Shown: positions 1 through 39,299 of the stretch, piece after piece
Position numbering within the stretch: position 1 is the first letter of the stretch
How the letters are laid out: every line of letters begins with the position of its first letter
DNA from: an uncultured Algibacter sp.
Lineage (GTDB): Bacteria > Bacteroidota > Bacteroidia > Flavobacteriales > Flavobacteriaceae
Assembly (NCBI GenBank): GCA_937936645.1
Contig: CALHCQ010000009.1
Coordinates: 1-39,299, forward strand
DNA length: 39,299 nucleotides
Direction: 5' to 3'
Notes under the pieces: generated by a model
Databases searched by the model: none
Seen by the model: only the letters and a program-made list of their open reading frames with translations
What the model was told of the DNA's origin: nothing
Program-made: the position numbers and the translations under genes

Positions 1-195
1 TTATACTCTATATATGGCATGAAAAATAGAATAGGCAATATTGGTCACGATGCTCATTTTGGCGGTGCAGTGGGTGGTTACATTATAACATTAGTTTTAG
101 CACCTTACCTTTTAGGGACTAGCTTATTAATGGTTGCTTTATTGGCTATACCCATTATTATTTTGTTTGTTATGAAAAAAACAGGCAAACTTTAA
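1..195 (+). CDS. Rhomboid-family intramembrane serine protease, C-terminal fragment (5' truncated by window)
   Basis: Frame 1 reads LYSIYGMKNRIGNIGHDAHFGGAVGGYIITLVLAPYLL...KKTGKL*; the H-x-x-H-FGGAxGG motif is typical of the rhomboid catalytic His helix, followed by hydrophobic segments. Confidence 0.75.
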   Translation, partial: LYSIYGMKNRIGNIGHDAHFGGAVGGYIITLVLAPYLLGTSLLMVALLAIPIIILFVMKKTGKL

Positions 196-426
196 AAACT
201 CTACAATTCAATTTTTAGAGTGTATTTAAAATTTATAGTATCTGTTTATTGTAACAGATAAAAAACACATGTAATACTGCATTGGCATAACTATTGAATT
301 TAATACACTAATTACAGATGTTTCGTGTTGGTTTTAATATTGAAAATCAATACGTTATGTTTTTGTTCAATTTTGTAAAATAAATAGTTTGTATTGTTTT
401 AATGACAGTATGACTTAAAAATATAT

Positions 427-2877
427 ATGAAAAAATCTAAATTTACAACTCTTGACAGTTTGTCATTACAAGAATTTGATGAGAACTCAGAATTAATTCC
501 GTTAATGACTCCAGAGGATGAAGAAGAAATAAATAAAGAAGCTTTACCAGAGTCTTTACCTATATTATCGTTAAGAAATACGGTATTGTTTCCTGGGGTT
601 GTTATTCCTATTACTGCAGGACGAGATAAGTCTATAAAACTAATAAACGACGCAAATAAAGGAAGTAAGGTTATTGGTGTTGTGGCACAGAAAGACGAGT
701 CTGTAGAAGATCCAACAGCTAAAGATATTAACGAAACCGGTACGGTTGCCAGAATATTACGTGTTTTAAAAATGCCAGATGGTAACGTAACGGTTATTAT
801 ACAAGGTAAAAAACGTTTTAAGGTAAACGAAGTTATCTCGGAAGATCCTTACATGAGAGCTGCTATAAGCGATTTACCCGAGGCAAAACCTACTCAAGAA
901 AATGAGGAGTTTAAAGCCATTATAGAGTCGGTAAAAGATTTAGCTTTAGATATCATTAAGCAAAGTCCCAATATACCATCCGAGGCATCGTTTGCTATAA
1001 AAAATATAGAAAGTAGTTCGTTTTTAATAAACTTTGTGTCTTCTAACATGAACTTGTCTGTTGTAGAAAAGCAAGCGTTGTTAGAAAATGATGATTTAAA
1101 AAGTCGTGCTTTACAAACGTTACAGTACATGAATGTAGAGTTTCAAAAGCTAGAGTTAAAAAACGATATCCAGTCCAAAGTACAAATGGACATGAATCAG
1201 CAACAGCGTGAATATTTTTTACATCAACAAATAAAAACAATTCAAGAAGAGTTGGGCGGTGTAAGTCATGATCAAGAAATTGATGAGATGAAGGCTCGAG
1301 CTTTAGAGAAAAAATGGGATAAAAAAATTGCAAAGCACTTTGATAAAGAGATTGCTAAAATGCAACGCATGAACCCCCAAGTGGCCGAGTATTCTATACA
1401 GCGAAATTATTTAGATTTATTTTTAGATTTACCATGGAACGAGTTTAGCAAGGATAAATTCGATTTAAAACATGCCATGAAGGTTCTAGATCGCGATCAT
1501 TTTGGTTTAGAAGATGTTAAAAAACGTATTATAGAATATCTAGCCGTTTTAAAACTTCGTAACGATATGAAATCGCCTATATTATGTTTATATGGACCTC
1601 CAGGGGTTGGTAAAACATCTTTGGGTAAATCTATTGCCGAAGCTTTAGGTAGAGAATATGTTCGTGTGTCTTTAGGTGGTTTAAGAGACGAAGCAGAGAT
1701 AAGAGGGCACAGGAAAACCTATATTGGTGCCATGCCTGGACGAATTATTCAAAGCCTTAAAAAAGCAGGTACATCTAACCCTGTTTTTGTGTTAGATGAG
1801 ATAGATAAACTTTCTAATTCACATCAAGGCGATCCATCATCTGCCTTGTTAGAAGTTTTAGATCCGGAGCAAAACAGTGAATTTCATGATAACTTTTTAG
1901 AAATGGGTTACGACCTGTCTAAAGTTATGTTTGTAGCAACATCTAACAGTTTATCTACCATACAACCAGCACTTTTAGATCGTATGGAAATTATAAATGT
2001 AACAGGGTACACCATAGAAGAAAAAGTAGAAATTGGTAAGCGTCACTTATTACCAAAGCAAATAGAAGAACATGGTTTAACAGACAAGGATATAAAAATA
2101 GCCAAGCCACAATTAGAAAAAATTGTAGAAGGCTACACAAGAGAGTCTGGAGTTCGTGGTTTAAACAAACAAATAGCAAAAATGGTGCGTTATGCAGCAA
2201 AAAATATTGCTATGGAAGAGGCTTACGAAACTAAAATATCTAACGAAGATGTTATAGAGGTTTTAGGCCGACCTAAATTAGAACGCGACAAGTACGAAAA
2301 CAACAATGTAGCAGGGGTAGTAACCGGTTTAGCATGGACACGTGTTGGTGGCGATATTTTATTTATAGAGTCGTTAATATCTAAAGGTAAAGGAGGTTTA
2401 AGTATTACGGGTAATTTGGGTAAGGTTATGAAAGAGTCTGCCACCATTGCCATGGAGTACATAAAGGCCAATGCCGAGCATTTTGATATAGACCCATCTA
2501 TATTCGAAAACTATAAAGTGCATATACATGTTCCAGAAGGAGCAACGCCTAAAGATGGCCCAAGTGCAGGGGTAACTATGCTAACATCTTTAGTGTCTCT
2601 ATTTACCCAAAAGAAGGTTAAGAAGAGCTTGGCTATGACAGGAGAGATTACTTTAAGAGGTAAAGTTTTGCCTGTCGGCGGAATAAAAGAAAAAATTCTA
2701 GCGGCCAAACGCGCTAAGATTAAAGAAATTTTATTGTGCGAAGACAATAGAAGGGATATAGAAGAAATAAAGCAAGAGTATTTAAAAGGCTTAACATTTC
2801 ATTACGTAACCGAAATGAGCGACGTCATAAAAATAGCCGTTACCACTCAAAAAGTTAAAGGCGCTAAAAAGTTATAA
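427..2877 (+). CDS. lon: ATP-dependent protease La (Lon)
   Basis: 816 aa; LON N-terminal domain, Walker [10 protein letters not shown], catalytic Ser in DGPSAGVTM and Lys in [13 protein letters not shown]. Confidence 0.97.
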
Positions 2878-2880
2878 ACT

Positions 2881-2911
2881 AAAAAACCTCGATTAAAGTC
2901 GAGGTTTTTTT
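2881..2911 (+). terminator. Rho-independent terminator after lon
   Basis: AAAAAACCTCGA-TTAAAG-TCGAGGTTTTTTT hairpin with T-tract immediately after the lon stop. Confidence 0.85.
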
Positions 2912-2980
2912 ATTTTTAATTGAAATAAAGTATTATTGATGCCGTTTTAAATGTAGATTTTATTTACTTTGTGTTGCTAT

Positions 2981-3997
2981 ATGATAAAAAAAATTATCAC
3001 ATCCTTTTGTTTAATATCTAGTATCCTAGTTGGTGCCCAAGTAGGTGGCGAGTCTACTTATCAATTTCTTAATTTAATAGCCTCACCACGACAGGCAGCC
3101 TTAGGAGGTAAAATATTTACAAATGTAGATTACGATGTAACACAGGGGCTTTTTAATCCTGCAACCATAAATACAGAAATGGATAAGCAACTTGCTGTTA
3201 ACTATACCAGTTATTTAGGTGGTATAAGTTATGGTAATGCCTCTTATGCTTATACTGTAGATAGACGTGTGCAAACATTTCACGCAGGTATTACTTACGT
3301 TAATTACGGAGATTTTGATGGTTTTGATGAAGACGGTAACGCAACAGGTTCTTTTACAGGTAGCGAAGCGGCCTTGTCTTTTGGTTATGCCTTACAAATA
3401 GATAGATCGGATTTTTATTTTGGTGCCAATGCTAAATTTATAACATCTACACTAGAGCAGTATAACTCTTTAGGAATTGCTACAGATTTTAGTTTGCTAT
3501 ACCTTAACGAAGATTTAGATTTTAATGCCGCCCTAATAGTTAGAAACCTAGGAACACAAATAACAACGTATGCAGGAGTACAGGAAAAATTACCTTTCGA
3601 GGTAGCTTTTGGTATGTCTCAAAAGTTAGATCACGTACCATTACGTTGGCATGTTACATTCGAGAATCTTCAAGAATGGCCTATAGCTAGACCTAATCCA
3701 GCACGAGCAACTAGTGATTTAAGCGGTAATCAAACTCCAGAAAAAATAGGGTTTATTGGGCAGGTTATTAGGCACACTATAGTAGGTGCAGAGCTGTTTC
3801 CAGACAAAGGTTTTAACATAAGATTGGGCTATAATTTTAGACGAGGTGAAGAATTACGTATAGAAGATGAACGTAATTTTTCTGGAGTTTCTGCAGGTAT
3901 ATCCATTAAACTAAACAAAGTGCGTTTTAGTTATACGCACGCAAAATATGCAAGCGCAGCCAATTCTAACTTTTTTGGTTTACAAATAGGTTTGTAA
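2981..3997 (+). CDS. porQ: Type IX secretion system protein PorQ
   Basis: PorQ/PorV-like beta-barrel protein (GGESTYQFLNLIASPRQAALGGK...); signal peptide; ORF track starts at a TTG (2969) but ATG at 2981 (MIKKIITSF) fits a signal peptide better. Confidence 0.85.
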   Translation: MIKKIITSFCLISSILVGAQVGGESTYQFLNLIASPRQAALGGKIFTNVDYDVTQGLFNPATINTEMDKQLAVNYTSYLGGISYGNASYAYTVDRRVQTFHAGITYVNYGDFDGFDEDGNATGSFTGSEAALSFGYALQIDRSDFYFGANAKFITSTLEQYNSLGIATDFSLLYLNEDLDFNAALIVRNLGTQITTYAGVQEKLPFEVAFGMSQKLDHVPLRWHVTFENLQEWPIARPNPARATSDLSGNQTPEKIGFIGQVIRHTIVGAELFPDKGFNIRLGYNFRRGEELRIEDERNFSGVSAGISIKLNKVRFSYTHAKYASAANSNFFGLQIGL

Positions 3998-4066
3998 AAA
4001 AATAAGCGTTTTTTTAATTAATACGAGCTATTTACTTACTTTGCACACCTTTTAATTTTATAAAAA

Positions 4067-4765
4067 ATGAATAAAATTACTATTGCCATAGATGGGTTTT
4101 CGTCTACAGGAAAAAGTACCGTTGCAAAATCTTTAGCAAAACATTTAGGGTATGTCTATGTAGACTCTGGAGCTATGTATAGGGCTGTAACATTATATGC
4201 TATGCAAAACGGCTTAATAGACGAGCTTAGTTTTAAGAAAGATAAATTAGCCGCAAAGTTACCACAAATAGAAATTAGTTTTAAGTTTAATGATGCCTTG
4301 GGGTTTGCCGAGGTGTATTTAAACGGGGTTAATGTAGAGCATGAGATACGTACTCTAGAAGTGTCTGGTTTTGTAAGTACCATAGCAGCGGTTTATGAAG
4401 TTAGAAAAAGGCTTGTAGCACAGCAGCAACAAATGGGAAAAGATAAAGGTGTTGTTATGGATGGTAGAGATATAGGTACCGTTGTTTTTACCGATGCCGA
4501 ACTTAAATTGTTTATGACAGCTACTGCCGAAAAAAGAGCTGTAAGACGTTACGAAGAACTTGTAGAGCGTGGCGATGATGTAACTTACGAAGATGTTTTA
4601 AAAAACGTACAAGATCGCGATTATATAGACTCTACAAGAAAGGATTCGCCATTAGTAAAAGCAGATGATGCTATAGAGATAGATAATTCAAGCTTGACGC
4701 TTGTAGAACAATTTGAGAAAATATTAGATTTAGCTAACAAAAAAATAAAGACCTATAGCTCATAG
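4067..4765 (+). CDS. cmk: Cytidylate kinase
   Basis: 232 aa; IAIDGFSSTGKSTVAK P-loop, YVDSGAMYRAVT, VVMDGRDIGTVVF, RDYIDSTRKDSPL motifs. Confidence 0.97.
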   Translation: MNKITIAIDGFSSTGKSTVAKSLAKHLGYVYVDSGAMYRAVTLYAMQNGLIDELSFKKDKLAAKLPQIEISFKFNDALGFAEVYLNGVNVEHEIRTLEVSGFVSTIAAVYEVRKRLVAQQQQMGKDKGVVMDGRDIGTVVFTDAELKLFMTATAEKRAVRRYEELVERGDDVTYEDVLKNVQDRDYIDSTRKDSPLVKADDAIEIDNSSLTLVEQFEKILDLANKKIKTYSS

Positions 4766-4784
4766 TTAAAACATAAATAGATAC

Positions 4785-4820
4785 AAAAAAAAGCCCTTAC
4801 TTTTAGTAAGGGCTTTTTTT
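4785..4820. terminator. Bidirectional terminator shared by cmk (+) and the LysM gene (-)
   Basis: AAAAAAAAGCCCTTAC-TTTTA-GTAAGGGCTTTTTTT between two convergent genes. Confidence 0.85.
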
Positions 4821-4841
4821 GTTTAATACCAGAATAATTAA

Positions 4842-5216
4842 TTATAAATTAGGTATAATTAATTCTTGGTCTGGATGTATAACATCTGGACTTTTAAGAA
4901 TGTCTGTATTTGCTTCGTAAATTTCTTTGTATTTAGCAGCTTTACCATAATATTGAACGGCAATTTTACCTAAAGTTTCTCCGCTTTTTACGGTGTGTCT
5001 ATGAAAAACAGACTCATCTGCGACTTTAATATCAGCAACAATATCCGATGGGTTTTCTCCTCCAACTTCTTTTATTTTGTCCCAAATAAGATTTTTTTCG
5101 TAAGCTGTATTTGCAGTACCAGATACTTTTAATACGCCTGCTTCTTCTTTAACGTCCCCATTTTGAATATTTAAAGACTCTCCTAAATCTAAAACGGCTT
5201 GATATTTTGCTTTCAT
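4842..5216 (-). CDS. BON/LysM-domain protein (YgaU/KbaP-like)
   Basis: 124 aa; C-terminal LysM (HTVKSGETLGKIAVQYYGKAAKYKEIYEANTDILKSPDVIHPDQELIIP), N-terminal BON-like segment. Confidence 0.85.
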   Translation of the reverse strand: MKAKYQAVLDLGESLNIQNGDVKEEAGVLKVSGTANTAYEKNLIWDKIKEVGGENPSDIVADIKVADESVFHRHTVKSGETLGKIAVQYYGKAAKYKEIYEANTDILKSPDVIHPDQELIIPNL

Positions 5217-5371
5217 GTAATTTATGTTTTTTATTAATAATAATGTTTAACAGTCTAAATATAATAAAACAACGTTAAAAATTCTAATTTTTAATAAAAT
5301 ATAATTAAAAGACTACATGTTTTTAAAGTGAAAATTATAGCACGAAATTAGGCTAATCCATTGAAAATATG

Positions 5372-5379
5372 TATTTTTG
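5372..5379 (+). promoter_or_regulatory. Bacteroidota-type -7 element (TATTTTTG) upstream of rpsA
   Basis: Matches TAnnTTTG; would place the TSS about 5386, giving a leader of roughly 160 nt before the rpsA ATG at 5548. No clear -33 TTG at canonical spacing. Confidence 0.45.
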
Positions 5380-5547
5380 CACTCCTTTTAGCGAGTTATT
5401 GGAAAGATAAAAGGATCGATAAATAAACAAAAATAACACTTCTGTAAGTTATTCGCTTAAATCTTCCAAAACATACAGAATACAAATTGTAATGTAAAAC
5501 GCTATAAGCTAATAAAGTAGGTGTTTGCATTATGAAAATTTTTTTAA

Positions 5548-7380
5548 ATGGCTGAAAAAGCAAATCAAGCAGAGGTTGAAGCAACTGAAGCAAACGCAGT
5601 AAACGCTCCAGTAGCATCTGAAGCTAAACTTAACCCTGAAAAATTCTTAGCAGAGTTTAACTGGCACAATTACCAAGAAGGTATTGATGAGGTTGACGAT
5701 TTACAACTTAAAGAATTTGAAAAATTAGTAGCAGAAAACTTCGTAGACACTCTTAACGATGAGGTTGTAGAGGGTACTGTTGTTCACATTTCAGATCGTG
5801 ATGCTATTATAGACATCAACGCAAAATCGGAAGGTGTTATATCTTTAAACGAATTTCGTTACAATCCTAACTTAGCAGTAGGAGACAAAGTAGAAGTATT
5901 AATTGACGTGCGTGAAGATGCAACAGGACAATTAGTATTATCTCACAGAAAAGCACGTGTTATTAAAGCGTGGGATCGTGTTAATAATGCACACGATACA
6001 GGAGAAATCGTTAATGGTTTCGTAAAATGTAGAACAAAAGGAGGAATGATTGTAGATGTATTTGGTATAGAAGCATTCTTACCAGGTTCTCAAATTGACG
6101 TTAAGCCAATTAGAGATTACGATCAGTACGTAAATAAAACTATGGAATTCAAAGTTGTGAAAATCAACCACGAATTTAAGAACGTAGTTGTTTCTCATAA
6201 AGCACTTATTGAGGCTGATATTGAAGAACAAAAGAAAGAAATTATTGGTCAATTAGAAAAAGGTCAAGTACTAGAAGGTGTTGTTAAAAACATTACATCT
6301 TACGGTGTATTTATAGATCTTGGTGGTGTAGACGGTTTAGTACACATTACAGATTTATCTTGGTCTAGAATTAACCATCCAAACGAGATTGTTGAGTTAG
6401 ACCAGAAACTTAACGTTGTAATCCTTGATTTTGATGAAAACAAATCAAGAATACAATTAGGTCTTAAGCAATTATCTAAGCACCCATGGGAAGCTCTTGC
6501 AGAAGAGGTTAAAGTAGGTGATAAAGTAAAAGGTAAGGTTGTTGTAATTGCAGATTACGGTGCATTTATTGAAGTAGCAGACGGCGTAGAAGGATTAATT
6601 CACGTATCTGAAATGTCATGGTCTACACACTTACGTTCGGCTCAAGATTTCGTATCTGTAGGAGACGTTGTAGAGGCTCAAATCTTAACTTTAGATAGAG
6701 AAGATCGTAAAATGTCATTAGGTATCAAGCAATTATCTCAAGATCCTTGGACAGATATTACAGCGAAATACCCACTAGGTTCTAAGCACACAGGTATTGT
6801 ACGTAACTTTACAAACTTTGGTGTTTTTGTAGAACTAGAAGAAGGTATTGATGGATTAATTTACATCTCTGATTTATCTTGGACTAAGAAAGTTAAGCAC
6901 CCATCAGAATTCTGTGCTGTTGGAGATAAACTAGAAGTTGTTGTTATAGAGTTAGATGTAGAAGGTCGTAAATTATCTTTAGGACACAAACAAACAACGG
7001 CTAATCCATGGGATAAGTACGAAACTGAATTTGCTTTAGAAACTGTACATACAGCAGAATTAAGCGAAATAGTAGATAAAGGTGCTACAATTACTTTTAA
7101 CGAAGATATCGTTGCCTTTGTACCAACACGTCACTTAGAGAAAGAAGATGGAACTAAACTTAAGAAAGGTGAAACTGCTGAGTTTAAGATTATCGAATTT
7201 AACAAAGAGTTTAAGCGTGTCGTTGCATCTCACACAGCAATATTTAAAGCTGAAGAAGTAGCAAACGTAAAAGCAGCTGTTAAAAAAGCGGCTAGTGCAG
7301 CAGCAGAAGCAAAACCAACTTTAGGTGATGCTAACGATGCTTTACAAGCACTTAAAGATAAAATGGACGGGAAAATATAA
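5548..7380 (+). CDS. rpsA: 30S ribosomal protein S1
   Basis: 610 aa with repeated S1 domains (GVVKNITSYGVFIDLGGVDGLVHITDLSW, GKVVVIADYGAFIEVADGVEGLIHVSEMSW, GIVRNFTNFGVFVELEEGIDGLIYISDLSW). Confidence 0.97.
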   Translation: MAEKANQAEVEATEANAVNAPVASEAKLNPEKFLAEFNWHNYQEGIDEVDDLQLKEFEKLVAENFVDTLNDEVVEGTVVHISDRDAIIDINAKSEGVISLNEFRYNPNLAVGDKVEVLIDVREDATGQLVLSHRKARVIKAWDRVNNAHDTGEIVNGFVKCRTKGGMIVDVFGIEAFLPGSQIDVKPIRDYDQYVNKTMEFKVVKINHEFKNVVVSHKALIEADIEEQKKEIIGQLEKGQVLEGVVKNITSYGVFIDLGGVDGLVHITDLSWSRINHPNEIVELDQKLNVVILDFDENKSRIQLGLKQLSKHPWEALAEEVKVGDKVKGKVVVIADYGAFIEVADGVEGLIHVSEMSWSTHLRSAQDFVSVGDVVEAQILTLDREDRKMSLGIKQLSQDPWTDITAKYPLGSKHTGIVRNFTNFGVFVELEEGIDGLIYISDLSWTKKVKHPSEFCAVGDKLEVVVIELDVEGRKLSLGHKQTTANPWDKYETEFALETVHTAELSEIVDKGATITFNEDIVAFVPTRHLEKEDGTKLKKGETAEFKIIEFNKEFKRVVASHTAIFKAEEVANVKAAVKKAASAAAEAKPTLGDANDALQALKDKMDGKI

Positions 7381-7423
7381 TTATCCCCCTATATTATCTG
7401 TGTAAACAGACTATATTTTATAC

Positions 7424-7458
7424 AAAAAAAGCCTTCAAGAAATTGAAGGCTTTTTTTT
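7424..7458 (+). terminator. Rho-independent terminator after rpsA
   Basis: AAAAAAAGCCTTCAA-GAAA-TTGAAGGCTTTTTTTT. Confidence 0.9.
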
Positions 7459-7519
7459 ATTGCTATAACAAAGCCAATAAACTTTTAAAACATAGATCGA
7501 TTAATTTTAATTTTTGCAT

Positions 7520-7527
7520 TACCTTTG
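7520..7527 (+). promoter_or_regulatory. Putative -7 element (TACCTTTG) upstream of pyrR
   Basis: TAnnTTTG match 29 nt upstream of the pyrR ATG at 7556. Confidence 0.5.
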
Positions 7528-7555
7528 TTTAACACAATTTGTTTTTAAAAATTAT

Positions 7556-8095
7556 ATGAGTCAAAAAGTTTTACTTAACCAAAAAGAGGTAAACATCATT
7601 CTTCATAGATTGGCTTGTCAGCTTATAGAAAAGCATCATAATTTCTCTAATACCGTACTTATAGGCTTACAACCTAGGGGCGTGTTTTTAGCTCAAAGAA
7701 TTGCAAATATCTTAAAAGAAGATTACAAAGTAAAAGACATACAATTAGGGCAATTAGATATTACTTTCTATAGAGACGATTTTAGAAGAGGCGAAAAACC
7801 CTTAGCAGCAAATGCTACAGAAATTGATTTTATAGTCGAAAATAAAAACATTGTATTTATAGACGATGTATTATACACCGGCCGTAGCATAAGAGCTGCA
7901 CTAACAGCAATTCAATCTTTTGGGCGTCCTAACGAAATAGAGCTACTTACCTTAATAGATAGACGTTTTAGTAGGCATTTGCCTATACAACCTAATTATA
8001 GAGGTAGGCAAGTCGATGTTATAAATGACGAAAAAGTTATTGTGCATTGGAAAGAAAACCACAAAGAAGACGTTGTTTACTTAATAGAAAAATAA
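7556..8095 (+). CDS. pyrR: PyrR bifunctional pyr operon regulator / uracil phosphoribosyltransferase
   Basis: IGLQPRGVFLAQRI, DITFYRDDFRR, VFIDDVLYTGRSIRAAL PRPP-binding loop; ATG at 7556 (MSQKVLLNQKEVN) preferred over the TTG at 7514. Confidence 0.93.
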   Translation: MSQKVLLNQKEVNIILHRLACQLIEKHHNFSNTVLIGLQPRGVFLAQRIANILKEDYKVKDIQLGQLDITFYRDDFRRGEKPLAANATEIDFIVENKNIVFIDDVLYTGRSIRAALTAIQSFGRPNEIELLTLIDRRFSRHLPIQPNYRGRQVDVINDEKVIVHWKENHKEDVVYLIEK

Positions 8096-8155
8096 ATTAG
8101 CAGTAAAAAGCTAAAATAACATAACAGGCAATAGCCCATAGAATATTACAGCAAA

Positions 8156-9085
8156 ATGAGCGAATTAAGTGTTAATCATTTATTAGGAATAAAATATCTT
8201 AAAAAAGAAGATATTAAACTTATTTTTGAAACCGCCGACCACTTTAAAGAGGTAATAAACAGACCTATAAAAAAAGTGCCTTCGCTTAGAGACATTACCA
8301 TTGCAAACCTTTTTTTTGAAAACTCTACCAGAACTAAATTATCGTTCGAGTTGGCACAAAAAAGACTGTCGGCAGATGTTATTAATTTCTCATCGGCACA
8401 ATCGTCAGTAAAAAAAGGAGAAACACTTATAGATACCGTAAATAATATTTTATCTATGAAAGTCGATATGGTTGTTATGAGGCACCCTAATCCTGGCGCA
8501 GGTGTGTTTTTATCTAAACACGTAAATGCTAGAATTGTTAATGCAGGCGATGGGGCACACGAACACCCAACACAAGCATTACTAGACTCTTATTCCATTC
8601 GTGAAAAACATGGAGAAGTTAAAGGTAAAAAGGTCGTTATTGTAGGCGATATTTTACACAGTCGAGTAGCACTATCTAACATATTTGCATTACAATTACA
8701 AGGTGCAGAGGTTATGGTATGTGGTCCAAAAACGTTAATACCAAAATATATTAATAAATTAGGAGTTAAGGTAGAAACAAATTTACGTAAAGCCTTAAAT
8801 TGGTGTGATGTGGCCAATATGCTACGCGTACAAAACGAACGCATGGATATTAGTTATTTTCCATCTACACGAGAGTATACACAACAATTTGGAGTTACAA
8901 AAGACCTTTTAAATAGTCTAGATAAAAAAATAACCATTATGCACCCCGGACCCATAAACAGAGGGGTAGAAATAACAAGTGATGTTGCAGACTCAGACCA
9001 ATCTATTATTTTAGATCAAGTAGAAAATGGTGTGGCTGTAAGAATGGCTGTTATTTATTTATTAGCATCAAAAATTAAGCAATAA
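8156..9085 (+). CDS. pyrB: Aspartate carbamoyltransferase catalytic subunit
   Basis: 309 aa; FFENSTRTKLSFE, GDGAHEHPTQALLDSY, MHPGPINRGVEI motifs. Confidence 0.97.
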   Translation: MSELSVNHLLGIKYLKKEDIKLIFETADHFKEVINRPIKKVPSLRDITIANLFFENSTRTKLSFELAQKRLSADVINFSSAQSSVKKGETLIDTVNNILSMKVDMVVMRHPNPGAGVFLSKHVNARIVNAGDGAHEHPTQALLDSYSIREKHGEVKGKKVVIVGDILHSRVALSNIFALQLQGAEVMVCGPKTLIPKYINKLGVKVETNLRKALNWCDVANMLRVQNERMDISYFPSTREYTQQFGVTKDLLNSLDKKITIMHPGPINRGVEITSDVADSDQSIILDQVENGVAVRMAVIYLLASKIKQ

Positions 9086-9088
9086 ATC

Positions 9089-9421
9089 ATGATTTTAAGT
9101 CAAAACGGAAATACCTCTATTATAACTCAAGAAAAAGCAACATTAATAGAGTTAGTAAAAAAAATACAAGTATTATATCCTAAGTTTAAAAACAACAATA
9201 TTGTTGTTAATTTAACCTCTTTAGGGGCGATACAGAAAGAAGAAGTTATAGAGTTTCTTCAGTTATCAAATAATCATAGACAAGCTAAACATTCCTTTGT
9301 TATTGTATCCAACAAAATTAATTTAGATACGTCTTTAGACGATTTAATTATAGTGCCCACCCTACAAGAGGCTTACGATATGATTGAAATGGAAGATATG
9401 GAACGCGATTTAGGATTATAA
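9089..9421 (+). CDS. Small conserved protein, STAS-like fold suspected
   Basis: 110 aa ORF tightly packed between pyrB and the DUF3291 gene; alternating beta/alpha pattern with IVVNLTSLGAIQKEEVIEFL resembling STAS domains (weak). Confidence 0.7.
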   Translation: MILSQNGNTSIITQEKATLIELVKKIQVLYPKFKNNNIVVNLTSLGAIQKEEVIEFLQLSNNHRQAKHSFVIVSNKINLDTSLDDLIIVPTLQEAYDMIEMEDMERDLGL

Positions 9422-9891
9422 TGTCTACACACCATTTAGCGCAAGTTAACATTGCAAAATGTTTAGCACCTTTGCACCACGCTACCATGCAAGGTTTTAT
9501 TAATAGTGCAGACAAAATGAATGCGATTGCAGATGCTCAAGAAGGATTTATTTGGCGTCTAAAAGACGAAGACAAACACAGTGCTGTTACTGTTTTTAAA
9601 GATGAAACATTAATAGTAAACGTATCGGTTTGGACCCATATGGAGGCGCTTTTTAAGTATACATACCAAACAGAGCATTTGGAAATTTATAAAAGAAAAA
9701 ACGAGTGGTTTTCTAAAATAAAAATGACGCACATGGCTTTTTGGTATATACCAAAAGGGCAGTTGCCTACATTAAAAGAGGCCAAACAACGCTTAGACTA
9801 TAGGGACAAGCATGGCGATACACCTTATGCGTTTAGTTTTAAAAGTAAATTTACTTTAAAAGATGCTTTAAATTACGAATTAAAAATATAA
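9421..9891 (+). CDS. DUF3291 domain-containing protein
   Basis: 156 aa; LAQVNIAKCLAPL...WRLKD...SVWTHMEALFKYTYQTEHLEIYKRKNEWF...MAFWYIPKGQLPTLKEAKQRLDYR. Confidence 0.85.
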   Translation: MSTHHLAQVNIAKCLAPLHHATMQGFINSADKMNAIADAQEGFIWRLKDEDKHSAVTVFKDETLIVNVSVWTHMEALFKYTYQTEHLEIYKRKNEWFSKIKMTHMAFWYIPKGQLPTLKEAKQRLDYRDKHGDTPYAFSFKSKFTLKDALNYELKI

Positions 9892-9893
9892 AT

Positions 9894-10799
9894 ATGCGAT
9901 TATCTATTTTAGGCTGTTATAGTGCTACGCCACGTGCCATGACCAATACCACGGCTCAGGTTTTAGAAATTAATAACAATATGTTTTTAATAGATTGCGG
10001 CGAGGGTACACAAGTACATTTACGTAAGCATAAAATAAAATTTAACCGTATTAAACGTATTTTTATATCGCATTTGCACGGCGATCATTTTTTTGGTTTA
10101 GTAGGATTAATATCTACATTTAGACTATTAACACGAGAGGCAGATTTACATGTTTATGGCCCTAAAGGCATTAAAGAAATTGTAACCCTGCAAATGAAGT
10201 TGGCAGACTCTTGGACCAATTACAATCTTTATTTTCATGAGCTATCCTCAAAAGAATCCGAATTAATATTTGAAGACGATACCGTAGAGGTACACACCAT
10301 TCCTCTAAAACATCGGATATACACCAATGGCTATTTGTTTAAAGAAAAACCGCATGAGCGAAAAATAATAAGTCATGCAGCCGAAGAAGCTAATATAAAC
10401 GTAGCTTACTACCGTAAGTTAAAACAAGGTTTTGATGTAAAGAACGAAGATGGAGTTTTAATAGACCACACCTTGGTTACCACACCCGGAAAAAAACCAC
10501 AAAGTTATGCCTTTTGTAGCGATACGGTTTATAAAGAAGATATTATACCTATTATAAAAAATGTAGATGTTTTATATCACGAATCCACATTTTTAGACCA
10601 GCATGTGCATTTAACAGAGCGTACAAAGCATGCTACGGCCAAGCAAGCTGCAACAATTGCTAAAAAAGCCAATGCAGGTACTTTGCTTTTGGGGCATTAT
10701 TCTACAAGATATGGTAGTATAAAACCTTTTAAAGACGAGGCTAAACTTGTGTTCGATAATGTAGAGCTTTGTGAAGACGGTAAAACTTTTGATTTTTAA
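9894..10799 (+). CDS. rnz: Ribonuclease Z (tRNase Z)
   Basis: 301 aa; metallo-beta-lactamase HLHGDHFFGL motif, IDCGEGTQVHLRK, LLGHYSTRYG. Confidence 0.96.
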   Translation: MRLSILGCYSATPRAMTNTTAQVLEINNNMFLIDCGEGTQVHLRKHKIKFNRIKRIFISHLHGDHFFGLVGLISTFRLLTREADLHVYGPKGIKEIVTLQMKLADSWTNYNLYFHELSSKESELIFEDDTVEVHTIPLKHRIYTNGYLFKEKPHERKIISHAAEEANINVAYYRKLKQGFDVKNEDGVLIDHTLVTTPGKKPQSYAFCSDTVYKEDIIPIIKNVDVLYHESTFLDQHVHLTERTKHATAKQAATIAKKANAGTLLLGHYSTRYGSIKPFKDEAKLVFDNVELCEDGKTFDF

Positions 10800-10860
10800 T
10801 TATTAAACAAAACATTAAGCCCAATAATACTATTTATTCTGTTATTTAAATATTTATGTT

Positions 10861-11508
10861 ATGGAGAAAGATTTAAGTGATTATAGAAAATCTTACGAAA
10901 AGTTTGAATTACTATTAAGCGATGTCCCATCGCATCCTATAGAATTATTTGAAAAATGGTTTGCAGAGGTTGATAAGCGTTATCCAGAAAATGAAAATAA
11001 TGCCATGAGCATATCTACAACAGGAAAAGATGGTTTCCCTAAAAGTAGAGTAGTCTTGTTAAAAAAGTTTAGCAAATCAGGTTTTATCTTTTTTACTAAT
11101 TATAAAAGTGAAAAAGGAGAAGCTATCGCCTTACAACCCAAAGTTTGCTTGTCTTTCTTTTGGCAAGGTGTGGAGCAACAGGTTATAATAAAAGGTGTCG
11201 CCGAAAAAATCTCGAAAGAAGAAAGTGACGCTTATTTTAAATCAAGACCAAGAGGGAGTCAATTAGGTGCTTGGGCATCGCAGCAAAGTACTGTTGTACC
11301 TTCTAGAGATTTTCTAGAAAAGACCTTAAACGATTTAGAAAAACATCACGAAAGTAAAAACATAGAACGCCCAGATTTTTGGGGTGGCTACATTATAAAA
11401 CCCCAACAAATAGAGTTTTGGCAAGGGCGCCCTAATAGACTTCACGATCGTGTAAAATATACTTTAGGTGCTAATAATGTTTGGTCTGTAGACAGGTTAT
11501 CACCATAA
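10861..11508 (+). CDS. pdxH: Pyridoxamine/pyridoxine 5'-phosphate oxidase
   Basis: 215 aa; SRVVLLKKFSKSGFIFFTNYKSEKG, SRPRGSQLGAWASQQS, EFWQGRPNRLHDR motifs. Confidence 0.96.
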   Translation: MEKDLSDYRKSYEKFELLLSDVPSHPIELFEKWFAEVDKRYPENENNAMSISTTGKDGFPKSRVVLLKKFSKSGFIFFTNYKSEKGEAIALQPKVCLSFFWQGVEQQVIIKGVAEKISKEESDAYFKSRPRGSQLGAWASQQSTVVPSRDFLEKTLNDLEKHHESKNIERPDFWGGYIIKPQQIEFWQGRPNRLHDRVKYTLGANNVWSVDRLSP

Positions 11509-11527
11509 TTAAAATAAAGCTTTTAAA

Positions 11528-12013
11528 ATGAAAAAGTTAATTCTTGTTAGGCATGCCAAGTCTTCGTGGAAATTTAATGTTATAGATCACGAAAGACCTT
11601 TAACCGATCGTGGTGTAAATGATAGTAAGTTAATAGCAATAGCATTAAAAAGAAGCCAAATAACACCTAATTTGGTTTTGGTTAGCGACGCAACAAGAAC
11701 AAAGCAAACAGCAGCGCTTGTTTTAAGTTCTTTAAATATAAATCAAGATCATATTGTTTTTAATCATGATTTATACGATTTCGAAGGGCAACTTTTAACT
11801 AAGGTTATTAAACAATGCGATTCTAAAATAAACACGCTTATGGTGTTTTGTCATAACCATGCATTAACCCATTTTGTTAACACGTATGGTAGTTTAAAAA
11901 TAGACCATGTTCCAACTTGTGGTGTTGTTACCATAAATTTTAATATAGAGCGTTGGAGCGATATAAACATAGGTCATACCCAATCGACACTCTTTCCTAG
12001 AGATTTAAAATAG
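11528..12013 (+). CDS. SixA-like histidine phosphatase
   Basis: 161 aa; LILVRHAKSSWK RHG motif, SDATRTKQTA, MVFCHNHALT. Confidence 0.88.
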   Translation: MKKLILVRHAKSSWKFNVIDHERPLTDRGVNDSKLIAIALKRSQITPNLVLVSDATRTKQTAALVLSSLNINQDHIVFNHDLYDFEGQLLTKVIKQCDSKINTLMVFCHNHALTHFVNTYGSLKIDHVPTCGVVTINFNIERWSDINIGHTQSTLFPRDLK

Positions 12014-12158
12014 AAATAAATCACTTTTTTAAGCATTAATTTTTTAGTAAAAAACGAAGCGCTAATTAATATCTGTACACACTTTAAAAATACCATTTCT
12101 TAGATTTAATTTTCAACATAAAATAGAATATATTTGTTTTGATAAATTAACGGGTAGA

Positions 12159-14222
12159 ATGATAAAAGTAGAAGATTTTAATAAGGAATACATAAACAGA
12201 GAAATTAGTTGGTTGCAATTTAACGGTAGGGTGCTACAGGAAGCATCAGATATAAATGTACCTTTAATAGAGCGTTTAAGGTTTCTTGGTATATTTTCTA
12301 ACAACCTAGACGAATTCTTTAAAGTACGTTACGCTACAGTAAAGCGTATAGTAGATGCTGGTAAAGGAGGTAAAAATGAGTTAGGTGGTATAAAAGCAAA
12401 AGAGCTTCTAGAAATTATTACAGAAATTGTTATAGAGCAACAAAGCGAAAGTTTAAGTATACTTAATAACATAAAAGACAAACTAGAAGACGAAAATATA
12501 TTTGTGATAGATGAAACACAAATAGACCATACGTTACATCATTACATAAAAGATTACTTTATAAAAACGGTAAGTCCGGCACTGGTAACAATTATTTTAA
12601 GTGACATGGTAGTCTTACCTAATTTAAAAGACAGTGGTGCTTATTTGGCGGTTAGAATGCAAATGCGAGATGCTAGTAAGCAATTTGCTTTAATAGAAAT
12701 ACCTAAAGATATTAATCGTTTTGTAGAATTGCCAAAGCAAGGTGATAAGAACTTTATTATCATGATAGATGATCTTATTAGGTATTGTTTAAGTGATATT
12801 TTTAATATTTTCGATTACGAAAGTATTACAGCGCATATGATAAAAATTACACGCGATGGTGAACTTGATTTTGAAAGTGATTTAAGTAAAAGTTTTATAG
12901 ATAAAATATCCGATAGTGTAAAACACCGTCAACTAGGCGATCCAGTACGTTTTGTATACGACAAAACCATAGCCAATGATACATTAGAGTATTTAATGTC
13001 TAAAATGGGCATAGACGAAACCGATAGTATTATACCCGGTGGGCGTTACCACAATAGGCGCGATTATATGGGGTTTCCTAGTTTAGGAAGACAAGATTTA
13101 ATGTACTCTAAAATGGAAGCCTTACCTATAAAAGCGTTAAGTTTAGAAAGTAGTATCATACAGGCTATTGCTAAAAAAGACCATTTGTTGTACGCACCAT
13201 ATCATACGTTTTCTTACGTAGTAAAGTTTTTACGAGAAGCAGCGCTAGACCCTAAAGTAAAAACCATAAAAATTACAATTTATCGTTTAGCACAAATATC
13301 GCATATAGCTAGTGCCTTAATTAATGCGGCAATAAACGGTAAAACCGTAACGGTTTCTATAGAGCTTCGTGCAAGATTTGATGAGCAAGCTAATATAGAT
13401 TATGCACATCAAATGGAAAAAGAAGGTGTAAATCTTATTTTTGGTGTTCAAGGCTTAAAAGTACACAGTAAAATGTGTGTTATAGAGCGCGAAGAAGGGA
13501 AAAAATTGCGTAGGTATGGCTTTATTAGTACAGGTAATTTTAACGAGTCTACAGCTAAAATTTATACGGATTACACACTTTTTACTGCCGATCAAAAAAT
13601 TCTAAAAGACGTCAATAAAATTTTTAACTTTTTTCATACCAATTACAAAATATACACATACAAGCACTTAATTACATCACCACATTACACACAAAGTTCT
13701 GTTTTTAAATTAATAGACAAGGAAATAGATAAAGTTAAAGCGGGACAAGTTGGCTTTATTAGGCTAAAAATGAATAGTATTTCTAGCTATAAAATGATAG
13801 ATAAACTTTACGAAGCAAGTAACGCAGGTGTAAAAATACAAATGATTGTAAGAGGGATATGTTGCTTAATACCTGGCGTTAAAAATATGAGCGAAAATAT
13901 AGAAGTAATAAGTGTTATAGATAAATTTTTAGAGCACTCTAGACTTTATATTTTTGGGGTAGATGATGATGTGAAGCTTTACATATCGTCTGCAGATTGG
14001 ATGACAAGAAATATAGATAATAGGGTAGAGGTAAGTTGCCCTATATATGATAACGATATTAAGCAAGAAATACTAGATACCTTTAATATATGTTGGAGCG
14101 ATAACGTAAAGGCTAGGTTATTAAACACGCTAACAGAAAACGAATACAGGCAAAATAACAACGCAAAGGTAAGATCGCAAACAGCCATTTACGATTATTA
14201 TTTAAACAAGAACACGAACTAA
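12159..14222 (+). CDS. ppk1: Polyphosphate kinase 1
   Basis: 687 aa; REISWLQFNGRVLQEA, LRFLGIFSNNLDEFFKVR, LKVHSKMCVI catalytic His region, YISSADWMTRNIDNRVEV. Confidence 0.97.
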   Translation: MIKVEDFNKEYINREISWLQFNGRVLQEASDINVPLIERLRFLGIFSNNLDEFFKVRYATVKRIVDAGKGGKNELGGIKAKELLEIITEIVIEQQSESLSILNNIKDKLEDENIFVIDETQIDHTLHHYIKDYFIKTVSPALVTIILSDMVVLPNLKDSGAYLAVRMQMRDASKQFALIEIPKDINRFVELPKQGDKNFIIMIDDLIRYCLSDIFNIFDYESITAHMIKITRDGELDFESDLSKSFIDKISDSVKHRQLGDPVRFVYDKTIANDTLEYLMSKMGIDETDSIIPGGRYHNRRDYMGFPSLGRQDLMYSKMEALPIKALSLESSIIQAIAKKDHLLYAPYHTFSYVVKFLREAALDPKVKTIKITIYRLAQISHIASALINAAINGKTVTVSIELRARFDEQANIDYAHQMEKEGVNLIFGVQGLKVHSKMCVIEREEGKKLRRYGFISTGNFNESTAKIYTDYTLFTADQKILKDVNKIFNFFHTNYKIYTYKHLITSPHYTQSSVFKLIDKEIDKVKAGQVGFIRLKMNSISSYKMIDKLYEASNAGVKIQMIVRGICCLIPGVKNMSENIEVISVIDKFLEHSRLYIFGVDDDVKLYISSADWMTRNIDNRVEVSCPIYDNDIKQEILDTFNICWSDNVKARLLNTLTENEYRQNNNAKVRSQTAIYDYYLNKNTN

Positions 14223-14223
14223 T

Positions 14224-15129
14224 ATGCTTTCAATAAAAAAATATGCAGCTATAGATATAGGGTCAAATGCCGTACGCTTACTTATATGTAATATTATAGA
14301 AGAAGAAGGCAAGCCTGTTCAATTTAAAAAAAACTCACTCGTGCGCGTACCTATACGCTTGGGTGCCGATGTGTTTTTAAAAAATGAAATATCTAAAGCT
14401 AATAGCGACAGGATTGTAGACACTATGCGGGCTTTTAATTTACTTATGAAATCTCATAACGTTGTTAAGTACAAAGCTTGTGCTACATCTGCAATGCGAG
14501 AATCTAGCAATGGAAAAGAAGTTGTAGCTCGTGTTTTAAAAGAGTCTGATGTTAAAATAGATATTATAGATGGCGAGGTTGAAGCTGCTATAATAGCAGC
14601 CACCGATTTAAATAAATTTATAGACCCTAATAAAACATACTTGTATGTAGATGTGGGAGGGGGGAGTACCGAATTTACGGTAATAAATCAAGGTAAACAA
14701 GTTGCCTCTAAATCGTTTAAAATAGGAACTGTAAGGTTGCTAAACGATGTTGTTAAAAATGCATCTTGGGTAGATTTAGAAAAGTGGATTGAAGCAAACA
14801 CATCTCAATACGAGAAAATTAGTGTTTTAGGTTCTGGTGGTAACATTAATAAAATATTTAAATTGTCGGGTAAATCTTTTGGTAAGCCGCTTACCTTTTT
14901 TTACTTAACATCGTATTATAATATGTTGCAAACGTATACTTATGAAGAGCGTATAACAGTTTTAAATTTAAATGAAGATAGAGCCGATGTTATTATACCT
15001 GCCATGCGAATTTATTTATCTGCCATGAAATGGAGTCGTTCTAAACACATATATGTACCTAAAATAGGACTAGCCGATGGTATAATAAAGAGTATATTTT
15101 ACGACACTGTAACTAGTAATATGCAGTAA
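14224..15129 (+). CDS. Ppx/GppA-family exopolyphosphatase
   Basis: 301 aa; AAIDIGSNAVRLLI, YVDVGGGSTEFTVI, ACATSAMRESSNG motifs; starts 2 nt after the ppk1 stop. Confidence 0.92.
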   Translation: MLSIKKYAAIDIGSNAVRLLICNIIEEEGKPVQFKKNSLVRVPIRLGADVFLKNEISKANSDRIVDTMRAFNLLMKSHNVVKYKACATSAMRESSNGKEVVARVLKESDVKIDIIDGEVEAAIIAATDLNKFIDPNKTYLYVDVGGGSTEFTVINQGKQVASKSFKIGTVRLLNDVVKNASWVDLEKWIEANTSQYEKISVLGSGGNINKIFKLSGKSFGKPLTFFYLTSYYNMLQTYTYEERITVLNLNEDRADVIIPAMRIYLSAMKWSRSKHIYVPKIGLADGIIKSIFYDTVTSNMQ

Positions 15130-15262
15130 TTTTTTTACATTTATTAATTTAATTGCTGTTTATATATATATAATTTATATTTGTAATATAAAATATAAGT
15201 TATACTTATGTTTATTTAAGACTAAAAAATAAAAAACAAACTTTAATTAAAATATTAATTTC

Positions 15263-15811
15263 ATGAAAAAAACAATTATTTTATTAGCAATCTTTATGGT
15301 ATCGTTTTGTTCGTACTCTCAAGATTCTTATGGTATTAGAACAGGTATAAATATTAGTAATTTAGATTTTGAACCAGCAACAACGGCATTTAATAATGGA
15401 CATAGAAATGGTATGTTTTTTGGAGGTTTTGTAAACTGGAAATTCACACAAAAATTATCTTTGTTAACAGAGATTCAATATTCTGCAGCCGGTGGGAAAG
15501 ATAGGGAGTTAAGAATCAATTATTTACAATTGCCTGTTTTATTGCGTTTAGAATTAGTAAGAAACTTAACATTAGGTGTAGGGCCAATGGTTAGTTTAAG
15601 AACAAGATCTTTTCAAGATTCATTTAGAAATACTTTTGAAAATGTTACTGCCTCTGGTGTAGCTGGATTAGAGTACATGATAACTAGAAAAATATTTGTA
15701 GACGCTAGATTTCATTACGGTTTAACCAACGTTATAGAAGGTGATTTGTCTGAAGAATTTGGAGAAGCTAAAAACACAACAATTCAATTTGGTGTTGGTA
15801 TAAAAATATAA
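15263..15811 (+). CDS. Outer-membrane beta-barrel (porin-family) protein
   Basis: 182 aa; signal peptide then YGIRTGINISNLDF...LLTEIQYSAAGG...LQLPVLLRLELVRNLTLGVGPMVS...FGVGIKI; OMP_b-brl pattern. Confidence 0.85.
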   Translation: MKKTIILLAIFMVSFCSYSQDSYGIRTGINISNLDFEPATTAFNNGHRNGMFFGGFVNWKFTQKLSLLTEIQYSAAGGKDRELRINYLQLPVLLRLELVRNLTLGVGPMVSLRTRSFQDSFRNTFENVTASGVAGLEYMITRKIFVDARFHYGLTNVIEGDLSEEFGEAKNTTIQFGVGIKI

Positions 15812-15824
15812 ATACTTCATAACC

Positions 15825-15866
15825 ATAAAAAAGCTCAATTATAATATTATAATTGAGCTTTTTTTA
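15825..15866. terminator. Bidirectional terminator between the porin gene (+) and miaE (-)
   Basis: Perfect palindrome AAGCTCAATTATAAT|ATTATAATTGAGCTT flanked by A-run and T-run between convergent genes. Confidence 0.85.
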
Positions 15867-15867
15867 T

Positions 15868-16449
15868 TTAACCATGTATGGTTTCTGTTTTACTTAGGTT
15901 TTTCATTATTTCTGCTTCAAAGTCTAATAGTTTTTGCCATTTGGTATCTACTTCTTTTTTATCTCCATATTTTCTTGCAAACCCTAAAAACATGGTGTAG
16001 TGATTGGCTTCGCTTACCATAAGTTTTCTGTAAAATTCTGCGAGTTCCTTATCTTTTAACGCCTCAGATAAAAGTCTAAAACGTTCACAACTTCTAGCTT
16101 CTATTAAGGCAGCATACAGTAAACGATGTACAAGTTGATCTGTTCTACTACCGCCCTTAGGAAAAAATTTAATGAGTTGTAATACATAATCATCTTTACG
16201 GTCACGACCCAAGGTCCAGCCATGTTCTAATATTTTATCGTGAACCATTTTAAAATGACTTATCTCCTCTTTAACTAAAGCAGTCATTTCTTGAACGAGT
16301 TCAGAATATTCTGGAAAACTCACAATTAAAGATATGGCAGTACTTGTTGCTTTTTGTTCGCAAAAAGCATGATCTGTTAAGATATCTTTTATATTTTTTT
16401 CAACAATGTTTACCCATCTTGGGTCTGTTGGTAATTTTAGTCCTAGCAT
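15868..16449 (-). CDS. miaE: tRNA-(ms2io6A37) hydroxylase MiaE
   Basis: 193 aa ferritin-like; EEISHFKMVHDKILEHGWTLGRDRKDDYV, EARSCERFRLL, SEANHYTMFL diiron ligands. Confidence 0.92.
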   Translation of the reverse strand: MLGLKLPTDPRWVNIVEKNIKDILTDHAFCEQKATSTAISLIVSFPEYSELVQEMTALVKEEISHFKMVHDKILEHGWTLGRDRKDDYVLQLIKFFPKGGSRTDQLVHRLLYAALIEARSCERFRLLSEALKDKELAEFYRKLMVSEANHYTMFLGFARKYGDKKEVDTKWQKLLDFEAEIMKNLSKTETIHG

Positions 16450-16468
16450 GGTTAATTATTGGTTTTGG

Positions 16469-18175
16469 TTAAATAACATCTAGATCGAATGTTTTTCTTA
16501 AAAGTTCTAAGTTAGGATTCTTTTCTTTTAATTTTTCAAACTTATCGGCTGTTGTATAGGCGTATTGCTTTTCTAAAACTTCGTTTATGGTAATAGAAAG
16601 AGATAAGTTGTAGTTACTTACCGATTTTCTTAAATAGTTCATTAAATCGTACTGCTGCCTTTCTAACTCTACTTTATTAGTTTCGTTTGGGTATACCAAA
16701 TGTAAAGTCGTGCCTTCTACACGAGGGGTATCCATAGATAAAATAGAGGCTAAGTTATGCTTACCTTGTTTTATAAGTAGGTCTGTAAACTTATGCCAAT
16801 GTGCTATTAAATCATCTGGCTCAAACTTTTCGGTGGGTAAGTTTTCTTCCTCGACCACAACATCCATTTGTTTAATGAGGTGTTCTTTTTTTGCACGTAT
16901 ACTACTTAAAGATAATCCAGAACGTCGCTTACCTTCTTGTTTTAAAACAATTTTTGGTGGCGATGTGTTAGCGTGCTGGTTATTAGTTTGTTTAGGTACA
17001 GGGGGTGTGCTTACATGAGTTGCTTTTTTTTCTGGTACATTAACAGGTATAGGTGTTATGCCCTTATTTTTAAAGTATGAAGCAGGTATTATGTAATGTT
17101 TGCTATTTTTTTTTTCTCCATCGAAAGTGATAGAGGCAAGTTGCATTAAACAAAGTTCGACTAAGAGTCGCTGGTTTTTACTGGTTTTGTATTTTAAATC
17201 GCAATTATTAGCAAGATTAATACCTTCTAGTAAAAAGGCCTGAGAGGCTGTTTTAGCTTGTTGTAAATATTTCTCTTTAGTTTGTTCGCCAACTTCTAGT
17301 AAATCTATAGTTTGAGGTGTTTTACTAACTAATAAGTCTCTAAAATGCGAAGCAAGACCAGCTATGAAATGCTGACCATCAAACCCTTTAGATAAGGTAT
17401 TGTTAAATTGTATTAATAATTCTGGTATTTTATTTTGAATAATTAAGTCTGTACTTGTAAAAAAGGTATCGTAATCTAGTACGTTTAAATTTTCTGTAAC
17501 GGCTTGTCTTGTTAGGTTTTTTCCAGAGAAGCTTACTACTCTATCAAAAATAGATAAAGCATCTCGCATGGCACCGTCTGCCTTTTGTGCTATAATGTGT
17601 AGTGCATCATCATCTGCAGTTACACCTTGTTCGTTTGCTATATATTTTAGGTACTCTTTGGCATCTTTAACCGTGATGCGTTTAAAATCGAAAATTTGAC
17701 AACGCGATAAAATAGTTGGTATAATTTTATGCTTTTCTGTAGTAGCCAATATAAATATACAGTGCTTTGGGGGCTCTTCTAGTGTTTTTAAGAAGGCATT
17801 AAAGGCTGCTTGAGATAACATATGCACCTCATCTATTATATAGACTTTGTATTTTCCTATTTGTGGAGGTATTCTAACCTGGTCTGTTAGGTTTCTTATA
17901 TCATCTACAGAGTTGTTAGAAGCAGCATCAAGTTCGAAAATATTAAACGCAAAGTCTTCATCTTCACTTACCTCGTTCTCGCTATTTATCATTTTTGATA
18001 AAATACGCGCACAGGTTGTTTTACCAACACCACGTGGTCCTGTAAATAATAAAGCTTGCGCTAGGTGGTTGTTTTCTATAGCATTAAGTAACGTATTGGT
18101 AATAGCCTGTTGGCCTACAACATCTTTAAATGTTTGAGGTCTATATTTTCTGGCCGATACTACAAAATGTTCCAA
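16469..18175 (-). CDS. dnaX: DNA polymerase III subunit gamma/tau
   Basis: 568 aa; SARKYRPQTFKDVVGQ, FTGPRGVGKTTCARIL, LDAASNNSVDDIRNL, YIIDEVHMLSQAAFNAFLKTLEEPP. Start codon reads TTG (an in-frame stop lies upstream with no ATG). Confidence 0.96.
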   Translation of the reverse strand: MEHFVVSARKYRPQTFKDVVGQQAITNTLLNAIENNHLAQALLFTGPRGVGKTTCARILSKMINSENEVSEDEDFAFNIFELDAASNNSVDDIRNLTDQVRIPPQIGKYKVYIIDEVHMLSQAAFNAFLKTLEEPPKHCIFILATTEKHKIIPTILSRCQIFDFKRITVKDAKEYLKYIANEQGVTADDDALHIIAQKADGAMRDALSIFDRVVSFSGKNLTRQAVTENLNVLDYDTFFTSTDLIIQNKIPELLIQFNNTLSKGFDGQHFIAGLASHFRDLLVSKTPQTIDLLEVGEQTKEKYLQQAKTASQAFLLEGINLANNCDLKYKTSKNQRLLVELCLMQLASITFDGEKKNSKHYIIPASYFKNKGITPIPVNVPEKKATHVSTPPVPKQTNNQHANTSPPKIVLKQEGKRRSGLSLSSIRAKKEHLIKQMDVVVEEENLPTEKFEPDDLIAHWHKFTDLLIKQGKHNLASILSMDTPRVEGTTLHLVYPNETNKVELERQQYDLMNYLRKSVSNYNLSLSITINEVLEKQYAYTTADKFEKLKEKNPNLELLRKTFDLDVI

Positions 18176-18355
18176 AATACGAAGTGTTAATGTGCTATTA
18201 ATCTATATAACAAAGTTAAATAATAGATCTTAAATTAAGAATACTATGGCTCTTTTTTATGTTTAGTTATTAACAGCTTTAATTACTAATATTTGCTATT
18301 TGTATTAATCGTTAAATAGCTGCTTATAAATTTAGATTTTAGAATTAGTTTATTG

Positions 18356-18363
18356 TAATTTTG
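18356..18363 (+). promoter_or_regulatory. Putative -7 element (TAATTTTG) of the RNase P RNA gene
   Basis: TAnnTTTG match ending 4 nt before the inferred P1 helix start of rnpB. Confidence 0.55.
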
Positions 18364-18367
18364 CATT

Positions 18368-18684
18368 AAGTAGACCGCCTTATCGAACTAGATTTTTTAT
18401 TTAGTTAGGAAAGTCCGAACACCAAAGTGCAATATAGTGGTTAATGGCCACCAGCCGTGAGGTTAGGAAAAGTGCAACAGAAAGTATGTACAGGTAATGC
18501 TGTAGTGAAACCAGGTAAACTCTATATGGTGCAATGTCATGTAAACCAACGCTCGAGGGCTGCACGCCTAATGTTGGAGGGTAGGCAGCTAAAACACATT
18601 GGTAACAATGCGTTAAGATAAATGATAAGGGCACACCATTTTTATAGATTGTGTGTACAGAATTCGGCTTATAGGTTTGCTTAA
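18368..18684 (+). ncRNA. rnpB: RNase P RNA (bacterial)
   Basis: Conserved GGAAAGTCCGAACACC, CAACAGAAAGTA, AAACCAGGTAAACTC and ACAGAATTCGGCTTA; AAGTAGACC at the 5' end (18368-18376) pairs over 9 positions (with wobbles) with GGTTTGCTT at the 3' end (18674-18682), giving P1. Confidence 0.93.
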
Positions 18685-18691
18685 ATACACA

Positions 18692-18717
18692 AAAGAGCGG
18701 TAGTTATACCGCTCTTT
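18692..18717. terminator. Terminator hairpin between rnpB (+) and rsmD (-)
   Basis: AAAGAGCGGTA-GTTA-TACCGCTCTTT, 11-bp stem, 4-nt loop, between convergent units. Confidence 0.75.
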
Positions 18718-18724
18718 ATGTTTT

Positions 18725-19267
18725 TTACTGTATGCTTTCGAAAAAGCTAAACATATTACCCCCGTAACTTTTAGAATAGCTAAAATTTTCTATGCTAGAT
18801 AAGTTGGTGTGTTTAGAGTGCTCTACAATTAACACGCCCTCTTCTAGAAGTAAATTGTTTTTAAAAATCAACTCTGGTATTTTAGAAAACTGCTCGACAC
18901 TAAAGTTATAAGGTGGGTCGGCAAAAATAATATGTGCTTGTTGTTTTGTTTTTTCTAAGAATTTAAAAACATCACTTTTAATAACTTGTAACGGCATGTC
19001 GAATTTGGTAGCCGTTTGGTTTATAAATTTTACACAGCCAAAATCTTGATCTACACAAGTTATGTTTTTGGTACCTCTAGATGCAAATTCGTAACTTATA
19101 TTACCGGTGCCAGCAAATAAATCTATAACAGATATATCGTCTAGATAAAAATGATTGTTTAGAATGTTAAATAAGGACTCCTTAGCCATGTCTGTCGTTG
19201 GGCGTACAGGTAGGTTTTTTGGAGCTATAATTTTTCTACTTTTAAATGTACCCGATATTATGCGCAT
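18725..19267 (-). CDS. rsmD: 16S rRNA (guanine966-N2)-methyltransferase RsmD
   Basis: 180 aa; MRIISGTFKSRKI, VRPTTDMAKESLFNIL, DLFAGTGNISYEFASRG, FADPPYNF. Confidence 0.95.
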   Translation of the reverse strand: MRIISGTFKSRKIIAPKNLPVRPTTDMAKESLFNILNNHFYLDDISVIDLFAGTGNISYEFASRGTKNITCVDQDFGCVKFINQTATKFDMPLQVIKSDVFKFLEKTKQQAHIIFADPPYNFSVEQFSKIPELIFKNNLLLEEGVLIVEHSKHTNLSSIENFSYSKSYGGNMFSFFESIQ

Positions 19268-20088
19268 TAAAAACTATGTGTTAGAGCGTAATTGCTGTGG
19301 TTTGTATTGGTTGGTGTGCTGTATTTGTACTTTTGTGTTTTATTATATATGTGTACGTGTCTTATATATTTGTAAGCTATATTATATAAGGTGTCGTTTG
19401 CATTTATAAGGCCTAGTAAGACTAATTGTAACGTGTCTGGTGTTAGGTTAAGTTGTTCTGCTGTAAACAGTATATAGTAAATAAAGTCCTCTTTAGTTTT
19501 AAACTCAAAACTATTATAAAGTACTAATTGGCCTTGTTGAACCACAATAATTTCAAAATGTGTTGTTTCAACATGTACAAACATTTTTGCATTTGTATTG
19601 TTTTTTTCTTCTAAAAGTAAATTTTCTATTAAAACGGTAGAAAAGTGTTTGTAATTAAAGGCACCAAATTTTTCGTATATATAATTATTTATATTAACGT
19701 AAGGCACATATACATTTACACTATTGTTGCTTTTAATAGAGTCGAAAGCAATAAAGTCTGATTTTAAAATTTTGGCATTAAATTTAAGGTAATCCGATAA
19801 GCAGTTCTCGTTAAAAAGCGTTTCGGGAACAAGTGTTGCTAGTTCGTTAACATGAATTAGTGTTACCTTATTAAAATCGGCATGTAAAGCTTTTTCTGAA
19901 ATAAAGATACCTTTTAGTTGCTCGAGAAGCTCAAAAGGGTTTTGTTTTTTACTTAATGTAATACGTTTTAAAAACGATATGGTTTGTGTATCGTTTTCTA
20001 AAATACAAAAAGAAAGTCCATTCAAACTAATTTGAATGGACAGTTCTATATGTTTATTTGTTTCTATGTTTTTACTGTTTAGAGTCAT
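19267..20088 (-). CDS. DUF3822 family protein
   Basis: Conserved Bacteroidota partner of rsmD; HIELSIQISLNGLSFCILENDTQTI...; likely start is the internal Met (MTLNSKNIETNKH, 20088) rather than 20115. Confidence 0.8.
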   Translation of the reverse strand: MTLNSKNIETNKHIELSIQISLNGLSFCILENDTQTISFLKRITLSKKQNPFELLEQLKGIFISEKALHADFNKVTLIHVNELATLVPETLFNENCLSDYLKFNAKILKSDFIAFDSIKSNNSVNVYVPYVNINNYIYEKFGAFNYKHFSTVLIENLLLEEKNNTNAKMFVHVETTHFEIIVVQQGQLVLYNSFEFKTKEDFIYYILFTAEQLNLTPDTLQLVLLGLINANDTLYNIAYKYIRHVHIYNKTQKYKYSTPTNTNHSNYALTHSF

Positions 20089-20818
20089 ATAGTTTTGGCC
20101 AGTTACCTGCAACATTAACTTCTTCCATAGATCCTACTTTTATTTGGCTTCCGTTAACACCTTCTACAGATATTACGTGATTTTCTTCTTCAATTAAATC
20201 TTTATCCAAACCAGCAAGAATATCATTTTTATTTATAGTGGCTTCAAAAACAGGAATCTGGAAATCGCCTTGCTCTATAGTCCCTGCTTTTAATGAGAAT
20301 CTTGCATCTGGGTTACCAACACCCTCTGGTAACTTCATAAGTGTTTTGTAACGGTTAGAGGTTTTAAAAAGAGAATCTTTAACAGGTTTTGTTCCTAATG
20401 TATCTATTACAAATATTTGCTTAGTCATGGTAGTTAAACCAAAACGCTTATTAGCTTCTTTATCTATAATTGTAGAGTCTTTACGTTGCGTGATTGTAAA
20501 TTCTGCTGTATCGACAAACTTAATAAGGTTTTCAAAACTATCTGTAAATTTTCCTGTTACCGTACGGTGTGCTAATTGTGCATCTCTAATATCTTCAAGA
20601 TTTCTTATAACTTTAGCGTAGCGTTTTTCTTTTTCTTTGTTAAAAAGTATAGGCTTGTATATAGACATGGTAGTACTGTATGCTAAATACCCGATTAATG
20701 CCCAAAGAGCAATTATTAATACAGGTTTAACTTGTGCAGGTATAAACTTATCTATAAGCTTAACCAAAACTATGGTTAGTGCTATAATACCAACAACAGT
20801 AAGAAGAATTTGAAGCAT
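20072..20818 (-). CDS. Conserved membrane-anchored protein of unknown function
   Basis: 248 aa; two N-terminal TM segments then a soluble domain (RNLEDIRDAQLAHRTVTGKFTDSFENLIKFVDT). Confidence 0.75.
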   Translation of the reverse strand: MLQILLTVVGIIALTIVLVKLIDKFIPAQVKPVLIIALWALIGYLAYSTTMSIYKPILFNKEKEKRYAKVIRNLEDIRDAQLAHRTVTGKFTDSFENLIKFVDTAEFTITQRKDSTIIDKEANKRFGLTTMTKQIFVIDTLGTKPVKDSLFKTSNRYKTLMKLPEGVGNPDARFSLKAGTIEQGDFQIPVFEATINKNDILAGLDKDLIEEENHVISVEGVNGSQIKVGSMEEVNVAGNWPKLYDSKQ

Positions 20819-20895
20819 AATATACTAAATTTTGTTATAATTTTTATTTAAAGGTCTTTCGCAAATCTACAATTTTTTTTTAACCACAAAAACCA

Positions 20896-20923
20896 TTGTT
20901 GCTAAAAATCATTTCTATATTTG
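20896..20923 (+). promoter_or_regulatory. Bacteroidota housekeeping promoter of the RecD-like helicase gene
   Basis: TTG (20896-20898), 17-nt spacer, TATATTTG (20916-20923): full -33/-7 match, 27 nt upstream of the ATG. Confidence 0.65.
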
Positions 20924-20950
20924 AATAAAATATAATTTTTAAGTCTAAAT

Positions 20951-22384
20951 ATGACCTCACCCGAATTTTATTCCCTTGTAAAACAGGCTTTTCCATTTCA
21001 ACCCACATTAAAACAAAATATAGTTTTACAACAATTGTCGAATTTTATTTTTAGCGAGTCAAAAAACGAACTTTATTTACTTAAAGGTTATGCAGGTACA
21101 GGTAAAACCACGATAATTGGTAGTATTGTGTCCAACTTATGGAAAGCAAAAATGAGTGCCGTTCTTATGGCGCCTACAGGTCGGGCAGCCAAGGTAATAG
21201 CTAATTATTCAGGTAAAGAGGCTTTTACGATTCATAAAAAAATTTATTTCCCAAAAAAAGATCAGGGTGGTGGTGTTAAATTTGTTTTACAGCCCAATAA
21301 GCACAAAAACACTATTTTTATTGTAGATGAGGCTTCTATGATTCCAGATACACCTGGAGAATCTAAACTTTTTGAAAACGGATCTTTGCTAGACGATTTA
21401 ATTCAATACGTTTATGCAGGTCATAAATGTAAATTATTGTTAATAGGAGATACGGCCCAATTACCGCCTGTAAAGCTTGATGTTAGCCCTGCTTTAGATG
21501 AAAATAAATTGGCTTTAAATTACAACAAAGAAGTTACCAAAATGGAACTTGACGAAGTGGTTAGGCAAGGTCAAGATTCTGGTATATTATACAATGCAAC
21601 CTTGTTAAGGGAGTTACTTGCAGGAAGTTTTTACGAGTCGTTTCAATTTAACATTAATCCTTTTAAAGACATTGTAAGGCTAACCGATGGTTACGAAATT
21701 ATGGATGCCATTAACGATGCATACAGTAATTTGGGTAACGAGGAGACTGCCATTATAGTAAGGAGTAATAAAAGAGCCAATTTGTACAACAAACAAATAC
21801 GAAGCAAAATTTTATTTAATGAAAATGAATTAACTGCTGGCGATTATTTAATGGTTGTGAAAAATAACTACTTCTGGATAAAACCTACTACAGAGGCTGG
21901 TTTTATAGCCAACGGAGATATTATAGAGGTTTTAGAAATTTTTAATATTAAGGAACTCTATGGTTTTCGTTTTGCCGAGGTTAAAATTCGTATGGTCGAC
22001 TACCCTAAAATGACACCTTTTGAAACCGTTTTATTATTAGACACCATAGATGCAGAAACCCCTTCTTTACCTTACGAGGCCTCTAACAACCTTTACCAGG
22101 AGGTTATGAAAGATTATGAAGATGAAACCACTAAATACAAAAAGTTTTTAAAAGTAAAGAGCAACAAATATTTTAATGCGCTTCAGGTTAAGTTTTCTTA
22201 TGCTATTACTTGTCATAAATCGCAAGGTGGGCAGTGGAATACAGTATTTATAGAGCAGCCTTACCTGCCAAATGGTATAGATAAAGATTATTTAAGATGG
22301 TTGTATACAGCAGCTACACGTGCTAAAGAGAAGTTGTATTTAATAGGATTTAAGGATGAGTTTTTTGAAGACGATTTCAATTAA
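20951..22384 (+). CDS. RecD/Dda-like superfamily 1 DNA helicase
   Basis: 477 aa; LLKGYAGTGKTTIIGSI, FIVDEASMI, LLIGDTAQLPPV, C-terminal KFSYAITCHKSQGGQWNTVFIEQ, LYTAATRAKEKLYLIG. Confidence 0.9.
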   Translation: MTSPEFYSLVKQAFPFQPTLKQNIVLQQLSNFIFSESKNELYLLKGYAGTGKTTIIGSIVSNLWKAKMSAVLMAPTGRAAKVIANYSGKEAFTIHKKIYFPKKDQGGGVKFVLQPNKHKNTIFIVDEASMIPDTPGESKLFENGSLLDDLIQYVYAGHKCKLLLIGDTAQLPPVKLDVSPALDENKLALNYNKEVTKMELDEVVRQGQDSGILYNATLLRELLAGSFYESFQFNINPFKDIVRLTDGYEIMDAINDAYSNLGNEETAIIVRSNKRANLYNKQIRSKILFNENELTAGDYLMVVKNNYFWIKPTTEAGFIANGDIIEVLEIFNIKELYGFRFAEVKIRMVDYPKMTPFETVLLLDTIDAETPSLPYEASNNLYQEVMKDYEDETTKYKKFLKVKSNKYFNALQVKFSYAITCHKSQGGQWNTVFIEQPYLPNGIDKDYLRWLYTAATRAKEKLYLIGFKDEFFEDDFN

Positions 22385-22431
22385 ATATTATTTATTATCT
22401 TACAACAACAAACACAAGCACAGCATTTATT

Positions 22432-23007
22432 ATGACTTTCGAAACTATTATAAGTATTTGTCTTGGTATAGGTTTAGCAGCATCTGTAGGTTTTAGAGTG
22501 TTTTTACCGTTATTTGCATTAAGTTTAGCATCCTTTTTTAATGTTTGGGAGCTAAACGATTCTTGGCAATGGTTAGGTAGTGTAACCGCATTAATTATAC
22601 TTGGTGTAGCAACGCTAGTAGAAATTTTCGCCTATTTTATACCTTATCTAGACAATTTACTAGACACCATTTCTATACCCTTGGCTGCTTTTGCAGGTAC
22701 GGTAGCTATGATGTCTACAGTGGCTAACCTTAGTCCAGAAATTACATGGGCCTTAGCCATTATAGCAGGCGCAGGTACTGCCAGTGCCGTATCGAGTTCC
22801 TCAAGTGCAGTACGTTTAGCATCAACAGCAACAACAGGGGGTATTGCTAACCCTGTAGTGTCTACAGTAGAGACAGGTACAGCGGTTACTTTATCATTAG
22901 CCTCTATATTTTCTCCCATTTTAGCCATTGTTTTAGTAATTATGGTGCTCCTTGTTATTTTTAAAGCATTTAAAAAGTTTAAACGCAAGAAAGCCTTAAA
23001 GCTGTAA
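22432..23007 (+). CDS. DUF4126 family membrane protein
   Basis: 191 aa, multiple TM segments, [25 protein letters not shown] and [22 protein letters not shown]. Confidence 0.85.
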
Positions 23008-23050
23008 TAATTATTTTATTTTTGATTTTAAATATACCCTATTTTATAAC

Positions 23051-23779
23051 ATGAAAATAATATCAATGATACCGGCTCGATATGCAGCCTCTCGTTTTCC
23101 AGGTAAACTAATGCAGGATCTTGGTGGTAAAACTGTTATTTTAAGAACCTATCAAGCCACGGTAGCCACACAATTATTTGATGATGTATTTGTAATAACA
23201 GACAGTACTATTATTTACGACGAAATTGTAAATAATGGTGGTAAAGCTATTATGAGTAAAAAAGAACACGAATGTGGTAGCGATAGAATAGCAGAAGCGG
23301 TCGAGCATTTAGATGTAGACGTGGTTATTAATGTTCAGGGCGACGAGCCTTTTACAGATAAAGAATCTTTATCTAAATTAATTGATGTTTTTAAAAACGA
23401 TACAGAAAATCAAGTCGATTTAGCATCTCTAATGGTACACATTACCAATCAAGACGAGATACAAAACCCAAATACAGTAAAGGTTATTATAGACCAAAAT
23501 AACTTTGCGTTATACTTCTCTAGAAGTCCAATACCATATCCAAGAGCAACGGATGTTGGTGTAAAATATTATAAACATAAAGGCGTATATGCTTTTAGAA
23601 AGCAAGCTATTTTAGATTTTTATAATTTACCCATGTTGCCATTAGAAGCTTCAGAAAAAATAGAATGTATTAGATATCTAGAATATGGTAAACGTATAAA
23701 AATGGTAGAAACCGATGTAGAAGGGGTAGAGATAGATACTCCAGAAGATTTAGAACGCGCAAAAAAAATATGGAAATAA
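23051..23779 (+). CDS. kdsB: 3-deoxy-manno-octulosonate cytidylyltransferase (CMP-Kdo or CMP-Kdo8N synthetase)
   Basis: 242 aa; [58 protein letters not shown]. Confidence 0.95.
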
Positions 23780-23805
23780 TCTTAATTTATTAAATATATA
23801 AATTT

Positions 23806-24507
23806 TTGAATATAGATTACAGTCATATTAAAGTTATAGGTTTTGATGCCGATGATACCTTATGGGTTAACGAAACCTATTTTAGGGAAGCAGAAAACCA
23901 ATTTGCAAAACTTTTAGCGCCTTACGAAACTCAAAATAAAATACACCAAGAGTTGTATAAAATGGAAATGAAAAATTTAGCAACATACGGTTATGGTGTA
24001 AAAGCTTTTGTTTTGTCTATGGTAGAGAGTGCTTTAGATTTGTCTAACCATCAAATATCAAACAAAACCATTACAGCCATTTTAGACATTGGTAAAGCGA
24101 TGTTAAAGGAGCCTGTAGAGTTATTAGATAATGTCGAATTAGTTTTACAAAAGTTATCTAAAACACATCGATTAATTTTAGCGACAAAGGGCGATCTTTT
24201 AGATCAAGAACAAAAATTAAAAAAGTCGGGGCTAGCAAAATATTTTCATCATATAGAGGTTTTAAGTGATAAAAAAGAGATTAATTACAAACAGCTTCTA
24301 AAACGTTTAGATATTAAACCATCCCAGTTTTTAATGGTTGGTAATTCATTAAAGTCCGATGTTTTACCATTGGTAAATGTTGGTGCACAAGCTATACATG
24401 TGCCATTTCATACCACATGGGCGCACGAAGAAGTTACAGAACAAGAAAAAGAAGGCAAGTTGTACAAAACGATACCTTCTATAAAAGAGATTTTAAAGTT
24501 GATTTAA
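23806..24507 (+). CDS. HAD-superfamily hydrolase
   Basis: 233 aa; motif I VIGFDADDTLW, later MVGNSLKSDVLP; TTG start codon. Confidence 0.88.
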   Translation: MNIDYSHIKVIGFDADDTLWVNETYFREAENQFAKLLAPYETQNKIHQELYKMEMKNLATYGYGVKAFVLSMVESALDLSNHQISNKTITAILDIGKAMLKEPVELLDNVELVLQKLSKTHRLILATKGDLLDQEQKLKKSGLAKYFHHIEVLSDKKEINYKQLLKRLDIKPSQFLMVGNSLKSDVLPLVNVGAQAIHVPFHTTWAHEEVTEQEKEGKLYKTIPSIKEILKLI

Positions 24508-24644
24508 GTTTTTGAAAAAAAGGAAAATTATCCTGTTTTATGGCCATAGAATTCTCTAAACAGCATAAATTTCTGATAAAATCAATAATTTTTGAACAAC
24601 AAAAAATAAAATAATGGTATTTTTACCTTTTAGAAAAGAAATAG

Positions 24645-25727
24645 ATGAGTTATAAAAATTTTCCAATGGTACCAAGAGTTATTTTTGGTAGAGGTAGTTT
24701 CAATCAATTGAATGAAATAATTGCCCCTAATCGCCTTGACGGAAAAGCACCGTTTATATATTTAATTGACGATGTGTTTAAAGATAACGCATGGTTAATA
24801 TCTAGAATTACATTATCTCATGATGATGTCATTCATTACATATCTACAAAAGAAGAACCTAAAACATCACAGGTAGATAAGCTTGTTAGTCAAATAAAAA
24901 CAACGTATCCTACCAATCCTTCTGGAATTATTGGTATTGGTGGAGGTTCTATACTCGATTTAGCAAAAGCAGTATCTATTGTGCTTACTAACCCCGGGGA
25001 GTCTAAAGACTACCAAGGTTGGGATTTAGTAGAAAATAAAGCCTTATACCACGTGGGGGTACCTACCATATCTGGTACAGGTGCCGAGGTATCTAGAACG
25101 GCTATACTAACAGGGCCAGATAGAAAATTAGGTATTAATAGCGATTATACACCCTTCGACCAAGTTATATTAGATCCCGAGTTAACTAAAGATGTACCAA
25201 AAGACCAATGGTTTTATACCGGTATGGATTGTTATATACACTGCGTTGAGTCGTTAAAAGGTACTTTTTTAAATGAATTTAGTAAAAGCTACGGCGAGAA
25301 ATCGTTAGATTTATGTAAAGAGATCTTTTTAAATAAAGATTTAAATACCCAGCTTGCACAAGATAAATTAATGATGGCCAGTTGGCATGGTGGTATGAGT
25401 ATTGCTTATTCGCAGGTTGGTGTTGCGCATGCGTTAAGTTACGGGTTGTCTTATCATTTAGGAATAAAACATGGTATAGGTAACTGTTTAGTTTTTGACC
25501 ACCTAGAAGAGTATTATCCAGAAGGTGTTGCTGTTTTTAAAGAAATGAAATCACTACATCATATTAATTTACCAAAAGGCATTTGCTCTAATTTAGAAGC
25601 GCATGAATTTGATATTATGATAAACGTGGCTCTTGGATTAGAGCCATTATGGGAAAATGCTTTGGGTGAAAATTGGAAAAATATTATAACACGAGATAAA
25701 ATAAAAGCCATCTATAAAAAAATATAA
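24645..25727 (+). CDS. kdnB: Iron-containing alcohol dehydrogenase family, KdnB-like 3-deoxy-manno-octulosonate 8-oxidase
   Basis: 360 aa; RVIFGRGSFNQL, GIGGGSILDLAKAVSIV, GTGAEVSRTAILTG, GMDCYIHCVES, HALSYGLSYHLGIKHGIGN; position downstream of kdsB. Confidence 0.75.
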   Translation: MSYKNFPMVPRVIFGRGSFNQLNEIIAPNRLDGKAPFIYLIDDVFKDNAWLISRITLSHDDVIHYISTKEEPKTSQVDKLVSQIKTTYPTNPSGIIGIGGGSILDLAKAVSIVLTNPGESKDYQGWDLVENKALYHVGVPTISGTGAEVSRTAILTGPDRKLGINSDYTPFDQVILDPELTKDVPKDQWFYTGMDCYIHCVESLKGTFLNEFSKSYGEKSLDLCKEIFLNKDLNTQLAQDKLMMASWHGGMSIAYSQVGVAHALSYGLSYHLGIKHGIGNCLVFDHLEEYYPEGVAVFKEMKSLHHINLPKGICSNLEAHEFDIMINVALGLEPLWENALGENWKNIITRDKIKAIYKKI

Positions 25728-25757
25728 CAAGCACTAAAACAGTTGTTTGGCATGAAT

Positions 25758-25783
25758 TTTGTTTCTAAATAAATAGAAACAAA
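25758..25783. repeat. Perfect 10-bp inverted repeat (6-nt loop)
   Basis: TTTGTTTCTA-AATAAA-TAGAAACAAA. Confidence 0.8.
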
Positions 25784-25847
25784 TGAAACATAAAGTAAGT
25801 AATTTATTTTGCCTCTAAAAAGAAACATTTAGTTCTAAAAAAAACAC

Positions 25848-25882
25848 AAGCTACATCATTGTTAATGAGGTAGCTTTTTTTT
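25848..25882 (+). terminator. Rho-independent terminator
   Basis: AAGCTAC-at-CATT-GTT-AATG-ag-GTAGCTTTTTTTTG. Confidence 0.85.
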
Positions 25883-25941
25883 GTTAAAACACAAAACCCA
25901 ATAAATAATCCATAACGCTATAAATACGTATCTTTATACAT

Positions 25942-26682
25942 ATGATTAAAGACAATAAAATAGCTGTTTTAATAGACGGCGATAATATTCCATCGAAATA
26001 TATTAAAGAAATGATGGAAGAAATTGCAAAGTATGGTACGCCTACAATAAAACGTATTTATGGCGACTGGACTAAACCTTACCTAACCAAATGGAAACAG
26101 GTTTTATTAGAAAATGCCATAACACCCATACAACAATACGGCTACACTACAGGTAAGAATGCAACCGATTCTGCTATGATTATAGATGCCATGGATATAT
26201 TATATTCTGAAAAAGTAGATGGTTTCTGTTTAGTATCATCCGATAGCGATTTTACCAAATTAGCAACACGCCTAAGAGAAGCTGCCATGGTTGTTTACGG
26301 TATGGGAGAAAAGAAAACACCTAACCCTTTTATTGTAGCCTGCGATAAATTTATTTATTTAGAAATTTTGGCAAATGATGACACCGATGAGGATGTTAAA
26401 GATGACAAAACCAAAAAACCGAAAAAAGAGAACCTTTACAATATAACTCCAAAGGTTATAAAACTTCTTAAAAACTCTGTAGACGATGCCGCCGATGATG
26501 ACGGTTGGGCATTTCTTGGCGATGTTGGGTCTTTAATATTAAAAAAACAACCTAACTTCGATTCTCGTAACTTTGGTTTTCAAAAATTAACACCATTATT
26601 TAAATCTTTACCTCAGTTTCATATGGAGCAACGCGACAATTCTAGTAATAGATTTAAATTAATATATGTAAAAAATAAATAG
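25942..26682 (+). CDS. NYN-domain (LabA/DUF88-type) protein with C-terminal OST-HTH/LOTUS-like domain
   Basis: 246 aa; VLIDGDNIPSKY, KNATDSAMIIDAMDIL, LVSSDSDFTKLATRLREAAMVVYGMG acidic residues of NYN nucleases; C-terminal winged-helix-like segment. Confidence 0.88.
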   Translation: MIKDNKIAVLIDGDNIPSKYIKEMMEEIAKYGTPTIKRIYGDWTKPYLTKWKQVLLENAITPIQQYGYTTGKNATDSAMIIDAMDILYSEKVDGFCLVSSDSDFTKLATRLREAAMVVYGMGEKKTPNPFIVACDKFIYLEILANDDTDEDVKDDKTKKPKKENLYNITPKVIKLLKNSVDDAADDDGWAFLGDVGSLILKKQPNFDSRNFGFQKLTPLFKSLPQFHMEQRDNSSNRFKLIYVKNK

Positions 26683-26781
26683 CATAAATATTTAAAACTT
26701 CATATAAATTACTATAAAAACTTTTATTTCTAAAATAGAATATTCATTTTTACAACTTATTAAAAAAGCATAAATAAAATT

Positions 26782-28005
26782 ATGGCTAAAGATATTTTTT
26801 TATTAAATATTTCGGGGCAAGATAAGCCGGGTTTAACTTCTAGTTTAACAGGTGTTTTGGCAGATTATGGGGCAAAAGTTTTAGATATTGGTCAAGCTAA
26901 TATTCACAATACACTGTCTTTGGGTATATTATTCGAAATTAGCTCGGGTAATAAATCGGCTGCAGTTTTAAAAGATTTACTTTTTAAAGCCTACGAGCTT
27001 GGTATAACAGCTAAATTTAAACCTATTACCCACGACGATTACGAGAATTGGGTAGGCCTGCAAGGCAAAGACCGATATATAATTACGCTGCTAGGCGAGA
27101 AATTGAAAGCAGAGCAAATATCAGAAGTAACCAAAGTAGTTTCTGATAAAAATTTAAATATCGATTCAATTAAAAGACTTACTGGTCGTTTATCTTTAGC
27201 AAAAAAAGAAAAATACCCAAGAGCATCTATACAATTATCAGTACGTGGCGAAATAAGTGATAAAACCGAGCTTACTAAAAAGTTTATGGATATCTCTCAA
27301 GAGTTAGATGTCGATATAGCTTTTCAAGAAGATAATATATACCGCAGAAACAGACGTTTGGTTTGTTTCGACATGGACTCTACACTAATTCAAACCGAAG
27401 TTATAGACGAGCTTGCCGAGCTAGCAGGCGTGGGCGAACAAGTAAAAGCCATTACAGAGTCTGCCATGCAAGGCGAAATACCTTTTAATGAAAGTTTTAA
27501 ACGTAGAATGAAGTTGTTAGAAGGACTAAGTGAAGAAGTGCTTCAAAACGTAGCTGTAAATTTACCCATAACAAAAGGCGCTAGAAGACTTATAGATACC
27601 TTAAAAAGCTATGGTTTTAAAACAGCAATTCTATCTGGTGGTTTTACTTACTTTGGGCACTATTTACAAAAAGAATTGGGCATAGATTACGTATATGCCA
27701 ACCAACTAGAAATTAAAGATGGCGCTTTAACAGGTGGTTATTTAGGAGAAATAGTAGATGGCAATAAAAAAGCAGAGTATTTAAAAGAAATTGCACAAAA
27801 AGAAGGTATAGATATTAGCCAAACTATTGCTGTAGGCGATGGTGCTAACGATTTACCAATGCTTAACCTAGCTGGTTTAGGTATTGCTTTTCATGCCAAA
27901 CCAAAAGTTAAAGACAATGCACAAAGCTCTATATCTAGTATAGGTTTAGATGGTGTATTATATTTATTAGGTTATCACGATAGGCATATCGATTTAATAG
28001 AATAA
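26782..28005 (+). CDS. serB: Phosphoserine phosphatase with N-terminal ACT domain
   Basis: 407 aa; NISGQDKPGLTSSLTGVLADYGAKVLDIGQ (ACT), VCFDMDSTLIQTEVIDELAELAGVGEQV, ILSGGFTYF, AVGDGANDLPML. Confidence 0.95.
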   Translation: MAKDIFLLNISGQDKPGLTSSLTGVLADYGAKVLDIGQANIHNTLSLGILFEISSGNKSAAVLKDLLFKAYELGITAKFKPITHDDYENWVGLQGKDRYIITLLGEKLKAEQISEVTKVVSDKNLNIDSIKRLTGRLSLAKKEKYPRASIQLSVRGEISDKTELTKKFMDISQELDVDIAFQEDNIYRRNRRLVCFDMDSTLIQTEVIDELAELAGVGEQVKAITESAMQGEIPFNESFKRRMKLLEGLSEEVLQNVAVNLPITKGARRLIDTLKSYGFKTAILSGGFTYFGHYLQKELGIDYVYANQLEIKDGALTGGYLGEIVDGNKKAEYLKEIAQKEGIDISQTIAVGDGANDLPMLNLAGLGIAFHAKPKVKDNAQSSISSIGLDGVLYLLGYHDRHIDLIE

Positions 28006-28026
28006 CATGCTTACTTAATGATAAAT

Positions 28027-28061
28027 AAAAAAAGCAACCTTATTATAAGGTTGCTTTTTTT
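28027..28061 (+). terminator. Rho-independent terminator after serB
   Basis: AAAAAAAGCAACCTTA-TTA-TAAGGTTGCTTTTTTTA. Confidence 0.88.
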
Positions 28062-28153
28062 ATTTAAATTTATTCTAAATAAATTTTTTTAGACTGTTTT
28101 TTAATACTATGTTTGCGTCTTATTTTAAATAAGTCTAAATAAAATTTATAAAA

Positions 28154-29374
28154 ATGAATTTCAAATTAAAAAGTTTACTGTTATCAATAACAACAGCCTG
28201 TATTTTATTTTCTTGTTCTAGCGACGACGATTCAAGTGGCACACAAAATCTTAATGCTTCTAGAAGTAGTTTTATAGAAAGTTATGCTAGAATAGCATCA
28301 GCCAACTATTCCGATTCTTATAACACAGCGCTAGAAATGAAAACCCAAATAGATGCTTTTCTAGCGTCACCTAGTCAAGAGCGATTAGAATTAGCTAGAG
28401 CAGCATGGTTAAATGCTAGAGATTTTTATGGGCAAACAGAAGCTTATAGGGAAGCAAATGGACCAATCGATAACGAAGATTTATTGGGTACAGAAGGTCA
28501 AATTAACGCTTGGCCTTTAGACGAGGGGTATATTGATTATGTAATAAATAGCGATGGTACATTTGTTCAAAATGGTTTAATTGGTGATGCAACATTTGCC
28601 TTAACAGAAGATGCTATAATTGCTAAAAATGAAGAAGGTAAAGATGATAACATATCTACAGGGTGGCACGCTATAGAGTTTTTACTTTGGGGACAAGATT
28701 TAAACGCTACCGCCGATAATTTAAATGTTCAAGATTTTTCTATATCTGGAAATCGTAGTTTTGAAGATTATACAACAGCAGATTTTGCAGCACGAAGATC
28801 GCAATATTTACAAATTGTAACAGATTTATTAATATCAGATTTAAACGATTTAAACAATACTTGGGCTGTTGGAGGTTCATACCGAACAGTGTTCGAAAAC
28901 TTAAGCGAAAATGTTGCTTTAGGTAATATTTTAAATGGTATTGGTTTTATATCTAACGGAGAGGTCGCATTAGAGCGTATAGATCCTGCTATAGATGAAG
29001 GTCAAGAAAATGAGCATTCTTGTTTTTCTGACAATACAAATAACGATATGAAAGCCAATGTTCAAGGCATCAATAATATTATTGTTGGCGCATATACTCA
29101 GGCAAACGGTAGTGTGTTAACAGGAGTATCCTTAATCGATTTGGTAAACCAAGAGAATGAAACTGTTGGTAATCAATTAAGCAGTGTAGCACAAACAACA
29201 TTATCTAGATTAAATACATTGTTAGGTTTAGGTCAAAATTTCGATGAGATTGTAGATCAAGAAACTTTAGGATCTAATGGTCCAGCAGGACAACTATCAT
29301 CAGCATTAAAACAACAAGGAGTTGCTATTGCAGAAGCTGCTAACCAGCTTGGTGTAAACATTACCATAAATTAG
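28154..29374 (+). CDS. Imelysin-family (M75-like) lipoprotein, intact GxHxxE motif
   Basis: 406 aa; lipobox LFSC; STGWHAIEFLLWGQDLN; C-terminal LVNQENETVGNQLSS. Confidence 0.88.
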   Translation: MNFKLKSLLLSITTACILFSCSSDDDSSGTQNLNASRSSFIESYARIASANYSDSYNTALEMKTQIDAFLASPSQERLELARAAWLNARDFYGQTEAYREANGPIDNEDLLGTEGQINAWPLDEGYIDYVINSDGTFVQNGLIGDATFALTEDAIIAKNEEGKDDNISTGWHAIEFLLWGQDLNATADNLNVQDFSISGNRSFEDYTTADFAARRSQYLQIVTDLLISDLNDLNNTWAVGGSYRTVFENLSENVALGNILNGIGFISNGEVALERIDPAIDEGQENEHSCFSDNTNNDMKANVQGINNIIVGAYTQANGSVLTGVSLIDLVNQENETVGNQLSSVAQTTLSRLNTLLGLGQNFDEIVDQETLGSNGPAGQLSSALKQQGVAIAEAANQLGVNITIN

Positions 29375-29399
29375 TTTATTTCATTTATTTATTAGTTTC

Positions 29400-29440
29400 A
29401 ACTGGAGTCGCTTTTTAGCGACTCCGGTTCTTTTATTTTT
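29400..29440 (+). terminator. Strong hairpin/terminator between imelysin-1 and the di-heme protein gene
   Basis: AACTGGAGTCGCT-TTTT-AGCGACTCCGGTT (13 bp with one G-U) followed by cTTTTaTTTTT. Confidence 0.85.
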
Positions 29441-29449
29441 AATATACCT

Positions 29450-30859
29450 ATGAATATATTTATTAAGCTAGCGCTAATTTTACTTGTTTTTTCTTGTCAG
29501 TCAGATCGGTTTTCCGAACAAGACTATGTAGATATAAATTACCAACCTGGAGAAGAAAATTTAGTCTCTCAATTATCTATAGACGCTTTTACTGCCGATA
29601 AAGCTTTTGGTCGCGGTATTCCTGGTTTGTCAGAATTAGAACTTTCTTTTTTTGGAGTAGGAAATGCCATGTTCGACCAAAGTTGGGTGTCCTCACCAGC
29701 AACAACAACTTCTAGAGATGGACTTGGCCCCCTTTTTAATGCAAGAGCTTGTAGTGCTTGCCATTTAAGAGATGGTAGAGGTATGCCTTTACTAGAAAAC
29801 GGGATGGGGTCTCAAGGGTTTTTATTGCGATTTAGTACAGGAAACGATCCTGTAACAGGGCCAATACCATCTTTAAATTATGGCGATCAATTGCAAGACG
29901 ATGCTAACTTAGGTATTAGAGAAGAGGGATCTATAAACGTTAATTTTGATATTATAGAAGGGAATTATCCAGACGGAACAGCTTATCAATTGCGAAAGCC
30001 AAACTATACTGTAGCAAACCAGAATTATGGGAGTACAGCAGGATTAAAACAATCGCCACGTATTGGGCAGCAAGTTATAGGTTTGGGTTTTATAGACGCG
30101 CTTAGCGAATTAAGTATTTTGAAAAATGAGGATATAAACGATGCTAATGCCGATGGCATTTCTGGTAAAGCCAATAGAGTATGGAATGTTAAAGCAAATA
30201 AAACATCTATAGGTCGTTTTGGCTGGAAGGCTAATCAGCCAAATTTAGAGCAGCAAATTGCAGCAGCGTTTAATGGCGATATGGGGTTAACAACGTCTAT
30301 TTTTCCTAACGAGAACTGTCCTGACGGTATAGATTGCAGTACTTTATCTAACGGAAATAACCCAGGAGAAAACGTCGAGGTTAACGATAGGCAATTTGAA
30401 AGAATGATGATTTACCAAGCTGCTATATCGGTACCAAAACGTAGAAATGTAAAAGACTTAAATGTTTTAAAGGGTAAAAAAATATTTAACCAACTAGCCT
30501 GTGTTGCTTGTCATATAGACAAGTTTACAACCAGTAACTATAATTTGTTACCTCAATTAGAAAATATTGTAATTAGGCCTTATTCCGATTTTTTATTACA
30601 CGATATGGGATCTGGTTTAGCCGATGATAGAGCCGATTTTTTAGCCAATGGTAGCGAGTGGAGAACACAACCTTTATGGGGCTTAGGTTTAATAGAGTCT
30701 GTAAATAAGCATACTTTTTTATTACATGATGGTAGAGCACGTAATATTGAAGAAGCTATTTTATGGCATGATGGAGAAGCTAAAACCTCTAAAAGTGCTT
30801 TTATGAACTTACCAGTAACCGATAGGCAATTTTTAATAGACTTTTTAAACACGTTATAA
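29450..30859 (+). CDS. Di-heme oxidoreductase (DHOR) family c-type cytochrome lipoprotein
   Basis: 469 aa; lipobox VFSC; two CxxCH motifs (CSACH, CVACH); ARACSACHLRDGRGMP, WRTQPLWGLGL, FLLHDGRARNIEEAILWHDGEA. Confidence 0.92.
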   Translation: MNIFIKLALILLVFSCQSDRFSEQDYVDINYQPGEENLVSQLSIDAFTADKAFGRGIPGLSELELSFFGVGNAMFDQSWVSSPATTTSRDGLGPLFNARACSACHLRDGRGMPLLENGMGSQGFLLRFSTGNDPVTGPIPSLNYGDQLQDDANLGIREEGSINVNFDIIEGNYPDGTAYQLRKPNYTVANQNYGSTAGLKQSPRIGQQVIGLGFIDALSELSILKNEDINDANADGISGKANRVWNVKANKTSIGRFGWKANQPNLEQQIAAAFNGDMGLTTSIFPNENCPDGIDCSTLSNGNNPGENVEVNDRQFERMMIYQAAISVPKRRNVKDLNVLKGKKIFNQLACVACHIDKFTTSNYNLLPQLENIVIRPYSDFLLHDMGSGLADDRADFLANGSEWRTQPLWGLGLIESVNKHTFLLHDGRARNIEEAILWHDGEAKTSKSAFMNLPVTDRQFLIDFLNTL

Positions 30860-30861
30860 TT

Positions 30862-31923
30862 ATGAAACCATTTTTTTTAAGTACACTGTTTTTAATTTTA
30901 TTTGCTTGCAATACAGATGATAATGAAGCTCCTAAGGCTATAGATACATTTCATGAATTTTATTACGACACAAATATTTTACCTTCTTTAACAAATTTTA
31001 AAAATGAGGTAGAGCAGCAACTCGTGCTTACCACTAATTTTACTCAAAATAAATCTTTAAACAATTTAGTTTTATTGCAGTCGCAATGGTTAAAGTTAGC
31101 ACAAACCTTTTCTAAAACAAGAGCTTATAATTTAGTGGCGGTAAAAGCATTGTTTTTTGATACACTAATATATAATTTTCCAGCATCGACTTCTGTTATA
31201 GAACGCAATATTAATTTAAAAATTAATTTTACCCCAGATTTTATATCACGACAAAGTTCTTCTGCACAAGGTTTGGCAACCATGGAGTATTTATTGTTTG
31301 GAAACAACAATACAAATAATGCTTTTAATATGCTTTTGGTAGATGATTTTAGAGTAAACTATTTACAGGCAGTAACACATCAAGTTTTAACACAAATAAA
31401 CGCCTTAATACGTTTTTGGGAAGACGATTATAAAAATGAATTTATTAATGCCAGAAGTATATCTTGTATAGATAATGCAAGGTGCTTAGCATTTAATCAA
31501 TTAATAAATATACTAGATGTTACTAGAGTTACAAAATTAGGTAAACCAGCAGGTTTAGAGGGGTCTACTAATATAAACTTAACAGGTTTAGAGGCTTTTA
31601 GAAGTAGAAACTCGTTAGCATTAATTAAAAGTACGGTAGAAGAAGTAGAGCAGGCTTATACTTTAAGTACAGTTAATTTTTCTAGCTTGGTTAATACTAT
31701 TTCTGGAAGCAATACTATTAGTAACCAAATAAACAAAGCTATTTTAAATGTATACAACCCTATAAATGCCTTAGATGATAATTTATATGTAGCCATAGAA
31801 AATAATGACCCAAATGTTGGTTTGTTATACGACGCTCTAACAGATTTGGTTAAATATTTATCTGTCGATGCAGCAAGTATACTATCGGTTTCCGTTTTGC
31901 CAACAGATAATGATGGCGATTAA
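30862..31923 (+). CDS. Imelysin-family lipoprotein, degenerate metal motif
   Basis: 353 aa; lipobox LFAC; imelysin-like fold signature AQGLATMEYLLFGNN where paralogue 1 has GWHAIEFLLWGQD; 2 nt downstream of the DHOR gene. Confidence 0.85.
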   Translation: MKPFFLSTLFLILFACNTDDNEAPKAIDTFHEFYYDTNILPSLTNFKNEVEQQLVLTTNFTQNKSLNNLVLLQSQWLKLAQTFSKTRAYNLVAVKALFFDTLIYNFPASTSVIERNINLKINFTPDFISRQSSSAQGLATMEYLLFGNNNTNNAFNMLLVDDFRVNYLQAVTHQVLTQINALIRFWEDDYKNEFINARSISCIDNARCLAFNQLINILDVTRVTKLGKPAGLEGSTNINLTGLEAFRSRNSLALIKSTVEEVEQAYTLSTVNFSSLVNTISGSNTISNQINKAILNVYNPINALDDNLYVAIENNDPNVGLLYDALTDLVKYLSVDAASILSVSVLPTDNDGD

Positions 31924-32017
31924 ATATTTTTTTATATACTTTATAAAAGTATTAGTTTGGCATAATTATTAATGTTATTTTGTGTAGCTATTAATAGGCC
32001 TAATTAATATTTTATTT

Positions 32018-34930
32018 ATGCGTTCAATTTTTATTTTTTTACTATCATTTTTATTTTCAATAAATACATTTTGTCAGTCATCTAACCCTTTAGAAACCAA
32101 AGATGTATTACAGCAAAAAAAATGGGTAGACAGCATTTATGCTTCTATGAGTTTAAAAGAACGTGTTGGCCAACTTTATATGGTACAGGTTATGTCTAAC
32201 CAAGATGCAGCCTCAAAAAGTAAAATAATAGATTTAATAAAAAAATATCACATTGGTGGTTTAATTTATTCTAATGGAGGCCCTAATCGTCAAGCTAAAC
32301 TTAATAACGAACTTCAGGCGAGTTCTAAATTACCCTTATTAATAGGTATGGATGCCGAGTGGGGTTTAAGTATGCGTTTAGATTCTACATACGCGTTTCC
32401 ATGGAATATGACTTTAGGAGCTATAAAAAACACGAAGTTAGTAGAGCAAACAGGACGTCAAATAGGAGAGCATTGCAAGCGTTTAGGGGTGCATTTTAAT
32501 TTTGCTCCTGTTGTAGATATAAATACAAACCCCAATAACCCTATAATTGGTAATAGGTCTTTTGGAGAAGATAGAGATAATGTTACCCAAAAAGCAGCTG
32601 CCTTTATGGAGGGTATGCAAAGTGCAGGTGTTTTAGCAAATGCTAAGCATTTTCCTGGTCATGGCGATACCGATACCGATTCTCATAAAACATTACCAAC
32701 GGTTAATTTTACAGAAAAACGCATAGACTCCATAGAGTTGTACCCATACAAAACCTTAATAAAAAAAGGATTGTCTAGTGTTATGGTGGCTCACTTAAAT
32801 GTACCTAGTTTAGAGCCTTCAGGATATCCATCATCTTTATCTAAGCATATTGTAACCCATATTTTAAAAGAACAATTAGGTTTTAAAGGTTTAATATTTA
32901 CAGATGCTTTAACCATGAAAGGCGCAGCTAATTTTAAAGAAGTTGGCGACATAGATTTAGTTGCTTTTAAGGCAGGTAATGATGTTATGCTTATGTCAGA
33001 AAACGTGGGGCAAGGTGTTACAAAAATTATAGAATCTTACCATAAAGGTACTATTACAGAAGCCAGGTTATCCTATTCTGTTAAAAAAATTCTTATGGCA
33101 AAATATAAGGTTGGTTTACACAAATATCAACCTGTAGGATTATATAATTTATCTAAAGATTTAAACAGACCAAAAGATGATATTTTATATGAAGAATTGC
33201 TGGAAAATGCTATAACTCTAGTAAAAAATAAAGATAACTTATTGCCAATAAAAGATTTAGATAAAAAGAAAATAGCCTATTTAAAATTAGGTGACGACTC
33301 TGGAGTTTCTTTTTTAAATACTTTAAAAAAATACACTAAAGTACATCAAGTAAGCGATAATAATATAGGTGGTCTATTAAAAAAGCTTGCGGGTTATAAT
33401 ACCGTAATCATTGGTTTTCATCGCTCTAATGCCAACCCCTGGAAAAGTGCTAGAATATCTAAAGTAGAATTACAATGGATTGCAGAAATAGCAAAGCGTC
33501 ATAACGTTATTTTAAACATTTTTGTTAAACCTTATGCACTTATTAACATAAAAGATACATCGGCTATAAATAGTATTGTGGTAAGTTATCAAAACAGTAA
33601 AATTTCTCAAGAAAAATCGGCACAGCTTATTTTTGGCGCATTACCTTATAAAGGAAAACTACCAGTATCTATTGGTCAAAACTTTAAAGTTGGCGAAGGC
33701 ATACTAACAAATTCTATTAATAGATTAGGATACACGGTACCAGAGCGTGCAGGCATGAGTTCGTTTAAATTAAAAAAAATAGATTCTTTAGCACAATGGG
33801 CTATAAAATCTAAAATGACCCCAGGCATACAGCTATTGGTAGCTAGAAAAGGACAGGTAGTGTACAACAAAAGCTTTGGTAAACATACTTATAACGAATC
33901 TACTAAAGTTAAATTTGAAGACATTTACGATGTTGCCTCATTAACAAAAATACTTGCAACACTACCATTACTCATGGAGTTAGTCGATAAGAACAACGTA
34001 TCTATTGATGCTAAATTAGGCGATATTTTACCCGAATATAAAGGTTCTAATAAAGAAAGAATTACTTTAAAAAAAATGTTATCTCACTATGCTAGATTAA
34101 GGCCTTGGGAACCTTTTTACACCCATACTTTAGATTCGATTACAAAAAAACCAAGTGCTAAATATTATAGGCAAACACCAAGTGCGGCGTATAATTTAGA
34201 AGTCTCAAAAAACTTATACTTACGTACCGATTATAAAGACTCTATACAACGTATTATAAGGGATAGTGATTTGTTAGATCGTTTAAAATATAGGTATAGC
34301 GATTTTCCTTACTATATTTTAAAGAAATATATTGAAACTTATTACGACCAAGGGTTAGATGTTTTAGTTCAAAATCATTTTTATAAATCTTTAGGCGCTA
34401 ACCATAGCATGTATAATCCATTTAGAAAAGTTAGTAATAAACATATTGTACCTACAGAAATTGATACTTATTTTAGACAAGACAAAGTACATGGGCATGT
34501 GCACGACATGGGAGCCGCTATGCAAAGTGGAGTAGGAGGTCATGCAGGTGTTTTTAGTAATGCAAACGATGTTGCTAAAATAATGCAAATGTATTTACAA
34601 GAAGGGACCTATGGCGGTAAACGTTATTTTAAACCAGAAACATTAGCACAGTTTAATAAATGTTATTTCTGTGATAAAAATAATAGAAGAGGTGTCGGTT
34701 TCGACAAGCCTCAATTAGGCGATAAAGGGCCCACTTGTGGTTGTGTATCTAAAACCAGTTTTGGGCATTCTGGATTTACAGGAGCTTACACTTGGGCAGA
34801 TCCTGAAGAAGAAATTGTATATGTGTTTTTAGCAAATAGAACCTACCCTAATGCAGGTAAAAATTTATTGTTAAGACATAATATAAGAACAGAAATACAG
34901 CGTTATATATACGATGCTATAGAAAATTAA
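32018..34930 (+). CDS. Fusion of GH3 beta-N-acetylglucosaminidase (NagZ-like) and class C beta-lactamase/serine hydrolase domain
   Basis: 970 aa; GH3: KHFPGHGDTDTDSHKTLP, GLIFTDALTMKG; serine hydrolase: SLTK (SxxK), YSD, HSGFTG; N-terminal signal peptide. Confidence 0.93.
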   Translation: MRSIFIFLLSFLFSINTFCQSSNPLETKDVLQQKKWVDSIYASMSLKERVGQLYMVQVMSNQDAASKSKIIDLIKKYHIGGLIYSNGGPNRQAKLNNELQASSKLPLLIGMDAEWGLSMRLDSTYAFPWNMTLGAIKNTKLVEQTGRQIGEHCKRLGVHFNFAPVVDINTNPNNPIIGNRSFGEDRDNVTQKAAAFMEGMQSAGVLANAKHFPGHGDTDTDSHKTLPTVNFTEKRIDSIELYPYKTLIKKGLSSVMVAHLNVPSLEPSGYPSSLSKHIVTHILKEQLGFKGLIFTDALTMKGAANFKEVGDIDLVAFKAGNDVMLMSENVGQGVTKIIESYHKGTITEARLSYSVKKILMAKYKVGLHKYQPVGLYNLSKDLNRPKDDILYEELLENAITLVKNKDNLLPIKDLDKKKIAYLKLGDDSGVSFLNTLKKYTKVHQVSDNNIGGLLKKLAGYNTVIIGFHRSNANPWKSARISKVELQWIAEIAKRHNVILNIFVKPYALINIKDTSAINSIVVSYQNSKISQEKSAQLIFGALPYKGKLPVSIGQNFKVGEGILTNSINRLGYTVPERAGMSSFKLKKIDSLAQWAIKSKMTPGIQLLVARKGQVVYNKSFGKHTYNESTKVKFEDIYDVASLTKILATLPLLMELVDKNNVSIDAKLGDILPEYKGSNKERITLKKMLSHYARLRPWEPFYTHTLDSITKKPSAKYYRQTPSAAYNLEVSKNLYLRTDYKDSIQRIIRDSDLLDRLKYRYSDFPYYILKKYIETYYDQGLDVLVQNHFYKSLGANHSMYNPFRKVSNKHIVPTEIDTYFRQDKVHGHVHDMGAAMQSGVGGHAGVFSNANDVAKIMQMYLQEGTYGGKRYFKPETLAQFNKCYFCDKNNRRGVGFDKPQLGDKGPTCGCVSKTSFGHSGFTGAYTWADPEEEIVYVFLANRTYPNAGKNLLLRHNIRTEIQRYIYDAIEN

Positions 34931-34995
34931 ACGTAATAACTCTAAATTTAACGAGTTAAACTTAATACACTTTGTGGTGTAAAAAATATATTTTA

Positions 34996-36132
34996 ATGAA
35001 AATAGGTATGGTTTGTTACCCTACATTTGGAGGTAGTGGTGTTGTTGCAACAGAATTAGGTTTAGAATTGTCTAAACGCGGACATGAAATTCATTTTATA
35101 ACATACAATCAGCCTGTAAGGTTAGATTTGTTAAGTAATAATGTGCACTATCACGAAGTTACTGTGCCAGAATATCCTTTATTTCATTACCAACCCTACG
35201 AGCTAGCTTTGTCTAGTAAACTAGTCGATATGGTAAAGCTACATAAAATAGAAATTTTACACGTACATTACGCTATACCTCATGCTTATGCCGCTTATAT
35301 GGCAAAAAAAATGTTAATAGAAGAAGATATTTATGTGCCTATAGTAACCACGCTTCATGGTACAGATATTACTTTGGTTGGTAGCCATCCTTTTTACAAG
35401 CCTGCTGTAACTTTTAGTATTAACAAATCAGATGCTGTAACAGCAGTATCTCAGAGTTTAAAACAAGACACATTGCGATTATTTGATATTAAAAATGATA
35501 TAAGCGTGGTGCCAAATTTTATAGATCTAGAAAAATATAAACATTCTTTTACAGATTGCAAACGTGGTATGATGGCCAACGATAGCGAAAAAATTATTAC
35601 TCATATTAGTAACCTAAGGCCTGTAAAACGTGTAGAAGATGTTGTTAAGGTGTTTTATAACATTCAAAAAGAAATACCTGCCAAATTAATGTTTATTGGT
35701 GAAGGACCAGAAAAAGAAAAAGCCGAATTACTTTGTGCTAAATTAGGTATAACGCATAAAGTTATATTTTTTGGCAGAAGTAACGAAATAGATAAAATTT
35801 TATGTTTTAGCGATTTGTTTTTGCTTCCATCCTTAACCGAAAGTTTTGGCTTAGCAGCACTAGAGGCTATGGCATCTGGAGTGCCAGTTATTTCTAGCAA
35901 CACAGGTGGTATACCAGAGGTTAATGTAGAAGGTGTGTCTGGGTATTTAAGCGAAGTTGGCGATGTAGAAGAAATGAGTAAAAATGCTATTCATATTTTA
36001 AAAGATGAAGACCGATTAGCTCAATTTAAAAACAATGCGAGACAAGAAGCTTTAAAGTTCGATTTACATGAAATTGTACCTCAGTACGAAGTTATTTATC
36101 AGCAAACATTAGCTAAAGCTTTATTACTTTAG
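34996..36132 (+). CDS. bshA: N-acetyl-alpha-D-glucosaminyl L-malate synthase BshA (bacillithiol synthesis)
   Basis: MKIGMVCYPTFGGSGVVATELGLELSKRGHEIHFITYNQPVRL, TTLHGTDITLVG, FLLPSLTESFGLAALEAMASGVPVI; ATG at 34996 favoured over 34972. Confidence 0.94.
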   Translation: MKIGMVCYPTFGGSGVVATELGLELSKRGHEIHFITYNQPVRLDLLSNNVHYHEVTVPEYPLFHYQPYELALSSKLVDMVKLHKIEILHVHYAIPHAYAAYMAKKMLIEEDIYVPIVTTLHGTDITLVGSHPFYKPAVTFSINKSDAVTAVSQSLKQDTLRLFDIKNDISVVPNFIDLEKYKHSFTDCKRGMMANDSEKIITHISNLRPVKRVEDVVKVFYNIQKEIPAKLMFIGEGPEKEKAELLCAKLGITHKVIFFGRSNEIDKILCFSDLFLLPSLTESFGLAALEAMASGVPVISSNTGGIPEVNVEGVSGYLSEVGDVEEMSKNAIHILKDEDRLAQFKNNARQEALKFDLHEIVPQYEVIYQQTLAKALLL

Positions 36133-36143
36133 TAAAAATGGAA

Positions 36144-36677
36144 TTATAAAGATGTGTTAATTATTTTTTGATATTCGCTTTCGGCTATAATGTCTTTGTT
36201 AGTTTCTAGTCTATCTAGAAAAACAAGGCCATTTAAATGGTCTATTTCATGCTGAAAAATGCGTGCTATAAAACCTGTGAAAGAGCTATTTATTAGAGCT
36301 CCAAACCTATTGGTATATTTAACGGTTATACTATCGTACCTAGGTACCAAACCTCTTATTCCTGGTATACTTAAACAGCCTTCCCAATCTTTGGTAGTGG
36401 TCTTACTATGTTTTATAATTTCGGGGTTTATTATAGCAATAGGTGCCATGGTTGGTGCGTTTGGGTAACGCTCACTGGGTTTAGATGCCATAATAAAAAC
36501 ACGATCTTTTTTGTATACTTGTGGTGCTGCTATACCTAATCCGTTAACCGCTTTAACCGTATAAATCATATGGTCTATAAATTCTTGAAAAGCTTTATCT
36601 TCAATATGGTCTACACGAGTCGTTTTAGATCTCAGTATATCATGTCCTAAATAAGCGATGTCTAATTTTTTTTGCAT
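36144..36677 (-). CDS. def: Peptide deformylase
   Basis: 177 aa; GLGIAAPQV, EGCLSIPGIRG, QHEIDHLNGLVFLDRL. Confidence 0.93.
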   Translation of the reverse strand: MQKKLDIAYLGHDILRSKTTRVDHIEDKAFQEFIDHMIYTVKAVNGLGIAAPQVYKKDRVFIMASKPSERYPNAPTMAPIAIINPEIIKHSKTTTKDWEGCLSIPGIRGLVPRYDSITVKYTNRFGALINSSFTGFIARIFQHEIDHLNGLVFLDRLETNKDIIAESEYQKIINTSL

Positions 36678-36809
36678 CTATTAAAAGTTTATTTTATGAG
36701 TTTATAGTATGTAAAACGTCTTAAAAATAGTATAATTTTATTATTTTAGAAGTCAGGTAAATATAACGTTACATTATAAAAAACCAACTAGAACCATATA
36801 CTAAATACC

Positions 36810-38717
36810 ATGAGTAATTATCACATAAAACATTTAGAAGAATATTATCAAGTTTACAGAAAATCTATTAGAAACCCAGAAGTCTTTTGGGAAGAAATAG
36901 CCGAAGAACATTTTATGTGGCGAAAAAAATGGGATAACGTTTTAAGTTGGGATTTTTCTAAACCCGATGTAAAATGGTTTGAAGGCGCCCAATTAAACAT
37001 CACAGAAAATTGTATAGACAGGCACTTGTCTACTAGAGGAAATAAAACAGCCATTCTTTTTGAACCCAATAACCCTAATGAGGCAGCTCAACATATAACA
37101 TATAACCAATTACACGAACGCGTTAACCAATTTGCCAATGTTTTAAAAAGCAAAGCTGTAAAACGTGGCGATCGCGTTTGTATTTACCTACCCATGATTC
37201 CAGAATTGGCCATAGCTGTTTTAGCCTGTGCTAGAATAGGGGCTATACACTCGGTGGTATTTGCTGGGTTTTCTGCTACAGCATTAGCAACCCGAATTAA
37301 CGACAGCGATTGTAAGCTTGTATTAACTAGCGATGGTTCTTATAGAGGTGCAAAAACGATAGATTTAAAGGGTATTGTAGACGAGGCTCTGGAGCATTGC
37401 CCAGGCGTACAAGCCGTACTTGTTGCCAAACGAATAGACAGCCAGATAAGCATGAAAACAGGTCGCGATTATTGGCTAGAGCCTTTATTAAACAAGGCTT
37501 CTAAAGTTTGTGAAGCCGAAGTTATGAATGCCGAAGATCCTTTATTTATTTTATATACATCAGGATCTACAGGGCAACCTAAAGGTATGGTACATAGTAC
37601 AGCTGGCTATATGGTTTATGCGGCCTACACTTTTAAAAATGTATTTCAATACAGAGAAAATGATGTGTATTGGTGTACAGCAGATATTGGATGGATTACG
37701 GGGCATAGTTACATTGTTTATGGGCCATTGGCCAATGGTGCCACAACTGTTATGTTCGAGGGGGTGCCTAGCTATCCCGATTTTGGTCGTTTTTGGGAGG
37801 TGGTAGAAAAACATAAAATTACTCAATTTTACACAGCACCAACCGCTATAAGAGCATTAGCTAAGCAAGGGGTAGATTTAGTAGAAAAATACGATTTAAG
37901 CAGTTTAAAAGTACTTGGTTCTGTAGGCGAACCCATAAACGAAGAAGCTTGGCATTGGTATAATGATAATGTAGGTAAAAAGAAAAGTCCTATTGTAGAT
38001 ACTTGGTGGCAAACCGAAACGGGTGGTATAATGATAACCCCTATACCATACGTAACTCCTACAAAACCCACTTATGCTACATTACCTTTTATTGGCATAC
38101 AACCCGCTTTAATGGACGATAATGCTAACGAATTAAAAGGTAACCAAGTAGAAGGTAGACTGTGTATAAAATACCCATGGCCTGCCATGGCAAGAACAAT
38201 ATGGGGAAACCACGAACGCTATAAAAACACCTACTTTTCGGCCTATAAAAACATGTACTTTACAGGCGATGGTGCATTGCGCGATGAGGTTGGTTATTAT
38301 AGAATTACCGGACGTGTAGATGATGTTATTATTGTATCTGGCCATAATTTAGGAACGGCACCCATAGAAGATGCTGTTAACGAGCATCCAGCAGTGGCAG
38401 AGTCTGCTATTGTTGGTTTTCCTCACGATGTAAAAGGAAATGCCCTTTACGGTTATGTTATTTTAAAAGACACCGGAGAGGGTAGAAGACACGATAATTT
38501 AAGAAAAGAAATTAATCAAATCATTACAGAGCATATAGGCCCTATTGCTAAACTCGATAAAATACAATTTACAAGTGGCTTACCAAAAACACGATCGGGT
38601 AAAATAATGCGTCGTATACTACGTAAAATAGCATGTAAAGACACGAGTAACTTAGGCGATACAAGTACTTTACTTAACCCAGAAGTTGTACAAGATATTA
38701 TAAATAACGTACTGTAG
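36810..38717 (+). CDS. acs: Acetyl-CoA synthetase
   Basis: 635 aa; PLFILYTSGSTGQPKGMVHSTAGYM, WWQTETGGIMITP, FTGDGALRDEVGYYRITGRVDDVIIVSGHNLGTAPIE, LPKTRSGKIMRRILRKIA. Confidence 0.95.
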   Translation: MSNYHIKHLEEYYQVYRKSIRNPEVFWEEIAEEHFMWRKKWDNVLSWDFSKPDVKWFEGAQLNITENCIDRHLSTRGNKTAILFEPNNPNEAAQHITYNQLHERVNQFANVLKSKAVKRGDRVCIYLPMIPELAIAVLACARIGAIHSVVFAGFSATALATRINDSDCKLVLTSDGSYRGAKTIDLKGIVDEALEHCPGVQAVLVAKRIDSQISMKTGRDYWLEPLLNKASKVCEAEVMNAEDPLFILYTSGSTGQPKGMVHSTAGYMVYAAYTFKNVFQYRENDVYWCTADIGWITGHSYIVYGPLANGATTVMFEGVPSYPDFGRFWEVVEKHKITQFYTAPTAIRALAKQGVDLVEKYDLSSLKVLGSVGEPINEEAWHWYNDNVGKKKSPIVDTWWQTETGGIMITPIPYVTPTKPTYATLPFIGIQPALMDDNANELKGNQVEGRLCIKYPWPAMARTIWGNHERYKNTYFSAYKNMYFTGDGALRDEVGYYRITGRVDDVIIVSGHNLGTAPIEDAVNEHPAVAESAIVGFPHDVKGNALYGYVILKDTGEGRRHDNLRKEINQIITEHIGPIAKLDKIQFTSGLPKTRSGKIMRRILRKIACKDTSNLGDTSTLLNPEVVQDIINNVL

Positions 38718-38739
38718 CAGTACTATAATTAAACTTTAT

Positions 38740-39299
38740 ATGCGCATAAATAAACAAATATTTATAAGTCTTATAGCTTTGGTTAGTCTACTATCGTGTA
38801 AGTCTAAGATAAAAAATAATTTTGTATATATATTTGATGGTAAAACATTACACAATTGGCATGGCGACAGTACATACTGGCATGTAGAAAATGGTAGTCT
38901 AGTTGGTACCGTAACTCCAGAAACTATTTTAAAACGTAACACCTTTATTATTTGGCAAGGCGGACAACCCGAAAATTTTGAATTAAAACTAAGTTATCGT
39001 ATTTCTAAATTAGGCAATAGCGGTATAAATTATAGGAGTGAATTAATTAAAAATAAGCCATTTGCATTAAGAGGCTATCAAGCCGATATTGACGGTAAAA
39101 ATAAATATACAGGTCAAAATTACGAGGAAAAGAAAAGAACAACTTTAGCTTATCAAGGCGAAAAAGTAATTATAAACACACAAAATAATCCCAATGTATC
39201 TGGAAATTTAAGAACCAACATAAAGAAAAATTGTTGGCAAACAAGACAAGTGATTCATAATATTCAAGATAAAGAAACTTTAAAAAAAGCTATAAATAA
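38740..39299 (+). CDS. DUF1080 (3-keto-disaccharide hydrolase-like) lipoprotein, 3' truncated by window
   Basis: MRINKQIFISLIALVSLLSCKSKIKNNFVYIFDGKTLHNWHGDSTYWHVENGSLVGTVTP...FELKLSYRISKLGNSGINYRSE...ALRGYQADI; lipobox LLSC; no in-frame stop before the window end. Confidence 0.85.
   Translation, partial: MRINKQIFISLIALVSLLSCKSKIKNNFVYIFDGKTLHNWHGDSTYWHVENGSLVGTVTPETILKRNTFIIWQGGQPENFELKLSYRISKLGNSGINYRSELIKNKPFALRGYQADIDGKNKYTGQNYEEKKRTTLAYQGEKVIINTQNNPNVSGNLRTNIKKNCWQTRQVIHNIQDKETLKKAIN

Follow-up and report, generated by a model that had tools for sequence, protein, structure and literature searches.

The closest described parallels to the locus reported here come from dnaX itself and from transposons. 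In Escherichia coli, dnaX expression by -1 programmed ribosomal frameshifting is established (PMC5009743, PMC1088944). For the dnaX gene of Thermus thermophilus, transcriptional slippage on a run of nine A's (A9) is established (Larsen et al. 2000, as described in PMC5009743 and PMC1088944). Antonov et al. (2013) listed 17 dnaX genes split over two open reading frames (ORFs) in 12 genera, nine of them with A10, and proposed realignment (PMC3711429); the species set of that paper may include Bacteroidetes. Slippage in dnaX is already known, both from Thermus and from these two-ORF genes. In the IS630 transposase of Roseiflexus a stem loop stands directly 5' of the slippage site (Penno et al. 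2015, as described in PMC5009743), and IS1447 has an A9 behind a stem loop that slips about equally in both directions (PMC6211511). The RNA-DNA hybrid within RNA polymerase is 9-10 bp long (PMC5009743), and the ribosomes of Bacteroidia do not recognize Shine-Dalgarno sequences (PMC9976891).

The window analyzed here is a stretch of 39,299 nucleotides from an uncultured Algibacter species of the Flavobacteriaceae. It carries dnaX, whose frame opens with TTG and encodes 568 residues beginning MEHFVVSARKYRPQTF; the full frame corresponds to tau (ORF listing). The product scored 380.8 bits against the curated profile TIGR02397 (dnaX_nterm), the cut-off being 250. It matched the Pfam families DNA_pol3_delta2 and DNAX_ATPase_lid, and DNA_pol3_gamma3 below threshold; its PDB matches were to the E. 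coli gamma/tau subunit. The features of the locus are as follows.

16469-18175, minus strand: dnaX, DNA polymerase III clamp-loader subunit gamma/tau (ORF, profile and PDB matches)
17116-17135, minus strand: hairpin abutting the run with no spacer (folding, synonymous null, covariation)
17106-17115, minus strand: A10, putative slippery run, codons GAA AAA AAA AAn (sequence and conservation)
17103-17105, minus strand: stop TAG, reached when one A is inserted or the ribosome shifts by -1, giving 357 residues (sequence and conservation)
17089-17091, minus strand: stop TAA, reached when one A is lost or two are gained, giving 361 residues (in a conserved Ile codon, ATA)
16472-17088, minus strand: tau-specific linker and C-terminal domain, missing from the predicted short form (domain search and comparison)

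The minus strand reads GGA GAA AAA AAA AAT AGC AAA CAT TAC ATA ATA at the run, with exactly ten A's from 17115 to 17106, which bears out the position within dnaX given by an initial annotation. The A10 starts within the Glu354 codon, a few residues past the clamp-loader part of the protein (AAA+, lid and domain III). The domain III match (DNA_pol3_gamma3) ends at residue 343 of P0001, a copy of the dnaX protein that begins five residues inside the full protein (whole-protein numbering is higher by five), in agreement with the proposal that the alternative frames end just past the AAA+/collar part. The predicted short products likewise agree in coordinates and length with those first annotated: one added A gives ...GEKKK and then TAG, and one lost A gives ...GEKKIANIT and then TAA. 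In a homopolymer scan of the 39,299 nucleotides this was the sole A10. The second-longest homopolymer, T9 at 20873-20881, lies between ORFs, and the remark that no other coding homopolymer in the window is so long holds. In the genome assembly (2.0 Mb; 67% AT in the window) runs of A10 or longer number about 20, and three of them, dnaX included, lie deep in the sense strand of ORFs of at least 100 residues. In the same genome, A10 is found at codon 157 of 213 in a gene for an RNase H-like protein (L324) and at codon 66 of 326 in a gene for a tetratricopeptide-like protein (L320), both named by eye from their translations. The annotation had also pointed to a second run in dnaX, A8 at 17024-17031, as a candidate slippage site. 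This run exists; close relatives read AAGAAAGAA, AAACCTAAAG and similar there, and because the A8 is not conserved in them it is not part of the feature.

The comparison with Thermus is the closest in several respects. In both genes the sense strand holds nine or more A's in a row, tau is in the genomic frame and both other frames meet a stop close by; in both, too, the short form is devoid of the tau part, the flavobacterial one being predicted from sequence. The run is A9 in Thermus, seven-eighths along the gene, whereas here it is A10 and stands directly behind domain III; further differences are the conserved hairpin abutting the run on its 5' side in the flavobacterial family and a genomic frame of tau that shifts among relatives. 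With the genes of Antonov et al. the locus shares an A10 in dnaX, and their state is that of the two-ORF relatives described below (Flavobacterium, Chryseobacterium and others). In contrast to those genes, the window holds tau in the genomic frame; the single-ORF state, the class-wide spread, the selection on stops in both frames and the hairpin do not figure in the main text of that paper. The hairpin directly 5' of the run, with zero spacer, has the terminator-like geometry of the stem loops in IS630 and IS1447, the latter also preceding an A-run. Those elements are transposons, whereas here the gene is a conserved replication gene and an effect of the hairpin on slippage is suggested by its conservation. 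E. coli dnaX is the same gene with the same product pair and an A-rich site. However, the site in the window, GAA AAA AAA AAT, has no A_AAA_AAG heptamer, no 3' stem loop and probably no usable Shine-Dalgarno stimulator; both frames are closed, and the site lies right after domain III. A literature search, with most subscription journals outside its scope, returned no account of flavobacterial dnaX as a single ORF, nor of the spread through the class, the selection on stops in both frames or the hairpin.

The dnaX genes compared came from a family search over 250 genomes, supplemented with named Bacteroidota and a phylum-wide search. Nucleotide comparison revealed a run of at least nine A's at the same place in all 166 family genes: A10 in 152 of them, A11 in nine, A13 in two, A12 in one and A9 in two. 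Of the other Bacteroidia, 77 of 89 had a run of at least A9, as did 16 of 41 members of other classes. Breaks by synonymous AAG codons, which the initial annotation had named as evidence against its reading, were seen in none of the 166. Given the codon usage of each gene, the run would be expected to escape an AAG or GAG break in about 60 of 130 genes; elsewhere in these genes, AAAAAA encodes 308 of 593 Lys-Lys pairs. The run begins in varied codon phases (GAA AAA..., GAT AAA..., GCT AAA..., GGT AAA...) and its length is constant at ten; because length ten is kept across codon phases, the nucleotide run, rather than the peptide, is under selection. By these comparisons the A10 is no accident of codon choice. 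The long A-run is absent from dnaX of several Bacteroidales (Bacteroidaceae and Prevotellaceae) and of a few other Bacteroidia. The run-less dnaX loci are L164, L173, L175, L177, L180, L182, L186, L195, L249 and L250.

The surroundings of the run bear a similar mark. In the window TAG and TAA both fall within 17 nucleotides of the run. The family search yielded 130 genes, 126 of them with tau in the genomic frame, and the stop counts refer to these 126. Both other frames are closed in every one, within seven codons from the start of the run in the insertion frame and within ten in the deletion frame. Synonymous resampling of the downstream codons closes both frames in 20.6 of the 126, and at random sites in the same genes both are closed (within 4 and 7 codons) in 17%. 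For the Ile codon that holds the stop of the deletion frame, 107 of 108 genes use ATA, a triplet that makes up 26% of Ile codons gene-wide. The stop triplets themselves turn over (TAG, TAA and TGA; TTAG, CTAG or GTAG replacing a lost ATAA) and closure is retained. Although related genes are non-independent trials, an effect this large, combined with the turnover, is unlikely to stem from drift. As judged by the comparison, the out-of-frame stops are maintained by selection in both frames.

Two alternatives touch on these observations. The slippage could be incidental: something else, such as the Lys-Lys peptide or the hairpin, would keep the run, and the stops would merely limit the damage from errors. 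On general grounds, selection can favor stops close to slippery sites as a curb on waste. Yet AAG would cure the slippage without cost to the protein and is never seen, and relatives with tau out of frame rely on a shift; we regard this explanation as very improbable. The second alternative is -1 programmed ribosomal frameshifting as in E. coli dnaX, in which ribosomes would slip on A_AAA_AAA or A_AAA_AAT and meet the TAG stop to give gamma, and would produce tau in the two-ORF relatives. A-rich heptamers are indeed contained within the run, and the insertion-frame stop is the same as the -1-frame stop. However, A10 is kept though A7 would be enough and a final AAG helpful, and a -1 ribosomal shift needs just one stop; selection on both stops thus counts for transcriptional slippage.

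The hairpin directly 5' of the run, like the class-wide extent, goes beyond the initial annotation. In the window its arms are 17135-17129 (CUCUAUC) and 17122-17116 (GAUGGAG), forming 7 bp with a 6-nucleotide loop, and the folding energy with flanks is -8.7 kcal/mol (z -4.1). The majority of the family has 8 bp and a 4-nucleotide loop, CUCUAUCA-CUUU-UGAUGGAG, with zero spacing to the first A. The mean energy of the hairpin is -7.6 kcal/mol; when the peptide is held constant and its codons are resampled synonymously the value is -3.2, and elsewhere in the gene it is -2.0. In 103 of 130 genes the hairpin has p<=0.05 against the synonymous null. Across 82 distinct sequences the fraction of paired positions is 0.74; the maximum in 1000 shuffles was 0.70, and slid versions gave 0.35-0.49. 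Pairs are also replaced on both sides: A-U to G-C (CUCUGUCA...UGACGGAG in L102 and L107, UGGCGGAG in L039), A-U to C-G (L046) and C-G to U-A (L097). At the pair -16/-5, A-U is replaced by G-C and by C-G, on both sides. In some family members, L073, L125, L139 and L151 among them, the hairpin is weak or absent, and as a class-wide feature it was rejected, there being no clear excess outside the family. Because of these weak or absent cases and the lack of clear enrichment outside the family, the run must be able to work without the hairpin.

A different hairpin of about -14 to -16 kcal/mol stands directly before a retained A10 in the GC-rich Hymenobacter and Rufibacter (L201, L206 and L208) and in L259, possibly of independent origin. 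We also considered the hairpin and run as a transcription terminator and rejected this; neither strand fits, because in the sense RNA A's follow the hairpin and on the opposite strand T10 precedes it. On the 3' side no structure was found: the 50 nucleotides downstream fold at -4.7 kcal/mol, compared to -6.3 in gene controls (rank 0.65). A search for a Shine-Dalgarno-like stimulator returned GGAG, present directly at the run as an arm of the hairpin and replaced in some relatives. The missing 3' stem loop and the ineffectiveness of Shine-Dalgarno stimulators in Bacteroidia (PMC9976891) both speak against the ribosomal frameshift.

The window's dnaX is not split and holds tau in frame 0, but among relatives tau is found in frame 0, +1 or -1/+2. 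The genomic frame of 22 of the 166 family genes stops just behind the run, at 352-357 residues, and a different frame encodes the tau part. The same two-ORF state occurs in 25 genes of other Bacteroidia, for a total of about 47 relatives. It is shared by all sampled named Flavobacterium genes (L142-L146), by Halpernia (L169) and by Chryseobacterium lathyri (L184). On a tree built from the clamp-loader part, the gene switched between one ORF and two at least 21 times, 8 of them in the family. The displaced tau part is homologous to its end in two-ORF genes, and its identity by codon position is 0.71/0.77/0.48 in the Flavobacterium-type genes, compared to 0.75/0.82/0.52 in one-ORF genes; by this pattern the displaced part evolves as protein, under purifying selection. 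A homopolymer sequencing error may account for L144 and possibly L031, but not for the whole genus Flavobacterium. An intact tau in another genomic frame in many relatives is hard to explain without slippage, and the simplest reading is that slippage would yield both products whichever frame the genome holds. Comparison across relatives shows that selection maintains the run, the stops, the hairpin and the moving frame.

Phase variation, by which changes in the genomic length of the run would toggle tau within a population, is also suggested by a homopolymer whose genomic frame varies between species. Such toggling would hit the tau part of an essential gene, however, and tau is free of decay; 152 of the 166 family runs are exactly A10 irrespective of the frame of tau, and the sampled Flavobacterium share one arrangement. 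We find this scarcely credible. The two-ORF relatives bear on the ribosomal frameshift as well. In most of them one extra A restores tau, a direction that a -1 ribosomal shift could also supply; rarely the requirement is -1. L144, L174, L196 and L216 need one A fewer or two more. In L196, 41 codons are open in the +1 frame and more than 128 in the -1 frame, and the bases by which L216 differs from its congener lie outside the run. Since L216, L174 and L196 need -1/+2, they are beyond the reach of a -1 ribosomal shift. In the genomes checked, tRNA-Lys(UUU) is apparently the sole tRNA-Lys, so ribosomal slippage on lysine codons would be possible. A second tRNA-Lys (CUU) was pursued as a clue to mechanism and dropped: the pattern matches were scattered, with no consistent gene, and one that was checked was not a tRNA. 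Transcription is favored over the -1 ribosomal shift because both stops are selected, the length is ten, -1/+2 cases exist, 3' structure is missing and Shine-Dalgarno sequences are not used; as a full explanation, ribosomal frameshifting seems improbable to us.

We consider it likely, then, that the A10 serves for programmed transcriptional slippage (realignment), by which one gene gives long tau and a short gamma-like DnaX, and the slippage interpretation of the initial annotation is supported by the comparative evidence. RNA polymerase would copy the template T10, at which point the 9-10-bp RNA-DNA hybrid would be wholly rA:dT and could pair again with a displacement of one or more positions, so that dnaX mRNAs would gain or lose A's. 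The hairpin in the nascent RNA, ending where the run begins, would form at the RNA exit while the hybrid covers the run; it may loosen the hybrid as at an intrinsic terminator and so raise or bias slippage. Messages with 10 (or 10+3n) A's would give tau, and other run lengths would lead to a stop within a few codons and a gamma-like DnaX ending just past domain III of the clamp loader. From the conserved patterns we infer that slippage occurs, at what rate and in which direction, as well as the role of the hairpin and the joining of the clamp loader by the short form. A combined mechanism, in which RNA-polymerase slippage and ribosome sliding on the lysine codons of poly(A) together set the tau:gamma ratio, is permitted by the sequence, and ribosomes are known to slide on repeated AAA codons (PMC4363877). 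Nothing in the alignment specifically calls for the ribosomal part, however, and we hold joint control to be rather unlikely, though some sliding on AAA codons may add to transcriptional slippage.

For the class as a whole we lean slightly towards a broader proposal: across Bacteroidia, RNA-polymerase slippage at the A10 would set the tau:gamma balance, and in Flavobacteriaceae a terminator-like nascent hairpin, followed by A's in place of U's, would drive it. If true, the textbook pair of dnaX mechanisms, ribosomal in E. coli and transcriptional in Thermus, would extend to most of a major bacterial class, and a conserved housekeeping gene would hold a hairpin-stimulated slippage element efficient enough to have allowed about twenty frame drifts of an essential protein. 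The repeated frame changes are a natural experiment on slippage efficiency, and the hairpin is a natural, evolutionarily tuned element for the study of how nascent RNA steers polymerase in pausing, slippage and termination. On the practical side, two-ORF dnaX genes are easily taken for pseudogenes or sequencing errors. The finding also points to the importance of a short, gamma-like DnaX in Bacteroidia; we know of no study of its role there.

One further difference lies upstream in the gene. DnaX of the E. coli type has a zinc-binding Cys cluster, CxxCxxC, behind the P-loop (the corresponding region of the window is 17950-18000). By simple pattern match this cluster is missing in all 166 family genes (L001-L151 and L214-L229) and is found in 71 of 89 other Bacteroidia.
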